Below, piece after piece: positions 1-64,000 of a DNA stretch of 64,000 nt. Both the position numbers and the translations under genes were made by a program. The notes under the pieces are model-generated. The model was not told the origin of the DNA, searched no databases, and saw nothing but the letters and a program-made list of their open reading frames with translations. Source of the stretch: Pseudoxanthobacter soli DSM 19599 (lineage in GTDB: Bacteria > Pseudomonadota > Alphaproteobacteria > Rhizobiales > Segnochrobactraceae); assembly GCF_900148505.1 (NCBI RefSeq), contig NZ_FRXO01000007.1, positions 124,001-188,000 on the forward strand. Direction: 5' to 3'. Each line of letters starts with the position of its first letter. Position 1 is the stretch's first letter.

Positions 1-662
1 GCGTTCATCATCCGGTTGGTCTCCGGCGTCGCGTAGGCGGCGCAGACCACGAAGTCGGGCTGCGACAACACCTCGTCGAGGCCGACCGGCACCACGGCGC
101 CGTGATCGATCCGCGCATAGGGATCGTAGACCGAGACCTTCATCCGAAACGCCAGCGCGAGATCGACGATGCGCCGGCCGATGGAGCCGTAGCCGATCAC
201 GCCGACATGGGCACCGGCAAGCTGCCTGCCGAACACCATCGGGTGCGTCGCCTCGCCGGCATGGTAGCGCTCCGCGTCGCGGGTGATGCCGCGGGCGAGA
301 TCGAGCATCAGCGCGATCGCGTGCTCGCCGACGGAATCGGCATAGCCGGAGCTACAGCGGCAGACGAGGATGTTGGCGTCGGACGCCGCATCGACGTCGA
401 TGTTGCGGATGTCGACGGCGCAGCGGGTGAACAGCTTCACCCCTTCGAGCCGTTCCATCACCATGCGCGGCCCGGCGGCGAGGCGGTCGGAGATCACGAC
501 CTCGCAGCCGCGCGCGGCGTCCACCAGTGCGTCGCCCCGCAGCGGCGTATCGCTGTCGTTCATGACGAGCTCGATCCCCGGCATCGCCCGCAGCGCCTCC
601 ACGGCGGCCGGGGCATAGAAATGCTTCAGGAGATCGCGGTTGTGGGTCAGGAGAACGCGCAT
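1..662 (-). CDS. D-isomer-specific 2-hydroxyacid dehydrogenase, 3' end beyond window
   Basis: NAD(P)-dependent D-2-hydroxyacid dehydrogenase that should interconvert a 2-oxoacid and a D-2-hydroxyacid in the cytoplasm. About 220 N-terminal residues are visible out of the usual 310-330. The start MRVLLTHNRD fits the N-terminal substrate lobe, SVGEHAIALML begins the cofactor lobe, and the Rossmann glycine motif GYGSIGRR follows. The catalytic Arg and the C-terminal Glu-His pair fall outside the window or near its edge. The ATG shares one base with the TGA of the Rieske oxygenase gene (TGATG), so it is the last visible gene of the long operon that begins with RidA. Substrate unknown. Confidence 0.85.
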   Translation of the reverse strand, partial: MRVLLTHNRDLLKHFYAPAAVEALRAMPGIELVMNDSDTPLRGDALVDAARGCEVVISDRLAAGPRMVMERLEGVKLFTRCAVDIRNIDVDAASDANILVCRCSSGYADSVGEHAIALMLDLARGITRDAERYHAGEATHPMVFGRQLAGAHVGVIGYGSIGRRIVDLALAFRMKVSVYDPYARIDHGAVVPVGLDEVLSQPDFVVCAAYATPETNRMMN

Positions 663-1810
663 CACTCGTGGATCCTGTCGACGGTTTCGGGCGGCAGCCG
701 CGCCATCACCCAGCGGTTCATCGCGAGCACCATGTCGTCGCGCCAGGAGAGCGGGCCGGGCCGGGCGAGCGCGGAGGAAAGCCCGCGCTGCTGCTTTTCG
801 AGGATGCCGACGTCCTCCAGCGCCACGGCTTCCCATCGCTTGTAGTAGGGCGCGGCGCGGACGTCGAAATCGGGATACTCGGTGCAGGGCCGCGGGAAGC
901 AGCCGCCGACCGACAGCACAGAGCGGTCGACGGAAACGGGGCGCACCGCCAGCCACCAGATGCAGTCCTGGGCGCAGGCGAACTGCGTTGTCGGCTCAAC
1001 AAGCGTGAAATAGGTGCCCTTTCGGGCCTGCTCGTCGAGGCCCTCGATGGGCGGGAACGGCGGTTCCTCGCCGAGCACCGCGATCGACCGGGACGACTGC
1101 ACCTGGATGCTCAGCCATTCCCCGGCGGTCGGAAAGCTGACCGAGCGCTGCGCGCCCACCGTCGCGGCATGGACGATGCCGGTGTGGTAGGTCTCCATGG
1201 CGTTTTCGAGCAGGAGCTTCCAGTTGCAGGCGACCTCGATCTCGATGCCCCAGGTCTTCACCATGTCGCCGAAGCGGTGGCTGCCGAGAAGGTCGGGCAG
1301 GTTGCCGAGATGGGACGCCAGATCCGGCGCGCCGTCGTCGTAGTTGAGGAAGATCGCGCCTTCCCAGGTCTCCAGCCGGATCGGGATCAGCCCGTTGGGC
1401 GGCTTCTCGAACTTCGGCACCTCGCGCATCCCCGGAGCGCCCGCCAGCGCGCCGTCGAGCCGGTAGTTCCAGGCGTGATAGGGGCAGATGATGTTCTTCG
1501 CGTTGCCGCAGCCCTCCAGCAGGATCGAGGCGCGGTGGCGGCAGACATTGGCGAACGCGCGCAGGATGCCGTCCTCGCCGCGCACCAGCAGCACCGGGCC
1601 GCCGACGCTCTCGATCGCCCGGTAGTCGCCCGGCTTCGCGATCTCGTCGACCCGGCCGGCGAAGAACCAGGTCTTGAGGTGGATGTGCTCCACCTCGGCC
1701 TTGAAGATCTCCGGATCGGTGTAGAAGCGGGGCGGCGCGCTGCGGGCGTCGCCCAGCGGCGGCTCGGACCAGACATAGGGCTGCGGCATCAGCGTCACTT
1801 GGGCGCTCAT
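662..1810 (-). CDS. Rieske non-heme iron oxygenase, alpha subunit
   Basis: Terminal oxygenase component of a ring-hydroxylating or demethylating oxygenase, 382 aa. The Rieske [2Fe-2S] ligands are visible as C90-x-H92 and C109-x2-H112 (CRHR ... CPYHAW). The mononuclear iron site has the ETYHTGIVH pattern (H209, H214). No ferredoxin or reductase gene lies next to it, so electrons must come from elsewhere. It overlaps the ureohydrolase gene by 4 bp (ATGA) and the hydroxyacid dehydrogenase by 1 bp, which implies translational coupling. Within an operon that also has a Liv-type importer, a plausible role is oxidative demethylation or hydroxylation of an imported amide, amino acid or betaine; that is inference. 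Confidence 0.9.
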   Translation of the reverse strand: MSAQVTLMPQPYVWSEPPLGDARSAPPRFYTDPEIFKAEVEHIHLKTWFFAGRVDEIAKPGDYRAIESVGGPVLLVRGEDGILRAFANVCRHRASILLEGCGNAKNIICPYHAWNYRLDGALAGAPGMREVPKFEKPPNGLIPIRLETWEGAIFLNYDDGAPDLASHLGNLPDLLGSHRFGDMVKTWGIEIEVACNWKLLLENAMETYHTGIVHAATVGAQRSVSFPTAGEWLSIQVQSSRSIAVLGEEPPFPPIEGLDEQARKGTYFTLVEPTTQFACAQDCIWWLAVRPVSVDRSVLSVGGCFPRPCTEYPDFDVRAAPYYKRWEAVALEDVGILEKQQRGLSSALARPGPLSWRDDMVLAMNRWVMARLPPETVDRIHE

Positions 1811-2766
1811 GGCTGTTGGCCTCCGTTCAGGCGGTGCTCGGCGCGGCCGAGCTGGACGAGGTGCAGGGCGATGACCGCGACATGGCCGGCCAGCATCGCC
1901 GCCATGCCGGCAACGTCGTGGGGCGGGCTCAAGGTATTGATGTCGACACCGACGAAATCGAGGCCGACAAGCCCGTGCAGCAGGTCGAACGCCTCCGCCA
2001 CCGGCGGTCCGCCCCAGGTCGGGGTCGCCACGCCCGGCGCAGCCGAGGGATCGAAATAGTCCATGTCGAACGACAGGTGCACCGGCCGGTTGCCGATGGT
2101 TTCGCGCACTTCGGCGGCGATCGCGGCGGCGCCGCGGCGGCGCACGTCTTCGCCGGTGATGAGGCGGAAGCCGAGCGAGCGGGTGTGGTCGTAGGCGCCC
2201 GCCACCGGCATGGTGCCGCGCGCGCCGATGTGGAACGAGCGCGCGGTGTCGATGAGGCCCTCCCGCGCGGCGCGGGTGAAGGTGGTGCCCGTGTTCACGT
2301 CCTCGCCCGGATAGGCGTCGGTGTGGGCATCGATGTGGATCAGCGCCAGTTCGGGATAGCGCCGTGCGAGCGCCCGCAGGACCGGGAGCGTCACCGTGCC
2401 GTCGCCGCCGACGCAGAGAGGCACGGCGTCGGCGGCGACGACGTCGTGCACCGCCGCTTCCATCGCGGCGAGCGAGGGCTCGATGTCGGACGCCGTAACG
2501 TCGACGTCGCCGAGATCGACCACGCCGTCATTGGCGCGGGGATCGACGTCGGCGAGCGGCGGATAGAACGGCCGCACCTCGGAGGAGGCGGCACGGAACG
2601 CCGCCGGGCCCTGCCGCGAGCCGATGCGGGTCGGGTGGGTGCCGCAATCGAACGGCATCCCCATCACGGCGATCTGGCCGGCCTTCGCATGGGTCGCCTG
2701 CGGCACCTCGAGGAAGGTGCCGAGGCGCATCCTGGGACGCGCCGGGCCGTTGCCGGTATCGTTCAT
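1807..2766 (-). CDS. Ureohydrolase (agmatinase/arginase) family protein with altered metal site
   Basis: Member of the arginase/agmatinase superfamily, whose enzymes hydrolyse guanidino groups to urea using two Mn ions; 319 aa. The DAHTD motif (D146, H148, D150) and SFDMDYFDP (D234, D236) are intact. The first metal-ligand motif, normally GGDH, reads GGDG (residues 120-123). The substrate-side Glu of the usual VEVxPxYD block appears as Thr (INTLSPPHD, about residues 276-284). It may therefore act on an unusual substrate or carry a different metal set. It overlaps livF by 4 bp and the Rieske gene by 4 bp. Family membership is sure, activity is not. Confidence 0.85.
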   Translation of the reverse strand: MNDTGNGPARPRMRLGTFLEVPQATHAKAGQIAVMGMPFDCGTHPTRIGSRQGPAAFRAASSEVRPFYPPLADVDPRANDGVVDLGDVDVTASDIEPSLAAMEAAVHDVVAADAVPLCVGGDGTVTLPVLRALARRYPELALIHIDAHTDAYPGEDVNTGTTFTRAAREGLIDTARSFHIGARGTMPVAGAYDHTRSLGFRLITGEDVRRRGAAAIAAEVRETIGNRPVHLSFDMDYFDPSAAPGVATPTWGGPPVAEAFDLLHGLVGLDFVGVDINTLSPPHDVAGMAAMLAGHVAVIALHLVQLGRAEHRLNGGQQP

Positions 2767-3521
2767 GCCTCGATTCCCATGTAGAACGCCTTCACGCGCT
2801 CGGGGTCGATCCGCGAGCCAACGTCCTCGTGCACGATGCGGCCGAGCCGCATGACGTAGACGTGGTCCGACAGGCGGATCGCCTCGACCGCGTTCTGTTC
2901 GACGAGCAGCACCGTGGTGCCGCGGTTGCGGATTTCCTGGATGGAATCGAGCACGACGTCGATCATCTGCGGGGCGAGGCCCATGGTGGGCTCGTCCATC
3001 ACCAGGAGCGAGGGGCGGGACATCAGCCCGCGGGCGATGGCGAGCATCTGCTGCTCGCCACCGGAAAGGGTGCCGGCAAGCTGGCGCATGCGCTTGCCGA
3101 GGATCGGGAACAGCTCCGTCAGGGCCTCGATGTCGCGCTCGATGTCCGCCTTGTCGTCGCGGATGTAGCCGCCGAGCAGGAGGTTCTCGCGCACGCTCAT
3201 GCCGGCGAACACCCGCCGCCGCTCCGGCACATGGGCAATGCCGCGCCCGACGCGCAGTTCCGCCGCGAGGCCGGTGATGTCCTCTCCCGCAAAGCGGATC
3301 GATCCGCCCGCGAGCGGCAGCAGCCCGGAAAGCGCGGCGAGCGTCGTGGTCTTGCCCGCGCCGTTGCTGCCGACGAGGCTGACGATGCGGCCGGGCTCGA
3401 TCTTGATGTCGACGCCGTCGACTGCTGCGATGCGCCCGTAGGTCACCCGCAGGCCCGTGATCTCCAGCAGCGGTTCGACCTCGCGGGCGCCCTCGAAGCG
3501 CGGCATCTCCACGGCGCTCAT
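2763..3521 (-). CDS. livF: Branched-chain/amide ABC transporter ATPase LivF
   Basis: Second ATPase of a Liv-type (HAAT family) importer, 252 aa from MSAVEMPRFE. Walker A is GSNGAGKTT, the signature is LSGGEQQ, and Walker B ends LLVMDEP followed by the LivF-typical TMGLAPQMI. The reading frame is open far upstream, but that part overlaps livG and has no family similarity, so the ATG at 3521, overlapping the livG stop by 4 bp, is taken as the start. It pairs with LivG and the fused LivHM permease. The operon context points to uptake of an amino acid, amide or urea-like compound. Confidence 0.93.
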   Translation of the reverse strand: MSAVEMPRFEGAREVEPLLEITGLRVTYGRIAAVDGVDIKIEPGRIVSLVGSNGAGKTTTLAALSGLLPLAGGSIRFAGEDITGLAAELRVGRGIAHVPERRRVFAGMSVRENLLLGGYIRDDKADIERDIEALTELFPILGKRMRQLAGTLSGGEQQMLAIARGLMSRPSLLVMDEPTMGLAPQMIDVVLDSIQEIRNRGTTVLLVEQNAVEAIRLSDHVYVMRLGRIVHEDVGSRIDPERVKAFYMGIEA

Positions 3522-4288
3522 GTCCGCGCCCTCCCCAGATAGGCGGCCTGGACGGCGGGGTCCGAGAGCACGGCCTCCGGGTCGCCGTCGGCGAGGCGCT
3601 TGCCGTAGTTCAGCACGGTGAGACGGTCGCACAGGCTGCGCACGATCTGCATGTCGTGCTCGATCAGAAGCACCGTGATCCCCTTGCCGCGCACCACGCG
3701 AACGAGGTCCGCGATCTCGGTCTTCTCGAGCGCGTTCATGCCGGCGAGCGGCTCGTCGAGCAGCAGCACCTTCGGATCCGACATGAGCGCGCGGGCGATC
3801 TCCACCCGGCGCTGATGGCCATAGGAAAGCGTGGTCGCGACCCGGTCGGCCGCATCGCTGCCGAGGCCGACGAAATCGAGCAGTCCGTAGGCGCGCTCCA
3901 CCATCGCCTGTTCCGCCGCGCGTGCGGAGCGCAGGCCGAGCACGAGGGCGAGCGGAGAGGCGCGGAACTTGCGGTGGGCGCCGACCAGCACGCTTTCCAG
4001 CACCGTCATCGAGCCGAACAGGCGGAGGTTCTGGAACGTGCGGGCGAGCCCGCTCGCCGCGATGCCATTGACGCCCCTGCCCGCGATGTCCTCGCCGTCG
4101 AGCATGAGGCGACCGGCCGCCGGGCGCACGAAGCCGGTCAGCACGTTGAGGAGCGTGGTCTTGCCGGCGCCGTTCGGGCCGATCAACCCATGGATCGCAC
4201 CGCGTTCCACGGCGAGGTCGAAACCCGAGATCGCCTCCAGGCCGCCGAACCGGACGGTGATGGCTTCCGCCGAGAGGATGGCCGTCAT
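3518..4288 (-). CDS. livG: Branched-chain/amide ABC transporter ATPase LivG
   Basis: First ATPase of the Liv-type importer, 256 aa, starting MTAILSAEAITVRFGG. Walker A is GPNGAGKTT, the signature is LSYGHQRRVEIARAL and Walker B is VLLLDEPLAGMN. The C-terminal LivG-type extension (LNYGKRLADGDPEAV) is present. The start overlaps the livHM stop by 4 bp, as throughout this operon, so the subunits are probably made in fixed proportion. Only the specificity is uncertain. Confidence 0.93.
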   Translation of the reverse strand: MTAILSAEAITVRFGGLEAISGFDLAVERGAIHGLIGPNGAGKTTLLNVLTGFVRPAAGRLMLDGEDIAGRGVNGIAASGLARTFQNLRLFGSMTVLESVLVGAHRKFRASPLALVLGLRSARAAEQAMVERAYGLLDFVGLGSDAADRVATTLSYGHQRRVEIARALMSDPKVLLLDEPLAGMNALEKTEIADLVRVVRGKGITVLLIEHDMQIVRSLCDRLTVLNYGKRLADGDPEAVLSDPAVQAAYLGRART

Positions 4289-6309
4289 CGCGCCGTCCTC
4301 CGGTCCGCACCGGCCATCAGGAGGCGCACCCGGGCGCCGGCGGCGAGCCCCTGCGGACGGAACAGCATCAGCGCGATCAGGATGACGCCAAGCAGGGCGA
4401 AGCGCGTTTCCGGGTAGGCCTGCACGAAGGGGATGTCGATCGCGACCTGCAGGAAGACGATCCAGATCACGGCGCCGACCATCGGGCCGATGAAGGTGCC
4501 GAGCCCGCCGAGCACGATCAGCATCAGGATGATGATGTTCTCGAACAGGGAGAAGTTCAGCGGGCTGATATATTGCTGATAGTGCGCATAGAACACGCCG
4601 ACGAAGCCGCCGATGAAGCCGCTCGCCGCATAGGCATAGAGCTTGTAGCGCGCGGTCGGCACGCCCATGGCCTCCGCCGCCTCCTCGTCCTCGCGGATCG
4701 CCACCCAGGCGCGGCCGACATAGGAACGCACCAGCTTGGCGATGGCGAACAGCACGATGGCCGCGAGCACGACGGCCACGAAGAACTGCGCGCGGGCCGA
4801 GCCGAGCGGGTAGCCGAACAGGTTCGGGCTCGGGATGCCGCGGATGCCCATCGGCCCGCGGGTGAGGCCGACCCAGTTGATGGCGACGATGCGCACGATC
4901 TCGCCGAAACCGAGCGTCATGATGGCGAGATAGTCGCCCCTGAGCCGCAGCGTCGGCGTGCCGAGCACGACCGCGAGCAGCGCCGCGAGCAGCCCGCCGA
5001 CCGGCAGGTTGAGATAGAGCAGCCACCAGACCTCCTGCGGCTCGATGCCGAAGGTACCGCGCAGCACCAGCACGAACAGGATGGAGGTGAGGTAGGAGCC
5101 GACCGCCCAGAAGGCGACGAAGCCGAGATCGAGGAGGCCGGCGAAGCCGACGATCACGTTGAGGCCGCTCGCGAGCATGCCGTAGATCACCACGACGGTG
5201 AGAATGCGCAGCCAGTAATCGGACGGCAGCAGCGCCCCGACCGCCACGGCGACGACCAGCGCGCCGACGGCCACGGGGGCCCCGGCATGGCCGAGGCGGC
5301 CAAGCGCGCCGTCGACCTTCTCGAACATCGCGCGCACCCAGAGCGGGCCGAGCGCTCCGGCGCCGCCGAGCAGGCTGCCGCGCCCGGCCGAGTTGAGTTC
5401 GGGGCGCCCGAGCAGACCCTGCGGCCTGACATAGAGCAGCAGAACCAAGAGCACGAAGCTGATGGCGTCCTTGTAGGCCGAGCCGTTCGGCAGGTAGCCG
5501 GCGCCGAGCGCTTCGACGAGGCCGAGCACGACACCGCCGAGGGCGGCGCCGGGAATGCTGCCAATGCCGCCGAGCACGGCGGCCGTCAGCGCCTTGAGGC
5601 CAGGCAGGAAGCCCATGGTGGCGTGGGCGAAGCCGTAGCTCTGAGCATAGAGCAGGCCGGCGAGCGCGGCGAACCCGGAGCCGATGGCGAAGGCCGCCCC
5701 GACCACGCGGTTGACGGGCACGCCCACGAGCCGCGCCGCGGTCTGGTCCTCCGCGCTCGCCCGCATCGCGCGGCCGAGACGGGTGCAGGAGACGAACAGC
5801 GTCAGTCCGATCATGGCGACGACGGCCGTCGCCATCACGACGAGGTCCATCACGCTCAGGTAGATTTCGTCGAACAGCACGATGGGCGGAAAGTCCGACA
5901 GTCCGAAAGTCGGGAACGGCAGTTCCTCCGCCCCCCATATTGTCTGGGCCAGGCTCTGCAGCACCACCGACACGGCGATGGACGTGATGAGCGGGGCCAG
6001 GCGGGGGGCATTGCGGAGCGGACGGTAGGCGATGCGGTCGACGACCACGCCGAGGAGCGCGGTGACGAGGATCGCGCCGAGCGCGGCGACCGGGAACGGC
6101 AGCGCCGGCATCGGCACCGTGACGCCGACGAGCTTCACCTCATCCTGCATCAGCGACACGGTGACGAAAGCGCCCACCATGAACAGTTCGCCGAAAGCGA
6201 AGTTCACGAGCCGCACCACGCCGTAGACGAGCGTGAACGCGACCGCCGTGAGGGCATAGATCGCGCCGAGGACGAGCCCGTTCGCCAGCAACTGACCGAA
6301 ATAATCCAT
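4285..6309 (-). CDS. livHM: Fused LivH-LivM ABC permease
   Basis: Single 674-aa polypeptide containing both membrane subunits of a Liv-type importer. Residues 1-290 match LivH (starting MDYFGQLLANGLVLGAIYAL, with the EDQTAARLVGVPVNRV loop). After a linker at about 300-345 with LNSAGRGS, residues 350-665 match LivM (ASGLNVIVGFAGLLDLG, then LRGDYLAIMTLGFGEI and the AIREDEEAAEAMGV coupling loop). About 17-19 hydrophobic segments are visible. LivH and LivM are normally separate proteins of about 300 and 320-400 aa. Continuity of frame over 2 kb with no internal stop supports a true fusion. It sits between the binding-protein gene and livG. Confidence 0.92.
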   Translation of the reverse strand: MDYFGQLLANGLVLGAIYALTAVAFTLVYGVVRLVNFAFGELFMVGAFVTVSLMQDEVKLVGVTVPMPALPFPVAALGAILVTALLGVVVDRIAYRPLRNAPRLAPLITSIAVSVVLQSLAQTIWGAEELPFPTFGLSDFPPIVLFDEIYLSVMDLVVMATAVVAMIGLTLFVSCTRLGRAMRASAEDQTAARLVGVPVNRVVGAAFAIGSGFAALAGLLYAQSYGFAHATMGFLPGLKALTAAVLGGIGSIPGAALGGVVLGLVEALGAGYLPNGSAYKDAISFVLLVLLLYVRPQGLLGRPELNSAGRGSLLGGAGALGPLWVRAMFEKVDGALGRLGHAGAPVAVGALVVAVAVGALLPSDYWLRILTVVVIYGMLASGLNVIVGFAGLLDLGFVAFWAVGSYLTSILFVLVLRGTFGIEPQEVWWLLYLNLPVGGLLAALLAVVLGTPTLRLRGDYLAIMTLGFGEIVRIVAINWVGLTRGPMGIRGIPSPNLFGYPLGSARAQFFVAVVLAAIVLFAIAKLVRSYVGRAWVAIREDEEAAEAMGVPTARYKLYAYAASGFIGGFVGVFYAHYQQYISPLNFSLFENIIILMLIVLGGLGTFIGPMVGAVIWIVFLQVAIDIPFVQAYPETRFALLGVILIALMLFRPQGLAAGARVRLLMAGADRRTAR

Positions 6310-6350
6310 TCTCGACGCCGGTTCGGAGCGGCCGCCTCGCGGGGGGAAGA

Positions 6351-6382
6351 CCGGTTCCGGCGGAGCGGCGCGCCGGAACCGG
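6351..6382 (-). terminator. Intercistronic GC hairpin between binding-protein and permease genes
   Basis: A perfect 12-bp inverted repeat (CCGGTTCCGGCG / CGCCGGAACCGG) with an 8-nt loop lies in the 82-nt gap between the binding-protein stop and livHM. There is no U tract. Such hairpins commonly protect the upstream mRNA or partly stop transcription, giving more binding protein than permease. Role inferred. Confidence 0.6.
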
Positions 6383-6391
6383 GGAGCGGCG

Positions 6392-7513
6392 TCAGGGCTG
6401 CTTCGGCGCGAGTTTGAACTTGCCGTTCTCGACCGTCAGGAAATAGAGCGTTCCGGTGCGGTCGCCGCTCGCCGCGAAGGTCGTCGGCCCGGTCACGCCC
6501 GGCACGTCCTTGATCTCGCCGAACGCCTTGTTGAGGCTCTCCCGCGTCACCGGGCCGCTTTTGGCCGCGAGATCGACGGCGGCGCCGAGGGTCATGCCGG
6601 CATCGTAGCCGAGGGCGGCCCAGGCGCTCGGATCCTCATGATAGGCCGCGCGATAGGCGGTGAGGAAGGCCTCGGTGGCGGGCGTGGCGACCGATGGATC
6701 GAACATGCCGTAGACGATCATGCCTTCGACCGCCGGACCGCCGAGCTTCATCAGCTCCACGTTGAGCGCGCCGTCGGTGCTGAGGATCTGCGCCTTGATG
6801 CCGAGGGCGCGGGCCTGCTGGGCGATCTTGGCGGCCTCGGTATAGAAGCCGCCGATGAAGATCGCATCCGGCTTGGCGGCGCGCACCTTGGTGAGCAGCG
6901 TGCGGAATTCCTTGGTGCCGAGCAGGTAGGATTCGTTGCCGAGGATCTTGGCTCCGTCCTTCTCGGCGGCGGCGATGAAGGCGTCGGCGACGCCGATGCC
7001 GTAATCGTCCTGCTGCTCGAGCACGTAGATGTTGCTGAGCCCCAGCGTCTTGGCGGCATAGCTGCCCATCATGCTGCCCTGCACGGCATCGGTCAGCACG
7101 TTGCGGCGGAAATAGGGGCTGGCGTTGGAAAGCTGCGGGCTGGTGACGGCCGATGCCAGCACCGGCAGCTTGCAGTCGTTGAACACCGGCACCGCCGCGA
7201 GCGCGATGGACGAGAACGAATAGCCCATCACCACGTCTACGGCGGCATCGGAGCAGAACCGCTGGGCGATCAGCACGCCTTCCCGCGCCTCGCCGCGATC
7301 GTCGACCGCGTCGATCTTGTAGGTGGCTCCGCCCTTCTTGTTGAGCGCGTCGACAGCGAGGTCGAGGCCCTTGCGCATGTTGAGCCCGAACGCGGCGAAG
7401 TCGCCGGACAGGGCGGCGGTGAAGCCGATGGTGATGTCCTCCGCGCAATAGGCGCTGGCGGGAGCGAGCATGAGGCCGATCCCGAAGGCGGCCGCGGCAA
7501 GGCGTTTCTTCAT
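6392..7513 (-). CDS. Liv-type periplasmic substrate-binding protein
   Basis: Periplasmic binding protein of the HAAT family, 373 aa. The signal peptide MKKRLAAAAFGIGLMLAPASAYCA is followed by mature EDITIGFTAALSGDFAAFG, the standard start of LivJ/AmiC/urea-binding-like proteins. Two lobes follow (GDRGEAREGV, VVMGYSFSSIALAAVPVF, then FIGGFYTEAAKIAQQARALG). The start ATG at 7513 is preceded by a GAGGGGA-type ribosome site. It is the second gene of the operon after RidA and delivers substrate to LivHM-LivG-LivF. The ligand is not predictable from sequence alone; neighbours suggest a nitrogenous compound. Confidence 0.92.
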   Translation of the reverse strand: MKKRLAAAAFGIGLMLAPASAYCAEDITIGFTAALSGDFAAFGLNMRKGLDLAVDALNKKGGATYKIDAVDDRGEAREGVLIAQRFCSDAAVDVVMGYSFSSIALAAVPVFNDCKLPVLASAVTSPQLSNASPYFRRNVLTDAVQGSMMGSYAAKTLGLSNIYVLEQQDDYGIGVADAFIAAAEKDGAKILGNESYLLGTKEFRTLLTKVRAAKPDAIFIGGFYTEAAKIAQQARALGIKAQILSTDGALNVELMKLGGPAVEGMIVYGMFDPSVATPATEAFLTAYRAAYHEDPSAWAALGYDAGMTLGAAVDLAAKSGPVTRESLNKAFGEIKDVPGVTGPTTFAASGDRTGTLYFLTVENGKFKLAPKQP

Positions 7514-7641
7514 TTCAGATCCCCTCGGAAGGGCCGCGCGCTCTGCGCCGGCGGGAAGAACATGACCGTTTGCCGGTCTATCGTTTCGGAAGGTGTCTCC
7601 AGCCGTCCGGCATGCCGCCGGCCGACCTGGCAGGCGTTGGG

Positions 7642-8127
7642 TCAGCGGATCTCCACCGTGACCCAGGTCTCGAAGCAATAGTCGTCGGCGAGCGACATCA
7701 CGCCGATCGCTGCGCGCGGGCCGACGCCGATCTCCGGCCCGAACACCTCCTCGAACAGGTCCGTCAGGCCGCTCGCGACCTTGTGCGGCTCGGTGAAGGC
7801 GGGATCGCAGGCGATGAAGTTGAGCGAGCGGACGAGGCCGGTGACGCGGTCGAGATCGCCGACCGCATCGATGATGCAGCTGAGGCAGTTGAGGCCGGTC
7901 AGGCGGGCGGCCTGATAGCCTTCTTCGACCGTCAGGTCGCGGCCGAGCCGCCCGGGATAGAGCACCTTGCCGTCCGCGATGCCGGCCGTCTGGCCGGACA
8001 GGAACAACAGCCGGTCGCTCAGGTAATGCGGCTTCATCTTGCCGTAGATCTTGCCGTAATAGTCGTCGCCGCCGCCGGCCGACGGCAGCTTCAATCCAAG
8101 GTCCGCAACGCGCTTGCTGGCCGACAT
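7642..8127 (-). CDS. RidA (YjgF/YER057c/UK114) family protein
   Basis: 161-aa protein of the Rid family, which hydrolyses reactive enamine/imine intermediates or degrades related metabolites. Recognisable elements are LFLSGQTAG, YPGRLGRDLTVEEGYQAARLTGLNCL and the C-terminal VGPRAAIGVMSLA segment. The position usually holding Arg in the GPAR motif (here GPRAAIG) is retained in shifted form. The start MSASKRVAD at 8127 has a GGAG-like site upstream (GGGAGCAGGACATG). It is the first gene of the eight-gene operon, which fits a pathway producing imines, for example after oxidation of an amine. Confidence 0.85.
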   Translation of the reverse strand: MSASKRVADLGLKLPSAGGGDDYYGKIYGKMKPHYLSDRLLFLSGQTAGIADGKVLYPGRLGRDLTVEEGYQAARLTGLNCLSCIIDAVGDLDRVTGLVRSLNFIACDPAFTEPHKVASGLTDLFEEVFGPEIGVGPRAAIGVMSLADDYCFETWVTVEIR

Positions 8128-8217
8128 GTCCTGCTCCCACCCGGCTGAAAGCGCCGGATTTCGGGGAATGGTCGTCCCGGCGGCGCAAGGCGTCAAATCC
8201 GAACAAGCGGGAAAGCC

Positions 8218-8258
8218 ATAACCCTGCGTTATAGAGATGGCATTTTGAACGGTGTCAA
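8218..8258 (-). promoter_or_regulatory. Putative promoter and LysR-type operator of the RidA-Liv operon
   Basis: On the minus strand a TTGACA hexamer (complement of 8253-8258) lies 19 nt before TATAAC (complement of 8228-8233). The latter overlaps an inverted repeat ATAAC-N5-GTTAT (8218-8232), which has the T-N11-A form bound by LysR-type regulators. The LysR gene lies directly upstream in the same orientation. The 19-nt spacer is a little long for a sigma70 promoter, so activator dependence is plausible. Confidence 0.45.
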
Positions 8259-8341
8259 AAGCCAGCCGGATGCCGGAAAAGCCCGCACGCCGCCGCGCTG
8301 CCTTTTCTTTGTGCGTTTGCGCGGCGTCCGTGCCGCTCGCG

Positions 8342-9238
8342 TTAGCGCGCGTCGGCGACATCCCGGGCGATTGCACGGCGGAAGCGGTCCATGAAATCGA
8401 CGGCAATGCGGGCCGGCGGCCGGATGCTCGGCCGGAACATGCCGAAGCGGTAGGGGATCGTTGGCGCGAACGGCACCGCGACGAGGCCCGCGGCGGCGAA
8501 GTGGCGGGCGGTCGAGGGGTCGACCAACGTCAGCGCCCCGGTCTCCTGCACCAGCATGCAGGCCGAACCGAAGAACTCCACCTCCGCCACCACGTTCCAC
8601 GGCACGTTGGCGTTGAAGAACGCCTCGGCGGCGGCGATGTGGGTGATGTGCTCGGGAAACAGCGTCACGAACGGCAGCGAGCCGATCTTCTGCGGACCGA
8701 CGCAGCGCTCGCCCGCGAGCGGATGGTCCGGCCGCATCACGCACATGCACGGCACCTCGAACAGCTCGAGCGAGGCGACCTGGATGTCGATCGGCAGCTC
8801 CGAGAAGCCGACATCGAACGCGCCGACCGCGCCGAGATCGCGCACCGCATAGGACGAGCGGGTGATGAAGCGCGCCGTCGCGCCGCGGTTCGCCCGCAGC
8901 ACCTCGGCGAGCACCGGCGGCAGCACGTAGGTCGCAAGCCCTGGTGGACTTGCGATCAGCAGCGTCGCCGAGGAGAGATCCTTGAGATTGCGCGAGACCG
9001 AGAGCGTCTGCTCCATCGCGTCGAGGGTGCGGTTGACGGAGATCAGGAAGGTCGCGGCCTCCGGCGTCGGCTCCAGCCGCCCGTGGGCGCGGTGGAACAG
9101 CTGGAGCCCGATCTCGTCCTCGAGGCGCGCGATCAGCTTGCTGATGGCGGGCTGCGACTTCTTCAGCACGGCGGCAGCTGCACTCATGGAGCCGTTCTCG
9201 TAGACGGCGCGGAAGGCTTCGAGGTGGCGGGTATCCAT
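8342..9238 (-). CDS. LysR-family transcriptional regulator
   Basis: 298-aa LysR-type regulator starting MDTRHLEAFRAVYENGS. The winged helix-turn-helix occupies residues 1-60 (SMSAAAAVLKKSQPAISKLIARLEDEIGLQLFHR) and the ligand-binding type-2 periplasmic fold runs from about 90 to 290. An in-frame extension to 9280 lacks family similarity and was not used. The gene is on the same strand and immediately upstream of the RidA-Liv-Rieske operon, whose promoter region contains a T-N11-A box. It most likely controls that operon in response to the imported substrate or a derivative. Confidence 0.9.
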   Translation of the reverse strand: MDTRHLEAFRAVYENGSMSAAAAVLKKSQPAISKLIARLEDEIGLQLFHRAHGRLEPTPEAATFLISVNRTLDAMEQTLSVSRNLKDLSSATLLIASPPGLATYVLPPVLAEVLRANRGATARFITRSSYAVRDLGAVGAFDVGFSELPIDIQVASLELFEVPCMCVMRPDHPLAGERCVGPQKIGSLPFVTLFPEHITHIAAAEAFFNANVPWNVVAEVEFFGSACMLVQETGALTLVDPSTARHFAAAGLVAVPFAPTIPYRFGMFRPSIRPPARIAVDFMDRFRRAIARDVADAR

Positions 9239-9419
9239 GGCGTCCTTCCGGCGCCGCGCGGCGCGGCGTGCCGCCGGCACGCGCCGACGGTGCCGGGGAG
9301 CCTACCCAATGCCGCCTTCGGCCGGAAGCGGAGAGGACGAACTCCGTCCCGGCGGGTCGCCGGCACCGAGGTGACCGGCACCTTGCCGTGGCCGGCTGCC
9401 GGCAAGCTCCGGCGCGGTG

Positions 9420-10553
9420 TCATCCCGCGAGCGCTGGCCGCGTCACCACCTGCGCGGGTGCCTCGCCGGCCGCCGTCCGCGCGAGCGCGACGAGAAGCGC
9501 CTGATCGCGGCGGGCATCGGTTGCCGGGTTGCGATTGGGGCCGCCCTCGACGACCGCCCGCCAGAACCCTTCGAGCTCGCGAACGAACGCCTCCTCGTAG
9601 CCGGAACGGATCTCCGTCGCCTCCACTTGGCTGCCGGCATTGCGCCGCACGACGAGCCGCGTCGGATGGTGATTGAGATAGGGCGCGGGGAACACCAGCT
9701 CCACGATCTCGTCGTCGAAATAGAGGCTGATGCGTTCGGAATAGTCGCCGACGCCCGGCACCTCCACGTGGGTCATGGTCCAGAGCGCGGCGCCACCCCG
9801 AAGCGCAACCGCGCCCTGCCCACCGGCGCCGCCGGCGAACAGCGCGGCGCCGCGGACATCGCCGGTCTCCAGCTCCATCGCGTCGAGCAGGCCATGCACG
9901 GCGTTGACGTCGTGCACCAGCGCCGAGCTGTAGGCGGAGGCGAAGCCGCGGAACACCGTGTCGTCCGGCACGAAGCCCAGCGCCGCCTCGATCTGCTCGC
10001 GCCGGCGGCGGGCGGTGGCCGCGATCAGCGCCTCCGGAACGTCGCTGCCGGCGACGAGCGGGTGATGGCCGACGAACGGACCGGCATCCGGGTCATGCAC
10101 CTCGACCGACAGATAGCGCAGCCGCTCCCCCCGTCCGCGCACGAGATCGAGCGCCGTCACGTAGCTCGGGTCGAAGCGCTTCATGTAGCCGACCTGGAGC
10201 ACGGCGCCGGACTTTTCCTGCGCCTCGATCAGCCCGTCGATCTCGGCGACGCCGTAGCACAGCGGCTTCTCGCAGAAGACGTGGATGCCGGCGGCGAGCG
10301 CAGATGCCGCAAGCGTCCCGTGCCATGGGTCCGGGGCGGCGATCACCAGGGCATCGAGGCCGAGACCGATCAGATCGGCTGCGTCCGGCACCGTGGCGAC
10401 GCCGAACCGGGCCGCGAGCGCCTCGCGGACCGTCGCGGAGGGGTCGCTCACGCCGACGAGCGCGAACCTGTCCTTCAGCGCCAGCAGGTTGGGGATGTGC
10501 TCGACCTGCGCGATCAAGCCGCCGCCGGCGACGCCGACCTTCAAACGAGTCAT
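9420..10553 (-). CDS. Gfo/Idh/MocA family oxidoreductase
   Basis: NAD(P)-dependent sugar or inositol dehydrogenase, 377 aa. The Rossmann domain starts MTRLKVGVAGGGLIAQVEHIP with the GxGxxx motif, and the family signature EKPL appears as VFCEKPLCYGV near residue 95. The C-terminal alpha/beta domain carries the DVNAVHGLLDAM segment. The upstream in-frame extension overlaps the intergenic gap and was rejected in favour of ATG 10553. It is the last gene of the sugar operon with an IolE-like dehydratase, so oxidation of an inositol-like or related polyol is the simplest guess. Confidence 0.88.
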   Translation of the reverse strand: MTRLKVGVAGGGLIAQVEHIPNLLALKDRFALVGVSDPSATVREALAARFGVATVPDAADLIGLGLDALVIAAPDPWHGTLAASALAAGIHVFCEKPLCYGVAEIDGLIEAQEKSGAVLQVGYMKRFDPSYVTALDLVRGRGERLRYLSVEVHDPDAGPFVGHHPLVAGSDVPEALIAATARRRREQIEAALGFVPDDTVFRGFASAYSSALVHDVNAVHGLLDAMELETGDVRGAALFAGGAGGQGAVALRGGAALWTMTHVEVPGVGDYSERISLYFDDEIVELVFPAPYLNHHPTRLVVRRNAGSQVEATEIRSGYEEAFVRELEGFWRAVVEGGPNRNPATDARRDQALLVALARTAAGEAPAQVVTRPALAG

Positions 10554-10658
10554 CTCAGGGGTTCCGGGTGTGCGGGCCGGCACGCGAGGGCCGGCGTTGC
10601 AAAGAAGGGCCGCCGCATCGGGCGGCCCTGCGGGCATCGGGGCGGATGAGGGCTGCGG

Positions 10659-11486
10659 TCAGTGAGCCGCGGCGCCCGGTGGCGCGGCGGCGGGTATCCG
10701 CGCGAGCTCCGCCTGCAGGTGCTGCAGGTCGCGGCGGCCCGCCATCAGTTCCAGCACCTCGGTCTCGGTGATCTCTGCCTTGCGGAAGGTGCCGTGCACG
10801 CGGCCGCGGTTGAGCAGCGTGAACACGTCGCCGATGGGATAGGCGTGATGGATGTTGTGGGTGATGAACACCACGCCGATCCCCCTTGAGCGCGCCTGCG
10901 CGATGTAGCGCAGCACGATCGAGGCCTGATGGACGCCGAGCGCCGAGGTCGGCTCGTCGAGGATCAGCACCCGCGCACCGTGATAGACGGCGCGGGCGAT
11001 CGCCACGCACTGCCGCTCGCCGCCGGAAAGCGTTCCGACCGCCTGCTCCGGGTCGCGCACGTTGATGCCCATGCGGTTGAGTTCGTCATGGACGATCTCG
11101 TTTGCCTTCTTCATGTCGAGCCGCCGCGTGATGAAGCGGCCGCGGGTCGGCTCGCGACCGAGGAAGAAGTTCCGCGTGATCGACATCAGCGGGATCATCG
11201 CCAGATCCTGGAAGACGGTGGCGATGCCCTTGTCGAGCGCCTGGCGCGGGTTGTCGAACACCGTCGGCACGCCGTCGACGCGCATCTCGCCTGAAGTCGG
11301 CTGGTGGACGCCGGCGAGCATCTTGATGAGCGTCGACTTGCCGGCGCCGTTGTCGCCGAGCAGGCAGTGCACCTCGCCGGGTCGGACGGCGATGGAGATG
11401 TCCTGCAGCGCGACGACGATGCCGAACGCCTTGCCGACATGATCGAGTTCGAGGATCGGCGCCGTCTGCGAAATGTCGCCCGTCAT
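10659..11486 (-). CDS. Sugar ABC transporter ATPase (ribose/xylose type, single domain)
   Basis: 275-aa ATPase of a CUT2-type importer. Walker A is GDNGAGKST, the signature is LSGGERQ and Walker B is [12 protein letters not shown]. Unlike RbsA or XylG (about 500 aa, two ABC domains) it has only one ABC domain; this shorter form is known in several alphaproteobacterial sugar and inositol importers. ATG 11486 shares its first base with the permease stop (11486-11488). Together with the permease and binding protein it completes an importer. Confidence 0.92.
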
Positions 11487-12610
11487 CACCGGCCCTCCGT
11501 CGCCTTGCGGCGCACATAGTTGTTGAAGAGCACCGCGATCAGCACCATCAGGCCGAGGAAGACCATGAACCAGTCGCTGTCGATGCCGGTATAGAAGATG
11601 CCCATCTCCACCGTGCCGAACACCAGCGAGCCGAACATCGCGCCGATGGCGGAACCGTAGCCGCCGGAGAGCAGGTTGCCGCCGATGACCGCCGCGATCA
11701 CCGCCTCGAACTCCTTCTGAGTCCCGCGCAGGGTGTCGGCGGAGCCCGCCTCCAGCACCTGGATGGTAGCGAACAGCGCCGCCGAGCAGGCTGTGGCGAT
11801 GAACAGCAGGATCTTCACCCGCGCCACCGGCACGCCGACATTGCGCGCCGCCTGGAGGTCGCCGCCGACGGCGAAGATCCAGTTGCCGAACCGCGTGCGC
11901 ACCAGCACCCAGGTCGCCAGCGCCGTGATGGCGAGCCACCACGCCACCGACATCGGCAGGCCCTGGACGATGGGAACCCCGTCCGGCCGCAGCGGAATGA
12001 TGCCAATGTTGCCGAGCCACTGGAACAGGCCGGTGGCGAACTTGCCGCCGAACAGCCAGATCACGAACGGCTCGTCCGCGCCCTTGGTGATGTAGGGGAT
12101 CTGGGTGCGGCCGGTCAGCGTGCGGGTGACGGCCAGCGAGAGGCCGCGCAGGACGAAGTAGCCGGCGAGCGTGACGATGAACGACGGCAGGTTGGTGCGC
12201 ATCACCAGAATGCCGTTCGCCGTTCCGACCAGGACCGCCGCAGCGAAGGCCGCGAGAATGCCGACCCAGAGCGGCAGGCCGAATTCGGTGACGCAGAGGC
12301 CGATGACGATGCCGGAAAAGCCGATCATCGAACCGAGCGACAGGTCGAACTCGCCGCCGATCATCAGGAGCGCGACCGCGGCGGCGAGGATGCCGAGCTG
12401 GGCCGACACCTGGAGGAAGTTGGTGATGCCGAGCACGCTGAACAGGCCGCTCCCGCCGGCCGTCAGCCCGAAGGCGGCAAACACGAAGATGGTCGCGCCG
12501 AGCGCCCCGAGTTCAGGCCGCCGGAGCGCGCGGCTGACGAGCCGCCGCATCCGGCTGGGCTGCATCTGAGGGCTGTGCGGCTCTGCCGGTACCGCTGTTC
12601 CCATGGTCAT
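11486..12610 (-). CDS. Sugar ABC transporter permease (RbsC type)
   Basis: 374-aa inner-membrane permease of the CUT2 family with about 9-10 hydrophobic helices, including [21 protein letters not shown], the conserved family loop. The coupling segment [16 protein letters not shown] and the late [30 protein letters not shown] are also typical of RbsC/XylH. The first two ATGs (12610 and 12604) are both possible. It sits between the binding-protein gene and the ATPase, overlapping the latter by one base. Confidence 0.92.
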
Positions 12611-12794
12611 TCCCGTTGTTCTCCCCTCCCCGAAGCGCGGAACCCGACGAAGCCCGTCCGCAGGAGGCCCGCTCCAGATTATGTGCTTGAAGCCCGGTCG
12701 GTTCTCCGCCCGGATCCCTCCCGATCCGGGCGACCCTGCCTTTGGCTGGAACCGGGGCAGGAACCGGCGGCCGCCCGTCGCGACCGCCGCCGTC

Positions 12795-13781
12795 TCAGCG
12801 GATGCCTTCCTCGCTCAGCGACTTCACGGCGCCGGCTTCTGCCTTGGTGATGATGGAGGGGCCGGTGCGCACGGCTTCGGTCGGCAGGGTCTTGTACATG
12901 GCCTTGCCGGCAAGCAGCACGACCGGCAGGTAGCCCATCAGGTACTGCTGGCTGTCGATGGTGAAGAGCATCTTGCCGCTGGAAATGGCGTCGAGCACTT
13001 CCGGCGAGATGTCGTAGGCGCCGATCTTGAGCTTGCCGCCGAGGCCGCGTTCGTCGAGCATCTGCAGGATCGGACCGGCCAGCGTGGTGCCCAGCATCAT
13101 CATGCCGTCGACGTTCGGGTGCGAGGCCATATAGCCCTCGATGCGGCGGGTGGCGTCGGTCGGATCGAGCGTCACGGCGATGACGTCGGTCTTGCCGCCG
13201 CTCTTGGCGAGGCCGTCCGAAAGGCCCTGGCAGCGCTGGTCCTGGCTGACGTTGCCGACCTCGTGGTTGACGCAGACCGCTTCCTTGACGCCTGCCTCGC
13301 CGAGGATCTCGCCGGACTTCAGGCCGTTCTGGTATTCCGAGCCGCCCCCGACGAAGAGGTCGAGGCCCCATGGCTTCACCTGGTCCTCGCCGCTGTCGAT
13401 GACGACGACCGGGATGCCCGCGGCCTTGGCCGCCTTGATGGGGGCTTCGAGGGCCGTGGCGTCGGGGATGGAGACCACGAGCCCGTCCGGGCTGGAGGCG
13501 GTCGCGGCCTCGATCATCTGTCCCATCTTCACGACGTCGAAGCTGGCCGGGGCCTGATAGTCGACCTTGACGCCAAGAGCGTCGGAGGCGGCCTTCATGC
13601 CGTTCTTCACGACAGTCCAGTAGTTGTCGTTCGCCTGTCCGTGGGTGACGAAGACGATCCGCACGTCCTGCGGCTTCTTTACCTGGGCCGCCGCCGGGGC
13701 GACCGCGGCGAGCGAAGCGGTGGCCGCCAGCGCGGCCGCGACCAGGGCGCCGCGGACGGCGCCTTCGAGCATCCTCTTCAT
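12795..13781 (-). CDS. Sugar ABC transporter periplasmic binding protein
   Basis: 328-aa periplasmic binding protein of the RbsB fold (peripla_BP_4). A signal peptide of about 33 residues ends APAAAQ. Mature features are VTHGQANDNYWTVVKNGMKAA, DGLVVSIPDATAL and ASHPNVDGMMMLGTT, all common in sugar and inositol-binding proteins. ATG 13781 gives the complete signal peptide. It is upstream of its permease and ATPase with an intervening 184-nt gap, and downstream of the ChbG-like gene. Ligand unknown. Confidence 0.92.
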   Translation of the reverse strand: MKRMLEGAVRGALVAAALAATASLAAVAPAAAQVKKPQDVRIVFVTHGQANDNYWTVVKNGMKAASDALGVKVDYQAPASFDVVKMGQMIEAATASSPDGLVVSIPDATALEAPIKAAKAAGIPVVVIDSGEDQVKPWGLDLFVGGGSEYQNGLKSGEILGEAGVKEAVCVNHEVGNVSQDQRCQGLSDGLAKSGGKTDVIAVTLDPTDATRRIEGYMASHPNVDGMMMLGTTLAGPILQMLDERGLGGKLKIGAYDISPEVLDAISSGKMLFTIDSQQYLMGYLPVVLLAGKAMYKTLPTEAVRTGPSIITKAEAGAVKSLSEEGIR

Positions 13782-13866
13782 CGTTGTGTCCCTCTGTTCG
13801 TTCTTTGCCTGCGGTATCGTGCCGGCTTTCCGCTCCGACCGCAGGGACGGAGCGGGGCCGGTTTCC

Positions 13867-14769
13867 TCAGGATGGCGCCGCGTACCTCGCGGTATCGGTG
13901 GACTGGCCGCGGCCGGCGAGATCGGCCAGCGTGCAGCGGAAGGGGGCGACGCTCCTGAACCACGCGGCGCTCTCCCCGCCGCGCAGGAACGCGAACTCCT
14001 CGGTGCGGATCGCCGCCGTCGCGGGCTCGATCGCCTCGATCTCGCCGGGGGCGTTGGCATGGAGCGCCATGAAGGTGACGCCCGGACCGATGGCCGCGAA
14101 CAGCGCGCCGTAGCGCTCGGCGGGCGTGGTGTCCCGATGCCAGGGCGTCTCCAGCACCCGGTCGGCCGGAATGCCGCCGGCCGCGGCGAAGCCCTCGGCC
14201 ATCTCGCGGTAGAACGCCGGATCGACGCCGGCGAGATTGTGGACCGGGCCGTAGGCGTCGAGCGATCCCGGCACCATGACCGGCACGCCGTATTCGGCCG
14301 CGAGCGCGAGATAGATCGCGGCGAATTCGGGGGCCAGCGCCGCGGCCTGATGGGCATCGAAATGGGTGGGCTTCAGGCCCGCGGCGAGGAACGCCTCGAT
14401 CTGCGCCCGCATCTCCGCCTCCACCGCTTCCGGCGCGGCATGGCGGCGAACCTCTGCAACGCTGCCCCAAAGATAGCCGTCACCATCGACGAGGCCGGAG
14501 GCGCGGCCGGGCGCGGTCAGCGGCCGCCAGCGGTAGTGCCGCTTCTCGGCGGTGATGGTGAGGTGGACGCCGAGGGCGAGCGCGGCGTTGGACCGACCTT
14601 CCTCGGCGATCTCCAGGAACCAGGGGCACGGCACCATCACCGAGCCGGAATCGCAGCGTCCAAGCCGGGCGAGTTCCAGGAACGCCGCATTGGCGCCGTG
14701 GCACATGCCGAGATCGTCGATGTTGACGACGATCCGCGGCTCGGGGGGTGTTGCCGTCGCGGTCGCCAT
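13867..14769 (-). CDS. ChbG/HpnK (YdjC-like) carbohydrate deacetylase
   Basis: 300-aa metal-dependent deacetylase of the YdjC superfamily, which removes N-acetyl groups from carbohydrates. The conserved metal-site blocks are NIDDLGMCHGAN (Asp pair, residues about 16-27), LGVHLTI, and THFDAHQAAALAPE. The unusual PPEPRIVVN start is short and there is no signal peptide, so it acts in the cytoplasm on an imported compound. Adjacent to the IolE-like gene (10-bp gap) and upstream of the sugar importer. The association suggests that the imported compound is acetylated or is an amino sugar derivative; that is inference. Confidence 0.85.
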   Translation of the reverse strand: MATATATPPEPRIVVNIDDLGMCHGANAAFLELARLGRCDSGSVMVPCPWFLEIAEEGRSNAALALGVHLTITAEKRHYRWRPLTAPGRASGLVDGDGYLWGSVAEVRRHAAPEAVEAEMRAQIEAFLAAGLKPTHFDAHQAAALAPEFAAIYLALAAEYGVPVMVPGSLDAYGPVHNLAGVDPAFYREMAEGFAAAGGIPADRVLETPWHRDTTPAERYGALFAAIGPGVTFMALHANAPGEIEAIEPATAAIRTEEFAFLRGGESAAWFRSVAPFRCTLADLAGRGQSTDTARYAAPS

Positions 14770-14779
14770 CGCCGCCTCC

Positions 14780-15679
14780 TCAGGGCTCGACCGTGAAGCC
14801 CGCCTCTTCGGCTGCGGCCTTGAGGTTGCGATAGCCGAGCGTGGCGTAGGTCAGCGGATGGGCCTTGGCCGGGTCCTGTTCGGCCTCGACCACCAGCCAG
14901 CCCCGGTAGCCGTTGTCGGCGAGGCGGCGCAGCAGCGCCGGATAGTCGATGGAGCCGTCGCCCGGAACGGTGAAGATGCCCTCCAGCACCGCGCCCATGA
15001 AGCTCATGTCCTCGGCGCGCGCCCGCGCCAGCATGTCCGGCCGCACGTCCTTGCAGTGGACATGCACGACGCGGGCGACATGCCGCGCGAGAAGCGCCGC
15101 CGGATCGCCGCCGGAGAAGGCGCAGTGGCCGGTGTCGTAGAGCAGGCCGACGGCCTCGCCGGTGTGGGTCATGAGGGCGTCGATCTCGGCGTCGGTCTCG
15201 ACGATGGTGCCCATGTGGTGATGGAACGCCATGCCGACGCCGAAGTCCGCCATGCGCTCGGCGAGCGCCGTCAGCTTGGCACCGTAGGCAGCCCATTGGT
15301 CGGCGGGAAGCTGCGGCCGGTCGGAGATCGGGCGGAAGATGCCGTCGTGGCGGCCGAGCGACGTGTCCGCATAGACCACCCGCTCGGCACCCAGCGCCTT
15401 CAGCAGCGAAAGATGCGGCAGCACCGCCTCGAATTCCGCCTCCACCTCGCGCTCGGCGATGCGGCCGTCGTACCAGCCGGAAACGAGGTCCAGCCCGTAG
15501 CGGCCGAGAACGGCCGCGAGCGCCTCCGGTTCGCGGGGAAACTTGCCGCCGAGTTCCGCGCCGCTGAAGCCGGCTTCCCGCGTCTGCGACAGGCAGACCT
15601 CGAGCGGGGTGTCGCCGCCGAGCGACGGCACGTCGTCGTTCGACCAGGTGATGGGGTTGATGCCGATTCTGACGCTCAT
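14780..15679 (-). CDS. iolE: Inosose dehydratase-like (IolE) sugar isomerase/epimerase
   Basis: 299-aa TIM-barrel protein of the AP-endonuclease-2/IolE family. The start MSVRIGINPITWSNDDVPSLGGDTPLE is the classic beginning of 2-keto-myo-inositol dehydratase. Metal-site segments are visible as MAFHHHMGTIVE, YDTGHCAFSG, HVHCKDVR and VVEAEQDP. First gene of the operon running to the Gfo/Idh/MocA dehydrogenase, the same pairing seen in inositol catabolism (IolG-like oxidation then dehydration). The other iol genes are absent here, so a related cyclitol or sugar is possible. Confidence 0.8.
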   Translation of the reverse strand: MSVRIGINPITWSNDDVPSLGGDTPLEVCLSQTREAGFSGAELGGKFPREPEALAAVLGRYGLDLVSGWYDGRIAEREVEAEFEAVLPHLSLLKALGAERVVYADTSLGRHDGIFRPISDRPQLPADQWAAYGAKLTALAERMADFGVGMAFHHHMGTIVETDAEIDALMTHTGEAVGLLYDTGHCAFSGGDPAALLARHVARVVHVHCKDVRPDMLARARAEDMSFMGAVLEGIFTVPGDGSIDYPALLRRLADNGYRGWLVVEAEQDPAKAHPLTYATLGYRNLKAAAEEAGFTVEP

Positions 15680-15701
15680 GTCCGACGCTCGCGTGCTGTC
15701 C

Positions 15702-15713
15702 GAAAACGCTTTC
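15702..15713 (-). promoter_or_regulatory. Candidate LacI-family operator upstream of iolE operon
   Basis: GAAAACGCTTTC matches the GAAA-N-CG-N-TTTC form bound by many LacI/GalR regulators and lies 23 bp upstream of the iolE-like start, where it would block transcription. No LacI-family gene is in the window. One short match; moderate to low confidence. Confidence 0.35.
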
Positions 15714-15750
15714 TTGCGCCTCATCCTAGGCCGATCCGTCTCCCTCGCGA

Positions 15751-15783
15751 GTGCCAGTTTCGATGAGTTTGATGGTGCCAGTT
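15751..15783. promoter_or_regulatory. Direct repeat GTGCCAGTT, candidate MocR operator
   Basis: The 9-mer GTGCCAGTT occurs at 15751-15759 and again at 15775-15783, 24 bp apart and in the same orientation. MocR-type regulators bind direct repeats in their own divergent promoter regions. The pair lies between the divergent iolE-like operon and the MocR gene. Confidence 0.45.
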
Positions 15784-15852
15784 GACGACCGGGCGGGCTC
15801 CCCTCACCATCGGCGCCGCCTGGAAGCCGTCCCGGCGGACGGCAGCGGCACA

Positions 15853-17361
15853 GTGGGCGAGATCGTGCCGGAGAGCTTTCCCCTCGAAGCCCTGATGCTC
15901 GACCGCGCGGCCGCGACCCCGCTGCACCGGCAGCTCTATGCCGCGCTCAGGAGCCTGATCGAGCAGGGGGTGCTCGTCGCCGGCTCCGCCCTGCCCTCCA
16001 CCCGCACGCTCGCAGCCGATCTCGCAATCGCGCGCAACACCGTCACCGCGGCCTACGACCAGCTCGGCACGGAGGGCTACGTGGCGACCCGTGTCGGCGC
16101 CCGGCCGGTGGTGGTGGATCTGCCGATCTCGGCGCTTTCTCCGGCGGAAACCGGCGCGCCGCCGCCTCCCGCCCGGGCGCTGTCCCGCCGCGGCGCGCTG
16201 ATGATGTCGCAGCCGGCCCATCACGGCACGCCGGGACAGCACGCGCTCCACCCCGGGATGCCGGATGCGGCGAGCTTTCCGTTCGCGACCTGGGGCAAGC
16301 TGATCGCCCGCCGCGCCCGCTTCGCGCGGACCTCGCTGTTCGGCACCTACCACGTCACCGGTCACCCCGACCTGCGGCAGGCCATCGCCGCCTACCTCAA
16401 GACCGCGCGCGGCGTGCGCTGCACCCCGGAGCAGATCGTGGTGACGACGGGCGCCCAGGCCGCGCTCGACCTTCTGGCGCGGCTTCTCGTCGATCCCGGG
16501 GAGGACGTCTGGATGGAGGAGCCCGGCTATTACGGCGCACAGGCCGCGTTCACCGCCGCCGGGGCGCGGCTCGTGCCGCTCGGCGTCGATGCCGATGGCT
16601 GGCAGCTCGATCTGCCGCGCCGGGCCGACGTTCGTCTCGCCTACGTCACGCCCTCCTGCCACCACCCGCTCGGCGCCACCATGCGGATGGAGCAGCGCCT
16701 GCGGCTTCTGGAGATCGCGGAGGCGCGGGAAGCGTGGATCGTGGAGGACGATTTCGACGGCGAATACCGCTTCCAGGGCCAGCCGATCCCGGCGATGCAG
16801 GGCCTCGACCGCTCGGGGCGGGTGATCTATGTCGGCACCTTCGCCAAGATCCTGTTTCCTGCGCTCAGGCTGGGCTTCATGGTGCTGCCCCCGGCACTTC
16901 ACGAGGGAATCGCGCGCGCGATCAGCATCACCGGCCAGTTCGCGCCGCTGATTCTGCAGGCTGCGCTCGCGGACTTCATCGCCGAGGGCCACATGGCGCG
17001 CCACCTGCGGCGGATGCGGCGCATCTATGCGGCGCGCCGGCAGGAATTCCGCCTCGCCTGTGCCGCCGAGCTCGCCGACTGGATGACGCTGATGGCGGGC
17101 GACAGCGGCATCCAGATGGTCGGCCTCCTTGCCGAGGGGCTGGAGGACCGCGCGGTCGCCGCGGCCGCGCAGGCGCGCGGCGTCAACGTCTCGCCGCTGT
17201 CGATCCAGTACCGCCACGGCACCCCGCGGCAGGGCCTTCTGCTCGGCTATGCCGGCGCCGACGAGGCCGCCATGTGCCGGGGCATCGCCGTGCTGCGCGA
17301 CGTTTTCCGCGCCCTTTCCCCCGGCCGGGGCGGCGGCGGGCTCAGCCGCGCACGCGCATGA
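15853..17361 (+). CDS. MocR-type regulator: GntR helix-turn-helix fused to aminotransferase domain
   Basis: About 502-aa PLP-dependent transcription factor. A GntR winged helix (residues about 10-75: TPLHRQLYAALRSLIEQG, then LPSTRTLAADLAIARNTVTAAYDQL) is followed by a class-I aminotransferase fold. The latter has the VTTGAQAALDLLARLL motif, VTPSCHHPLGATM, EDDFDGEYRF and the lysine region GTFAKILFPALRLGF. In-frame starts exist from GTG 15751 and ATG 15763/15772, but those lie on the direct-repeat operator. GTG 15853 (or 15865) gives the usual family N-terminus and keeps the operator outside the gene. It is divergent from the iolE operon and convergent, with 20-bp overlap, with the NAD-kinase-like gene. 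Target uncertain. Confidence 0.85.
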   Translation: MGEIVPESFPLEALMLDRAAATPLHRQLYAALRSLIEQGVLVAGSALPSTRTLAADLAIARNTVTAAYDQLGTEGYVATRVGARPVVVDLPISALSPAETGAPPPPARALSRRGALMMSQPAHHGTPGQHALHPGMPDAASFPFATWGKLIARRARFARTSLFGTYHVTGHPDLRQAIAAYLKTARGVRCTPEQIVVTTGAQAALDLLARLLVDPGEDVWMEEPGYYGAQAAFTAAGARLVPLGVDADGWQLDLPRRADVRLAYVTPSCHHPLGATMRMEQRLRLLEIAEAREAWIVEDDFDGEYRFQGQPIPAMQGLDRSGRVIYVGTFAKILFPALRLGFMVLPPALHEGIARAISITGQFAPLILQAALADFIAEGHMARHLRRMRRIYAARRQEFRLACAAELADWMTLMAGDSGIQMVGLLAEGLEDRAVAAAAQARGVNVSPLSIQYRHGTPRQGLLLGYAGADEAAMCRGIAVLRDVFRALSPGRGGGGLSRARA

Positions 17362-18502
17362 CGGTGCTGCGGCCGGGGGCGGTTTCGATGCGCAGGTAGC
17401 CGGCGAACTGCCGGTCGACGTCCGGGTCGCCGGTGTCGACGAACAGGCCCTGCGGCCCGATGGTGGCGAGCTTGGAGGGCGGGGCGACGGCCGTGACGTT
17501 GGAGGGACCGATCCGGGCGAGCACCTGCGCGCTTATTGGCTGGTTACCGCGCCCGAATAGACACCCATTGCCCCCTATGATGCCCACATGGATGCGCGCA
17601 TGAGCGCGCATTGCACCCATCCCCGCGCGCGCGTCGAGATGGGCGAGGATGTCGGCCTCGCCGACATCGGCGGCGACGAGGGTGCCGTCGCGGACGAGAT
17701 CGACGCCGAGGAGCGTCCCCTCGATCCCCATGGCGGCGAGCAGGCCCTGCATGGTGGAGCCCGGCCCGACGATGTGGAGCACGTCCGGCTGCATCGCCCG
17801 CGCCAGCACCCGGCAGAGCGCCGCGGTCTCGGCGTCCTCGCTCACCGGCATCGCCGCCTTGACCGGCTGGATCGCGCCATCGAGGGGCACCCGGCCGTAG
17901 CCGAACAGCCGGGTCGCCGGCCGGCCCCGGCGCAGGCTGTCCTCGTCGATGTCGAGGATCTCGGCCTCCCGCGTCCGCCCGGCCGCCGGATCGCCGGACA
18001 GGAGCCGCGCGGCGAGTTGTCCGGCATGGACCGGGGAGACCGCGAACACGCCGGAATACATCTTCACCCCCGCCGGGATGCCGACGAGGGGCACCCGCGT
18101 GCCCACGATTGCGGCGATATCGCGGGCGGTACCGTCGCCGCCAGCGAACAGGATGAGGTCGACGCCCTCGTCGAGGAAACGGGCAACGGCGGCACGGGTC
18201 TCCGCGGCCCCGGTGACGCCGGGCGTAGGCGTGAACACGGTCGTGGCGTCGAGGCCGGCGGCGCGGCAGGCATCAGCGCCCATCGCGCCGGCTGCGGTGA
18301 CGACGGTCGCGGAGGTGCCGGCGAGCATCTTCAGCGCCGCCGCGGCTCGGCCGCCGGCGCCGGGGCGGGCACCGCGCGCCAGCGCCTCCTGCACGATGCC
18401 GGGTCCGTCGGAGCCCTTGAGCCCCACGGCGCCGCCGAGACCGGCGAGCGGGTTGACCACCACGCCCACGCGTCGCGGCGGGGCGTCTGCGGGCTCAATC
18501 AT
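17342..18502 (-). CDS. ATP-NAD kinase family protein (AcoX-like)
   Basis: 386-aa protein with the NAD-kinase fold. The kinase nucleotide motif is FAGGDGTARDIAAIVG, the N-terminus is RRVGVVVNPLAGLGGAVGLKGSDG, and GIPAGVKMYSGVFAVSP is typical of the AcoX subgroup found beside acetoin and other catabolic operons, whose function is unsettled. ATG 18502 was chosen because MIEPADAPPRRVG leads directly into the conserved beta strand. It is divergent from the GcvPA-like gene, sharing an intergenic region with the tandem 19-bp operator, so co-regulation is likely. The 3' end overlaps the MocR gene by 20 bp in convergent orientation. Confidence 0.85.
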   Translation of the reverse strand: MIEPADAPPRRVGVVVNPLAGLGGAVGLKGSDGPGIVQEALARGARPGAGGRAAAALKMLAGTSATVVTAAGAMGADACRAAGLDATTVFTPTPGVTGAAETRAAVARFLDEGVDLILFAGGDGTARDIAAIVGTRVPLVGIPAGVKMYSGVFAVSPVHAGQLAARLLSGDPAAGRTREAEILDIDEDSLRRGRPATRLFGYGRVPLDGAIQPVKAAMPVSEDAETAALCRVLARAMQPDVLHIVGPGSTMQGLLAAMGIEGTLLGVDLVRDGTLVAADVGEADILAHLDARAGMGAMRAHARIHVGIIGGNGCLFGRGNQPISAQVLARIGPSNVTAVAPPSKLATIGPQGLFVDTGDPDVDRQFAGYLRIETAPGRSTVMRVRG

Positions 18503-18610
18503 GACCGTACACCTGTTCGGCGCGCGAGGGTGGAGCACCGGCCGATCATCGTTGTTCCAAATCGATTATCCAAACCGCTGCGTCCGGAAAGGTCGGTCGA
18601 GAGAAGCGGT

Positions 18611-18648
18611 TTGTGCGGTATGATAACTTTTGTTCGTTATGCGAACAA
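18611..18648. promoter_or_regulatory. Tandem 19-bp operator (best copy of the regulon motif)
   Basis: Site B, 18630-18648, is a perfect palindrome TTGTTCG-TTATG-CGAACAA. Site A, 18611-18629, is TTGTGCG-GTATG-ATAACTT and abuts it with no gap. The pair lies between the divergent NAD-kinase-like and gcvPA-like genes. The same double 19-bp arrangement recurs at 32648, 38605, 40550 and 48242. Inverted GTTCG/CGAAC arms are of the kind bound by IclR-family regulators. Confidence 0.75.
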
Positions 18649-18719
18649 TCCATTGACGCGCTTCGCCAAGGCCGGCAAAGTTCGCTCACCCCGGCCGGCC
18701 CCACAGCGTGCGAGGCGTC

Positions 18720-20120
18720 ATGACCTTTCCCCATCCGTTCATGGGCAACTCGGTGCCCGCCATCAAGCAGGCGATGCTCGAGCGCATCGGCGCCGAGACC
18801 GTCGAGGAGCTGTTCGAGCAGATTCCGGCCGACCACCGCATGGCGCGGCCGCTTTCGCTGCCGCCGGCGATGCCCTCGGAGGTGGAGCTCAGCCGACACC
18901 TGCGCCAGATCCTGCGCAAGAACGCCGACTGCGAGGCGAACCTCAGCTTTCTCGGCGGCGGATGCTGGCAGCACCACGTTCCGGCGATCTGCGACGAGAT
19001 CGCCCGCCGCAGCGAGTTCCTGACGCCGGTCTGGGGCACCACGGCCTCGGACCACGGCCGAAATCAGGCCTGGTTCGAATTCACCAGCCAGCTCGGCGAA
19101 CTCGTCGACATGGAGATCGTGAGCCTGCCGGTCTACAGCTGGGGCTGTGCCGCCGGCCACGCCATCCGCATGGCCGCGCGCCTCACCGGCCGCCGCGAGG
19201 TGCTGGTGCCGCGCATCCTCTGCCCGGAGCGGCGCTCCGTGATCGACAATTATTGCGAGCCGGCGGCCATGCCGAACCACATCGCGGTGGTCGAGGTTGG
19301 CTACGACCCGGCGACCGGCCGCATCGACCTCGCCGATCTCAAGGCGAAGATCTCGGACAGGACGGCCGCGGTCTATCTGGAGACCCCGAACTATCTCGGG
19401 ACGATCGAAGCCGACGCCGCGACCATTGCCGAAATCGCCCATGCGGCCGGTGCCGAGTTCATCGTCGGGGTCGACCCGATTTCGCTCGGCATTCTCGCGC
19501 CGCCGTCGGCCTACGGCGCCGACATCGTGGTCGGCACCACCCAGCCGCTCGGCATCCACATGAACTGCGGCGGCGGCACCGGCGGCTTCATCGCCAGCCG
19601 CGACGAGGAGCGCTACGCGCGCGAATATCCCGCCCTGCTGGTTTCCATCGCCGAGACCATCGTGCCGGGCGAACACGGCTTCGGCCTCGCGCTGATGCAC
19701 CAGTCCTCCTACGGCTCGCGCGAGAACGGCAAGGACTGGACCGGCAACTCGGTCTATCTCTGGGCGATCGCCAACGCGGCCTATATGAGCCTGATGGGCC
19801 CCGAGGGCTTCCGCGAGGTCGGCGACCTGATCATCGCGCAGGCCCACCATGCCGCCGGGCGGATCGCCTCGGTGCCCGGCGTCGCGGTGCGCTTCCCCGC
19901 CGGCTTCTTCAAGGAATTCGTCGTCGATTTCAGCGGCACCGGAAAGACGGTCGCCGAGATCAACCGGGCGCTCGCCGGACGCGGCATCTTCGGCGGCCAC
20001 GACCTTTCCCCCATCCTGCCCGAACTCGGCCAGGCGGCGCTCTATGCCGTGACCGAGATCCACGCCGCAGCCGACATCGACCGCCTCGTGCAGGCCCTTT
20101 CGGAGATCGCCGCGCAATGA
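18720..20120 (+). CDS. Glycine dehydrogenase subunit 1-like (GcvPA paralog)
   Basis: 466-aa PLP-fold protein homologous to the N-terminal half of the glycine cleavage P-protein (GcvPA). MTFPHPFMGNSVPAIKQAML and ELFEQIPADHR correspond to the GcvPA start. Regions normally strongly conserved are altered: SFLGAGAYDHH reads SFLGGGCWQHH, and the TPYQPEISQGTLQ block reads TPVWGTTASDHGRNQ. ATG 18720 is used. It overlaps the GcvPB-like gene by 4 bp, so they form a heterodimer in all likelihood. No gcvT or gcvH is nearby. The divergence and the shared operator suggest a specialised decarboxylase for another amino acid or imine rather than housekeeping glycine cleavage. Confidence 0.85.
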   Translation: MTFPHPFMGNSVPAIKQAMLERIGAETVEELFEQIPADHRMARPLSLPPAMPSEVELSRHLRQILRKNADCEANLSFLGGGCWQHHVPAICDEIARRSEFLTPVWGTTASDHGRNQAWFEFTSQLGELVDMEIVSLPVYSWGCAAGHAIRMAARLTGRREVLVPRILCPERRSVIDNYCEPAAMPNHIAVVEVGYDPATGRIDLADLKAKISDRTAAVYLETPNYLGTIEADAATIAEIAHAAGAEFIVGVDPISLGILAPPSAYGADIVVGTTQPLGIHMNCGGGTGGFIASRDEERYAREYPALLVSIAETIVPGEHGFGLALMHQSSYGSRENGKDWTGNSVYLWAIANAAYMSLMGPEGFREVGDLIIAQAHHAAGRIASVPGVAVRFPAGFFKEFVVDFSGTGKTVAEINRALAGRGIFGGHDLSPILPELGQAALYAVTEIHAAADIDRLVQALSEIAAQ

Positions 20121-21694
20121 CCGGAACCGCCCCCAAGCTTCCGCGCTATCACGCCGCCGTCTGGGACGAGCCGGTGGTGATGGAAATGGGCCATCCCGGC
20201 CGCCGTGGCGTGGTGTTCCCGAAGCCCGCCGCCGGGGCCGCTTCCGAGGCTGCTTCCGGTGCCGCTTCCGACGGGCTGGTGCCGGCCGGGATGCGCCGCG
20301 CCGTGCCGCCGGCGCTGCCGGAAATGTCGGAGCCCGACGTGCTGCGGCACTATCTGCACCTGTCGCAGGAAACGCTGGGCATGATGGGCATCAGCCTGTT
20401 CGGCACCTGCACCATGAAATACAACGCCCGCCTCAACGAGGCGCTGGCGGCGCGGCCGGAACTCGCCGAGGTGCATCCGCTCCAGCCGGAAGAGACGCTG
20501 CAGGGCGTTCTCGAAATCATCCACGGGCTCGACCTGATCCTGCGCGAGCTTTCCGGCATGGACCAGTTCGTGTTCCAGGCGGCGGGCGGGGCCGATGCGG
20601 CCTATACCCACGCCTGCGTGACGCGGGCCTGGCTCGCCGCGCGCGGCGAACTCGGCCAGCGCGACGAGATCATCACCTCGATCCAGGCCCATCCCTGCAA
20701 TCCGGCCACCGCCGCGACCGCCGGGTTCAAGATCATCACCCTGCCGCTGGAGGAGAACGGCTACCCCTCCGTGGAGGCGCTGAAGGCGGCGATCTCGCCG
20801 CGGACCGCCGCGCTGATGATCAACAATCCCGACGACATGGGCCTCTACAATCCCCACATCAAGGAATGGGTCCGCCTCGTCCACGAAGCCGGCGGCCTGT
20901 GCTTCTACGACCACGCCAACTTCAACGGCGTGATGGGGCGCATCCGCGCCCGCGAACTCGGCTTCGACGCCTGCATGTACATGCTGCACAAGACCTTCGG
21001 CGCCCCGAAGGGCGGCGGCGGGCCGGCGGTGGGCGCCTACGGATGCAGCGCGGAGCTGGCGTCGTTCCTGCCGAAGCCGGTGGTGACGTTCGACGGCGAC
21101 CGCTACCACCTCGATTTCGACCGGGCCGAGAGCGTCGGCAAGGTGCGCGAGTTCCTCGGCAACGTGCCGGTGGTGATGAAGGCCTATGCCTGGGCGCGCT
21201 CGCTCGGCGCCGAGGGCATCCGCGAGGCGGCGGATTTGTCCGTGCTCGGCAACAACTACATGGAGCACGAGATCCTGAAGATCCCCGGGGTGACGCGCTC
21301 CCACCCGGACATCGACCTGTGGCGTATGGAGATGACGCGCTTCAGCCTCGGCAAGCTGTTCGAGGACACCGGCATCAGCGCGGTCGACGTGCAGAACCGC
21401 ATGGTGGATTACGGCATCGACGCCTTCTGGCTGTCCCACGAGCCGTGGATCGTGCCGCAGCCGTTCACGCCGGAGGCCGGCGAGATGTGGTCGAAGGAGG
21501 ACCTCGACACCTGGATCGCGGTGCTGGCCGCCATCGTCGCGGAAGCCTATTCCGATCCCGACACCATCCGCAGCGCCCCCCACAACCAGGCCGTCCACCA
21601 GATCAAGGCCGGCCCGCTGGAAGACCCCGCGCACTGGGCCATGACCTGGAAGGCCTACCGGCGCAAGCACGGCACGGCAAAGGCGGTCGCCTGA
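20117..21694 (+). CDS. Glycine dehydrogenase subunit 2-like (GcvPB paralog)
   Basis: 525-aa homolog of the PLP-binding C-terminal half of glycine decarboxylase. The Schiff-base lysine is K292 in MLHKTFGAPKGGGGPAVG; canonical proteins have His at the position of K298 (HGGGGPG). MFGTCTMKYN-type start is present as ISLFGTCTMKYNARLNE, and DHANFNGVMGRIRARELGFD corresponds to the canonical DGANMNA block. An Ala/Gly/Ser-rich insert at residues 37-55 is unusual. Coupled to the GcvPA-like gene. No H- or T-protein genes are in the window, so the aminomethyl acceptor would have to be the genomic H-protein, or the reaction is different. Confidence 0.87.
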   Translation: MTGTAPKLPRYHAAVWDEPVVMEMGHPGRRGVVFPKPAAGAASEAASGAASDGLVPAGMRRAVPPALPEMSEPDVLRHYLHLSQETLGMMGISLFGTCTMKYNARLNEALAARPELAEVHPLQPEETLQGVLEIIHGLDLILRELSGMDQFVFQAAGGADAAYTHACVTRAWLAARGELGQRDEIITSIQAHPCNPATAATAGFKIITLPLEENGYPSVEALKAAISPRTAALMINNPDDMGLYNPHIKEWVRLVHEAGGLCFYDHANFNGVMGRIRARELGFDACMYMLHKTFGAPKGGGGPAVGAYGCSAELASFLPKPVVTFDGDRYHLDFDRAESVGKVREFLGNVPVVMKAYAWARSLGAEGIREAADLSVLGNNYMEHEILKIPGVTRSHPDIDLWRMEMTRFSLGKLFEDTGISAVDVQNRMVDYGIDAFWLSHEPWIVPQPFTPEAGEMWSKEDLDTWIAVLAAIVAEAYSDPDTIRSAPHNQAVHQIKAGPLEDPAHWAMTWKAYRRKHGTAKAVA

Positions 21695-21812
21695 ACGAGC
21701 GCTGTCACGCGGCGGTCTCGAAGGAATCGGCCGGGCCGGTCGGGCAACGCCCGCTTTCTGGACCGGCCTATGCTCAGACGCGTCTGCAGGCGTCGCCCGT
21801 TCTTCGCCGTCG

Positions 21813-23246
21813 CTACTCTGCGGCGCCAGCGAGATCGTTCGTATCTTCGTCCTCGAACGGATATGAGGCGTAGTCGACGGATCGCAGCTCTTCGCCGTTA
21901 TCGAACGCGCCGAAACCTGCGACGCGGAAGCCAGGGGCCCGCAGGAAATAGTCGGTGGGGGTCTTGCCCCTTCCGCTCGCAAAACGCTCATGCGGATCCG
22001 GCGCCTGATTGTCTGCGATCGTCATCCGGTCGGAGTTGTGGGTTTCGACGACGAGATAGATGTGATCCGGCCCGGGAGGCGGCAGACTGCTGATGGTCAC
22101 CCCGACATCGCCCGGCTTCTGGTGGCCGACGTCCACGACGCCCCAGCCCCGTTTTTTCAGCATCGACGCCAGCGCGCCCGCTCCGCGTTCGGTCTTGATG
22201 TCGATGCCGGACATCTGGAGGAATGCGCTCAGCGTCGCGGCACAGGATCGCGTCGGAAAGGTGAAGCCGCTGCCCTCCATATAGCCCGCCGCTTTTGCAT
22301 GCACGGCTGCGATCGTCTCCGTTCGACTGCCAAGCTCGATCAGCGCGGGAATACAGTCTCCATCCCCCTCGCCGATCACATTCACGACCGAATGGGCATC
22401 GTAGTAGCGGGCCGACACCATCTCGCCGATGAATTTGTCGGCGATCGCCCGCGCCGCGACACGGTCGGGATGGAGTTCGTCGTGCCAGTGATTGCTGCAG
22501 AGCCCCCGGACGTCGACGACACGGACCGCCTTGTTGGATGCCGCGATTTCCCCAAGCAAATCGTACATGCGATCCACGAGGACTGCGATGATGTACGAGC
22601 ACAGTGGCAATTCCGGCGTGTATCCCTTTGAAGTGAAGGGCACTCCTAGCCAGCGTCCGCCGCTTTTCGGAATGGCGTGATCGTACCCATGAAGGAGTAT
22701 TTTCGTCTGCGGGGATGAGACATTCACGAGACTTATAATCTGGAGATATTGGTCTCTAATTTTATCGTATATCCCGTCGACCTTAGCTCTATCCAGGCAT
22801 TCCCAAGGGTCTGTCGTTCCTGCCCGATAGGGGTTCAGGAAACACTCAAGCTGGCCTCCGCCTAGGAAGTCGTTGCCTCCGCCAGAGAACACCAGAAAAT
22901 CGAAGATTCCGCTCCGGATCGGTTGATAGAGGCCTGAATCCGCTCCCTTTCTACCATCGGGAGCATGGGAGCTTCTGACGATGTCTTCGAGTGTGTCTCC
23001 CGGCCATCCGATGTTCCTATAGTAAAATCTTGGATCTCTTTCGATAAAATTCGGAAATGCCTCATTGTATCCGAAGAAATATTCTGACCATGGATAGAGA
23101 ATATTTGCCCACGAGTCGCCTTCTACTAATACCTTGTACTCGAAATTGGCGGGATCGGCGCCGTTCCGCAGGCCGTAATAGCGAGCTTCCTCGTAGCCAC
23201 CGATCCGGAAGACCAGGCTTGTGTTTGTTTTTTCCATTTCGCGCAT
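21813..23246 (-). CDS. SGNH/GDSL hydrolase fused to a putative cysteine-peptidase-like domain
   Basis: 477-aa protein, not seen by me in a named family. The first 290 residues have the SGNH pattern: block I GDSWAN (about 43-48), block III GGGND (N125, D126) and block V D256-x2-H259 (HWHDELHPD). The C-terminal part (about 300-440) has Cys in RSCAATLSAFLQ (C335) and His in DHIYLVVET (H395) followed by ADNQ, resembling the Cys-His arrangement of NlpC/P60 or CHAP amidases. No signal peptide is evident. ATG 23246 is chosen for its upstream GGAG; ATG 23264 has none. DNA around 22.65-23.25 kb is visibly more AT-rich than its neighbours, suggesting transfer. Possible role: hydrolysis of cell-wall or exported esters; uncertain. 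Confidence 0.75.
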   Translation of the reverse strand: MREMEKTNTSLVFRIGGYEEARYYGLRNGADPANFEYKVLVEGDSWANILYPWSEYFFGYNEAFPNFIERDPRFYYRNIGWPGDTLEDIVRSSHAPDGRKGADSGLYQPIRSGIFDFLVFSGGGNDFLGGGQLECFLNPYRAGTTDPWECLDRAKVDGIYDKIRDQYLQIISLVNVSSPQTKILLHGYDHAIPKSGGRWLGVPFTSKGYTPELPLCSYIIAVLVDRMYDLLGEIAASNKAVRVVDVRGLCSNHWHDELHPDRVAARAIADKFIGEMVSARYYDAHSVVNVIGEGDGDCIPALIELGSRTETIAAVHAKAAGYMEGSGFTFPTRSCAATLSAFLQMSGIDIKTERGAGALASMLKKRGWGVVDVGHQKPGDVGVTISSLPPPGPDHIYLVVETHNSDRMTIADNQAPDPHERFASGRGKTPTDYFLRAPGFRVAGFGAFDNGEELRSVDYASYPFEDEDTNDLAGAAE

Positions 23247-23464
23247 AGGATGTTCTCCGCCCATTTAGGGTGCATTTTTCTCCTTTAAGTAGAGTGTAAC
23301 GAATGGTGTGAAATGCAACGACATTTCGCGTCGCCATGGGGAACAGGCGTATCGCAGCCCGCCATGCTGGGGGCGCCGTCATGCCATGGAAACCGGCCGG
23401 CACCGGGGAGCCTGCACCCGCAGGTTTTCCCGATCCCGGCCCCGCAGCCGGTGTCGCCGGCGGG

Positions 23465-24016
23465 TTATTCCATGTTGGTGTGATTGGCGCGCATGCGTTC
23501 GGCGGAGATGTCGAGGCGCGCCTTCAGCTTGAGGATCATCACCTCGAACAGCACGAACAGGCTGCCTTCGAACACCGATCCCATCGGCAGCAGCGAGACC
23601 TTGGCGCCCTGATCGTCGGCCATCGTCTGGGCGGGCAGCACGAGGACCTCGTCGGCCATCTGCGGGACCCGGCCCTGGGGCTGGGCGGTGATGACCAGAA
23701 CCCGGGCGCCGGCATTGCGGGCCACGCCCACCAGCGCCACGGCCGTCGAAATCTCGCCGGGGCCGCAGACGTTGAGGAACAGGTCGCCCTTGCCGATCGC
23801 CGGCGTCGTCATGTCGCCGACCACGGAGACCGACAGCCCGAGGTGGAACAGCCGCATGGCGAAGCCGCGGATCTGGAGCCCCTCCCGGCCGCCCGCATAG
23901 ACGGTGATGTGCCGGGCGGCGGCGATGGTCTCGACGGCGCGGTCGACAGCGGCCTCGTCGATGCGGTCGAGCGGAGCGGCCAGTTCTTCGAGGGCCGTCC
24001 TGTACATGCTTGTCAT
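23465..24016 (-). CDS. SIS-domain protein, 6-phospho-3-hexuloisomerase-like
   Basis: 183-aa sugar isomerase (SIS) fold protein of the length and layout of 6-phospho-3-hexuloisomerase. Diagnostic pieces are YAGGREGLQIRGFAMRLFHLGLSVSVVGD, TTPAIGKGDLFLNVCGPGE, VLVITAQPQGRVPQMADEVLVLPA and the C-terminal PMGSVFEGSLFVLFEVMIL. A strong ribosome site (GGGAGGAG) precedes ATG 24016. The partner hexulose-6-phosphate synthase is not nearby, so it may serve another ketose phosphate. Monocistronic, divergent from the MFS gene. Confidence 0.82.
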   Translation of the reverse strand: MTSMYRTALEELAAPLDRIDEAAVDRAVETIAAARHITVYAGGREGLQIRGFAMRLFHLGLSVSVVGDMTTPAIGKGDLFLNVCGPGEISTAVALVGVARNAGARVLVITAQPQGRVPQMADEVLVLPAQTMADDQGAKVSLLPMGSVFEGSLFVLFEVMILKLKARLDISAERMRANHTNME

Positions 24017-24349
24017 CGTGTGCTCCTCCCGGTGAGCGCGTCGCGCCTGTTTCCGGCGCTGGATTATGGATGTCGAGCCGCTGCGGACGCTCTGGCGTCG
24101 GGTCGTCCGGGCGGCACCGGATGACCCGGGCACGACATCATCCCCGAAGTCCATAATTTTCGGCTACCGCCCCGAACGGATGGTGCCGGCTGCGCCTCCC
24201 CGGAGGTTCGTTCTGTCAAGCCCGGCGATAATTGATCGGACCCCGGCCGGGCTCTGGACAAGGCGCAACCCGCACAGGAAAGTCGCGGCGTATCTTACCG
24301 TCATCGCCGGAATTTCCGCCGCAGGGCGATCGCTTCCACGGGGTTGCGC
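24017..24349. other. Divergent intergenic region, no gene seen
   Basis: 333 bp between the divergent SIS gene and the MFS-GT-P450 operon. It should contain both promoters. I see no convincing small gene, palindrome or repeat in it. Confidence 0.5.
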
Positions 24350-25900
24350 ATGAGTGTCGCGTCGACAGACAGCCGGCAGCGCTGGTGCACCGTGTTCGCG
24401 ACCGCCGGCGCGCTGGGCATGATCATGATCGACGCCACCGGCACCGCCGTGGCGCTGCCCTCGATCCAGCGCGACCTGCTGCTGAGCCAGGGCAGCCAGC
24501 AGTGGATCATCACCCTCTACGCGCTCACGCTGGCGGTGGCGATCGCGACCGGCGGGCGGCTCGCCGACGTCTATGGCCGGGCGCGGGTGTTCCGCCTCGG
24601 CGTCGCGCTGTTCGCGGCGGGCTCGGCGGTGAGCGGCCTCGCGCTCGATCTGCCCATGCTTTTGTGCGGCCGCACCATGGAGGGGCTGGGCAACATCCTG
24701 ATGGCCCCGGCGGCGGCGCTGCTGGCCACCGAGGCCTTCGGCCCCGCGGAACGGGGACGGGCCATGGGGCTCTATACCGGCCTCGGCGGGCTCGCCATGG
24801 TGGTCGGCCCCATCGTCTGCGGGGCGGTGGTGCAGGCCGGCGGCTGGCGCTGGGCCTTCTTCGTCAACCTGCCGCTCGCCGCTGCCGTTCTCCTGCTGCT
24901 GCGCGCGGCGGGGGCCGCCGCCGCAAGTCCGCGCAGCGGCGTGTTCCGGCCGGCCGAGAGCGTGCTTCTGGCGGCGGCGCTGGGCCCGATCGTGCTCGGT
25001 CTGCAGCAGAGCCACGCCTGGGGCTGGACCTCGCCCCTGACGCTTTCGCTGGTGGCGGGCGGAACCCTGCTGCTCGCGGTGTTCGCGGTCATCCAGGCGC
25101 GCTCGGCCGACCCGCTCGTGGACGTGCGCCTGTTCACGCAGCGGCAGTTCTGCGCGGACGGCATCGTATTGTTCTGCGCCCAGTGCGCCATCGTCGGGCA
25201 ATCCGCCTACGGCGCCATCTATCTGCAGCGCGTGCTGCATTTCGCGCCGCTGGAATCCGGCCTCGCCATGCTGCTGTTCCTCGCCCCGATGATGGCATGC
25301 GCGCCGCTCTCGGGCGTGCTCTACGACCGCTACGGGGTGAAGGTGCCGGTGGTGGCGGGGCTCGCACTGGCGACGGCGGGCTTCATTCTGGAAATCCAGG
25401 CGCTGCCAAGGATGGACTTCGCCTTCATGGCGCCCGCGCTGTTCATGACCGGCGCCGGCATGGGCCTGTCGCTGTCGCAGACCTACACCGATGGCACCGG
25501 GCAGGTGGCGGAAAGCCGGCGCGGCCGGGCGTTCGGCGCCCTCGATACGGTCCGCCAGCTCGGCGGCGCCATCGGCATGGCGGCCATCGGCACCGTGGTG
25601 GTGGCCATGGAGCGGGGCCGTTTCCTCTCCATCGCCGCGGACGCGGCGCCGGAAGGCCCCGCGCGCGTGCAGCTCGAAGCGCTCATGGCGGACGCCATCT
25701 ATGGCAAGGACGCCGCCGTGCACACGCTGGCGGAACAGTGGCCAGCGGTCGCCTCGGCCCTGCGCGCGAGCGCCGCGCTCAGCATCTCCGACGGCTATCA
25801 TGTGGGGGCGGGCATGCTCGCCCTCGCGCTGTGCGCGGCGGTGCTCATGATGCGCCGCCCCTCGCCCGCGACACGTCGGACCGGGAGGGAGACGGCCTGA
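24350..25900 (+). CDS. MFS efflux transporter, DHA2 (EmrB/QacA) type
   Basis: 516-aa inner-membrane drug/proton antiporter-type exporter with about 14 hydrophobic helices. Motif A appears as GGRLADVYGRARVFRLG and motif C-like LGGLAMVVGPIVCGAVV. The N-terminus IMIDATGTAVALPSIQRDLL is the D1 motif of the 14-TM family. ATG 24350 lies 6 bp after a possible TTG. The stop overlaps the glycosyltransferase start (TGATG, 25898-25902), so it is translationally coupled. In this context it probably exports the glycosylated product made by its two neighbours. Confidence 0.92.
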   Translation: MSVASTDSRQRWCTVFATAGALGMIMIDATGTAVALPSIQRDLLLSQGSQQWIITLYALTLAVAIATGGRLADVYGRARVFRLGVALFAAGSAVSGLALDLPMLLCGRTMEGLGNILMAPAAALLATEAFGPAERGRAMGLYTGLGGLAMVVGPIVCGAVVQAGGWRWAFFVNLPLAAAVLLLLRAAGAAAASPRSGVFRPAESVLLAAALGPIVLGLQQSHAWGWTSPLTLSLVAGGTLLLAVFAVIQARSADPLVDVRLFTQRQFCADGIVLFCAQCAIVGQSAYGAIYLQRVLHFAPLESGLAMLLFLAPMMACAPLSGVLYDRYGVKVPVVAGLALATAGFILEIQALPRMDFAFMAPALFMTGAGMGLSLSQTYTDGTGQVAESRRGRAFGALDTVRQLGGAIGMAAIGTVVVAMERGRFLSIAADAAPEGPARVQLEALMADAIYGKDAAVHTLAEQWPAVASALRASAALSISDGYHVGAGMLALALCAAVLMMRRPSPATRRTGRETA

Positions 25901-27165
25901 TGCGCATTGTCTTCGCCTCGCTCGGATCGCTGGGGGACCTGTTCCCCATGCTCGCGATGGCGCAGGCGCTGCGGGCCCGCGGCCACGCCCCCGCCATTGC
26001 CGCCCCCGCCGCCCACGCGGCGCGCGTCACGGCGCTCGGCCTGCCCTTCCATCCGCTGCGGCCCGATTTTCCGCCGCAGGTGCTGACCCGCATCTTCGGC
26101 GACCCGGTGCATGGCGGAAAGCGGCTGTTCGACGAGACCATCTTTCCCCATGTGCGCGAGACCTACGCCGACCTGCTCGCCGCCGCACAGGGCGCCGATG
26201 CGCTGGTGGCGGGGGAACTCCTCTATGTGGCACCGCTGGTGGCGGCGAAGCTCGACCTGCCGTGGGCGAACGCCATGCTTTCGCCCACCACGATGATGTC
26301 GGCGCTCGACCCGTGCGTGCTCGCGTGGTTTCCGGCGGGCTATCATCTGCGCCATCTCGGCCTATGGCCGCAGCGCGTGCTGCTCAACTTCGTCCGCCGC
26401 GCGACCAACAGCTGGGCCAGCCCCCTCATCGCCTTTCAGCAGGAACTGAGGGTGGGCACGGGCGACGTCGTGGTCGAGGGCAAGTTCTCGCCGCATCTGG
26501 TTCTGGCGCTGTTCCCGCCCGCCTTCGGTGCAAAACAACGCGACTGGCCGGCGGCCTCGGTGCAGACGGGCTTTCCCTTCCTCGCCCAGACGCCGGCTCC
26601 GGAGACCGCTGCGCGCCTCAGGGCCTTCCTGGAGGCGGGGGCGGCGCCGGTGGTGTTCACGCTCGGCACCACCGTGGTGCATCTCGCCGAGGACTTCTAT
26701 CAGGTGGCCGCCGACGCGGCGCTCGCCCTCGGCCGGCGGGCGATCTTGCTGATGGGCGACAAGCCGCCGCCGCGCGCGCCGGCGGACCGGGTTCTGGCGC
26801 TCGGCTACGCCCCGCACGCCAGCGTCTTTCCCTATGCGGCGGCGATCGTGCAGCACGGCGGAGTGGGCGGCTGCGCCGAGGCCCTGCGCGCGGGCGTGCC
26901 GGTGCTGACCATCCCCGTCGGCTTCGACCAGCCGGACAATGCCGAGCGCCTGCGCCGGATGGGCGTCGGCGCGGTGCTGGACCGCAGGCGCGTCAACCGC
27001 GCGAGCCTCGAACGCAGCCTGCGCGCCGTTCTCGCCGACACGGCCATGGCCGCCCGCGCCAAGGCGGTGGCCGCCTCCATGGACCCGGAGGCGGACATTG
27101 CGCGCACGGCGGATGCCATCGAAGCCATGGCCCGGCACGAGCCGGCGGTCGGCGCCGCCGGATGA
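25900..27165 (+). CDS. GT1-type (UDP-sugar) glycosyltransferase
   Basis: 421-aa GT-B fold glycosyltransferase. The N-terminal acceptor domain begins MRIVFASLGSLGDLFPMLAMAQALRARGH. The donor-binding signature is in the C-terminal half: QHGGVGGCAEALRAGVPVLTIPVG, then FDQPDNAERL, the UGT/MurG-like HGG...DQ-xxNA pattern. It is related to enzymes that glycosylate lipids, polyketides and hydroxy fatty acids (RhlB, UGT types). It is coupled to the MFS exporter and followed after 117 bp by a self-sufficient fatty-acid-hydroxylase P450. Glycosylation of a hydroxy fatty acid is the favoured hypothesis. Confidence 0.9.
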   Translation: MRIVFASLGSLGDLFPMLAMAQALRARGHAPAIAAPAAHAARVTALGLPFHPLRPDFPPQVLTRIFGDPVHGGKRLFDETIFPHVRETYADLLAAAQGADALVAGELLYVAPLVAAKLDLPWANAMLSPTTMMSALDPCVLAWFPAGYHLRHLGLWPQRVLLNFVRRATNSWASPLIAFQQELRVGTGDVVVEGKFSPHLVLALFPPAFGAKQRDWPAASVQTGFPFLAQTPAPETAARLRAFLEAGAAPVVFTLGTTVVHLAEDFYQVAADAALALGRRAILLMGDKPPPRAPADRVLALGYAPHASVFPYAAAIVQHGGVGGCAEALRAGVPVLTIPVGFDQPDNAERLRRMGVGAVLDRRRVNRASLERSLRAVLADTAMAARAKAVAASMDPEADIARTADAIEAMARHEPAVGAAG

Positions 27166-27282
27166 CGATGCCGCGCCCGCTGTTCCGCATCCGCGCCGCC
27201 CGCCGAGGGGCTCCCGCAGCTCCGGGGGGCCTTCGGGCGCGCCAGACTTCACCTGCTTCCCGGGTTGCCCGATGGAGACACC

Positions 27283-30200
27283 ATGTCCGAGACCTCAACG
27301 CCCCCGGCCCTGAAGAACGTAGACCTCGACATGGCGGCTGGCACCGTGCGCGTGTGCTGGTTTCCGGGCGCGAGCCGGGAGGCGGTGCTGGCGGCCGTGC
27401 GCGCGGCCGCTGGCCTCGAGGCGGACGCGGCGTTCCATGTCGAAACGGCGGACGGGACTGTCGTCGCCTTCGACGACAGCGTGCCCGACGGCATGCGGCT
27501 GCGGCTCGTGGTGGAGAGCGGGGCGCCGGCCCCGGCCGCGCCTGCGGTCCGCCAAGCGGTGCAGGGTCCCCGGCCCTATCCCATCATCGGCAACCTGCCC
27601 GACCTGCACCACGCCGACGGCCTCGTGGCGGCGGTCGATGCCCTGCATGCGAAGCACGGCGAGTTCTTCGCGTTTCAGGTCGCCGGCAAGCGGGCCTATT
27701 TCTGCGCCGACGCGGACATCGTCGCGGAGATGTGCGCCGCGCCGGACGTGTTCGCCAAGCTGGTGGAAGGGCGCGGCGGCCTGCGCAACCTCGCGGACAA
27801 GAGCGTCGGCAGCGCCCTGTTCACGGCGAGCGACAACGATCCGCTGTGGCATCAGGCGCACCGCATCCTCGCCCCGGCCTTCGGCGCGACGGCGCTCAAG
27901 AACTATTATGGCCGCATCGTCGAGGTCGCGGACGACCTGCTGGACCATCTCGACCGGCTCGCGCCCGGCGAAAGCTTCCTCGCCACCGAGCTGATGACGC
28001 GGATGACCTTCGAGGCCATCTCGTACGCCGCCTTCAACCGCCGCTACGGGGCCGTCGATTCGCCGGGCCTGCCGCCGTTCGTGGAGGCGATGAACGTGGT
28101 GCTGACGGACGCCATGGCGGAGCCCAAGCGCCTGCTGCCGGAGGTGTTCTATCACCAGGCCCGCAAGGCGCGGGCGGCGGCCGACAGGATCATGCTGGAG
28201 GAGGTGGAGACGATCGTCGCCGAGCGCCGCGCCGCCATGGCCGCCGGCGAGGCGGTGCCGACCGACCTGCTTCAGGTCATGCTCACCACGCCCGACCGCG
28301 TGACCGGGCAGAAGCTGCCGGACGACAACATCCGCGGGCAGCTCATCGTGCTGCTCATCGCGGGGCACGAGACCACCTCCGGCATGCTGGCCTACGCCCT
28401 CTATCACCTGTGGAAATATCCCGAGACGATGGAGACGCTCATCGCCGAGGTGGATCAGGTGCTCGGCCGGGATTTCTCGTACAAGCCGACCTACGAGGAT
28501 GTCGGCCGGCTGGTCTACACGCAGCGGGTGCTGAAGGAGGCGCTGCGGCTGTGCCCGCCGGTGCCGATGTTCCCGCGCGCCATCACCCGCGACGCGGTGG
28601 TGGGCAACGGCCGCTACGAGGTGAAGGCGGGCGAGCGCATCTTCGTCTCGCTGTCGGCGATGCAGAAGAACCCGCGCTTCTGGGGGGAGGATGCGCAGGT
28701 GTTCCGTCCCGACCGGTTCGGGCCGGAAGAGGAGGAGCGCCACCATCCCCACGCCTACCATCCCTTCGGCATGGGCGCGCGCTCGTGCATCGGTTTCCAG
28801 TTCGCCCTGATCGAGGCCAAGATGGTGCTGGCGCGCTTCATCCAGCGCTTCACCGCCCACCCGAAGGACCCGCATTACGTGCTGCGCCACAAGCAGGCGC
28901 TCACCGTGAAGCCGGCTCATCTGGAGATGCTGCTGGAGCGCCGGCCGGAGGTGAAGGGCCGCTTCCCGATCCGGCCGGAGCCGCCGAAGGCGCAGGCCGC
29001 GCCCGCTGCCGAGGCCGCGCAGGCGGGCGGGCGGCGCATGAGCGTGCTCTACGGCTCCAACATGGGCGGCTGCCGCGACGTGGCGCTGGCCCTTGCACAG
29101 CAGGCGGGGGCGCGGGGCTTCTCGGCCACGGTGGCGGAGCTGGACGAGCAGGCCGGACAGCCCTGGCTGACGGACGGGCCGGTGCTGATCGTGACCTCGA
29201 CCTATAACGGCACGCCGCCGGACAATGCCGCCCGCTTCGCGAAATGGCTGGAAGCGGCGCCCGCCGGTGCCTGCGCCGGGCTGCGGTACGCGGTGCTCGG
29301 CTGCGGCAACACCCAGTGGCACCAGACCTTCCAGAAGTTCCCGAAGACCGTCGCCGCGCGCCTCTCCGAGCTGGGCGGCACCGCGCTGCTGGAGGCCGGC
29401 ACGGCGGATGCCGCGGGCGATTACGAGGCGGCGGTGGACAGCTGGACCGCCGCCTTCTGGGCAGCCCTGGAAACCGCCTTCGGAAGCGCGGACGGCGGCG
29501 ATGCGACCGGCCCCGGCGCGCGTGACTTCGGCGCGCGTGACCCGGGCGCGATTGCGGACATGCCGGCGGTGAAGGTGGAGGTGGTGAATTTCGCCGGCAA
29601 CGCCAGCGGCGCGGCGCCGCGTTCCGGCACCAGGCTCGACCAGGGCGCGTTCTTGGCCCGGGTCGGGATCAATCGGGAACTGCAGGGGGCCGGCGCGGTC
29701 TGCTCGACCCGGCATATCGAGATTCCGCTGCCGGCCAGCACCTCCTATGCCGCCGGCGACCACCTGGCTGTGTTCCCCGTCAACCCGCCGGCTCTGGTCG
29801 CCTCCGCCGCCGCGCGCTGCGGCCTTGCGCCGGAGACGCGCGTGCTGCTGACCGCCCTTCACCCGGAAGCCGCCGGCGAGGCCGGGCTGCCCTTCGGCAT
29901 GCCGGTTACCGTCGGCGAACTGCTGGCCGAACACGTGGACCTCGCAGGCCCCGTCACCCGCCGCGATCTGCGCGCGTGGGCGCAGGCGGCCCAATGTCCG
30001 CCGGACCGGGCGCGGATCTCCGGCTGGCTGTCGGATTTCCCGACGGCCGTGGCGGAGGCGAAGCCGCGCATGGAGGACCTGCTGGCGCAGGTGCCCTCCG
30101 TGAAGCTCGACCTCGCCACGCTGCTCACGATCCGCCCGGCGCTGAAGCCGCGCTATTATTCCATCTCGTCTTCGCCGCTGATGTCGCCGCAGGCCTGCAC

Positions 30201-30789
30201 GATCACCGTCGGCGTGCACCAGTTCGACACCGCCGACGGGGTGCGGCATGACGGCCTGTGCAGCCCCTATCTGGCGGCCTGCGCCGAAGACACGCCGCTG
30301 CGCGTGCTGGTGAAGGACACCGGCAGCGCATTCCATCTGCCGGCTGACCCTGCCGTGCCGCTGGTACTGATCGGGCCGGGCACGGGGCTCGCGCCGCTGC
30401 GTGGCTTCATCCAGGAGCGCCACGCCCAGCGGGCGCAGGGGCTCGCCGTCGGCCCGGTGCTGCTGTTCTTCGGCTGCCGCGACGAGAGCGACTATCTCTA
30501 CCGCGAGGAACTGGAGACCTATCGCGACGAGGGCACGCTGAGCCTGCTGGCGGTGGGCTTCTCCCGCCGTGCGGGCACGCCGAGAACCTATGTGCAGGAT
30601 CTGCTGCGCGTGCACGGGGACGAGGTGCGGCGGCAGGTGGCCGGCGGCGCCTCCGTTCTCGTCTGCGGCAATGCCCGCACCATGGCCCCGGACGTGCGCG
30701 CCACCTTCGCCGAGCTTCTCGGCGGGCCGGCGCTGGCGGAGCTGGAAGCCGGCGGGCGCTATCTTCAGGACGTGTGGGCCTCGGCCTGA
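27283..30789 (+). CDS. Self-sufficient CYP102 (P450 BM3)-like monooxygenase-reductase with extra N-terminal domain
   Basis: 1168-aa fusion of a heme domain with a diflavin reductase, about 120 residues longer than P450 BM3. Residues 1-85 form an extra domain (rich in short beta-like strands, ending DGMRLRLVVES). The P450 domain starts near 95 (GPRPYPIIGNLP) and has the I-helix AGHETTSG (360-367), ExxR as E419-ALR422, and heme ligand C502 in FGMGARSCIGF. F180 in SALFTAS aligns with BM3 Phe87, and K136 with the carboxylate-anchoring Arg47. The FMN domain starts about 586 (MSVLYGSNMGG), then FAD/NADPH domains with RYYSISSSP, GPGTGLAPLRGF and a C-terminal aromatic (DVW). It should hydroxylate fatty acids near the omega end. 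Confidence 0.95.
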   Translation: MSETSTPPALKNVDLDMAAGTVRVCWFPGASREAVLAAVRAAAGLEADAAFHVETADGTVVAFDDSVPDGMRLRLVVESGAPAPAAPAVRQAVQGPRPYPIIGNLPDLHHADGLVAAVDALHAKHGEFFAFQVAGKRAYFCADADIVAEMCAAPDVFAKLVEGRGGLRNLADKSVGSALFTASDNDPLWHQAHRILAPAFGATALKNYYGRIVEVADDLLDHLDRLAPGESFLATELMTRMTFEAISYAAFNRRYGAVDSPGLPPFVEAMNVVLTDAMAEPKRLLPEVFYHQARKARAAADRIMLEEVETIVAERRAAMAAGEAVPTDLLQVMLTTPDRVTGQKLPDDNIRGQLIVLLIAGHETTSGMLAYALYHLWKYPETMETLIAEVDQVLGRDFSYKPTYEDVGRLVYTQRVLKEALRLCPPVPMFPRAITRDAVVGNGRYEVKAGERIFVSLSAMQKNPRFWGEDAQVFRPDRFGPEEEERHHPHAYHPFGMGARSCIGFQFALIEAKMVLARFIQRFTAHPKDPHYVLRHKQALTVKPAHLEMLLERRPEVKGRFPIRPEPPKAQAAPAAEAAQAGGRRMSVLYGSNMGGCRDVALALAQQAGARGFSATVAELDEQAGQPWLTDGPVLIVTSTYNGTPPDNAARFAKWLEAAPAGACAGLRYAVLGCGNTQWHQTFQKFPKTVAARLSELGGTALLEAGTADAAGDYEAAVDSWTAAFWAALETAFGSADGGDATGPGARDFGARDPGAIADMPAVKVEVVNFAGNASGAAPRSGTRLDQGAFLARVGINRELQGAGAVCSTRHIEIPLPASTSYAAGDHLAVFPVNPPALVASAAARCGLAPETRVLLTALHPEAAGEAGLPFGMPVTVGELLAEHVDLAGPVTRRDLRAWAQAAQCPPDRARISGWLSDFPTAVAEAKPRMEDLLAQVPSVKLDLATLLTIRPALKPRYYSISSSPLMSPQACTITVGVHQFDTADGVRHDGLCSPYLAACAEDTPLRVLVKDTGSAFHLPADPAVPLVLIGPGTGLAPLRGFIQERHAQRAQGLAVGPVLLFFGCRDESDYLYREELETYRDEGTLSLLAVGFSRRAGTPRTYVQDLLRVHGDEVRRQVAGGASVLVCGNARTMAPDVRATFAELLGGPALAELEAGGRYLQDVWASA

Positions 30790-30799
30790 GGCCCGAAAC

Positions 30800-30837
30800 G
30801 CCTGTCCCCGCGCGCGGTGAGGCACACGGGGACAGGC
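30800..30837 (+). terminator. Hairpin terminator after the P450 gene
   Basis: A perfect 11-bp stem (GCCTGTCCCCG / CGGGGACAGGC) with a 16-nt loop begins 10 bp after the P450 stop. No long U tract follows, so termination may be partial or Rho-assisted. Confidence 0.6.
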
Positions 30838-30852
30838 GGCATTCGCGGATCG

Positions 30853-30958
30853 GGAGCGCTCTCCGATCGGATGGGCTCATCCGATCGGCAGGAAACCGCT
30901 CCAGATTCAGACGCTTGAACATGTCCCGTCCGGACGGGTTCGATCCGGACGGGACATG
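30853..30958 (+). repeat. Intergenic double-hairpin repeat, copy 1 (GC-rich variant)
   Basis: Copy of a roughly 110-118-bp repeat found six times in the window. Hairpin 1 is CCGATCGGATG-GGCT-CATCCGATCGG (30863-30888, perfect 11 bp). The conserved link CGCTCCAGATTCA follows. Hairpin 2 is CATGTCCCGTCCGGA / TCCGGACGGGACATG (30920-30934 / 30944-30958, perfect 15 bp). Compared with the other copies, substitutions in one arm are matched in the opposite arm. Confidence 0.85.
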
Positions 30959-30984
30959 CCGCAGGAGCGGGGGCTTCGGCCCGG

Positions 30985-32391
30985 TCAGCCGTGCCAGAGG
31001 CCTTCGCGGACGAGTTCGTCGGCGACGCGGTCGACGGCGGTGCGGGCGCGGGAGACCATCAGCGCGATCTCGTCCTCGGAGATCACGAACGGCGGCGAGA
31101 ACGAGATGGTATCGGCATGGGGCAGCGCGCGGGTGATGAGCCCTTCGGCGAGCGCGGCCTTGACGATGCGGCCGGCGATCTTGAGCGAGGGCTCGAACCG
31201 GGTCGCGGGTTCCTTCGCCGCCACGAACTCCACGGCGCCGACGAGGCCATGGCCGCGGATATCGCCGACGAGCGGGTGATCGGCGAACGCCTCGGCGAGC
31301 CGCTCGTGCATGAAGGCGCCGCGGCGGCCGGCCTGCTCGACGAGGCCGTCCTTCTCGATGATGTCGAGATTGGCGAGCGCCGCCGCGGCGGCGAGCGGAT
31401 GGGCCGAGTAGGTGTAGCCATGGCCGAACACGCCGAGCGTGGCCTGGCCATCGACGATGGTGCGCCACACCTTCTCCGACACCATACAGCCGGAAAGGGG
31501 GACATAGGCCGATGTGATACCCTTGGCGACCGAGATCAGGTCCGGCTGCATCTCCATCGCGGTCGCGCCGAACATGGTGCCGAGACGGCCGAAGCCGGAG
31601 ATGACCTCGTCGGCGATCAGAAGCACGTCGTGACGGTCGAGCACGGCGCGGATCGCCGGATAGTAGCCCTTCGGCGGCACGATCACGCCACCGGCGCCCA
31701 TCACCGGCTCCATGATGACGGCGCCGACCGTATCCGGCCCCTCGGCGAGAATGAGGTCTTCCAGATCGCGGGCGAGCTTCGCCACGAAGTCCGCATCCGA
31801 CTGGCCGGGCTCGGCCTCCCACAGCCGGTAGGGCGGCGTGGTGTGGCGCACGAAATCGAGCGGCAGGTCGAACCCGGAATGCAGCGAGGGCATGCCGGTG
31901 AGGCTGGCGGAGGCGAGCGTGACGCCGTGATAGCCGCGACGGCGGGCGATGATCTTCTTCTTCTGCGGCTTGCCGCGGGCGTTGTTGTAGTACCAGACGA
32001 TCTTGATCTGGGTGTCGTTGGCGTCCGAGCCGGACTGGCCGAAGAACACCTTGGACATCGGCACCGGCGCCATCTCGATCAGCTTCTCGGCGAGCAGGAT
32101 CGGCGTGTCGGTGGCCCAGGACGAGAACGAGTGGAAATAGGGCAGCGTCAGCGCCTGCCGGTGGATCGCCTCGGCGATCTCCGGCCGGCCGTAGCCCACA
32201 TTGACGCACCACAACCCCGCCATGCCATCGAGATAGCGCTGGCCGTGGGCGTCCTCCAGCCACACGCCCTCGCCCTTGACGATGACCTGCGGCCCGGTGC
32301 GCTCGTGGTCGGCGAGCGCGGTGAAGGGATGGAAGAGATAGCGCTTGTCGAGGGATTCGAGATCGGGCCCGTTGCGCAAGATCGTGGTCAT
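30985..32391 (-). CDS. Class-III (omega) aminotransferase
   Basis: 468-aa PLP-dependent aminotransferase of the ornithine/beta-alanine-pyruvate group. It begins MTTILRNGPDLESLDKRYLFHPFT; PLP-site elements are GQSGSDAND (residues 118-126), the EPVMGAGGVIVPP block (228-240), IADEVISGFGR (259-269) and the Schiff-base K290 in SVAKGITSAYVPLS. This subgroup transfers an amino group from an omega-amine to pyruvate or 2-oxoglutarate and yields a semialdehyde. Divergent from a semialdehyde dehydrogenase and IclR gene, with operator-like sequences between them, so the two enzymes probably act in sequence. Confidence 0.92.
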   Translation of the reverse strand: MTTILRNGPDLESLDKRYLFHPFTALADHERTGPQVIVKGEGVWLEDAHGQRYLDGMAGLWCVNVGYGRPEIAEAIHRQALTLPYFHSFSSWATDTPILLAEKLIEMAPVPMSKVFFGQSGSDANDTQIKIVWYYNNARGKPQKKKIIARRRGYHGVTLASASLTGMPSLHSGFDLPLDFVRHTTPPYRLWEAEPGQSDADFVAKLARDLEDLILAEGPDTVGAVIMEPVMGAGGVIVPPKGYYPAIRAVLDRHDVLLIADEVISGFGRLGTMFGATAMEMQPDLISVAKGITSAYVPLSGCMVSEKVWRTIVDGQATLGVFGHGYTYSAHPLAAAAALANLDIIEKDGLVEQAGRRGAFMHERLAEAFADHPLVGDIRGHGLVGAVEFVAAKEPATRFEPSLKIAGRIVKAALAEGLITRALPHADTISFSPPFVISEDEIALMVSRARTAVDRVADELVREGLWHG

Positions 32392-32529
32392 GAAAGCTCT
32401 CCGGCGAGGATGCGCCGGCAGGTATCGGCGCAGGCGGGAGGCGGTCCGGGGCGTCGGCGGGCATGGCCGGGCAAGGCAGAACGCCCGCAGCGCGGCTCGC
32501 CGGACGATCGCGATCGGATCGCCGTGCAG

Positions 32530-32567
32530 TCATCCGCAATGCGAACGACTGTGCGCATATCTGGCGC
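32530..32567. promoter_or_regulatory. Weak sixth copy of the tandem 19-bp operator
   Basis: 32530-32548 reads TCATCCG-CAATG-CGAACGA and 32549-32567 reads CTGTGCG-CATAT-CTGGCGC. Spacing and phase agree with the five better copies, but only one arm of each unit is well conserved. It lies 139 bp upstream of the transaminase start. Confidence 0.4.
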
Positions 32568-32647
32568 GCGATAGGGCTGGTTTGCAAGCGGAAAACACCG
32601 CTCGCGACCGTCCGCGCATCCGGAGCGGTCCATCCAGCGAATAAATT

Positions 32648-32685
32648 TTGTTCGCTTTACGCACATTTGTTCGTAATATGACGTG
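32648..32685. promoter_or_regulatory. Tandem 19-bp operator upstream of the ALDH-IclR operon
   Basis: Two identical left arms TTGTTCG at 32648 and 32667 are exactly 19 bp apart. Site A is TTGTTCG-CTTTA-CGCACAT, site B is TTGTTCG-TAATA followed by a poorly conserved right arm. It lies 83 bp before the dehydrogenase start, so the iclR gene downstream would be autoregulated if its product binds here. Confidence 0.7.
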
Positions 32686-32767
32686 CTCCCAGCCCGTGCC
32701 GTCGCCGTCTGTCGCGATCCGGGCCGACCGGACCGCGCCTTCAGGACTGCGCCCAAGGATCCCCGCC

Positions 32768-34222
32768 ATGCTGACGCTCAACGACACCGCCCTTCTCCGT
32801 CAGGCCTGCTATGTCGACGGCCGTTGGGAGGACGGAACCGGCGACGCCATCGTCGTCACCAACCCTGCGACCGGCGCCGTGGTGGGCCAGGTGCCGAAGC
32901 TCGGCCGCGAACGGACGCAGGCCGCCATCGCCGCCGCGTCTGCCGCGCTGGCCGACTGGGCGGCGACGCCCGCCAAGGAGCGGGCCGGCATCATCCGGCG
33001 CTGGTACGACCTGATCGTCGCCAACGCCGACGATCTCGCCCGCATCCTCACCGCCGAACAGGGCAAGCCCTTCCCCGAGGCGCGGGGCGAGATCCTCTAC
33101 GGCGCCGCGTTCTTCGAGTGGTTCGCGGAGGAAGCCAAGCGCGTTTCCGGCGAGACCATTCCCGCCCCCACCCGCGACAAGCGCCTGCTCGCCATCCGCC
33201 AGCCGATCGGCGTGTGCGCGGCGATCACGCCGTGGAATTTCCCGATGGCGATGATCCCGCGCAAGGCGGGACCGGCGATCGCGGCCGGCTGCACCATGGT
33301 GCTGAAGCCGGCGAGCGCGACGCCGTTTTCCGCGCTCGCGCTTGCCGAACTCGCCGACCGCGCGGGCCTGCCGGCCGGGGTGTTCAACGTCGTCACCGGC
33401 AGCGCCTCGGTGGTCGGCGACGAACTCGTCACCAACCCGACGGTCCGCAAGGTGACGTTCACCGGCTCGACCGAAGTCGGCCGCGAACTGATGGCGAAGG
33501 CCGCCGGCACCATCAAGAAGGTATCGCTGGAACTGGGCGGCAACGCGCCCCTGATCGTGTTCGACGACGCGACCCTTGAGACCGCGGTGCAGGGCGCGGT
33601 CGCCTCGAAGTTCCGCAATGCCGGCCAGACCTGCGTCTGCGCCAACCGCCTGTACGTGCAGGACGGCATCTACGACGCCTTCGTCGCCCGCTTCGCCGAA
33701 GTCGTCGCCGCCATGAAGGTGGGCGACGGCATGGCCGAGGGCAGCGAGCAGGGACCGCTGATCGACGAGTCCGCCGTCGCCAAGGTGGAGGAGCACGTTG
33801 CCGACGCGCTGGCCAAGGGGGCGCGCGTCGTGACCGGCGGCGAGCGCCATGCCCTGGGTGGCACCTTCTACAAGCCGACCGTGCTGGCGGACGCGACCGC
33901 CGACATGCGCATCGCCCGCGAGGAGACCTTCGGCCCGGTGGCGCCGGTGTTCCGCTTCACGGACGAGAAGGAGGTGATCGCGCAGGCCAACGACACGGAG
34001 TTCGGACTGGCCGCCTATTTCTTCACCACGAACCTCGCGCGGACATGGCGCGTGGCCGAAGCGCTTGAATTTGGCATCGTGGGCGTCAATGCTGGCCTGA
34101 CAGCCTATGAAGGAGCACCCTTCGGGGGAGTGAAGGCGTCGGGAATCGGCCGTGAGGGCTCCCGGCACGGCATCGAAGAGTTCCTAGAACTCAAATATAT
34201 CTGCTTGGGCGACATGAACTGA
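32768..34222 (+). CDS. gabD: NAD(P)-dependent succinate-semialdehyde dehydrogenase-like ALDH
   Basis: 484-aa aldehyde dehydrogenase of the GabD type. Catalytic residues are E255 (SLELGGNAP) and C289 in GQTCVCANR, where the second Cys two residues later is typical of succinate-semialdehyde dehydrogenases. The cofactor region is ITPWNFPMAMI, and the C-terminus carries the FGGVKASGIGREGS motif. 2-Oxoglutarate semialdehyde dehydrogenases of imino-acid pathways fall close to this group, so the substrate could be either. ATG 32768 was chosen; upstream in-frame codons run through the operator. The stop shares a base with the iclR ATG (TGATG). Confidence 0.92.
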   Translation: MLTLNDTALLRQACYVDGRWEDGTGDAIVVTNPATGAVVGQVPKLGRERTQAAIAAASAALADWAATPAKERAGIIRRWYDLIVANADDLARILTAEQGKPFPEARGEILYGAAFFEWFAEEAKRVSGETIPAPTRDKRLLAIRQPIGVCAAITPWNFPMAMIPRKAGPAIAAGCTMVLKPASATPFSALALAELADRAGLPAGVFNVVTGSASVVGDELVTNPTVRKVTFTGSTEVGRELMAKAAGTIKKVSLELGGNAPLIVFDDATLETAVQGAVASKFRNAGQTCVCANRLYVQDGIYDAFVARFAEVVAAMKVGDGMAEGSEQGPLIDESAVAKVEEHVADALAKGARVVTGGERHALGGTFYKPTVLADATADMRIAREETFGPVAPVFRFTDEKEVIAQANDTEFGLAAYFFTTNLARTWRVAEALEFGIVGVNAGLTAYEGAPFGGVKASGIGREGSRHGIEEFLELKYICLGDMN

Positions 34223-35052
34223 TGAGCGAAGCCACCGTGAACGATGACCTGATGACGGGCGAAGAAGCGACCGCGGGGGATCCCGTCGTCGAGGTCAACG
34301 ACCGCGACTATGTGAATTCGCTCGCGCGGGGGCTTGAAGTCATCAAGGTCTTCACCCGGCATACGCCGAAGATGACCCTGAGCGAGGTGGCGCAGGCGAC
34401 GGGCATGACCCGCGCCACCGTGCGCCGCTTCCTGCTTACGCTGGTGCGGGAAGGTTACGTCGAGACCAACGGCAAATATTTCAACCTGCGGCCGAAAATC
34501 CTGGAGCTCGGCTTCTCCGCGCTGTCGTCCATGGACATCTGGGATGTGGCCCAGCCGATCATGAACGACCTGTCGGAGAAGCTGCAGGAATCGTGCTTCG
34601 CCGCGGTGCTCGACCATGATTCGGTGATCTATGTCGCCCGGGCGACATCGAACCGGCGGATGAATGTCGGCATCAATATCGGCAGCCGCGTGCCGGCCCA
34701 CACCGTTTCCACCGGGCGCGTGCTGCTGGCCGCGCTGCCGGACGAACTTCTCCACCAGTACCTGGAGGAGATGACGCTGACCAAGTTCACCCCGAACACC
34801 ACCACCTCCAAGGTGCAGCTTCGCGACCAGATCGACGAGGTGCGGTTGAAGGGCTGGTCGATCGTGGATCAGGAACTCGAGGTCGGGCTGCGCTCGCTCT
34901 CGGTGCCGGTGCGCGACGGCCAGGGCAAGATCGTCGCCGCGCTCAATGTGTGCTGCCCGAGCATGCGCATCACGCTGGAAGACATGCGCACGCGGGTGCT
35001 GGCGGAAACGCTGGAAGCCTCCAACCGCATCACCCGCGCCCTGCAGATCTGA
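34222..35052 (+). CDS. IclR-family transcriptional regulator
   Basis: 276-aa IclR regulator. The N-terminal winged helix is at residues about 30-95 (VNSLARGLEVIKVFTRHTPKMTLSEVAQ, then TGMTRATVRRFLLTLVREGYV). The C-terminal GAF-like effector domain includes LDHDSVIYVARATSNRRMNVG and the late VPVRDGQGKIVAALNVCCPS. Subgroup resembles PcaR/PobR regulators. It is translationally coupled to the ALDH gene and downstream of one tandem operator. It is the only IclR protein in the window and therefore the candidate regulator of all operons carrying the TTGTTCG-N5-CGAACAA pairs. Repressor or activator cannot be told from sequence. Confidence 0.92.
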   Translation: MSEATVNDDLMTGEEATAGDPVVEVNDRDYVNSLARGLEVIKVFTRHTPKMTLSEVAQATGMTRATVRRFLLTLVREGYVETNGKYFNLRPKILELGFSALSSMDIWDVAQPIMNDLSEKLQESCFAAVLDHDSVIYVARATSNRRMNVGINIGSRVPAHTVSTGRVLLAALPDELLHQYLEEMTLTKFTPNTTTSKVQLRDQIDEVRLKGWSIVDQELEVGLRSLSVPVRDGQGKIVAALNVCCPSMRITLEDMRTRVLAETLEASNRITRALQI

Positions 35053-35064
35053 GGCGAGGCCCCC

Positions 35065-35220
35065 GAGGGCGCGCGGCGCGCCCCCGGGACCAGAACAGAA
35101 CGGCGGCGATGCCGCCGAGGGCGCGCGGCGCGCCCCCGGGACCAGAACAGAACGGCGGCGATGCCGCCGAGGGCGCGTGTCGCGCCCCCGTGATCAGAAC
35201 AGGACGGCGGCGATGCCGCC
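35065..35220. repeat. Three tandem 52-bp repeats each containing a GC hairpin
   Basis: Units start at 35065, 35117 and 35169, with the next GAGGGCG at 35221. Each has GGGCGCGC-G-GCGCGCCC (third copy diverged) followed by GACCAGAACAGAAC and GGCGGCGATGCCGCC. The last unit covers the final codons and stop of the small minus-strand gene, so the array looks like repeated duplication of a gene end plus its terminator. It separates convergent iclR and the small gene. Confidence 0.85.
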
Positions 35221-35457
35221 GAGGGCGCTGATGCCGGACGCCACCACGACGCCGAGCGCGCCGGTGCCCGGGCAGAGCAGCAGGCCGATCAGCGCCCCGA
35301 TCGCCGCGCCGACGAGGGCGCCCGCGGCGGGCTCGGCGCAGGCCCGCAAGAGTGCGCGGAGCCGAACAAGCCGCACCGGGAGCCGTATCGCGGCTGCGCT
35401 GCGGACGAACCCTACCTTCGGGAACAGGGGTCCGATTTTGATCGTATCACTCGACAT
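35194..35457 (-). CDS. Small glycine-zipper membrane protein
   Basis: 87-aa hypothetical protein. The N-terminal half is basic (RLPVRLVRLRALLRA). The C-terminal half is one or two hydrophobic Gly/Ala-rich segments (GALVGAAIGALIGLLLCPG, then LGVVVASGISALGGIAAVLF) of glycine-zipper type. A near-perfect ribosome site AAGGAGG lies 5 nt before ATG 35457, which strongly supports expression. The frame remains open further upstream without similarity. The stop lies inside the 52-bp tandem repeat. Function unknown; small glycine-zipper proteins are often envelope or stress associated. Confidence 0.65.
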   Translation of the reverse strand: MSSDTIKIGPLFPKVGFVRSAAAIRLPVRLVRLRALLRACAEPAAGALVGAAIGALIGLLLCPGTGALGVVVASGISALGGIAAVLF

Positions 35458-35840
35458 GACGGCCTCCTTCGTTTTCGGGCCACAGCAATCCCGCTTCCGG
35501 TCCCGGCACGGCCGGGAGCGGTTGATTCGGAAGCCGGATGTTCGCGTTGAACGGTCGTCAGCCCGAGACGTTTTACGGGTCGGCCTGGCGGACGACGACG
35601 TCGTTACGATGAAAGCTACAGGAACGTCGTGTTCTTCGGTGCCTTCGACTTCATCGCGACGTCGATGATGGGAAGATACGCCTTCGGACGTAACGATACA
35701 GAGGCCCGTCACCCACGCTGGGTATATTTCCTGGAATTAACGAAGGCCTGCGGCACGGCCGGAATTGACGACGGCCGGCGGCACGGCCGCCGATGGGGCC
35801 GTCGGCGTGACCGGGATGGCCGCCGAGGCCGCCCGCGCGT
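35458..35840. other. Intergenic region, no gene seen
   Basis: 383 bp between the small membrane-protein gene and the end of the oxidoreductase operon. It contains several GGCCGNCGGC-type imperfect palindromes near 35756-35830 and a GTTC-N5-GAAC sequence at 35540-35552 whose spacing differs from the regulon operator. No convincing coding region. Confidence 0.5.
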
Positions 35841-37571
35841 TCAGGGCGCGAGGCGGGCAATGTCCTCGATGGCGACGGGCTTGACCGGAATGCGGGGGGC
35901 GAAGCCGGTGAACTCGTCGCGGGGCCGGCCGAAGCGGTCGGCGAGGAAGGCATCGAGCAGCGGCGCGCAATAGCGGCCCTGGCACCGGCCCATGCCGACG
36001 CGGGTGCGCCGCTTCACGGCGCCGATCTCGCGCATGTTCTCGCCGAGCGCGGCCTCGATCTGGCCGAACGTCACCTCCTCGCAGCGGCAGAGGAGCGTGT
36101 CGGGCGTGGCGAGCGACCAGTCATAGGCCGGGGCGGCGTAGAGCTGCCACAGGGCGCGCTGGAAGCGGCGGTGGCGCGCGCGATCCTTATCCGCCCGCGC
36201 GGCCTCGGCACGGAGCGCGGCGGGAATCGGCCGGCCGAGCGATTCGGCGGCGGCAAGCCCGACGAGCACGCCTTCCGCGAGCGCCAGCCGGGCGCCGCCG
36301 AGCCCGGTGCAGTCGCCGAGGGCATAGATTCCGGCGACGTCGGTGAGGCCGCGCCCGTCGCGGCGCACCGCGAGCTGGCGGCGGTCCGCATCGTAATCGT
36401 GGCCGCAGCCGAGCGCGCGCAGGAGTTCGCTGGCGGGTTCGAAGCCGTAGCCGAGACAGACGGCGTCGACCTCGAACGTGCGCTCGCCGGCCGGCGACGC
36501 GACGCGCGCCGTCAGGCCGGAGGCGGTCGCCTCGATGCCGGTGATGAGCGTGCCGTAGAGCATCGGCGTGCCGGCGGCGCGGCGGCGGGCGTGGTAGCGC
36601 ACGCCCTCGCCGACCAGTTCCGGGGCCGCGCGCGCCATTTCGAGAAGAAGGCCGGCGCTCGCAAGGCCGGGACGGGCCGCCGCCTCGGCGACGGCGACGA
36701 TTTCGGCTCCGCCGGCGATCAGCTCGGCGGCAAGCTGGAGATTGAGCGGGCCGTTGCCGGCGATCAGCACGCGCCGGCCCGGCAGGCGGCGGGCGGTGCG
36801 CCACAGCGTCTGCGCCGCGCCGGTGGTCATCACGCCGGGAAGCGTCCAGCCCGGCACGGGCCAGCCGCGCTCGTAGGCGCCGGTGGCGACGATGGTGGCG
36901 CCGGGGGTGATCTCCATCGCGCCGGCGGCATCGGCGGCCGCGAACAGGCCGGGGTCGAACCCGCCCCACACGGTGCAGCCGGACCGGATCGTGACGCCGG
37001 CCGCTACGACCGTCTCGATCAGCGCCCTGCCCTCGCGGTGCTGGCGGTCGGCCGGCGCGATGCCGGGACCTTCGACGGCGAGCTGCTTGAAATATTGGCC
37101 GCCGGCCTGGGACCGCTCGTCCACCACGAGGACCTCGGCCCCCGCCCGCCGGGCGGCGAGCGCGGCCGAAAGGCCGCCGGGACCGGCGCCGATCACCAGA
37201 ATGTCCGGCGAAAGCCGTTCGGCGGCGGCGCCGCTCGCGAGGGCCTCTCCGGCTGCGGGCGGCAGCGGCGGGCGGCCATGGGCCTCGCGGCGCACCTGCA
37301 TCGGCCGGTCGACCTTGGTCATGCAACTGCGCTGGTTGGCGCAGCCGTCCACCTCGACGATGCAGTCGTGGCAGACGCCCATGCCGCAGAACAGGCCGCG
37401 CTCGTCGCCGCTGCGGTTGCTGCGCATGACGCGCACGCCATCGCCGGTCAGCGCGGCGGCGAGGCTTTCGCCGCGGCGGGCCGCGATCCGGCGGCCCTCG
37501 AACGCGATCTCGACGGACGAATCGTCTGCGGACTTGCTCTCGGCGGATTTGCCCTCGGCGGGCGGCTTCAT
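35841..37571 (-). CDS. [2Fe-2S] ferredoxin-like / FAD oxidoreductase fusion (HcnA-HcnB, OoxA, LhpEF type)
   Basis: 576-aa redox protein. Residues about 20-105 are a ferredoxin-like domain with cysteines CGMGVCHDC and a fourth in NQRSCMT. Residues about 120-470 form an FAD/NAD-binding domain (VIGAGPGGLSAALAARRAG, GYGFEP, YALGDCTGLGG). The C-terminus is a BFD-like domain with CRCEEVTFGQIEAAL and MGRCQGRYC. In hydrogen cyanide synthase, opine oxidase and D-hydroxyproline dehydrogenase these are two small subunits that work with a DAO-fold catalytic subunit; here they are fused. A DAO-fold gene sits at 47-48 kb under the same operator. ATG 37571 overlaps the upstream gene stop by 4 bp. Confidence 0.88.
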   Translation of the reverse strand: MKPPAEGKSAESKSADDSSVEIAFEGRRIAARRGESLAAALTGDGVRVMRSNRSGDERGLFCGMGVCHDCIVEVDGCANQRSCMTKVDRPMQVRREAHGRPPLPPAAGEALASGAAAERLSPDILVIGAGPGGLSAALAARRAGAEVLVVDERSQAGGQYFKQLAVEGPGIAPADRQHREGRALIETVVAAGVTIRSGCTVWGGFDPGLFAAADAAGAMEITPGATIVATGAYERGWPVPGWTLPGVMTTGAAQTLWRTARRLPGRRVLIAGNGPLNLQLAAELIAGGAEIVAVAEAAARPGLASAGLLLEMARAAPELVGEGVRYHARRRAAGTPMLYGTLITGIEATASGLTARVASPAGERTFEVDAVCLGYGFEPASELLRALGCGHDYDADRRQLAVRRDGRGLTDVAGIYALGDCTGLGGARLALAEGVLVGLAAAESLGRPIPAALRAEAARADKDRARHRRFQRALWQLYAAPAYDWSLATPDTLLCRCEEVTFGQIEAALGENMREIGAVKRRTRVGMGRCQGRYCAPLLDAFLADRFGRPRDEFTGFAPRIPVKPVAIEDIARLAP

Positions 37572-38560
37572 GTCGGGTTCTCCGAACGGCGGTGGCGCAC
37601 GAGGGACATCAGCCGGCGGTCCCGCCAGGCGACGCGCTCGCCCCACCGGTCGAGCGGCAGCAGCGCGCGCCTCTCGGCGGCGACGGTCGCGACGAGGTCC
37701 GGCGTCCACGGATCGTTCTGGCCGCGTTCGGCGCCCATGCGGGCATAGGCAGGCCCCATCTTCTCGGCATGGGAGGCGATGCCGCCCTGGGTGTTGAGAT
37801 CCACGGTTTCGAACGGCCCGATGACCGACCAGCGCAGGCCGAGGCCGTCGCGGACGATGGTGTCGATATCCTCCACCGATGCGACGCCGTCGCGCACGAG
37901 GCAATAGGCTTCCCGCAGCAGCGCGCCCTGAAGGCGGTTGAAGACGAAGCCCTCGACCTCCTTGTGCACCAGCACCGGGGAGAGTCCGGCCTGAGAAAGG
38001 ATGGCCTGCGCCGCGGCGACGACATCCGGCCGGGTGAACGGCGCCGGCACGACCTCCGCCACGGGAATGAGAAACGGCGGGTTGCCGGGATGGACCACCA
38101 GCACACGGTCGCGCCCGGCGAGACCGGCGGCGAAGGACGAGGCCGTGATGGCCGAGGAGGCGCTGGCGAGCACCGCGCCAGGCGGCGCGAGACGGTCGAG
38201 TTCGGCGAACAGGGCCGTCTTGAGATCGAGCCGCTCGGGCGCGCATTCCTGCACGTAGGCGACCCCGGCGACGGCGGCGGCGAGATCACCGACGACGGCG
38301 ATGCGGGCCGCGACGGCATCCACCGGTTCGTCGAGCAGATCGTAGGCCGCGAGATCGGCGAGCTTGCCGGCGACGAGGCCGGGGACCGCCGCGCGCCGGG
38401 TCTCGTCCGGCTCCTGAAGCCTGACCGGGCGGCCGGCGCGGGCGAACACGATGGCGAAGGCGATGCCGATGCTGCCGCCGCCGATCACGGCGACGGGCGC
38501 GGACGCCGCTTGCGCCGGGTCTTGCCGGTCGGGGCTCTCGTTGGGAGTATCCGCGGTCAT
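37568..38560 (-). CDS. 3-hydroxyacyl-CoA dehydrogenase-like (lambda-crystallin/L-gulonate dehydrogenase group)
   Basis: 330-aa NAD-dependent dehydrogenase. After about 23 residues comes the Rossmann motif VAVIGGGSIGIAFAIVFARAG; SSSAITASSF precedes the HPGNPPFLIPVAEVVPAPFT segment typical of the lambda-crystallin/L-gulonate 3-dehydrogenase and L-carnitine dehydrogenase group rather than classic fatty-acid oxidation enzymes. The C-terminal helical domain has NRLQGALLREAYCLVRDGVAS and GPFETVDLN. Substrate is probably a free 3-hydroxyacid. First gene of a two-gene operon under a tandem operator shared with the divergent SDR genes. Confidence 0.87.
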   Translation of the reverse strand: MTADTPNESPDRQDPAQAASAPVAVIGGGSIGIAFAIVFARAGRPVRLQEPDETRRAAVPGLVAGKLADLAAYDLLDEPVDAVAARIAVVGDLAAAVAGVAYVQECAPERLDLKTALFAELDRLAPPGAVLASASSAITASSFAAGLAGRDRVLVVHPGNPPFLIPVAEVVPAPFTRPDVVAAAQAILSQAGLSPVLVHKEVEGFVFNRLQGALLREAYCLVRDGVASVEDIDTIVRDGLGLRWSVIGPFETVDLNTQGGIASHAEKMGPAYARMGAERGQNDPWTPDLVATVAAERRALLPLDRWGERVAWRDRRLMSLVRHRRSENPT

Positions 38561-38604
38561 GATCCAACCGTTGCGCGCAGTGACGCGAGAGGAGAGATGT
38601 CATT

Positions 38605-38642
38605 ACGTTCGCATTGCGAACTTATGTTCACATGATTACACT
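38605..38642. promoter_or_regulatory. Tandem 19-bp operator between dehydrogenase and SDR operons
   Basis: Site A 38605-38623 is ACGTTCG-CATTG-CGAACTT; site B starts at 38624 with ATGTTCA-CATGA and a weak right arm. The GTTC cores are exactly 19 bp apart. It lies 45 bp upstream of the minus-strand start at 38560 and 189 bp upstream of the SDR start at 38831, so it may control both. Confidence 0.7.
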
Positions 38643-38830
38643 CGCCCAGACGATCCGCAAGGCCGATCCGCAAGGTGGATCCGTTTCCCTCTGACCCGCG
38701 CGAGGCGTCTCATGCCTGGTTGCCTGCCGCTCCCGCTTTCAGCGCGCCGCGCCTGCGCACGGGCGTCGGCCCGTGGCGGCTGCCCCGCGCTGCCCGCCCA
38801 CCTTGCGATGCCGTGCGGCGGGGCACGACC

Positions 38831-39601
38831 ATGAGCCGGCTTCTGGGCAGGCGCGTGGCGCTGGTGACGGGGGCCTCCCGCGGGCTCGGGCTCGCGATCT
38901 GCCGCCGGTTCGCGGCCGAGGGCGCGGCCGGAACGGCGTTCGATCTGCCCGGCGCCGAGGCGGAGGCGACGGCGGCGCTGCCCCACGGCTTCGCGTTCGC
39001 GGGCGGCGACGTGCGCGACGAAGATGCGCTAGCCGCCGCGGTCGCGGACACGGTCGACCGCCACGGCCGGCTCGACATTCTCGTCGCCAATGCCGGTCTG
39101 GTGCCGCCGTGGCGCGAGACCGAAGCGCTCGATTTCGACGAGTGGGACCGGGTGATGGCGGTGAACGTGCGCGGCGTCGCCGCGGCACTGAAGCAGGCGA
39201 TCCCGGCCCTGAAGGCGGCCGGTGGCGGAACGGTGGTGGCGATGGCCTCCGTCAACGCCGTCGTGGCCCATCCCCGCCAGATGCTCTACACCGCCAGCAA
39301 GCACGCCGTGCTCGGCATCGTGCGCGCGGCGGCGCGGGACCTCGGCCGCCACGGCATCCGCGTCAACGGGCTCGCGCCCGGCCCCATCGCCACGGAGGCG
39401 CTGGTCGCGCGCATCGCGGCGCGGGCGGAGAATGGAACGGGGCCGGCCTCGGATGCAGCGCTCGACAGCTTCGCCGCGGCGACGGCGCTCGGCCGCCTCG
39501 CGACGGTGGATGATGTCGCCAAGGCGGCGCTGTTCCTGGCCTGCGATCTTTCGAGCGGGATCACCGGCGCGCTGCTGCCGGTCGATGCCGGCCTCGCCTG
39601 A
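38831..39601 (+). CDS. Short-chain dehydrogenase/reductase (SDR) 1
   Basis: 256-aa classical SDR. Cofactor motif TGASRGLG (residues about 12-19), DVRDEDAL for adenine binding, NAG, and catalytic Ser-Tyr-Lys in ASVNAVVAHPRQMLYTASK. The ending LLPVDAGLA is typical. An in-frame extension to 38675 lacks similarity and would overlap the promoter, so ATG 38831 is used. Probably oxidises a hydroxyl group of a pathway intermediate. First gene of a pair with SDR 2 (159-bp gap). Confidence 0.9.
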   Translation: MSRLLGRRVALVTGASRGLGLAICRRFAAEGAAGTAFDLPGAEAEATAALPHGFAFAGGDVRDEDALAAAVADTVDRHGRLDILVANAGLVPPWRETEALDFDEWDRVMAVNVRGVAAALKQAIPALKAAGGGTVVAMASVNAVVAHPRQMLYTASKHAVLGIVRAAARDLGRHGIRVNGLAPGPIATEALVARIAARAENGTGPASDAALDSFAAATALGRLATVDDVAKAALFLACDLSSGITGALLPVDAGLA

Positions 39602-39760
39602 TCGCCCCGTTCGCCGCCGGGCCGGCCGGCGGGCGGTGCAGACGCCGGGGGGCGCCGCAGGGCGGCCTTTGGCGCGAAGTCCTTTCCGAGATTCCTTGTC
39701 CTTGTCGCGCCGTACCATTGTCCCGGTCGGCACGAAACCATAACCACGCGGAGCGCAGGC

Positions 39761-40528
39761 ATGTTTGAACTCGACGGCAGGATCGTTCTCGTCACGGGCG
39801 CCTCGAAGGGCATCGGGGCGGCGATCGCCCGCATCGCGGGCGCGGCGGGCGCCACCGTCATCGCCCATTATGGCGGCGACCGCGCCGGCGCCGAAGCCGC
39901 TCTCGCGGACGTGCCGGCCGAGCGCAAAAAGCTGATCCAGGCCGACCTGCACGATCTCGCCGCCGCCGAGCGGCTGTGGGACGAGGCGGAGGCGTGGAAG
40001 GGCCGCATCGACGTGTTCGTCAACAACGCCGCCATCATGCGGTGGAACGGCGGCATCGAGGAGGACGACGAGACCTGGGACGCTGTGTGGGCCGAAACCC
40101 TGCAGGTGAACGTGCTCGCCCCGGCGCGGCTGATGCGGCGTGCGCTGAAGCACTTCCTGGCGAACGGCGGCGGCATCCTCGTGACGATCTCGAGCTGGGG
40201 CGCCCAGCGGGGCGTGACCAACCCGGCGACGATGGCCTATGCCGCCTCGAAGGCGGCCGTGAAGGCAATGGCCCAGACGGTGGCCCGCGCCTACGCCAAG
40301 GACAATGTGCTCACCTACATCATCGCGCCCGGCGTGGTCGGCACCCAGATGTCGGAATCCTTCGCCGCGACCCAGGGCGGCACGGAAAAGGTGTTCGCCG
40401 GGCTCGCCATGGGCGAGTGGGTGCCGCCGGAGGACATCGGCAACCTCGTCACCTTCCTCGCCTCGGGCAAGGCGCGGCATCTCTCGGGCGCGACGCTCGA
40501 CGTGAACGGGGCGACCTACGTGCGGTGA
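39761..40528 (+). CDS. Short-chain dehydrogenase/reductase (SDR) 2
   Basis: 255-aa classical SDR of FabG-like type. Motifs: VTGASKGIG at residues 10-18, NNAA at about 87-90, and catalytic Ser, Tyr, Lys in ISSWGAQRGVTNPATMAYAASK. The C-terminus LSGATLDVNGATYVR is standard. It has only moderate similarity to the preceding SDR, so it probably handles another substrate. Precedes the polar amino-acid importer, which has its own tandem operator. Confidence 0.9.
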   Translation: MFELDGRIVLVTGASKGIGAAIARIAGAAGATVIAHYGGDRAGAEAALADVPAERKKLIQADLHDLAAAERLWDEAEAWKGRIDVFVNNAAIMRWNGGIEEDDETWDAVWAETLQVNVLAPARLMRRALKHFLANGGGILVTISSWGAQRGVTNPATMAYAASKAAVKAMAQTVARAYAKDNVLTYIIAPGVVGTQMSESFAATQGGTEKVFAGLAMGEWVPPEDIGNLVTFLASGKARHLSGATLDVNGATYVR

Positions 40529-40549
40529 GCACCCCTGGGTCTCGCTGTA

Positions 40550-40587
40550 CGCATAAATTTACGAACAAGCGTGCGCTATACGAACAT
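40550..40587. promoter_or_regulatory. Tandem 19-bp operator upstream of the amino-acid ABC importer
   Basis: Right arms CGAACAA (40562-40568) and CGAACAT (40581-40587) are exactly 19 bp apart, with spacers ATTTA and CTATA. Left arms are weaker (site B GCGTGCG). Located 135 bp before the binding-protein start. Confidence 0.65.
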
Positions 40588-40721
40588 TTCGGTTGACCAT
40601 TGTGCGCGAGAACGTCAGCATGATGGTCGCTGGTTGAGGGGATCGAAGCTTCGCAAAGAGCCGGCCGATCGACCAGAGGGGCAACACAGCCGGCGTGTCC
40701 GGCGGAGGAGGACCGACTTTC

Positions 40722-41531
40722 ATGCTGCGCAAACTATTCCTGCTCGCTGCGTCGGCGCTGATCGGCACGGCGATCGCCGGCCAGACCGTCGAGGCCCGTT
40801 CGCTCGACCAGATCATCCAGGCCGGCACGATCCGCATCGGCGTCAACCCGAACTTCCCGCCGATGAGCTCCTACGGCACCACGAACGAGCTCGAAGGCTT
40901 CGACATCGACGTGGGCAACAAGATTGCCACCGCGCTCGGCGTGAAGGCCGAGTTCGTGCCGACCGAGACCGCCCAGCGCGTTCCCTATCTGGTCGCCGAC
41001 CAGATCGACATCTCGCTCGGCGCCCTGACCCGCTCGGCCGAACGCGCCAAGCTGATCGACTTCACGGTGCCGCTGCACACCGAATCCATGGCCGTGCTGA
41101 CCACCGACAAGGTGAAGGCCGAGAAGTGGTCGGACCTGAACGACGAGAACATCACCCTCGTCAACATGCGCGGCAACTGGTCGGTCGACTTCCTGAAGGA
41201 AAAGCTGCCCAAGCCGAAGGTGCTGCTGGTCGAGACCAACGCCGACACTGTGCGCGCCATCGCTCAGGGCCGCGGCGACGCCCTCGTCGAGAACATCGAC
41301 TTCTTCCTCGCCTTCACCAAGAATTACCCGGACGTGAAGTGGCGCGTGCTCAGCGACACGATCTTCACCAACTATGACTCGATCGGTGTTTCCAAGGGCA
41401 ATGACGGCCTGCGGCTGTTCCTGAACGTGCTGCTCTACGATCTGCACACCAGCGAGTACATCAACGACACCTGGAAGAAGTGGTACGGCACGCCGATGAT
41501 GGTGCCGGTGGTTCCGAACCCGTTCTTCTGA
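40722..41531 (+). CDS. Polar amino-acid ABC transporter binding protein
   Basis: 269-aa periplasmic binding protein of the SBP_bac_3 (GlnH/HisJ) family. Signal peptide MLRKLFLLAASALIGTAIAGQTVEA. Family segments are IRIGVNPNFPPMSSYG, LEGFDIDVGNKIATALGVKAEFVPTE, and LGALTRSAERAKLIDFTVP. ATG 40722 has GGAGGAGGA about 10 nt upstream; an in-frame GTG at 40695 precedes this site and is less likely. First gene of a four-gene importer operon. Ligand unknown, but amino acids, opines and imino acids are the usual ligands. Confidence 0.93.
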   Translation: MLRKLFLLAASALIGTAIAGQTVEARSLDQIIQAGTIRIGVNPNFPPMSSYGTTNELEGFDIDVGNKIATALGVKAEFVPTETAQRVPYLVADQIDISLGALTRSAERAKLIDFTVPLHTESMAVLTTDKVKAEKWSDLNDENITLVNMRGNWSVDFLKEKLPKPKVLLVETNADTVRAIAQGRGDALVENIDFFLAFTKNYPDVKWRVLSDTIFTNYDSIGVSKGNDGLRLFLNVLLYDLHTSEYINDTWKKWYGTPMMVPVVPNPFF

Positions 41532-41555
41532 TCGTCCTGATGTGAACCGTACTTT

Positions 41556-41580
41556 CCGGCCGGATAGACCATCCGGCCGG
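41556..41580 (+). terminator. Intercistronic hairpin after the binding-protein gene
   Basis: A perfect 10-bp inverted repeat CCGGCCGGAT-AGACC-ATCCGGCCGG starts 24 bp after the binding-protein stop, with no U tract. It probably reduces read-through into, or stabilises mRNA upstream of, the permease genes, which lie a further 600 bp downstream. Confidence 0.55.
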
Positions 41581-41703
41581 GACGTGCCGGGGCCGCTCCG
41601 TTCCGCTGCGCCGGCCTCGGGGTCCATCGTTCGGGCCTTGCGGTTCGGACCATCCGCCGCGGGCCGTTCGTCCCGGTCGATGCGTCCGACCCGTGCGCCC
41701 CAT

Positions 41704-41827
41704 CGAGCGCCTTCCGACCTGACGGACACGTCAGATCGACAGGAAAGCGCCATCGGCGAGAAATCGCGCCGGATTCAAGGTTTGTGCCTATCCTGTCGTC
41801 CGGATCGGTCCGGTCCGAACGAGGTAC
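41704..41827 (+). repeat. Intergenic double-hairpin repeat, copy 2 (degenerate)
   Basis: Degenerate copy of the repeat family inside the 645-bp gap between the binding-protein and permease genes. Hairpin 1 is CGACCTGACG-GACA-CGTCAGATCG (41715-41738, one mismatch). A 17-nt insertion precedes the GAAATCGCGCCGGATTCAA link, and hairpin 2 is weak. The rest of the gap (41828-42176) contains no gene that I can support. Confidence 0.65.
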
Positions 41828-42176
41828 GCTCCAGCCCTCCCCTGCCGCTTCCATCCGCTCGCGGCATCGGTGCCAGGGCGAGGCCGAGCGCGCCGGGACG
41901 GCGGCGAAGGTTCTGGTATAGTCTGCCAACTCGTCCACGAAGCGCCGCTTGCGGGGTGCCGGTCGTCGGAGGGCATCCCGTCGGCGAGAGCCGGCGGGGA
42001 CCGTCCCCGCACGGTTTCCGTCCGCAAGGCGGAACGTCCCTTCCCCGAGAGATCCCCGCCGGGCCAGGCACGGTCCCGCCGCGGGGCGCGTCTCCCGGAC
42101 GGACGCCGCGAGGCGGCGGCGAGATCTATCCCGGCCAGTTCAGGCCCGGTCAGAGGCCATTCGGAGGCTCTGTGCG

Positions 42177-42851
42177 TTGAACTACACCTTCCAATACGGG
42201 GTCGTGCTCGACAAGCTGCCCTATCTGCTCGACGGGGCGGTGCTCACGCTCGAGATCGCCTTCCTGTCGTTCTGGCTGGGCGCGGTCATCGGGCTCGCCG
42301 GCGCGCTCGCCAAGGTCTATGGCGGCCGCATCCTCAAGGGCGTCATCAACGTCTATGTGGTGTTCTTCACCAACACCCCGGCGCTCGTGCAGATCTTCTT
42401 CCTGTTCTACGCCCTGCCCGATGCCGGCATCCTGCTGTCGCCGATGACGGCGGTGGTGATGGGGCTGACGGTGAATTCCGGGGCCTATCTGACGGAAATC
42501 CTGCGCGGCGGCCTGCTTTCAGTCCGGCGCGAGGAAATCGAGACGGCGCAGGTGCTCGGCATGTCCGGGCTGCAGACCGTGCGCTACGTGATGCTGCCGC
42601 ACATCGCCAAGACGATCTACGCGCCGCTCAGCAACTTCTTCATCTGGCTGGTGCTCGGCAGCTCGCTCGCCTCGATCTTCGGCGTGGAGGAGCTCACCGG
42701 CCGGGCCGTCAATATCTCCACCCAGAACCTGCGCACCATCGAGACGTTCTCCGTGGTCGCCGTCATCTATGTCGTGTTGACCTTCGTCGCTTCCATCGCG
42801 CTCGCCCTCGTCGGGCGCTGGGCCTTCCGCGTCAGGGCGAGGATTTTCTGA
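42177..42851 (+). CDS. Polar amino-acid ABC transporter permease 1
   Basis: 224-aa inner-membrane permease of the HisM/GlnP type. The protein begins NYTFQYGVVLDKLPYLLDGAVLTLEIAFLS. No ATG is available at the family start, and TTG 42177 with GGAGG 9 nt upstream is the best start. The coupling loop EIETAQVLGMSGLQTVRYVMLPH and the late LGSSLASIFGVEELTGRA are standard. It overlaps the second permease by one base. The long leader with hairpin and repeat upstream may lower its expression relative to the binding protein. Confidence 0.88.
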   Translation: MNYTFQYGVVLDKLPYLLDGAVLTLEIAFLSFWLGAVIGLAGALAKVYGGRILKGVINVYVVFFTNTPALVQIFFLFYALPDAGILLSPMTAVVMGLTVNSGAYLTEILRGGLLSVRREEIETAQVLGMSGLQTVRYVMLPHIAKTIYAPLSNFFIWLVLGSSLASIFGVEELTGRAVNISTQNLRTIETFSVVAVIYVVLTFVASIALALVGRWAFRVRARIF

Positions 42852-43606
42852 TGTGGGACCAGATCGTTCAGCAAGCCCCGCGCTTCTTCACCTATTACAA
42901 TGCCGTGTTCGTGCTGCAGGCGATGGGCCGCACCATCGGCCTGACGCTGCTCGGCTGCATCAGCGGGTTCGTGTTCGGCTTCGTCATCGCCGCGATCCGC
43001 GAGACCCGCGCGCCGATCCTGATGCCCTTACGCATTCTCGTCACGATCTATGTCGAGATCTTCCGGCGCATCCCGTTCCTCGTGATCCTGTTCATCGTGA
43101 TGTTCGGGGTGCAGTCGATCACGCGGGACATCTCGCTGTTCGTGATCGCGGTGATCTCGATCTGCATGCTGTCGACGGCCTTCCTGTCGGAGATCATCCG
43201 CTCGGGGCTCGAATCCGTGCCGCGCCAGCAGCGCGAGGCGGCCGAGGTGATGAATTTCGGCTTCGCGCGCACGCTTCTGTTCGTGGTGCTGCCGCAGGCC
43301 TGGACCGTGATCTTGCCGCCCGGCATCGCCTTCATGGTGATGTTCATCAAGGACACCTCGCTCGTCTCGCAGATGGGCGTGGTGGAACTCGCCTTCACCG
43401 GCAAGATGTTCGTGGGGCGCGGGTTCTCGCCGTTCCTGGTCTATGCCGTGATCCTCGCCGGCTATTTCGTGATTTCCTATCCGCTCAGCCGCTTCGGAGC
43501 CTATCTGGAGAAACGCCTTGCCTCTTCTCGAAGCCGAAAATCTGACCAGCGCCTATGGGCAGCACCGGGTGCTGCACAACGTGAACCTGTCGGTGAACAA
43601 GGGTGA
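42851..43606 (+). CDS. Polar amino-acid ABC transporter permease 2
   Basis: 251-aa HisQ/GlnP-type permease. Starts MWDQIVQQAPRFFTYYNAVFVLQAMGRTIGLTLLG. The coupling segment REAAEVMNFGFARTLLFVVLPQAW and IKDTSLVSQMGVVELAFTG are clear. The last about 29 residues, after YLEKRLASS, are hydrophilic, lack family similarity and overlap the ATPase gene by 89 bp. Forms the heterodimeric channel with permease 1. Confidence 0.9.
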   Translation: MWDQIVQQAPRFFTYYNAVFVLQAMGRTIGLTLLGCISGFVFGFVIAAIRETRAPILMPLRILVTIYVEIFRRIPFLVILFIVMFGVQSITRDISLFVIAVISICMLSTAFLSEIIRSGLESVPRQQREAAEVMNFGFARTLLFVVLPQAWTVILPPGIAFMVMFIKDTSLVSQMGVVELAFTGKMFVGRGFSPFLVYAVILAGYFVISYPLSRFGAYLEKRLASSRSRKSDQRLWAAPGAAQREPVGEQG

Positions 43607-44258
43607 GGTCATCAGCCTGATCGGCCCCTCCGGCTCCGGCAAGAGCACGTTCCTGCGCGTTCTGATGGGCCTCTTGCCGCCGACCGGGGGCGAGGTGCGC
43701 ATCGACGGCACGCGCATCGACTACGGCTCGCGCACCCAGCTGAAGGCGATGCGCGACCGCATGGCGATCGTGTTCCAGCAGTACAACCTGTTCCAGAACA
43801 TGGACGTGATGCGCAACGTCACCATCGCGCCGATCTCGATCAAGAAGCGCCCGAAGGCCGAGGTGCTGCGCGAGGCGGAGACCCTGCTGGCGAAGGTGGG
43901 GCTTGCCGAGAAGCACCATTCCTATCCCGACCAGCTTTCCGGCGGCCAGCAGCAGCGCGTCGCCATTGCCCGCGCGCTCGCGCTGCGGCCGGAGATCCTG
44001 CTGCTCGACGAGGTGACGGCCGCGCTCGATCCGGAACTCGTCAACGAGGTGCTCGACACCGTGCGCTCGCTCGCGCGGGAGGGCATCACCATGCTGATCG
44101 TGTCCCACGAGATGGCGTTCGTGCGCGAGGTCTCGACGCGGGTCGTGATGATGGACAAGGGCCAGGTGGTGGAGATCGGCCCGCCGTCGCAGATTTTCGA
44201 GAACCCGCAGGAAGCCCGCACGCGCGAGTTCGTCGGCAAGATCCTGCGCCACCATTGA
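43518..44258 (+). CDS. Polar amino-acid ABC transporter ATPase
   Basis: 246-aa ATPase of the GlnQ/HisP type. Walker A is GPSGSGKST, signature [15 protein letters not shown], Walker [16 protein letters not shown], and switch histidine in [12 protein letters not shown]. The start is TTG 43518 with GGAG 7 nt upstream, giving [14 protein letters not shown]. No in-frame ATG fits. It overlaps permease 2 by 89 bp, an unusually long overlap. Energises the importer. Confidence 0.92.
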
Positions 44259-44267
44259 TGCGCGGAG

Positions 44268-44302
44268 GCCTCCCGGCTGGCCTATGCAGCCGACCGGGAG
44301 GC
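44268..44302. terminator. Hairpin terminator between convergent genes
   Basis: GCCTCCCGG (44268-44276) pairs with CCGGGAGGC (44294-44302), with an inner GGCT/AGCC extension. It lies 9 bp after the importer ATPase stop and can serve both convergent transcripts. Following T-rich sequence is weak. Confidence 0.6.
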
Positions 44303-44366
44303 TGGATTTGAGGCGTTCAGGGTCCGAGCGCCGTCGGGTAGCCGGAGCGCGGACGCTGCGCGGCGG

Positions 44367-45404
44367 TTATTCGGACTTTCCGAACAGGAGCTGGGCGCCC
44401 GCCTTGAACAGATCCTGGATGCTCTGGGCGCTGCGCGTGCCCGAATAGCTGAAGTGGACCGACGTCCCTCCCGCCTCCGACCGGTCTACCTGGAAGCGGA
44501 CGCCGCTGAGGATGAAGTAGGCGAACGCCGCCCTGAGCGCGGTGGTGACCGTGAGCTTGCCGCTCAGGATGGTGTTGCCGTTCGCGGTGAAGATGTCGGC
44601 GGAATCCCACGCGACCGTGGCCAGCGTGTCGGCCTGGGTGTCCTCGGAGAGGCTGAGATAGGTCAGCGCCGCGAGTTCGCGCTGATCCTCCGACAACAGC
44701 CAGCCGAGATCGGAGGCCAAGGCCAAGGTCGGGGGCGGCCCCTGGGTGACGGTCCAGTTGCCTTCAGCGGTGTAGGTGACCGTGCACTTGTTGTACGTGA
44801 AGTCATTCGGCACCGAGATCGTGGCGCAATTGGACGAAACGTCCGTCCACTTCGCCAGCGAATTGTAGTTGTAGGCGCCGACCGCGACATAGAACGTCAG
44901 CTCAGGGGTCAGAGTGCGCGTCTGCTGCGGGCTCGGCGACCAGGTCATGCCCATGAAGCCGGACTGGGTCTGGATGCCGAACGATTGGCTGCTGAACCAG
45001 CCGTTCGTCTCGTTCCCGGCCTTGTTGAAGGCGTTGGACGCGATCGAGATCATATTCGCGGGTGCGCTGGTGCCGACGCGCTTCATCGTCGGCCCCAGAT
45101 TCGGCGGCACCGTGACGTATTCCGCGCTCCACTGATCCTGGAGCGAGGCTTTGTTGGTGACGTTCGACACGACCTGAACGTTGAGGCCGACGGCCTGGTT
45201 GCTGGCGCCGGCGCCGACGACGTACTGGACGGGGATGGCGAAGTAGTTCTGACCCTGGGCGTGCGAACGCACCGCAAGCGAGGCGGAGGAGTTGGCGTAG
45301 ACGCCGGGGTCGCTCGCCAGCTGCTGCGGCGGCGCCAGGAAGCACCAGAAGTTCTGGGTGTCGGCCGAATTGTTCACGAGGTAGATGGTGTAGGTGTCGG
45401 TCAT
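44367..45404 (-). CDS. Hypothetical beta-rich protein, weakly RhiA-like
   Basis: 345-aa protein that I cannot assign firmly. It starts MTDTYTIYLVNNSADTQNFW, is rich in Asn, Ser, Thr and Gln, has no signal peptide or membrane segment, and has many short alternating beta-like strands up to residue about 215. A more helical part (LSEDQRELAALTYLSLSED) and a C-terminal amphipathic end follow. The VNNSA opening recalls RhiA, an abundant rhizosphere-expressed rhizobial protein, but I would not rely on that. It lies downstream of a TetR gene and shares an AAAAGTATAA box with it. Composition is less GC-rich than neighbours. Confidence 0.7.
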   Translation of the reverse strand: MTDTYTIYLVNNSADTQNFWCFLAPPQQLASDPGVYANSSASLAVRSHAQGQNYFAIPVQYVVGAGASNQAVGLNVQVVSNVTNKASLQDQWSAEYVTVPPNLGPTMKRVGTSAPANMISIASNAFNKAGNETNGWFSSQSFGIQTQSGFMGMTWSPSPQQTRTLTPELTFYVAVGAYNYNSLAKWTDVSSNCATISVPNDFTYNKCTVTYTAEGNWTVTQGPPPTLALASDLGWLLSEDQRELAALTYLSLSEDTQADTLATVAWDSADIFTANGNTILSGKLTVTTALRAAFAYFILSGVRFQVDRSEAGGTSVHFSYSGTRSAQSIQDLFKAGAQLLFGKSE

Positions 45405-45510
45405 CGTTCTCTCGCTGGTTTTGGGCGGAAGAAAGAGGCGCCCGGAGCGCCTGCCGTGCCTGCCTTCGGCGACGACACCGACAGCGTGCGTCACTGGCGT
45501 TGATGCACGC

Positions 45511-45525
45511 AAAAGTATAAATGTT
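45511..45525. promoter_or_regulatory. AT-rich box AAAAGTATAA-ATGTT upstream of the hypothetical gene
   Basis: AAAAGTATAA followed directly by ATGTT lies 107 bp upstream of the start at 45404. The same 10-mer followed by CTA and ATGTT occurs upstream of the tetR gene at 46603. Possibly a shared TetR operator or a promoter element; only two copies. Confidence 0.35.
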
Positions 45526-45599
45526 GAGAAATTCACTTTTCGGATGCAGGCGGGATCCCGAACCCGGGAATGGCTGCGCCGGGCCTGTTCACCGGCGGT

Positions 45600-46340
45600 T
45601 CACCCGGCTCTCGGCAACAGGGCACCGAGAAGGACGGCGCGCATCAGGTGCAGGCTTTCCGGTGCGCCCATGAGCAGGGCATCTCTCAAAAGGAAGGACC
45701 GGGAGACGGCAACGACCGCGACGAGACCCGCATTGATCTGCGGGACCGTCAGGGCGGCGCACGGTCCTTCGCCACGGATGAAGACGGCGTGCGCGGTCGC
45801 CGCCACCATCCACAGAGCCTCGTCGCCGACATCGAAATAGCGGCTGGCGAGGTGGTGGCGTAGGGGCTCGGGGAGCCGGCGCGCCTGATCGCAGGCGCTG
45901 GCGACGAAAGCGACGATCGTGCTCGCCAGATCGTGCTCCGTCCGGAAACTGTGCGCGGCCAGAAGCGTGAGCAGGCTCTCGCAAGCGGTTGCCTGCACGC
46001 GGCGCACCGCGAGGCGGATGACGTCGTGAATGTCGGCGAAGTAGCGGTAGGCGGCCTGCACCGTGACGCCGGCCTCGCGCGCCACGGCATCGAGCGTGAC
46101 GCCGTCTAGCCGCCGGCGCCGGTGGAGGATGCGGATGGTCGCGGCGAGCAGCCGTTCCACGCTGTCCAGCGCGCGCGCCTGACGCGGCATGACGCGGAAG
46201 GCAGACGAGATCAGAAGTCCGGCGGGACCCGCGGCGAGGTCGCCGAGGCCGCGGCCGAGTGCGGCCGTCCAAAGGTTGACGGACTGAAGGGGCGCCAGAA
46301 GCGGCGCGAGACCGGATCCGTCATCCGCCTGCCCGCTCAT
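45600..46340 (-). CDS. TetR-family transcriptional regulator
   Basis: 246-aa TetR regulator. The DNA-binding domain is at residues about 55-105: ALDSVERLLAATIRILHRRRRLDGVTLDAV, with HTH AREAGVTVQAAYRYFADIHDVI. The N-terminal 50 residues are longer than usual. The ligand domain has no recognisable specificity. It precedes the RhiA-like hypothetical on the same strand, with similar AT-rich boxes upstream of both, so it probably controls that gene and itself. Confidence 0.85.
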   Translation of the reverse strand: MSGQADDGSGLAPLLAPLQSVNLWTAALGRGLGDLAAGPAGLLISSAFRVMPRQARALDSVERLLAATIRILHRRRRLDGVTLDAVAREAGVTVQAAYRYFADIHDVIRLAVRRVQATACESLLTLLAAHSFRTEHDLASTIVAFVASACDQARRLPEPLRHHLASRYFDVGDEALWMVAATAHAVFIRGEGPCAALTVPQINAGLVAVVAVSRSFLLRDALLMGAPESLHLMRAVLLGALLPRAG

Positions 46341-46930
46341 GGATGTTAGCGGCGCGACATCGCCCGCGGCATCGCGACCGGTGAGCCGTGGCCGGGCGGA
46401 TCGGCGGGGACGCAGGCGTTATGCCCGGCGGGGGCGCAGGCGCAGTGCCGGGAAGGGTGGCAGCGGCAGAGCCGCCGCGCGTGGAGCCACGAGGGGCGTC
46501 GCGGGAAACCGGCCGGATCGTTCTCCATCGACATTCGTCACCGTCTGACATGGCCGCACGGCGCTGCCGAACGGCACGCCCGGATGACGAGGAAATACAA
46601 CTAAAAGTATAACTAATGTTATGCCGCTTTTTGAGCGGATCGGAAAATTTCGGCGATGATGCAGTCGATTGCGTGCAACGCCGCCCTTTGTCCTCGGGGA
46701 GGAGGTCAAGCGGCAATGCGTCCATTGGTTGCAAATGTGTGTCGCGTTCGCACATCCGGCGACGCGGAGCGCCGCATGCCGGCACCGGCCCGATGCGGCG
46801 ACGGATCAGACGCCGCGCGACCTGTCATCGCCGCGCGGTATGGGACGGACCGATTGCCCAGGGACGGCCGTGAGCCTGCTCGCCGCGCGGACCGCTTCGA
46901 TCTTATCGGAGCGGGGGCCTATCGCCGGGC
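46341..46930. other. Intergenic region upstream of tetR, no gene seen
   Basis: About 590 bp. It holds the AT-rich box near 46603 and otherwise shows no coding region that I can support; open frames here lack ribosome sites and family similarity. Confidence 0.5.
46603..46622. promoter_or_regulatory. Candidate TetR operator ATAAC-TAAT-GTTAT
   Basis: An inverted repeat ATAAC-TAAT-GTTAT (46609-46622) overlaps AAAAGTATAA (46603-46612), 263 bp upstream of the tetR start. It resembles the box at 45511. It stands out in a GC-rich background. Confidence 0.4.
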
Positions 46931-46935
46931 GCTTG

Positions 46936-47045
46936 GAGCGCTTACCGATCTGATGAAAGCATCAGATCGATAAGAAGTGGGTCCAGATTCAAAGACTTGA
47001 GCATATCCCGATCAGATCGGTGCAGTCTGACCGGGACAGGCTCTA
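46936..47045 (+). repeat. Intergenic double-hairpin repeat, copy 3
   Basis: Hairpin 1 CGATCTGATG-AAAG-CATCAGATCG (46946-46969) is perfect. Link GGTCCAGATTCAAAGACTTGAGC, then hairpin 2 CCCGATCAGA / TCTGACCGGG with one mismatch, closed by GAGC/GCTC. The last bases CTA supply the TAG stop of the adjacent DAO-fold gene. Confidence 0.8.
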
Positions 47046-48179
47046 ACCCTTGGGCAGGAAGGGGGAGAGATCGACGTCGAGCGGAGGCTGGCGTCCCTGC
47101 ACGAGGCTCGCCACGATGCGCGCGGAGATCGGGCCGGCGGTGAAGCCCATCCACGGGAAGAAGTTCACGAAGAAGCCGGGCACGGCGGGGATCTCGCCGA
47201 GAATGGGCTTCCAGTCCGACGTGCCGTTGACGATGGCCGCCCAGGTGCGGACGATCTTCACCTTCGCAAGCGCCGGGACCACGGAGACGGCAACGGCGAG
47301 ATTGCGGGCGAGCGAATCCGGGTTGGCGACCGGGTTGCCGTGCCGGCCGAGCCGCGCCGGCCAGCCGCCTCCGATGAGGAGGGTGCCGACGCCGTTCTGC
47401 TTCAGGGTGAGCTTCTCGCCGGTATAGTAGACAAGGTGCGGCACCAGCGGGCCGACCTGCTCCGTGGCGCTCGCCTGGATCGGGAAGCCCTGCACGTCGG
47501 CGAGTTCTATGCCGGCCATGGCGGCGATACGGGCGGCGTCCGCCCCCGCGGCGTCGACCACGCGCTTCGCCTTCAGCACGCCGCGCGGAGTCGAGACCTC
47601 GAAGCCATCGCCGGTGCGCACGATCGCCTGGACCGGGGTGTGCCGCAGGATGGTGGCGCCGAGCCGCTCGGCGGCGGCGGCGAAGGCCGGCGCGACCGCG
47701 AACGGATTGGCCTTGCCTTCGTCGGGGCAGAACGCGCCGCCGACGATGTGATCCGACAGATACGGGGCGAGCGCGCGGAGCGCCGGCCTGTCCAGAATGT
47801 CGATGCGAAGCCCCTGGGCGCGCTCGAACGCCGCCTTGCGCTCGATATCGCGCATCTGCGCCTCGTTCGGCGCCACCAGCAGTCCACCTTTCAGGCCGAT
47901 CTCCAGATCGACGCCGAGAAGCGCCGGCAGGCCGCGCCACATTTCGATGGAGCGGGCGAGCAGGCCGATGGTGGGCGAGAACACCTCTGCCCATGCCTCG
48001 CCGTTGGTCACGAACGGATCGTGGGGGATCTGCGCGTGGAGGCTGCCGGCGTTCGAGCCCGACGCCAGCGTATTGAGATCCGTCCGCTCGAGCAGGGTGA
48101 CGTCCACCCCGTCGGCGGCGAGATAGTAGGCCGTGGCGCAGCCGGCGAGCCCGCCGCCGATCACGATCACATCGGACAT
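47043..48179 (-). CDS. FAD-dependent D-amino-acid/imino-acid oxidase-fold dehydrogenase (OoxB/LhpB/HcnC-like)
   Basis: 378-aa DAO-superfamily flavoprotein. The FAD motif is VIVIGGGLAGCATAYYLAADG (residues 3-23), followed by ERTDLNTLASGSNAGSLHAQ, the SNAGSLH form seen in opine oxidase B and D-hydroxyproline dehydrogenase catalytic subunits. C-terminal FAD contacts are in FPWMGFTAGPISARIVA. ATG 48179 is preceded by GAGGG. It has the tandem 19-bp operator upstream and lies divergent from the DapA-family gene. The HcnAB-like fusion at 35.8 kb is the natural electron-accepting partner. Likely oxidises a D-amino or cyclic imino acid to an imine. Confidence 0.87.
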   Translation of the reverse strand: MSDVIVIGGGLAGCATAYYLAADGVDVTLLERTDLNTLASGSNAGSLHAQIPHDPFVTNGEAWAEVFSPTIGLLARSIEMWRGLPALLGVDLEIGLKGGLLVAPNEAQMRDIERKAAFERAQGLRIDILDRPALRALAPYLSDHIVGGAFCPDEGKANPFAVAPAFAAAAERLGATILRHTPVQAIVRTGDGFEVSTPRGVLKAKRVVDAAGADAARIAAMAGIELADVQGFPIQASATEQVGPLVPHLVYYTGEKLTLKQNGVGTLLIGGGWPARLGRHGNPVANPDSLARNLAVAVSVVPALAKVKIVRTWAAIVNGTSDWKPILGEIPAVPGFFVNFFPWMGFTAGPISARIVASLVQGRQPPLDVDLSPFLPKG

Positions 48180-48241
48180 TTTTCCCTCACGCGGACGCCG
48201 GCCAACGACCCCGGCCATAAACCAGCTTGGCTTACAATCGC

Positions 48242-48279
48242 TCGTTCGCTATAGTAACAAATGTTCGCAATGTGAACGT
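48242..48279. promoter_or_regulatory. Tandem 19-bp operator between DAO-fold and DapA-family genes
   Basis: Site A 48242-48260 is TCGTTCG-CTATA-GTAACAA and site B 48261-48279 is ATGTTCG-CAATG-TGAACGT, abutting. GTTCG cores are 19 bp apart. 63 bp upstream of the minus-strand start and 141 bp upstream of the plus-strand start. Confidence 0.72.
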
Positions 48280-48419
48280 TTCTTTTTGCGAGAGTGCTCG
48301 GCTTCTCCCCAAAAACGAAGCGCAAACATGCCTGGCGCGCCCATGGCCTGGGCGGGGTGCCCAAGAAAAATTCGCACGTCCGTTCACTTATCGCACCATT
48401 CAGAATCTGGAAATAGAGC

Positions 48420-49361
48420 ATGGTCCAGCAGTTTCGCGGCAGTCATACCGTCACCATCACCCCCTTCACGCCGGACGGGCGGACCATCGACGAGGCGGCC
48501 CTGAAGCGCTTCCTCGACTGGCAGATCGCGAGCGGCGTGCCCGGCGTCATCATTCTCGGCACCACCGGCGAGTTCCTCACCATCACTGACGAGGAGCGCC
48601 GCCGCTATGTCGAGGCGACGGTGAAGCACGCGGCCGGCCGGCTGCAGGTGATGGTCGGCACCATGAACGCCCACACCCCGAACGCCGTGCGCTACAGCAA
48701 GGAGGCGGAGGAACTCGGCGCCGATGGCCTGATGATCGCCCCGCCCTATTACTACACCCCCACCCATGACGAGATTTTCAACTATTACAAGGCGATCTCG
48801 GAAGCGGTGCAGATTCCGATCATGCTCTACAACAACCCGGTGACGACGAATGTCGACATGCCGGCCAAGCTTGTCGCCCGGATGACGAAGGACCTCGAAA
48901 ATGTCCGCTACATCAAGGAAGCGAGCATGGACGTCGGCCGGGTCTATGACATCGTGGAACTGACCGAGGGCGTGATGAACGTGTTCGCCGGGGAGCGCAT
49001 CGTCGAGAGCTTCCGCCTCGGCGCCGTCGGCTACGTCAATCCCTACGGCAACTACATTCCCCGCGCCTCCTCGCGCATCTGGGACTATCTGGTCGCCGGC
49101 CGGCTGGACGATGCCCGCGCGATCCAGGCGCTGATCAACCGGATGGACCACATCATCGCCGAGGGGCACCCGACCTACGGCCACCAGTGCTATTCCAAGG
49201 CGCTGGCGGCGGCAGCCGGATATCCGGTCGGCGACGTGCGCGCGCCGCTGACCACCTTCGCCGAACTCGGCGCGGAAGGCATTGCCCGGCGGGAGAAGCT
49301 CGTCGCCATCATGGGCGAGCTCGATGCGCTGATGGATCGCCTCGAAGCCAAGGCTGCCTGA
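48420..49361 (+). CDS. DapA-family (dihydrodipicolinate synthase-like) lyase or deaminase
   Basis: 313-aa class-I aldolase-type TIM barrel. The Schiff-base lysine is K166 in VRYIKEASMD, catalytic Tyr is Y137 in MLYNNP, and the pyruvate-binding loop is LGTTGEF (47-53). Members include dihydrodipicolinate synthase, N-acetylneuraminate lyase, keto-sugar acid dehydratases and pyrroline-4-hydroxy-2-carboxylate deaminase. Genomic placement beside a DAO-fold dehydrogenase and within a regulon with a semialdehyde dehydrogenase favours the deaminase type, since DapA for lysine synthesis is normally not in such clusters. Divergent from the DAO-fold gene across a tandem operator. Confidence 0.9.
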   Translation: MVQQFRGSHTVTITPFTPDGRTIDEAALKRFLDWQIASGVPGVIILGTTGEFLTITDEERRRYVEATVKHAAGRLQVMVGTMNAHTPNAVRYSKEAEELGADGLMIAPPYYYTPTHDEIFNYYKAISEAVQIPIMLYNNPVTTNVDMPAKLVARMTKDLENVRYIKEASMDVGRVYDIVELTEGVMNVFAGERIVESFRLGAVGYVNPYGNYIPRASSRIWDYLVAGRLDDARAIQALINRMDHIIAEGHPTYGHQCYSKALAAAAGYPVGDVRAPLTTFAELGAEGIARREKLVAIMGELDALMDRLEAKAA

Positions 49362-49555
49362 GGGCGGCTGCCCGAAGAAGGCCGCGAGAGGGATGGGGCG
49401 GTGAGCGTCCCGGCTGGGCGCGTGCATTTCCGATTTGCACGGGCCCGTGCCACCCCTGGCTTGCACCGGCCCGACCCCGTTCCTACGTGAAAAACGTCCA
49501 TCGGGACGTCGGGCCGCGCTTCGCGTTTCCTCCCATGACCTCGCTGTCCGACGAG

Positions 49556-49603
49556 GCCGGACGGATGACCGTTACCCCAGTCATCCGTCCGGCTTCTTTT
49601 TTT
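49556..49603 (+). terminator. Strong Rho-independent terminator
   Basis: A perfect 14-bp stem (GCCGGACGGATGAC / GTCATCCGTCCGGC) with a 10-nt loop is followed by TTCTTTTTTT. It lies about 195 bp after the DapA-family stop and 59 bp before the old yellow enzyme, so the latter needs its own promoter. It is the clearest terminator in the window. Confidence 0.92.
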
Positions 49604-49661
49604 GACGACACCCTCGCGGCGGGCCTCGCTTTCCGCCGGATGACAGCACGGACCGAACGCG

Positions 49662-50792
49662 ATGACTGCGCCGCACCTCTTCACGCCGTTCCAGACCCGG
49701 AGCGTCCGCTTCAAGAACCGCATTGTGCTGTCGCCGATGTGCCAGTACAGCGCGCTGGACGGCCACGTCACGGACTGGCACCTCGCGCATCACGCCCGCT
49801 TTGCGCTCGGCGGCGTCGGCGGGGCGATCATCGAGGCAACCGGCGTTCTGCCGGAGGGCCGCATCACCCCCGGCTGCCTGGGGCTGTGGAGCGACGAGCA
49901 GGTGCCGGGACTGGCCCGCATCGCGGCGCTCTATCACAGCGAGGCCATTCCGGTCGGCATCCAGCTTTCCCACGCCGGCCGCAAGGCGAGCGCAGCACGG
50001 CCATTCGACGGCGCCGCTCCGCTCGGCCCGGATTCGCCGGAGCCCGCGTGGCAGACGGTGGCGCCGAGCGCGCTCGCCCACGACGCCGCCTGGCCGACCC
50101 CCCACGCCCTCGACGAGGCGGAGATCGCCGGGATCGTCCAGGCCTTCGCGGACGCGACGCGCCGGGCGATGGCCGCAGGGCTCGATTTCGTCGAGATCCA
50201 CGGTGCCCACGGCTATCTGATCAACACCTTCTTCTCGCCGATCTCGAACAAGCGCACCGATGGCTACGGCGGCAGCCTGGAGAACCGGATGCGGTTCGCG
50301 CTGGAGGTGACCGAGGCGGTGCGCGTGGCGCTGCCGGCCGACAAGCCGCTGTTCTACCGCGTCTCGGCCGTCGACGGGGTCGAGGGCGGCGTGACGATCG
50401 AGGAAACGGTCGCGCTCTCCCGCGCGCTCGCCGCGCGCGGTGTCGACGTGGTCGACGCCTCGTCCGGCGGCATCCTCGGGCCGGTCGCCCGTGCCGCCAC
50501 GCGGCCGACGCCGGGCTTCCAGGTGCCCTACGCCGATGCGATCCGCCACGGCGCGGGCGTCGCGACCATGGCCGTCGGACTGATCGTCGAACCGCATCAG
50601 GCGGAGGCGGTGCTTGCGGACGGCCATGCCGATCTCGTGGCCATCGGCCGCGAACTGCTGGCGGATGGCGATTTCGCCTACCGGGCGGCGCTCGAACTCG
50701 GGCTTGAGAACCCCTCCTCGGTGCTGCCGCAGAAATATGCCTTCTATCTCTCCCGCCGGAAGGCGGTACTGGCGCCCGCGAAGGCAGGCTGA
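49662..50792 (+). CDS. Old yellow enzyme (NADH:flavin oxidoreductase, YqjM class)
   Basis: 376-aa FMN-dependent ene-reductase. SPMCQYSA places a Cys at residue 27, the redox-tuning cysteine of YqjM-class enzymes, and the substrate histidine pair lies in ATGVLPEGRI and LSHAGRKAS / EIHGAHGYLINTFFSP. SNKRTDGYGGSLENRMRF is the family signature. Reduces an activated C=C bond with NAD(P)H. A strong terminator separates it from the DapA-family gene, so joint regulation is unproven. Confidence 0.93.
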   Translation: MTAPHLFTPFQTRSVRFKNRIVLSPMCQYSALDGHVTDWHLAHHARFALGGVGGAIIEATGVLPEGRITPGCLGLWSDEQVPGLARIAALYHSEAIPVGIQLSHAGRKASAARPFDGAAPLGPDSPEPAWQTVAPSALAHDAAWPTPHALDEAEIAGIVQAFADATRRAMAAGLDFVEIHGAHGYLINTFFSPISNKRTDGYGGSLENRMRFALEVTEAVRVALPADKPLFYRVSAVDGVEGGVTIEETVALSRALAARGVDVVDASSGGILGPVARAATRPTPGFQVPYADAIRHGAGVATMAVGLIVEPHQAEAVLADGHADLVAIGRELLADGDFAYRAALELGLENPSSVLPQKYAFYLSRRKAVLAPAKAG

Positions 50793-50960
50793 CGCCGGCC
50801 GGTCGTCCCTCGATCGGCGCGCGCTCCCGTCTTGAAGGCGGGAGCGGTCGACGTGCGTATCTGTCCCCCTGCCCTCCCCATCCCGCGATGCCTGCCGAGC
50901 CGCGGCGGGCTGTCGCCGTTCGCGTCAGAATCGGACAGCCCGGCCCTCGGCAGCCGTCCA

Positions 50961-51074
50961 GAGCGCTTTCCGATCTGATGGAATCATCAGATCGATAAGA
51001 AATCGCTCCAGATTCAAAATCTTGAGCATATCCTTGTCGTTCAGATCGGTTCGATCTGAACGGGATATGCTCTA
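50961..51074 (+). repeat. Intergenic double-hairpin repeat, copy 4
   Basis: GAGCGCTTTC then hairpin 1 CGATCTGATG-GAAT-CATCAGATCG (50971-50994). Hairpin 2 has outer stem GAGCATATCC / GGATATGCTC (51024-51033 / 51063-51072) and inner stem CGTTCAGATCG / CGATCTGAACG (51038-51048 / 51052-51062), all perfect. Lies between convergent genes. Confidence 0.88.
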
Positions 51075-51086
51075 AGTCTTTGACGC

Positions 51087-51863
51087 TCAGCCTTCGGCGG
51101 GCGAATAGTCGGGCTCGAGTTCGAACGGCTGTCCGGTTTCGACGAGTGTTTTGAGGCGCGACAGCGTTTCTGGCCAGCCGGCATTCACCTGCCGGCTCGT
51201 CGCGGTGTCGCCGCCGAAATCGTCGTGCGTGAGAACGAGCTTGCAGGCATTGCCGGGCAACTGACGGATATCCCACGTGACGCGCGACGGCGCGTCCGCG
51301 GCGACCTCCGGCGACCAGCGCGCATGGAAGGTGAGCACCAGCCGCGACGGGGGCGCAAGCTCCAGGATTTCCCCGGCGATGACGGTGCGGTCGCCCATCA
51401 TGAACTCAATCGCCCCGCCGACGCGCCAGTCGGTGCGCGATGTCATGTTGAAGTGCTGGTAGAGCGGGGTCTTTTCGTCATCCGTGAGGATGGCCCAGAC
51501 GGCTTCCGCCGATGCACGCACATAAATCTCGTAGACATGCTTCGGGCCGATCATGACTGTTCCTTCCACCTGTTGCTTGAGGCCGACCATGGCCGTGACG
51601 AAGGGAGCGGCGTAGCGGGAGATCCAGCGGTCGCCGACCTGCCGGATCGGAACCGGGTTGAGGTAGTGCCGCTTCTCCCGCCCGATCTTTCGGCTCGTGA
51701 CGAGATGGGCGGCCTCGAGGATCTTCAGGTGCTTCATCACCGCGAAGCGCGTGACCGGAAACCGGCTTTGCAATTCGGTCAGGGTCTGGCCGTCGCGCTC
51801 GAACAGGCTGTCGAGCAACGCGCGCCGGTCCGGGTGAGCCAGGGCGTCGAACACTTCATCCAT
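51087..51863 (-). CDS. ArsR-type repressor fused to AHSA1/SRPBCC domain
   Basis: 258-aa fusion. Residues 1-95 are an ArsR-like winged helix (VFDALAHPDRRALLDSLFERDGQ, TLTELQSRFPVTRFAVMKHLKILEAAHLV) without the usual metal-binding CVC motif. Residues about 108-250 are an AHSA1-type START domain (KHVYEIYVRASAEAVWAILTDDEKT; LVLTHDDFGGDTATSRQVNAGW). Such fusions are known as ligand-responsive repressors that often control a neighbouring small gene. ATG 51863 is preferred over a longer frame. Divergent from the membrane protein at 52022. Confidence 0.88.
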   Translation of the reverse strand: MDEVFDALAHPDRRALLDSLFERDGQTLTELQSRFPVTRFAVMKHLKILEAAHLVTSRKIGREKRHYLNPVPIRQVGDRWISRYAAPFVTAMVGLKQQVEGTVMIGPKHVYEIYVRASAEAVWAILTDDEKTPLYQHFNMTSRTDWRVGGAIEFMMGDRTVIAGEILELAPPSRLVLTFHARWSPEVAADAPSRVTWDIRQLPGNACKLVLTHDDFGGDTATSRQVNAGWPETLSRLKTLVETGQPFELEPDYSPAEG

Positions 51864-52021
51864 GGCGGCAAAATAGGTGACGAAATGGTCACATGTCAAT
51901 GCCCCCGCCGTTCGCGCGAGATCGTCTGAACCGTGGTGCTCTTGAGCCTTCCGTCGCTGTGCTTCAGAAAGGAGCGGGGCTATCCGCCGGCGTGGCGGCG
52001 GCACGAGCCCGGGGGGCAGGC

Positions 52022-52528
52022 ATGGAAGCGCTGAGGCAGACGCTGGAGCATACGCCGTGGTGGGTGTTCCTGATCCTCGCCTATGTCGCGTGGATCGGGA
52101 TCAAGGCGCTGCGGACGCGGGTCGTGGAGTTCGGCAAGCTTGCCGTCGCGCCGGTGATCTTCGCCGTCTGGGGCCTCGCAAGCCTGTTCCAGATGTTCGG
52201 CCTGAACCCGGCCGCGCTCGGCATCCTGGCGGTGGCGCTCGTCGCCGGCGGCCTCGCCGGGTGGGCGATCTCGCGCCTCGGCGAGGTGCAGCCGATGGGG
52301 GGCGGCAAGGTCGAGGTTTCCGGCAGCCCGGTGACGCTGATCCTCGTGCTGGCGATCTTCGCGAGCAAGTACACCCTCGGATACTGGATCGCGGTCGATC
52401 CCGCCGCGCGGGAGACCATGGCCTTCGTCGCGTTCGATGCCGGCGTGACCGGTGTCGTGATCGGCATCTTTCTCGGGCGGTTCTGGGGGCTCTACAGCCG
52501 CTATCGCGCCGGCGCGGCGGTGAACTGA
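52022..52528 (+). CDS. DUF6622-like four-helix membrane protein
   Basis: 168-aa membrane protein of unknown function. Four or five hydrophobic segments: TPWWVFLILAYVAWIGIKAL, LAVAPVIFAVWGLASLF, ALGILAVALVAGGLAGWAI, VTLILVLAIFASKYTLGYWI and GVTGVVIGIFLG. The start MEALRQTLEHTPWWV and charged RTRV segment after helix 1 resemble the DUF6622 family. An upstream frame extension to 51893 was rejected. Divergent from the ArsR-AHSA1 gene, a plausible target of it. Confidence 0.75.
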   Translation: MEALRQTLEHTPWWVFLILAYVAWIGIKALRTRVVEFGKLAVAPVIFAVWGLASLFQMFGLNPAALGILAVALVAGGLAGWAISRLGEVQPMGGGKVEVSGSPVTLILVLAIFASKYTLGYWIAVDPAARETMAFVAFDAGVTGVVIGIFLGRFWGLYSRYRAGAAVN

Positions 52529-52611
52529 GGTTCGGGCGGGGGGCTGCGATCCAAACGGCCGGAGGAATCGTAACACAACCATCCCGCAGCGATTTCACTG
52601 GGAAGGTTGCC

Positions 52612-53010
52612 ATGAAACGATCCCTTGCCCTCGTTCTGGGTCTCGTTCCTGCCGTCGTTCTCGCCCCCCTCACCGCGGCGCTGGCGGCCACGGCCGGCGA
52701 ACCGGACCCGGCCGGAATCTGGAAGCGCGGAGACGGAAATGCCGAGGTGCGCATCGCCGCGTGCGGAGACAAGATCTGCGCCGTCAATCTCTGGATCGGC
52801 GATACCTCCGGCGGCGAGGAGGTGGGCGACCGGCTGGTGCTCACGCTCACGCCGAAAGACGAGGACACCCTGGCCGGCACCGCCTACGATCCGAAGCGCG
52901 ACCGCACCTACGCCATGACCATGCGTGTCGAGGAGGACCGTCTCGTCACCCGAGGCTGCATCCTCGCGGGGCTGCTCTGCAAGTCGGTGACGTGGTCGCG
53001 CGCGGACTAG
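52612..53010 (+). CDS. Secreted DUF2147 protein
   Basis: 132-aa protein with signal peptide MKRSLALVLGLVPAVVLAPLTAALA. The mature part PAGIWKRGDGNAEVRIAACGDKICAVNLWI matches DUF2147, a periplasmic family with a lipocalin-like fold. Two cysteine pairs (ACGDKIC; GCILAGLLC) may form disulfides. ATG 52612 follows GGAAGG. Its TAG stop is the first part of the adjacent repeat copy. Confidence 0.82.
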   Translation: MKRSLALVLGLVPAVVLAPLTAALAATAGEPDPAGIWKRGDGNAEVRIAACGDKICAVNLWIGDTSGGEEVGDRLVLTLTPKDEDTLAGTAYDPKRDRTYAMTMRVEEDRLVTRGCILAGLLCKSVTWSRAD

Positions 53011-53124
53011 AGCATATCCCGTTCAGATTGAACCGATCTGAACGATAAGGATATGCTCAAGCTTTTCAACTTGGAGCGATTTCTTGTCGATCTGATGATT
53101 CAATCAGATCGGAAAGCGCTCTAG
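53007..53124 (-). repeat. Intergenic double-hairpin repeat, copy 5 (inverted)
   Basis: 118-bp copy in inverse orientation, bounded by CTAG at both ends (53007-53010 and 53121-53124). Both hairpins are conserved. It fills the whole gap between two convergent genes: its left CTAG provides the TAG stop of the DUF2147 gene and its right CTAG the TAG stop of the EAL gene. Confidence 0.9.
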
Positions 53125-54461
53125 GCCTGAGCTGGCTGCGCCGACACCAGAGCGCTGCGGCGATAGTTTTCGAAGGCGCGGATTTCCAGCGGCGGGCTGA
53201 AGAAATAACCTTGAAACAGGTGGCACCCCGCCTCGCGAAGGAGATCCATCTGCTTCCTCGTTTCGACGCCTTCCGCGACGACCTTGAAGCCGAGCTTCCG
53301 TGCCATATCCATGATCGCTTCGATCACGACGATATTCGTCCGGTTCGAAGACATGTCGTGCACAAACGACTTGTCGATCTTGACCTGCCCGAGCGGAACA
53401 CGGTGCAGAACGTTCAGCGACGAATAACCGGTTCCGAAATCGTCCAGCGACCATACGATGCCGATCCTGGTGAGAGCGCTCATCTTCTCGGCCGTCGCGG
53501 CGATATTGTCGACGAACATGCTTTCCGTCAGTTCCAGCTTGATGTGACGCGGATCGGCGCCGCTCAGCGTCACGATTTCGGAAACGGTGTGCACGAAGTC
53601 CGGTTGCCGGAACTGGGATGCGCTGACATTGATCGAGAGGGTCAGGTGCGCGGTCTCCGGCTGGGCCTGCCAAAGGGCGAGTTGAGCGCACGCCGCCCGT
53701 AACACCCAGTTTCCGATTGGAACGATCAGTCCTGTTTCCTCCGCAAGCGGAATGAACTGGGCAGGCGGGATGTTTCCCATCCTGGCATGCTGCCAGCGAA
53801 TCAGGGCTTCGGCGCCGACAAGCGCCCCGAACTCATCCACCTGGGGCTGGTAGTGAAGCCGGAAGTCTCCGTTCGCGATGGCTTTCCGCAGTTCTACTTC
53901 CATCATGCGCCGAACGGTCAGATCGGCATTCATGATGATAACGGTCAGAGCCAGACTGGATATCGACGTCAGCGTGTTCGTCAGGACGGCTATTCGCGCC
54001 ATATGTGCTGGAATGACGAGAGCCGCATCCTGAACAACGAGATCCACATTCTCGAATAACGCGAATGCCATCAGGCAGAGGAGCGGTATGATGAATTTGA
54101 GATACAACCCGTTCTGGCGAAATACGAAATAACATCCAATGGCGATCGGCAGGAAATGCAGGTGCGTTGCCCGCGGCAGATCCGGCGGCACCTTATCGAA
54201 CAGACAGAACAGGACCGTCATAAGCGGTAGAAAATGCGCCTCGATAACGGCGCCCGTATACAGTCTCTTCTTCAGAATGACCCACAATATCCCGCCACCG
54301 GCGAGCATCATCAGAAAATGAAAGAGCGCCAGAAAGGAGCGGCCAGCGACAAGGAACGCAATGCACCAGCTTGCCCCAAGGGCAATCGTGATCAGGGACG
54401 CCGCAAATACGATGGCCTTTACACGTTGTGTATGGCTCTGGTCCCAATGCGTGCAAATCAT
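53121..54461 (-). CDS. Membrane-anchored EAL-domain cyclic-di-GMP phosphodiesterase
   Basis: 446-aa protein. The N-terminal about 180 residues contain five or six hydrophobic helices (VKAIVFAASLITIALGASWCIAFLV and following), probably a sensory membrane module. Residues about 190-435 are an EAL domain without GGDEF. Catalytic signature pieces are all present: EALIRW, LSINVSASQF, LELTESMFVDN, SLDDFGTGYSS, KIDKSFV, VVAEGVET and QGYFFSPP, so it should hydrolyse c-di-GMP. ATG 54461 (MICTHWDQ) is chosen; a GTG-type start 33 bp upstream is possible. DNA is less GC-rich than flanking genes. Confidence 0.9.
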   Translation of the reverse strand: MICTHWDQSHTQRVKAIVFAASLITIALGASWCIAFLVAGRSFLALFHFLMMLAGGGILWVILKKRLYTGAVIEAHFLPLMTVLFCLFDKVPPDLPRATHLHFLPIAIGCYFVFRQNGLYLKFIIPLLCLMAFALFENVDLVVQDAALVIPAHMARIAVLTNTLTSISSLALTVIIMNADLTVRRMMEVELRKAIANGDFRLHYQPQVDEFGALVGAEALIRWQHARMGNIPPAQFIPLAEETGLIVPIGNWVLRAACAQLALWQAQPETAHLTLSINVSASQFRQPDFVHTVSEIVTLSGADPRHIKLELTESMFVDNIAATAEKMSALTRIGIVWSLDDFGTGYSSLNVLHRVPLGQVKIDKSFVHDMSSNRTNIVVIEAIMDMARKLGFKVVAEGVETRKQMDLLREAGCHLFQGYFFSPPLEIRAFENYRRSALVSAQPAQA

Positions 54462-54626
54462 CTTGATTATAATCCCCCGGCGCGCGCTCGCCACGATGCC
54501 GCGATGTCGAGCGCACGAGAGGATTATATCCTGAGCCGCGTCGCCGAGACGAGGCGCGTCGCGAAATGCGAGGGATTGGCCATCCCCGTGGTTCGGACCG
54601 GAGACCCGAACGACGGGGAAAGCACC

Positions 54627-54744
54627 CTAGAGCGCTTTCCGATCTGATGGACTCATCAGATCGACAAGAAATCGCTCCAGATTCAAAAGCTTGAGCATAT
54701 TCTTGTCGTTCAGATCGGTTCGATCTGAACGGGATATGCTCTAG
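54627..54744 (+). repeat. Intergenic double-hairpin repeat, copy 6
   Basis: 118 bp with CTAG at both ends (54627-54630, 54741-54744). Hairpin 1 CGATCTGATG-GACT-CATCAGATCG (54640-54663), hairpin 2 CGTTCAGATCG / CGATCTGAACG. The right CTAG supplies the TAG stop of the cfa gene. Confidence 0.9.
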
Positions 54745-55973
54745 CCCCTGAACTTGTAGAGTCCGACATCGATGGCGCCGGCGCGGAAGCCGCCCTCGCA
54801 ATAGCCGAGATAATATTCCCACAGCCGGTGGAAGGCCGGGCCGAAGCCGAGGGGTTCGGTGCGGCTGCGCGCGGCCATATAGCGGCTGCGCCATTCGGCG
54901 AGCGTCTGGGCGTAGCCGTTGCCGAAGCAGAGGCTTTCGACCGGTTCGAGGCCGGCGGCACGCGCGTGGCCGGCGATGTGCGTCTTCGTCGGCAGCATGC
55001 CGCCTGGAAAGATGTGACGCTGGATGAAATCGGTGTTGCGCCGGTAGGTCTCGAACCGGTCCTCGGCGATGGTGATGACCTGAAGCACGGCGGTGCCGCC
55101 GGGGGCCAGGCATTCCCGAAGCTTCGCGAAATAGACCGGCCAATAGGCCTCGCCGACCGCTTCCATCATCTCGATGGAGACGATGCGGTCGTAGCGGCCG
55201 CCGACATCGCGATAGTCGACGAGATGGAAGTCCGTCCGTCCGGCAAGCGCCGGATCGGCGGCGTGGCTTTCCCGCGCGTAGGCGAGTTGTTCGCGCGACA
55301 GCGTGATGCCGGTGACGTTGGCGCCCCGCCGGGCCATCGTGGCGGCGAGAGCGCCCCAGCCGCAGCCGATCTCGAGCACCTTGTGGCCGGGCAGGATCTC
55401 CAGCATCTCGGCGATGCGGTCGAGACGCGCGGCCTGCGCCTCTTCCAGACTCTGCCCGGGGGCGATCTCGATCGCCGAGGAATAGTTCATCCCGTCATCG
55501 AGCCAGAGGCGGTAGAACGCGTTGCCGAGATCGTAGTGGAACGAGATGTTGCGCCGGCTGCCGGCCTTTGAATTGCGCCGCAGCAGATGGCGCACGCGGT
55601 TCACGAGGCGGGCAGGCCCCCACGCGGCGGCGCGCGCGGAGATGTCCGGCAGATTGTGCGCTGCGAGTTCGATCACCGCCGGCAGGTTCGGGCTCGACCA
55701 GTCGCCGTCCACATAGGCTTCGGAAAAGGCGACGTCGCCGCCGGTCGCGAGCCGGCGCAGGGCGCGCCAGCGGTGCAGCACCAGCGTCGCCTCCGGGCCG
55801 GGCCGCCCGCCCCGGCTGGACAGGCGGCGGCCGTCCGGCGTCACGATGGTGAGATGGCCGACCGCGATCTGGTCGAGAAGCCGGCGCAGGGCCGCCTCCG
55901 CCAGCCAGAGGCCGGGCGCGCGGGCGCTCATCGCGCGAGGGAGTTCGGAGAAACGATCGGCATCGTCGCGCAT
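54741..55973 (-). CDS. cfa: Cyclopropane-fatty-acyl-phospholipid synthase family methyltransferase
   Basis: 410-aa SAM-dependent methyltransferase that methylates double bonds of membrane phospholipid acyl chains. After an N-terminal domain (residues 1-120), the start of the catalytic part is NISFHYDLGNAFYRLWLDDGMNYSSA. The SAM motif is VLEIGCGWGALAATMARRG, followed by TGITLSREQLAYARE, SIEMMEAVGEAYW and FIQRHIFPGGMLPT. Last gene of an operon with an FAD oxidoreductase and DUF1365 under an RpoE-type promoter. In this setting it may supply the methyl group of furan fatty acids rather than only cyclopropane rings; that is inference. Confidence 0.93.
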   Translation of the reverse strand: MRDDADRFSELPRAMSARAPGLWLAEAALRRLLDQIAVGHLTIVTPDGRRLSSRGGRPGPEATLVLHRWRALRRLATGGDVAFSEAYVDGDWSSPNLPAVIELAAHNLPDISARAAAWGPARLVNRVRHLLRRNSKAGSRRNISFHYDLGNAFYRLWLDDGMNYSSAIEIAPGQSLEEAQAARLDRIAEMLEILPGHKVLEIGCGWGALAATMARRGANVTGITLSREQLAYARESHAADPALAGRTDFHLVDYRDVGGRYDRIVSIEMMEAVGEAYWPVYFAKLRECLAPGGTAVLQVITIAEDRFETYRRNTDFIQRHIFPGGMLPTKTHIAGHARAAGLEPVESLCFGNGYAQTLAEWRSRYMAARSRTEPLGFGPAFHRLWEYYLGYCEGGFRAGAIDVGLYKFRG

Positions 55974-55985
55974 GGGGATCGATCC

Positions 55986-56771
55986 TCAGGAACGGCGCAG
56001 GGGTTGAATGGAAATGGGCTTTCCCGGCAGCGGCGGTCGCGGCCGAAGGCGGATGCCCTTGGCCCAGATCCGCAGCGCCTCCCAATGGATCCCGCCGATG
56101 ACCTTGAGCGTCAGCAGCGGATGGGTCACGAGGGCGCGGGCGAGAGTCCCGTCGGTGAGGGGGCGACGCTGCGCGCTGTGAACGGCACTCAGCACCGGAC
56201 CGTCGCCGTCGGCGGCGACGATCGCGACCCGCAGGCCATCGGCCGGCGGGTCGATGCGGAAGGAATAGGTGAGGTCCATATCCATGAAGGGCGAAACGTA
56301 GAAGCGCTTTTCCGCCGTCTGGCGCAGCGGCGCGGCCGCGCCGTCGGCAACCGGGATGAGATAGGCGTGGCGCTGGCCGAAGGTGTTGTTGACTTCGTAG
56401 AGCACGGCCATCAGCGAGCCGTCGCGCCGGTGGCAGAAATAGAGGCTGAGCGGATTGAAGGCGTAGCCGAACAGGCGGGGCATGGTGAGGAGCCGCACCG
56501 GCCCGCCGTCGGACGCAAGCCCGGCCTGGGCGAGGACGCGCGCGACATAGGCCTTGAGCGAGCCGTCGCTGCCGTCGCCATAATCGCGCTCGAACACGCT
56601 GAAGACGTTGAACCTGTTGACCGAGAACAGCCGCAGACGCCGATCGAGCGCGTCCAGCGCGTCGAGATCGAGCAGGAGCGAGAACAGGCGATAGGACAGC
56701 TTATGCCGGCGCGGCTTGACGCGGACGTGCATCACCGAGCCGACATAGAGGGCGCCGTCGGCATCGCTCAT
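55986..56771 (-). CDS. DUF1365 protein
   Basis: 261-aa DUF1365 protein. Conserved parts: LYVGSVMHVRVKPRRHKLSYRLFSLLLDLD (start), FNVFSVFERDYGDGSDGSL, MPRLFGYAFNPLSLYFCH and VNNTFGQRHAYLIP, followed by KRFYVSPFMDMDLTYSF. Function not settled, but it regularly sits between an FAD amine-oxidase-like gene and a cfa gene. ATG 56771 overlaps the upstream stop by 4 bp; a longer frame into the upstream gene was rejected. Confidence 0.9.
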   Translation of the reverse strand: MSDADGALYVGSVMHVRVKPRRHKLSYRLFSLLLDLDALDALDRRLRLFSVNRFNVFSVFERDYGDGSDGSLKAYVARVLAQAGLASDGGPVRLLTMPRLFGYAFNPLSLYFCHRRDGSLMAVLYEVNNTFGQRHAYLIPVADGAAAPLRQTAEKRFYVSPFMDMDLTYSFRIDPPADGLRVAIVAADGDGPVLSAVHSAQRRPLTDGTLARALVTHPLLTLKVIGGIHWEALRIWAKGIRLRPRPPLPGKPISIQPLRRS

Positions 56772-58117
56772 GGCGCGACCTCCCCGGTCGCCGGCAGGGC
56801 ATGGAAAGCCGGAAGCGCGATACGCCCGGATTCGTTCGCCACCTTCCACGGTCGCCGCACGCCGCCGAGGGCCTCGGCGACCGCCAGGCCGGCCTGCAGG
56901 CCGTCCTCGTGGAAGCCCGCCCCGAAATAGGCGCCGCAATACCACACGCCGCCCTCGCCCTGCAGCGACCAGAGCCGCGCCTGCGCGGCCATGGCGCCGG
57001 CGTCGAACAGCGGGTGCTCGTAGGTCGTGCGGTAGGCGACCGTCTCCGGCGCCGGCTCGACAGAGGGGTTGAGCGTGACGAACAGCGGACGGTCCCCGGC
57101 GAGGCCCTGGAGGCGGTTCATCCAGTAGGTCACGCAGAGCCGTGGATCACCGCGCCGGTCGGCAAGATAGTTCCAGGCAGCCCATGCCCCCGCGCGGCGC
57201 GGCATCAGGCGTGCATCCGAATGCAGCACAGCTTCGTTCCGGCTGTAGCGGAAGGCGCCGAGGATATCCGTCTCCGCCTGCGTCGCCCTGCCGAGCATCG
57301 CCAGCGCCTGATCGGCGTGGGTGGCGATCACGACGTGGTCGAAGGTCTGTTCCACGCCATCCGACGTGAGCACGCCCACCCCGCCCGGAAAGCGCCGGAT
57401 GACGCGCACCCGGCGGCCGGTGAAGATGTGGCCCGGCAGATCCGCCCGCAGTTGCGCGACATAGGTCCGGCTGCCGCCGACGACCGTCCGCCATGCCGGC
57501 CGGGCGGTGATCTGCAGCAGGCCGTGGTTCTCGCAGAAGCGCACGAAGGCCGCCGCCGGATAGCAGCCCACGTCGGCGGCGGGCGTCGACCAGATCGCCG
57601 CTGCCATCGGGTAAAGATGATCGTCGCGGAACGCCGCACCGTAGCCGTGGGAGTCGAGATAGCTGTCGAGGCTTTGCAGTCCCATGCCCGGAAGGTCGCG
57701 TGGGGCGCGGCGATAGAACCGCAGCAGGTCCTTCAGCATCGACGCGAACCGCGGCGAGACCAGATTTCCCGGCTGGGCGAACAGGCCCCGAAGGCCGGAG
57801 CCGGAATATTCCGTCCGCCCCTCGTCCAGCGAAACGGAGAAGGACATGTCGGACATCCGCGTCGCCACGCCGAGATAGGCGAACAGCGCGGTGAGGTTGG
57901 GATAGGTCTTCTCGTTGTACACGATGAAGCCGGTATCCACGGGAAGGCCGCCGGCCTCGACCGTGTTGCTGTGGCCGCCGAGGCGGCCGTCAGCTTCGAA
58001 CAGCGTCACCTCGTGCCGCCGCGACAGCAGCCACGCCGCTGAGAGACCGGAGATGCCCGCGCCGATCACCGCGATCTTGCGGCCGGCCCCGGGGGTGAAG
58101 TCCGGACGGATGTTCAT
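56768..58117 (-). CDS. FAD-dependent oxidoreductase (amine oxidase-like, UfaD-type)
   Basis: 449-aa flavoprotein. Dinucleotide-binding motif IAVIGAGISGLSAAWLLSRRHEVTLFEAD at residues 15-43, then GRLGGHSNTVEAGGLPVDTGFIVYNEKTYPNL, typical of the NAD(P)-binding amine-oxidase-like group found beside DUF1365 and Cfa. The C-terminal GVWYCGAYFGAGFHEDGLQAGLAVAEAL binds FAD. In Rhodobacter sphaeroides a protein of this type takes part in furan fatty acid synthesis under RpoE. First gene of the minus-strand operon with promoter TGATCC-N16-CGTACA. Confidence 0.9.
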   Translation of the reverse strand: MNIRPDFTPGAGRKIAVIGAGISGLSAAWLLSRRHEVTLFEADGRLGGHSNTVEAGGLPVDTGFIVYNEKTYPNLTALFAYLGVATRMSDMSFSVSLDEGRTEYSGSGLRGLFAQPGNLVSPRFASMLKDLLRFYRRAPRDLPGMGLQSLDSYLDSHGYGAAFRDDHLYPMAAAIWSTPAADVGCYPAAAFVRFCENHGLLQITARPAWRTVVGGSRTYVAQLRADLPGHIFTGRRVRVIRRFPGGVGVLTSDGVEQTFDHVVIATHADQALAMLGRATQAETDILGAFRYSRNEAVLHSDARLMPRRAGAWAAWNYLADRRGDPRLCVTYWMNRLQGLAGDRPLFVTLNPSVEPAPETVAYRTTYEHPLFDAGAMAAQARLWSLQGEGGVWYCGAYFGAGFHEDGLQAGLAVAEALGGVRRPWKVANESGRIALPAFHALPATGEVAP

Positions 58118-58166
58118 GAGGCGCGGTTCCTAAGCGGGTGGAGCGATCGGATGCCTTTGTTTAGAT

Positions 58167-58194
58167 TGTACGTGAAACCAACCGCACCGGATCA
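58167..58194 (-). promoter_or_regulatory. RpoE-type promoter of the FAD oxidoreductase-DUF1365-cfa operon
   Basis: On the minus strand TGATCC (complement of 58189-58194) is followed after exactly 16 nt by CGTACA (complement of 58167-58172). It matches the promoter facing the other way at 58207. Predicted start of transcription leaves a leader of about 40 nt before ATG 58117. Confidence 0.7.
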
Positions 58195-58206
58195 CCTCAA
58201 CAAGAA

Positions 58207-58234
58207 TGATCCAGCCGGTGATGCCGTGCGTAGA
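58207..58234 (+). promoter_or_regulatory. RpoE-type autoregulated promoter of the rpoE-chrR operon
   Basis: TGATCC (58207-58212), 16-nt spacer, CGTAGA (58229-58234). This has the -35 TGATCC known for group ChrR-linked sigma E promoters and the same spacing as the divergent promoter at 58167-58194. It implies that translation of rpoE begins downstream of about 58241. Confidence 0.72.
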
Positions 58235-58313
58235 AGGGGGCATGAATGCGTTGCTCGAACACCCCCGGCCGGGATCGTCCTTCGGCCGTCCCCCGGCCCG
58301 CCGGGAGGCGGTC

Positions 58314-58892
58314 GTGACGCATATGTCGGAGGATGGCGCGGTGCCGGAGGGCGATGAACTCGCCGGATTGATTGCCAAGGTCGCACACGAGCGCGACCGG
58401 CAGGCTTACGGGCGGCTTTACAGCTATTTCGCACCGCGCGTGAACGCTTTCCTGCGCAAGTCCGGCCTGCCCGCCGCCGCGGCGGAGGAGATCGCCCAGG
58501 AGACGATGCTGAGCGTGTGGCGCAAGGCCTCCTATTTCGATCCGTCCCGGGCGGGGGCTTCGACGTGGATCTTCACGATCGCCCGCAACCAGAGGATCGA
58601 TCATCTGCGCCGTGCGAAGGTCGTCAGCACCGCCGAAAGCGATATGCCGATCGAGGACGACGAGGCGCCCTCCGGCGAGGCCCTGCTGCTTGCAGCGGAG
58701 CGGGAGATCGGGGTGCGCACCGCGCTGAAGGCGCTCTCCGACGAGCAGGCCGCCGTGGTGCGGCTCTCCTTTTTCAGCGACAAGCCCCATTCGGAAATCG
58801 CACGCGAGCTCGGCCTGCCGCTCGGCACGGTCAAGTCGCGGGTGCGCCTCGCCCTCGGGCGGCTGCGTGCATTGCTGGAAGCCCAAACATGA
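58314..58892 (+). CDS. rpoE: ECF RNA polymerase sigma factor, RpoE (ChrR-linked) type
   Basis: About 192-aa ECF sigma factor. Region 2: LYSYFAPRVNAFLRKSGLPAAAAEEIAQETMLSVWRKA, FDPSRAGASTWIFTIARNQRIDHLRR; region 4: LKALSDEQAAVVRLSFFSDKPHSEIARELGLPLGTVKSRVRLALGRL. GTG 58314 has GGGAGG 5 nt upstream and lies downstream of the autoregulated promoter; in-frame ATGs at 58206 and 58242 would be at or before the transcription start, and ATG 58323 is a second option. It overlaps chrR by 4 bp. The homolog responds to singlet oxygen by release from ChrR. Confidence 0.9.
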   Translation: MTHMSEDGAVPEGDELAGLIAKVAHERDRQAYGRLYSYFAPRVNAFLRKSGLPAAAAEEIAQETMLSVWRKASYFDPSRAGASTWIFTIARNQRIDHLRRAKVVSTAESDMPIEDDEAPSGEALLLAAEREIGVRTALKALSDEQAAVVRLSFFSDKPHSEIARELGLPLGTVKSRVRLALGRLRALLEAQT

Positions 58893-59584
58893 CCGCCCGT
58901 CATCACGCGACCGATGAAACCCTGATGCGCTATGCCGCCGGGCGCCTGCCTGCGGCGCCGGCACGTGTCGTCGCCGTTCATCTTGCCGGCTGCCAGACAT
59001 GCCGTGCCCGCCTTTCCACGTTCGAGGCCGTCGGCGGCGCGTTGCTGGACGAGATCGAGCCGGCTCCGATGCCTGCCGACGCTTATGCCCGGGCGCTGAG
59101 CGCCATCGAAGCCGAGAGCCGGCCGACCCCGTCCTCGCAACCTTCGTCGGGCCGGCACGGTCGCGCGCCGGAGGCGCCCGGGCGGCGGGCCATGGCCGAT
59201 CGGCCCGGAGGGTTCGCCGTTCCGGAGCCGTTGCGGGATTGTGAGATCGGCCCTTGGCGGTGGATCGGCATCGGCGTGCGCGCGAGCGCCATCCGCCTGC
59301 CGGAAGATCCGCAGGCGCGCCTGACGCTCCTGCGGGTCGGCCCCGGGCGCAAGTTGCCCGAACACGGACATTTCGGCACCGAGTTCACACAGGTGCTCGT
59401 CGGATCGTTCTCCGACGGCTTCGGGCGCTACATGCCCGGCGACCTCAGCGAGATGGATCACGACATCGAGCATCAGCCGGTCGTCGACCCGGAGATGGAG
59501 TGCATCTGCCTTGCCGCGCTCGAGGGCGGGATGCGGCTCACGGGGTTCTTCGGGCGGCTTGTTCAGCCCTTCATCCGCCTCTGA
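58889..59584 (+). CDS. chrR: Anti-sigma factor ChrR
   Basis: 231-aa zinc-dependent anti-sigma factor. The N-terminal anti-sigma domain has the zinc motif HLAGCQTC (H-x3-C-x2-C) at about residues 31-38 plus an upstream His (ARHHATDETLMRYAAGRLP). The C-terminal cupin domain has PEHGHFGTEFTQVLVGSFSD and DHDIEHQPV, metal-binding features needed for singlet-oxygen response. Overlaps rpoE by 4 bp, which gives coupled synthesis. Holds RpoE inactive until oxidative stress. Confidence 0.93.
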   Translation: MTARHHATDETLMRYAAGRLPAAPARVVAVHLAGCQTCRARLSTFEAVGGALLDEIEPAPMPADAYARALSAIEAESRPTPSSQPSSGRHGRAPEAPGRRAMADRPGGFAVPEPLRDCEIGPWRWIGIGVRASAIRLPEDPQARLTLLRVGPGRKLPEHGHFGTEFTQVLVGSFSDGFGRYMPGDLSEMDHDIEHQPVVDPEMECICLAALEGGMRLTGFFGRLVQPFIRL

Positions 59585-59593
59585 CGGTGCGGC

Positions 59594-60508
59594 ATGGGGG
59601 AGGCAGCGTCGCTCGCGCTCACCCTGCTTGGCGCCGGCACGGTTTCGGCAGGCCTGGTTTCTGCAGGTTTGGCTTCCGCCGTTCTTTCTCCCCTCGCGAC
59701 GCTCAACGCGCTTTCGCGGCTGGAGCGCGTGAAAGTCGAGACGAACCTCGCCTATGGCGACGGCGCGCGTCACGGCATGGATGTGTTCACGCCCCGCGAC
59801 GGGAAGGACCGCCGGCCGGTCGTGGTGTTCTTCTATGGCGGCGGCTGGGAGGAAGGCGAGCGGGCGAGCTACCGCTTCGTCGGTGCCGCTCTGGCGAGCC
59901 GCGGCATCGTGACGTTCATTCCCGATTATCGCGTCTATCCGCAGGTCCGCTTTCCAGGCTTCCTTGAGGATGGTGCAGGCGCCGTGCGGTGGGCTCGCAC
60001 CAACGCCGGGCGGTTTGGCGGTTCCCCCGCCCGCCTCGTCCTCGCCGGCCATTCGGCGGGCGCACACATCGCAGCGATGCTCGCCTTCGATCCGCAGTGG
60101 CTGGCGCGCGAGGGGCTGGACGCCCGCCGCGACATCGCGGGTTTCGCCGGCCTTGCCGGACCTTACGACTTCCTGCCGCTGCGCAGCGCGACGCTGATGG
60201 ACATCTTCGGTCCTGAAGCGCAGCGCGCCGGCACCCAGCCGATCAACGTGGTTTCCGGCGACCGTTGTCCCGCCTTCCTGGCGACGGGCGCGCGCGACAC
60301 GACCGTGGAACCCGGAAACACCGACCGTCTCGCCCGCCGGATCCGCGCCTCGGGCGGTGATGCCACGACGCGACGCTACGCCCGCGCCGACCACCGCACG
60401 CTGCTTGGCGCCCTCGCCCGGCCGCTGCGCTTCATCGCGCCGGTGCTGGACGACGTGACCGGCTTCGTCGAGCGGGTGACCACGCGGGAGAACCGTCAAT
60501 GGCCCTGA
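59594..60508 (+). CDS. Alpha/beta hydrolase (esterase/lipase family)
   Basis: 304-aa carboxylesterase-type hydrolase. Oxyanion motif FFYGGGWEEG (the HGGG-like box), nucleophile in LAGHSAGAHIAAM, and a C-terminal catalytic His in RADHRTLLGAL with Asp in TGARDTTVEPG. The N-terminal segment of about 35 residues is hydrophobic (LALTLLGAGTVSAGLVSAGLASAVL), suggesting a membrane anchor or signal. Third gene of the rpoE operon; it overlaps the DUF1295 gene by 10 bp. May release or exchange oxidised acyl chains. Confidence 0.87.
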   Translation: MGEAASLALTLLGAGTVSAGLVSAGLASAVLSPLATLNALSRLERVKVETNLAYGDGARHGMDVFTPRDGKDRRPVVVFFYGGGWEEGERASYRFVGAALASRGIVTFIPDYRVYPQVRFPGFLEDGAGAVRWARTNAGRFGGSPARLVLAGHSAGAHIAAMLAFDPQWLAREGLDARRDIAGFAGLAGPYDFLPLRSATLMDIFGPEAQRAGTQPINVVSGDRCPAFLATGARDTTVEPGNTDRLARRIRASGGDATTRRYARADHRTLLGALARPLRFIAPVLDDVTGFVERVTTRENRQWP

Positions 60509-61311
60509 TCACCGCCGTCATCGTTCTGGCTGTTGCGCTGTCGCTTGTCATGGCCGGCGCATGGCTCATGGCCGAGCGCACGGGCAATCACGGATGGGTC
60601 GATACGGTCTGGTCGTTCGCCACCGGCGCGGCCGGCATCGCGGCCTGCGTGCTGCCGGCCGGAGACGGCTGGATGCCGCGTCAGATCGTGGTGGCCGTTC
60701 TCGTCGGCGGCTGGTCGCTGCGGCTCGGCACGCACATTCTGCAGCGGACGATGGCGGGGCATGACGATCCCCGTTATGCCGCTCTTCGCGAGCAGTGGGG
60801 CCGCGCGGCCTCAGGGCGCCTGTTCCTGTTCCTGCAGGTGCAGGCGCTCGCCGCGCTGGTGCTCGTGCTCGCGGTGGCAGCCGCCGCCCATAACCCCCTG
60901 CCCTTCTGGCGATGGGGCGATGCGTTGGGCATCGTGCTGGCGCTGACGGCGTTCGCCGGCGAAGCGGTTGCCGACCGCCAGCTCGCCCGCTTCAGAACCG
61001 AGCCGGCTCACCGCGGTGAGGTCTGCGATGCCGGTCTCTGGGGGCTGACCCGCCATCCCAACTATTTCTTCGAGTGGCTCGGATGGCTCGCCTATCCCGC
61101 CATCGCCATCGCGTGGTCCGGTGCGCATCCGTTCGGCTTCTGGGCGCTTGCCGCGCCGCTTCTGATGTATGTGCTGCTGGTACACGGCTCGGGCATTCCG
61201 CCGACAGAGGCACACATGCTGCAATCAAGGGGCGATAAATATCGCGCATACCAGCAAAGGGTGAATGCGTTCTGGCCCGGTCCTGCCCTTGGGCGAAAGG
61301 AAACATCATGA
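60499..61311 (+). CDS. DUF1295 (steroid 5-alpha-reductase-like) membrane protein
   Basis: 270-aa integral membrane protein with six or seven helices. The conserved motifs are NHGWVDTVWSFATG near the start and, at the C-terminus, GLWGLTRHPNYFFEWLGWLAYP and GDKYRAYQQRVNAFWPGP, characteristic of DUF1295. Family proteins reduce or methylate lipids with NADPH or SAM. Follows the hydrolase (10-bp overlap) and overlaps the truncated cfa gene by 4 bp. This gene order is common in RpoE-linked lipid operons. Confidence 0.9.
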   Translation: MALITAVIVLAVALSLVMAGAWLMAERTGNHGWVDTVWSFATGAAGIAACVLPAGDGWMPRQIVVAVLVGGWSLRLGTHILQRTMAGHDDPRYAALREQWGRAASGRLFLFLQVQALAALVLVLAVAAAAHNPLPFWRWGDALGIVLALTAFAGEAVADRQLARFRTEPAHRGEVCDAGLWGLTRHPNYFFEWLGWLAYPAIAIAWSGAHPFGFWALAAPLLMYVLLVHGSGIPPTEAHMLQSRGDKYRAYQQRVNAFWPGPALGRKETS

Positions 61312-61415
61312 GCTTCATCGCCGCCGCCAGCCGGCTCGCCGAGCGTCTGCCCGCGCCCGATTCGCTCACCCGCCTCGGGATCGACCTCCTAGGCTGCGGA
61401 CTCATAACGCATTGA
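61308..61415 (+). pseudogene. Second cfa-type methyltransferase gene, truncated by an IS element
   Basis: ATG 61308 overlaps the DUF1295 stop (ATGA). The first 28 codons, MSFIAAASRLAERLPAPDSL and TRLGIDLL, match the N-terminus of Cfa-like methyltransferases often found after DUF1295. At about 61390 the sequence passes into the IS end and the frame stops at 61415. The remaining about 370 codons are not found on the other side of the IS, so the gene was lost by insertion plus deletion or rearrangement. Confidence 0.75.
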
Positions 61416-62164
61416 TCCAGATGCGGACGGCAACGAGCTTGAGGGCTGCAAGGAAGTTTTCTGATCGGCGGTCATAGCGCGTGGCGAGGCCCCGCATCTG
61501 CTTGATGCGGTTTGAAGAAGCGCTCGATTTGGTTCCTTTGGCGATAGAGCCGTGGGCCGAAGGCGAAGGTTCGCTTTCGGATGGCACGCGGCGGCACATT
61601 GGCGAAAACGCCGCGCTCCGCTGCTTCAGTGCGGATGGCGTCGGTATCATAGGCTTTGTCGGCGAGCAGGATGCCGCCTTGTTGGAGATGGGCCAGCAAC
61701 TCCCGCCCCGCCGGCGCATCGCCGGCCTGTCCGGCGGTGAGCAGGAGATGGATCGGCCGGCCTTCTGCGTCGACCAGAGCGTGGATCTTGGTGTTCAGCC
61801 CACCCCGGGAGCGTCCCATGCGACGATCGTCGTCGCCCCCTTTTTGATGGCAACGCAGGAGCTGCCGATCATCACGATGTCGCCGTCATAGGCGGCGGAA
61901 ACCGCGTCCAGCAGCCGATCCCAGACCCCGGCCGCCCGCCAGCGCACGAAGCGGTTGTAGAGGGTTGTGCGCGGCCCGTAGCGCTCCGGCACATCCCGCC
62001 ACGGCGCCCCGGTTCGGAACCGCCACAGGATGCCGTTGATCACCTGTCGGTCATCCATCCGCGCGACCCCGCGCCGATTGTTCGGCAGCAGCGGCGCGAT
62101 GATCGCCCATTCCTCGTCATTCAGTTCATGACGGCGCATCTCTCAGGCTCCCAGTTGGGCAGCC
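61392..62164 (-). mobile_element. IS5-family insertion sequence (IS427-like), degenerate
   Basis: About 773 bp. Suggested ends are GGCTGCGGACTC at 61392 and its imperfect inverse ending GGGCAGCC at 62164, sharing GGCTGC and scattered bases; ends are approximate. Left flank is CTCCTA inside the cfa-like gene, the right flank AGAATCACGG is unrelated, and no clear target duplication is seen. Encodes a two-frame transposase on the minus strand. Confidence 0.65.
61402..62139 (-). pseudogene. IS5-family transposase, two-frame and frameshifted
   Basis: OrfA (62139 to 61795) begins MRRHELNDEEWAIIAPLLPN and includes GVARMDDRQVINGILWRFRTGAPWRD. OrfB (read from about 61845 to 61472) contains GRSRGGLNTKIHALVDAEGRPI and DKAYDTDAIR (catalytic Asp) and YRQRNQIERFF (catalytic Glu). 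A -1 shift between them at AAAAAGGGGG (near 61845) is the normal programmed event of this group. A second change near 61511-61513 (one extra T on the plus strand) throws the C-terminus into another frame; the true ending, IKQMRGLATRYDRRSENFLAA, is found in the third frame down to 61402. The transposase is therefore probably inactive. Confidence 0.8.
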
Positions 62165-62328
62165 AGAATCACGGCCCGATTTGACTCGCAATTTTATGGG
62201 GCCACGCCCCAGGTTATCGAAGCCTGCACGACAGGGGTGGGGGTGCCTTGATTCCGCTCCCAACGTCCGCTTCTAGGTGACGACACAGTTTACCTGAATG
62301 TCTGATTTGGGGCGCAAGTGCGAAGTTG

Positions 62329-63534
62329 TCACTCAGGATAAGTCTCGCCCCGATCCGGTACATCCTTGTGGAACAGGATGAATGCCAATGGATTACCGGG
62401 TTCGGCCATCGCGTCGCTGCGCTGGCCCGTCACCTCTCCTGCCACGACGCTGGTATATTCCGCGACCACTTCACCGAAGCTGTTGCGCTGGATGGCGATC
62501 TTCTGTCCGGGCTGCACTTTCTCGTTCAGCCTGACCAGATGCTCGACCAGCCCGCCCTCGGTTGCGAGAATCGGGAAGGCGCTGTTGCCGATGAAGACAC
62601 TCACGTCCTTGCCGGTGCGTCCCATCGGACCGGCCACGATGCGGTAATGCTTGAGGACGTTCATCGTGCCTTCTACAAACAGGGCGATCATCTCGGGATC
62701 CAGCACCCGCGCAGCGCCGATCTCCGGCGTAAAGGCGGGAATGCCCACCTCCATGAAGGCGTTGTGCAGGACCCCCGGATACACGTGATTGTCGAAGATC
62801 TGGCCGACAGGGTAGAGCTCGACCATCGCCTTGACCTCCGGCACGTCCATGCCGGCGATATTGAATGCGGTAACCTCGAACCCGGTTGTCCCGGTGTGAA
62901 AGTCGATCGCGGCATCGGCATTCGGCCGCAGCAGCCGGTTGAACAGCAGTCCGGCATGTCGCTCTGGAGCGGTCATGCCGTTCTCGTTGCCGGGCCATTC
63001 CCGGTTCATGTCGATGAGATCGGCGCCCCTGCCGGCGTTGGGCCAACGCCGCTGCATGCCTTCGACGGCCGGGCGCGACACGTCCGTGACGGCCATCACC
63101 GCGCCCGACATCTCAGCCGGATCGAGCTGGTTCATCACCGTCTGCACGGCGTGCACGGAACTCATTTCGTCGCCATGTACGCCGCTGACCAGAACGACGC
63201 GCTTGCCCGGCCTTGCCCCCTTGGCGACGGTCACCGATACGTACCAGCGCTGGCCGCTGGCCATCTCGACGCCCTGGAAATACAGAAGGTGCCTCTGTCC
63301 GGGCTCCAAGTCGCCGACGTCGAGTGCGCTGACGACTTTCTTCCCGTGGATGATGTCGCCGGTATAGACCGTCGCAGACGGCGCGCCGGATGCCGGACCG
63401 GCAACGGACGCAGTCGAGCCCTGTGCGCCGGCGGAACCGGCGTTTGCAACGAGCCCGGCCGAGGCGCCGATCGTTGCAACGGACGCGATCATGAAATCGC
63501 GGCGGTCGAGGCGCTCGTCTGGCGTGTTCGGCAT
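62329..63534 (-). CDS. Tat-exported succinylglutamate desuccinylase/aspartoacylase-type deacylase
   Basis: 401-aa zinc-dependent M14/AstE-AspA family protein. A twin-arginine signal is at the start (DRRDFMIASVATIGASAG, residues about 9-26) with a cleavage-like AGAQG at about 38. The zinc motif is HGDE in VLVSGVHGDEMSS and the third ligand His lies in AAIDFHTGTTGFE. LIDMNREWPG and GRTGK-type segments fit the family. It would deacylate or hydrolyse N-acyl compounds in the periplasm. ATG 63534 is used. Followed upstream by an ABC ATPase gene in the same orientation, so it may process an imported compound. Confidence 0.87.
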   Translation of the reverse strand: MPNTPDERLDRRDFMIASVATIGASAGLVANAGSAGAQGSTASVAGPASGAPSATVYTGDIIHGKKVVSALDVGDLEPGQRHLLYFQGVEMASGQRWYVSVTVAKGARPGKRVVLVSGVHGDEMSSVHAVQTVMNQLDPAEMSGAVMAVTDVSRPAVEGMQRRWPNAGRGADLIDMNREWPGNENGMTAPERHAGLLFNRLLRPNADAAIDFHTGTTGFEVTAFNIAGMDVPEVKAMVELYPVGQIFDNHVYPGVLHNAFMEVGIPAFTPEIGAARVLDPEMIALFVEGTMNVLKHYRIVAGPMGRTGKDVSVFIGNSAFPILATEGGLVEHLVRLNEKVQPGQKIAIQRNSFGEVVAEYTSVVAGEVTGQRSDAMAEPGNPLAFILFHKDVPDRGETYPE

Positions 63535-63680
63535 GACGCGGATCCTTCCTGTGTGCCCGCCCTTCTCCAAGCATGGTTGCGCCCACACGGTGCTGAGTGC
63601 AATGCAGCCACGCGCGCTCCAGCCGGGTCATTCACCCTCATCCGACGGCCCCCGAAGCCATTGCTGAGCACTCGTGAGGA

Positions 63681-64000
63681 TCAGAAAGCCGATACGCCCA
63701 GTGCTTCGAGTAGCCTTGCACGATGGGGAATGAATTCCGGCTCCGCCCGGGTGAGCGAACGCGGCAGTTTAACCGTTTCGCCCAGGACGATCCGTCCGTT
63801 ATGGAGGACAATCGTGCGGTCGGCCAGCAGCAGGGCCTCGTCCACGTCGTGGGTGACAAGGAGGACGGCTGGCGAATGAATCGCACAGAGATCGCGCAAC
63901 AGCTGATGCATCGTGATCTTGGTCAAGGCGTCGAGCGCGCCGAAAGGCTCGTCGGCCAGGATCAGTTCTGGCTCGCGCACAAGCGCCTGCGCCAGTGCCA
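63681..64000 (-). CDS. ABC transporter ATPase, nitrate/sulfonate/taurine type (partial)
   Basis: C-terminal about 105 residues of an SsuB/TauB-like ATPase whose 5' part lies beyond the window. Visible: ALAQALVREPELILADEPFGALDAL (end of signature helix, Walker B and D-loop), switch His in LLVTHDVDEALLLADR and the C-terminal GRIVLGETVKLPRSLTR. Same orientation as the Tat-exported deacylase, 147 bp upstream of it, so the two may share an operon for uptake of an organic sulfur or nitrogen compound. Confidence 0.9.
   Translation of the reverse strand, partial: ALAQALVREPELILADEPFGALDALTKITMHQLLRDLCAIHSPAVLLVTHDVDEALLLADRTIVLHNGRIVLGETVKLPRSLTRAEPEFIPHRARLLEALGVSAF

Follow-up and report, generated by a model that had tools for sequence, protein, structure and literature searches.

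The RpoE-ChrR system is the best-studied singlet-oxygen response in bacteria. In Rhodobacter sphaeroides, the cited passages describe RpoE-dependent promoters before rpoE-chrR and before the adjacent RSP_1091-1087 operon, and a feedback of RSP_1091 and RSP_1090 on ChrR turnover (PMC3818230). RSP1091 is UfaD and RSP1090, a DUF1365 protein, is UfaO in a published pathway to furan fatty acids; in Rhodopseudomonas palustris ufaM lies beside ufaD and ufaO, and synthesis of 9M5-furan fatty acid by these three genes (RPA2571-2570-2569) has been demonstrated with R. sphaeroides as host (PMC7380195). The core regulon comprises about eight genes conserved across Proteobacteria, according to a source that also lists the zinc ligands of ChrR and describes its anti-sigma and cupin-like domains (PMC6852236). 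For the Pseudomonas syringae homologue the ECF11 promoter consensus is given as TGATCCn16CGTA (PMC5507510), with which the Rhodobacter and Shewanella sites agree (PMC5036791, PMC4336711).

Here we describe the corresponding locus of Pseudoxanthobacter soli DSM 19599, contained in a 64-kb stretch of its genome (the window; coordinates are positions within it). The paired promoters and their link to furan fatty acids belong to a known system, both having been published for Rhodobacter; what is new is the start of rpoE. Comparison with relatives suggests that the rpoE mRNA is leaderless or nearly leaderless, starting at or near the ATG at 58242, a reading to which we assign a probability of roughly 0.78.

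Gene content and the divergent promoters

On the plus strand, rpoE (58242-58892 in its long form) encodes a protein with ECF sigma domains whose best PDB match is R. sphaeroides RpoE. It overlaps chrR (58889-59584), which encodes a zinc anti-sigma factor, by 4 nt (ATGA, 58889-58892). This ChrR is by its domains a full family member (TIGR02451, 207.3 bits against a cut-off of 124.5), and reading by eye finds the zinc ligands H6, H31, C35 and C38, the motif HGHFGTE and a later histidine, where 6 is presumably the residue number of the first ligand. Genes with the domains of an alpha/beta hydrolase (BD-FAE; 59594-60508) and a DUF1295 membrane protein (60499-61311) follow and are probable members of the rpoE operon, as judged from gene spacing only.

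The minus strand carries, by domains and relatives, ufaD (56768-58117; FAD oxidoreductase of the RSP1091 type, amine-oxidase-like) and ufaO (55986-56774; DUF1365, RSP1090 type), followed by a fatty-acyl methyltransferase gene of the CMAS family (54741-55973). Gaps and overlaps mark these sets as candidate operons of four genes on the plus strand and three on the minus strand. The earlier note had spoken of eight genes; we count seven contiguous candidates and found no eighth. It had also named the third minus-strand gene cfa, but its product scores far below the NCBI cut-offs for cyclopropane synthases (246.9 against 600; 218.7 against 400) and the gene has the position of ufaM in R. palustris, so that the evidence favours the label ufaM-like. 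FAD desaturase, DUF1365 and SAM methyltransferase genes thus stand together in the window, and their grouping recurs in relatives.

As in R. sphaeroides, the two operons adjoin, an RpoE promoter precedes each, and ufaD and ufaO stand first in theirs; positive feedback through furan fatty acids would be shared as well (PMC3818230, PMC7380195, PMC6852236). In contrast to that species, the window has the methyltransferase gene inside the ufa operon, in the same order as the three R. palustris genes (PMC7380195). Its sigma gene also has an ATG at +9, where the sampled locus closest to R. sphaeroides RpoE lacks an in-frame one. The proposed tie to the ChrR-controlled singlet-oxygen system and to furan fatty acids is supported by the promoter consensus, the ChrR family match and the Rhodobacter literature; promoter recognition, the ChrR feedback loop and furan-fatty-acid synthesis are here presumed by analogy with the published relatives.

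Directly downstream of the DUF1295 gene, two overlapping frames (DUF4096 and DDE_Tnp_1; 61402-62139) make up a transposase of the IS4/5 family. Just downstream of the ufa operon, an EAL-domain gene (53121-54494, minus strand) is flanked by a 122-nt inverted repeat, 93% complementary (53004-53125 and 54626-54747). Its arm belongs to a repeat of about 118 bp that is dispersed through the genome; scoring 40 of 249 first-look candidates gave at least 72 matches, of which over 40 are close to full length and some stand in tandem.

The rpoE-chrR promoter is TGATCC-N16-CGTAGA on the plus strand (58207-58234; TGATCC at 58207-58212, CGTAGA at 58229-58234) and the ufa promoter TGATCC-N16-CGTACA on the minus strand (58167-58194; TGATCC at 58194-58189, CGTACA at 58172-58167). 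They stand back-to-back between ufaD and rpoE-chrR, their -35 hexamers 12 bp apart, and both match the ECF11 consensus as published (PMC5507510). The coordinates proposed earlier for the pair are confirmed, with an exact TGATCC-N16-CGTA on each strand; the claim that hexamers and spacing are identical holds for the -35 hexamers and the N16 spacers, and the -10 hexamers differ by one base. As the ATG of ufaD lies about 51 nt after CGTA, that operon has an ordinary leader.

TGATCC-N16-CGTANA has only two exact matches in the window, namely this pair. With two mismatches allowed, the 15 matches found resemble the number in shuffled sequence (9.4 ± 2.9), so the weaker matches mean nothing. The exact TGATCC-N16-CGTA is not enriched in the genome as a whole (5.16 Mb): a looser pattern matches 39 times, 7 of these matches are exact, and a simple calculation predicts about 10. 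Since the decamer is close to chance level, the case rests on position and recurrence: two of the seven sites adjoin each other, one facing rpoE and the other ufaD, an arrangement seen again in relatives.

Using an alignment of 14 UfaD sequences, we scanned a collection of genomes and kept the best 80 loci. A sigma gene is divergent from and adjoins ufaD in 52 of these, followed by a ChrR match in 51. Both promoters are present at a score of at least 9/10 with spacing 16 in 42 of the 52, and at 10/10 in 25; at spacings of 10-15 and 17-22 no pair occurs except one at 20, and 100 mononucleotide shuffles gave none. Among the ten loci without both is that of Ancylobacter vacuolatus, which of the named relatives is the closest; its ufaD promoter site is exact but has a spacer of N15, not N16. 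Most of the other nine, largely Rhizobium-Agrobacterium types, have a weaker -35 on the ufaD side (such as CAATCC or AAATCC). On this comparative evidence we are almost certain that the two divergent RpoE promoters are real.

Their close mirror arrangement is another matter. Leaving aside two loci that have no ufaD site of spacing 16, the -35 hexamers of relatives stand anywhere between 3 and 264 bp apart. Conservation thus does not extend to the mirror, and we rejected the fixed, designed unit that the earlier note had seen in it; the N15 spacer of A. vacuolatus also departs from it. For the same reason we think it very unlikely that both promoters form one composite element at which polymerases compete, making rpoE and ufa transcription mutually exclusive: the 12 bp between the hexamers in the window, and gaps down to 1-5 bp in some relatives, would suit such competition, but gaps of up to 264 bp mean that no common geometry is kept.

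A start codon at a fixed distance from the rpoE promoter

The earlier note placed the start of the sigma factor downstream of the first ATGs, and rightly so: ATG 58206 overlaps the -35 hexamer and ATG 58221 falls within the spacer. What it missed is what we take to be the main feature of the locus, the next ATG (58242-58244, plus strand), 9 nt after CGTA. This ATG lies at the predicted transcription start and would be the leaderless start codon of a long RpoE.

We express its position as an offset, the number of nucleotides from CGTA to ATG. A first survey covered every in-frame start codon downstream of the promoter, both in the window and in 52 relatives. When ATGs were counted blind to frame in these 53 loci, offsets 8 and 9 held 7 and 32 of them, respectively, and all 39 are in frame; smaller peaks at 12 and 13 are due to ATGATG and ATGAATG. 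The in-frame ATG is also present in nine of ten loci with a divergent rpoE (window included) from a set of 30 loci. A 299-genome draw on the phylum yielded 90 rpoE loci, 54 with a promoter of at least 9/10, 31 with the ATG and 28 with it in frame. Among the best 30 loci of a 295-genome draw on one family (f60), one per genus, the promoter is found in all 30, the ATG at +8 in 29 and in frame in 28.

For a pooled count we started from 229 sequences and dropped 39 without an adequate rpoE match and 40 without a promoter of at least 9/10 within 500 bp. This kept 150 loci, none duplicated, which were grouped by record title or kinship; the pool leaves out 10 plasmid loci, later-added relatives and separately read regions such as the other sites of the P. 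soli genome. In Alphaproteobacteria an ATG stands at offset 8 or 9 in 103 of 123 loci and is in frame in 100 of the 103, figures that come from loci related by descent and so are not independent trials. The in-frame ATG occurs in four of six betaproteobacterial loci. Among 21 gammaproteobacterial and other loci, three have an ATG at 8 or 9, one of them in frame, and of the 16 loci that have any in-frame ATG within 40 nt, 13 have the first of them at offset 32-38. The promoter taken for each locus was the best-scoring one (the nearest to the gene among ties), a choice in which the ATG had no part but which may carry some bias. At the level of sequence, the comparison establishes the fixed promoter-ATG distance, the maintenance of frame and the difference between Alpha- and Gammaproteobacteria.

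The same distance emerges when genes are ignored. When every site followed by an ATG within 25 nt was counted in 76 alphaproteobacterial genomes, whichever gene it preceded (146 matches), 12 ATGs lay at offset 8 and 23 at offset 9, against a mean of 4.6 and a maximum of 11 elsewhere. Of 394 f60 genomes, 145 contain the composite TGATCC-N16-CGTA-N8-ATGNTG and none contains the reversed control. At ufaD promoters an ATG is found at offset 8 in 3 of 42 and at offset 9 in 0 of 42. RefSeq places the start of rpoE at the +8/+9 ATG in seven of ten annotated plasmid loci and internally in three (10 of 72 matching records).

The exceptions count against the leaderless reading. In Alphaproteobacteria 20 of the 123 pooled loci have no ATG at 8 or 9, and in three more it is out of frame. 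Two loci (L040, L047) have GTG at this position instead of ATG, and in two others (L133, L220) the ATG is out of frame. The sampled locus closest to R. sphaeroides RpoE (L216, 78% identical) has its ATG at +10, out of frame, and thus, unlike the window, lacks an in-frame ATG at +8/+9.

Five exact TGATCC-N16-CGTA sites lie elsewhere in the P. soli genome. One (L201, 410-447; contig 4, 560209-560246) has an ATG at +9, that of a photolyase-related gene (DPRP, PF04244), which is probably a second leaderless target. Another (L203, 420-445; contig 8) precedes a gene for a DUF2177 membrane protein, with 36 nt up to its ATG, and this target probably has a leader; a third (L205, 487-512; contig 12) lies downstream of a response-regulator-like ORF and about 125 nt upstream of an ETR1_N ORF (ethylene-receptor-like N-terminal domain). 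The remaining two fall inside other frames and look like chance.

The predicted N-terminal extension and competing start sites

From 58242 an open frame runs into the sigma gene, adding 27 codons (58242-58322, plus strand) that have equivalents in relatives. Measured from the ATG to the conserved sigma start, these extensions take 27 different lengths, from 9 to 83 codons, and 66 of 69 are in frame and open. In 14 close pairs, changes at codon positions 1, 2 and 3 number 109, 107 and 135 over 314 codons of extension, and 360, 217 and 1022 over 2406 codons of sigma body. By this measure there is hardly any selection on the extension as protein, and its GC pattern is only weakly coding; both count against the leaderless reading. 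The many lengths, drifting residues and kept frame together suggest a free linker, maintained only for frame. AlphaFold, supplied with 22 of the 66 long forms as an alignment, predicts residues 1-30 with a pLDDT below 50 and a confident sigma fold after them. The leaderless mRNA would add, as modelled, a disordered N-terminus of about 27 residues ahead of an internal start.

Most extensions hold another in-frame start codon before the sigma core. In the window GGAGG (58304-58308) is followed by the candidates GTG 58314 and ATG 58323 (the element spans 58304-58325, plus strand), from which a short RpoE may be made; residue 1 of the crystallised R. sphaeroides RpoE aligns to 58323. We counted the dipeptide VT 27 times in stretches of 33 residues from the 66 extensions and four times in stretches of 100 residues from the body, and its valines are encoded by GTG in 23 of 30 cases, compared with 204 of 489 body valines. 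The recurrence of GTG-ACN in otherwise unconserved extensions (58314-58319 in the window) suggests a conserved internal GTG start. It is thus plausible that two forms exist, a long leaderless one and a short internal one. An mRNA fold that hides the internal ribosome site was not apparent: GGAGG lies in a stem, but the fold is no different from that of shuffles (z = -0.01).

How the rpoE mRNA begins may be judged from the bases around the ATG. A pyrimidine precedes the purine at the usual -1/+1 context of bacterial transcription starts. Of the 105 pooled loci with an in-frame ATG at offset 8 or 9, 102 have a pyrimidine just before it, and at ufaD promoters, where that ATG is lacking, the pyrimidine-purine step peaks at offset 8 too (0.42, n = 43). 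Taken together, these patterns would have RNA polymerase start at the A or a few nucleotides away. Mapping in Shewanella, as cited, gives the start only as 'A (+1)' (PMC4336711). A start 1-5 nt upstream of the ATG, which leaves no room for a full ribosome-binding site, would fit the mapped start of Bradyrhizobium japonicum ecfF (ECF16), reported as 6 bp after the -10 and overlapping the annotated ATG (PMC3420878). It would also fit the ATG lying at distance 8 or 9 depending on the locus, as +1 cannot then be at the same offset and on the A everywhere. However, the pyrimidine is found before the A at both distances and the ufaD step peaks at offset 8, and we see such a nearly leaderless start as possible rather than expected. 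Additionally, AAGG stands 4 nt before ATG 58242; given a transcription start further upstream, it could act as part of a ribosome site within a short leader, a point against the leaderless reading.

A more conservative view is that translation of rpoE begins solely at the internal GTG 58314 or ATG 58323, with its Shine-Dalgarno sequence, that the promoters are of the ordinary divergent RpoE type, and that the ATG at +8/+9 is no more than a preferred initiation sequence for RNA polymerase (pyrimidine-A-T-G). The GGAGG 5 nt before GTG 58314, the recurring GTG-ACN (Val-Thr) and the near absence of protein-level selection on the extension all agree with this, as does the preference of the ecfF authors for a distal start codon (PMC3420878, in the part cited), which counts against the leaderless reading. 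Yet an initiation motif needs no frame, whereas 100 of the 103 alphaproteobacterial ATGs keep theirs across 27 extension lengths, and ufaD promoters, served by the same sigma factor, have the ATG in only 3 of 42 cases at offset 8 and none at 9. We therefore consider internal initiation alone to be improbable, and prefer a leaderless or nearly leaderless rpoE mRNA starting at or near ATG 58242.

Proposed mechanism, precedents and implications

In the mechanism that we propose, destruction of ChrR would let RpoE holoenzyme use the two divergent promoters. One would express ufaD, ufaO and the ufaM-like gene through an ordinary leader, leading to furan fatty acids that help to destroy ChrR. The other would drive rpoE-chrR from a promoter fused to a start codon, with transcription most likely beginning at, or a few nucleotides from, the A of ATG 58242 to give a leaderless or nearly leaderless mRNA. 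Ribosomes would read a 27-residue, probably disordered extension, free in sequence and fixed in frame, and then the sigma factor, and the internal start (GTG 58314 or ATG 58323) would probably yield the shorter, crystallised form.

A functional switch between two isoforms, shared by Alphaproteobacteria in general, can be offered only tentatively: short RpoE might be made at a basal level from the internal start, and long RpoE, upon stress, only from the leaderless mRNA. It is equally speculative that the disordered tail alters stability or ChrR binding such that the loop switches itself off, by analogy with sigma-R', or that leaderless translation allows RpoE synthesis when stress impairs ordinary initiation.

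Leaderless ECF genes and long sigma isoforms are of a kind known in Actinobacteria. The sigE P2 promoter of Mycobacterium tuberculosis, like that predicted for rpoE, is described as sigma-dependent and autoregulated, giving a leaderless mRNA at the main start codon (PMC10027907); it differs in being actinobacterial, in its sigma group and anti-sigma factor, and in requiring MprAB. In Streptomyces coelicolor, sigR p2 gives sigma-R', a form 55 amino acids longer with a half-life of about 10 min (PMC4921905). The likeness is that a sigma-dependent promoter makes an N-terminally extended form beside a shorter one, which here is read from the genes, and the anti-sigma factors RsrA and ChrR are both named as founding ZAS proteins (PMC6852236). 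Unlike sigR, rpoE showed no second, basal sigma-70-like promoter between 58000 and 58400 in a search with the E. coli consensus. B. japonicum ecfF is likewise an autoregulated ECF gene with a mapped start overlapping the annotated ATG, although it belongs to group ECF16 and its authors concluded that the distal start is used (PMC3420878, as cited). Leaderless mRNAs have also been mapped in rhizobia: 171 in Sinorhizobium meliloti and, in B. japonicum, 192 whose 5' ends coincide exactly with the start codon (PMC3616915, PMC4842269). We found no report of a leaderless or long-isoform RpoE-ChrR in the open-access literature, most subscription papers being outside the reach of that search.

The value of these observations lies in the fusion of promoter and start codon as a conserved feature of the singlet-oxygen regulator in Alphaproteobacteria. 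The 40-bp promoter-start signature offers a means of correcting annotated starts across genomes, some of which would be wrong if most Alphaproteobacteria have a leaderless rpoE. If this reading is true, the crystallised form of RpoE may not be the induced one, and stress-induced synthesis of the sigma factor would bypass the normal recruitment of ribosomes.
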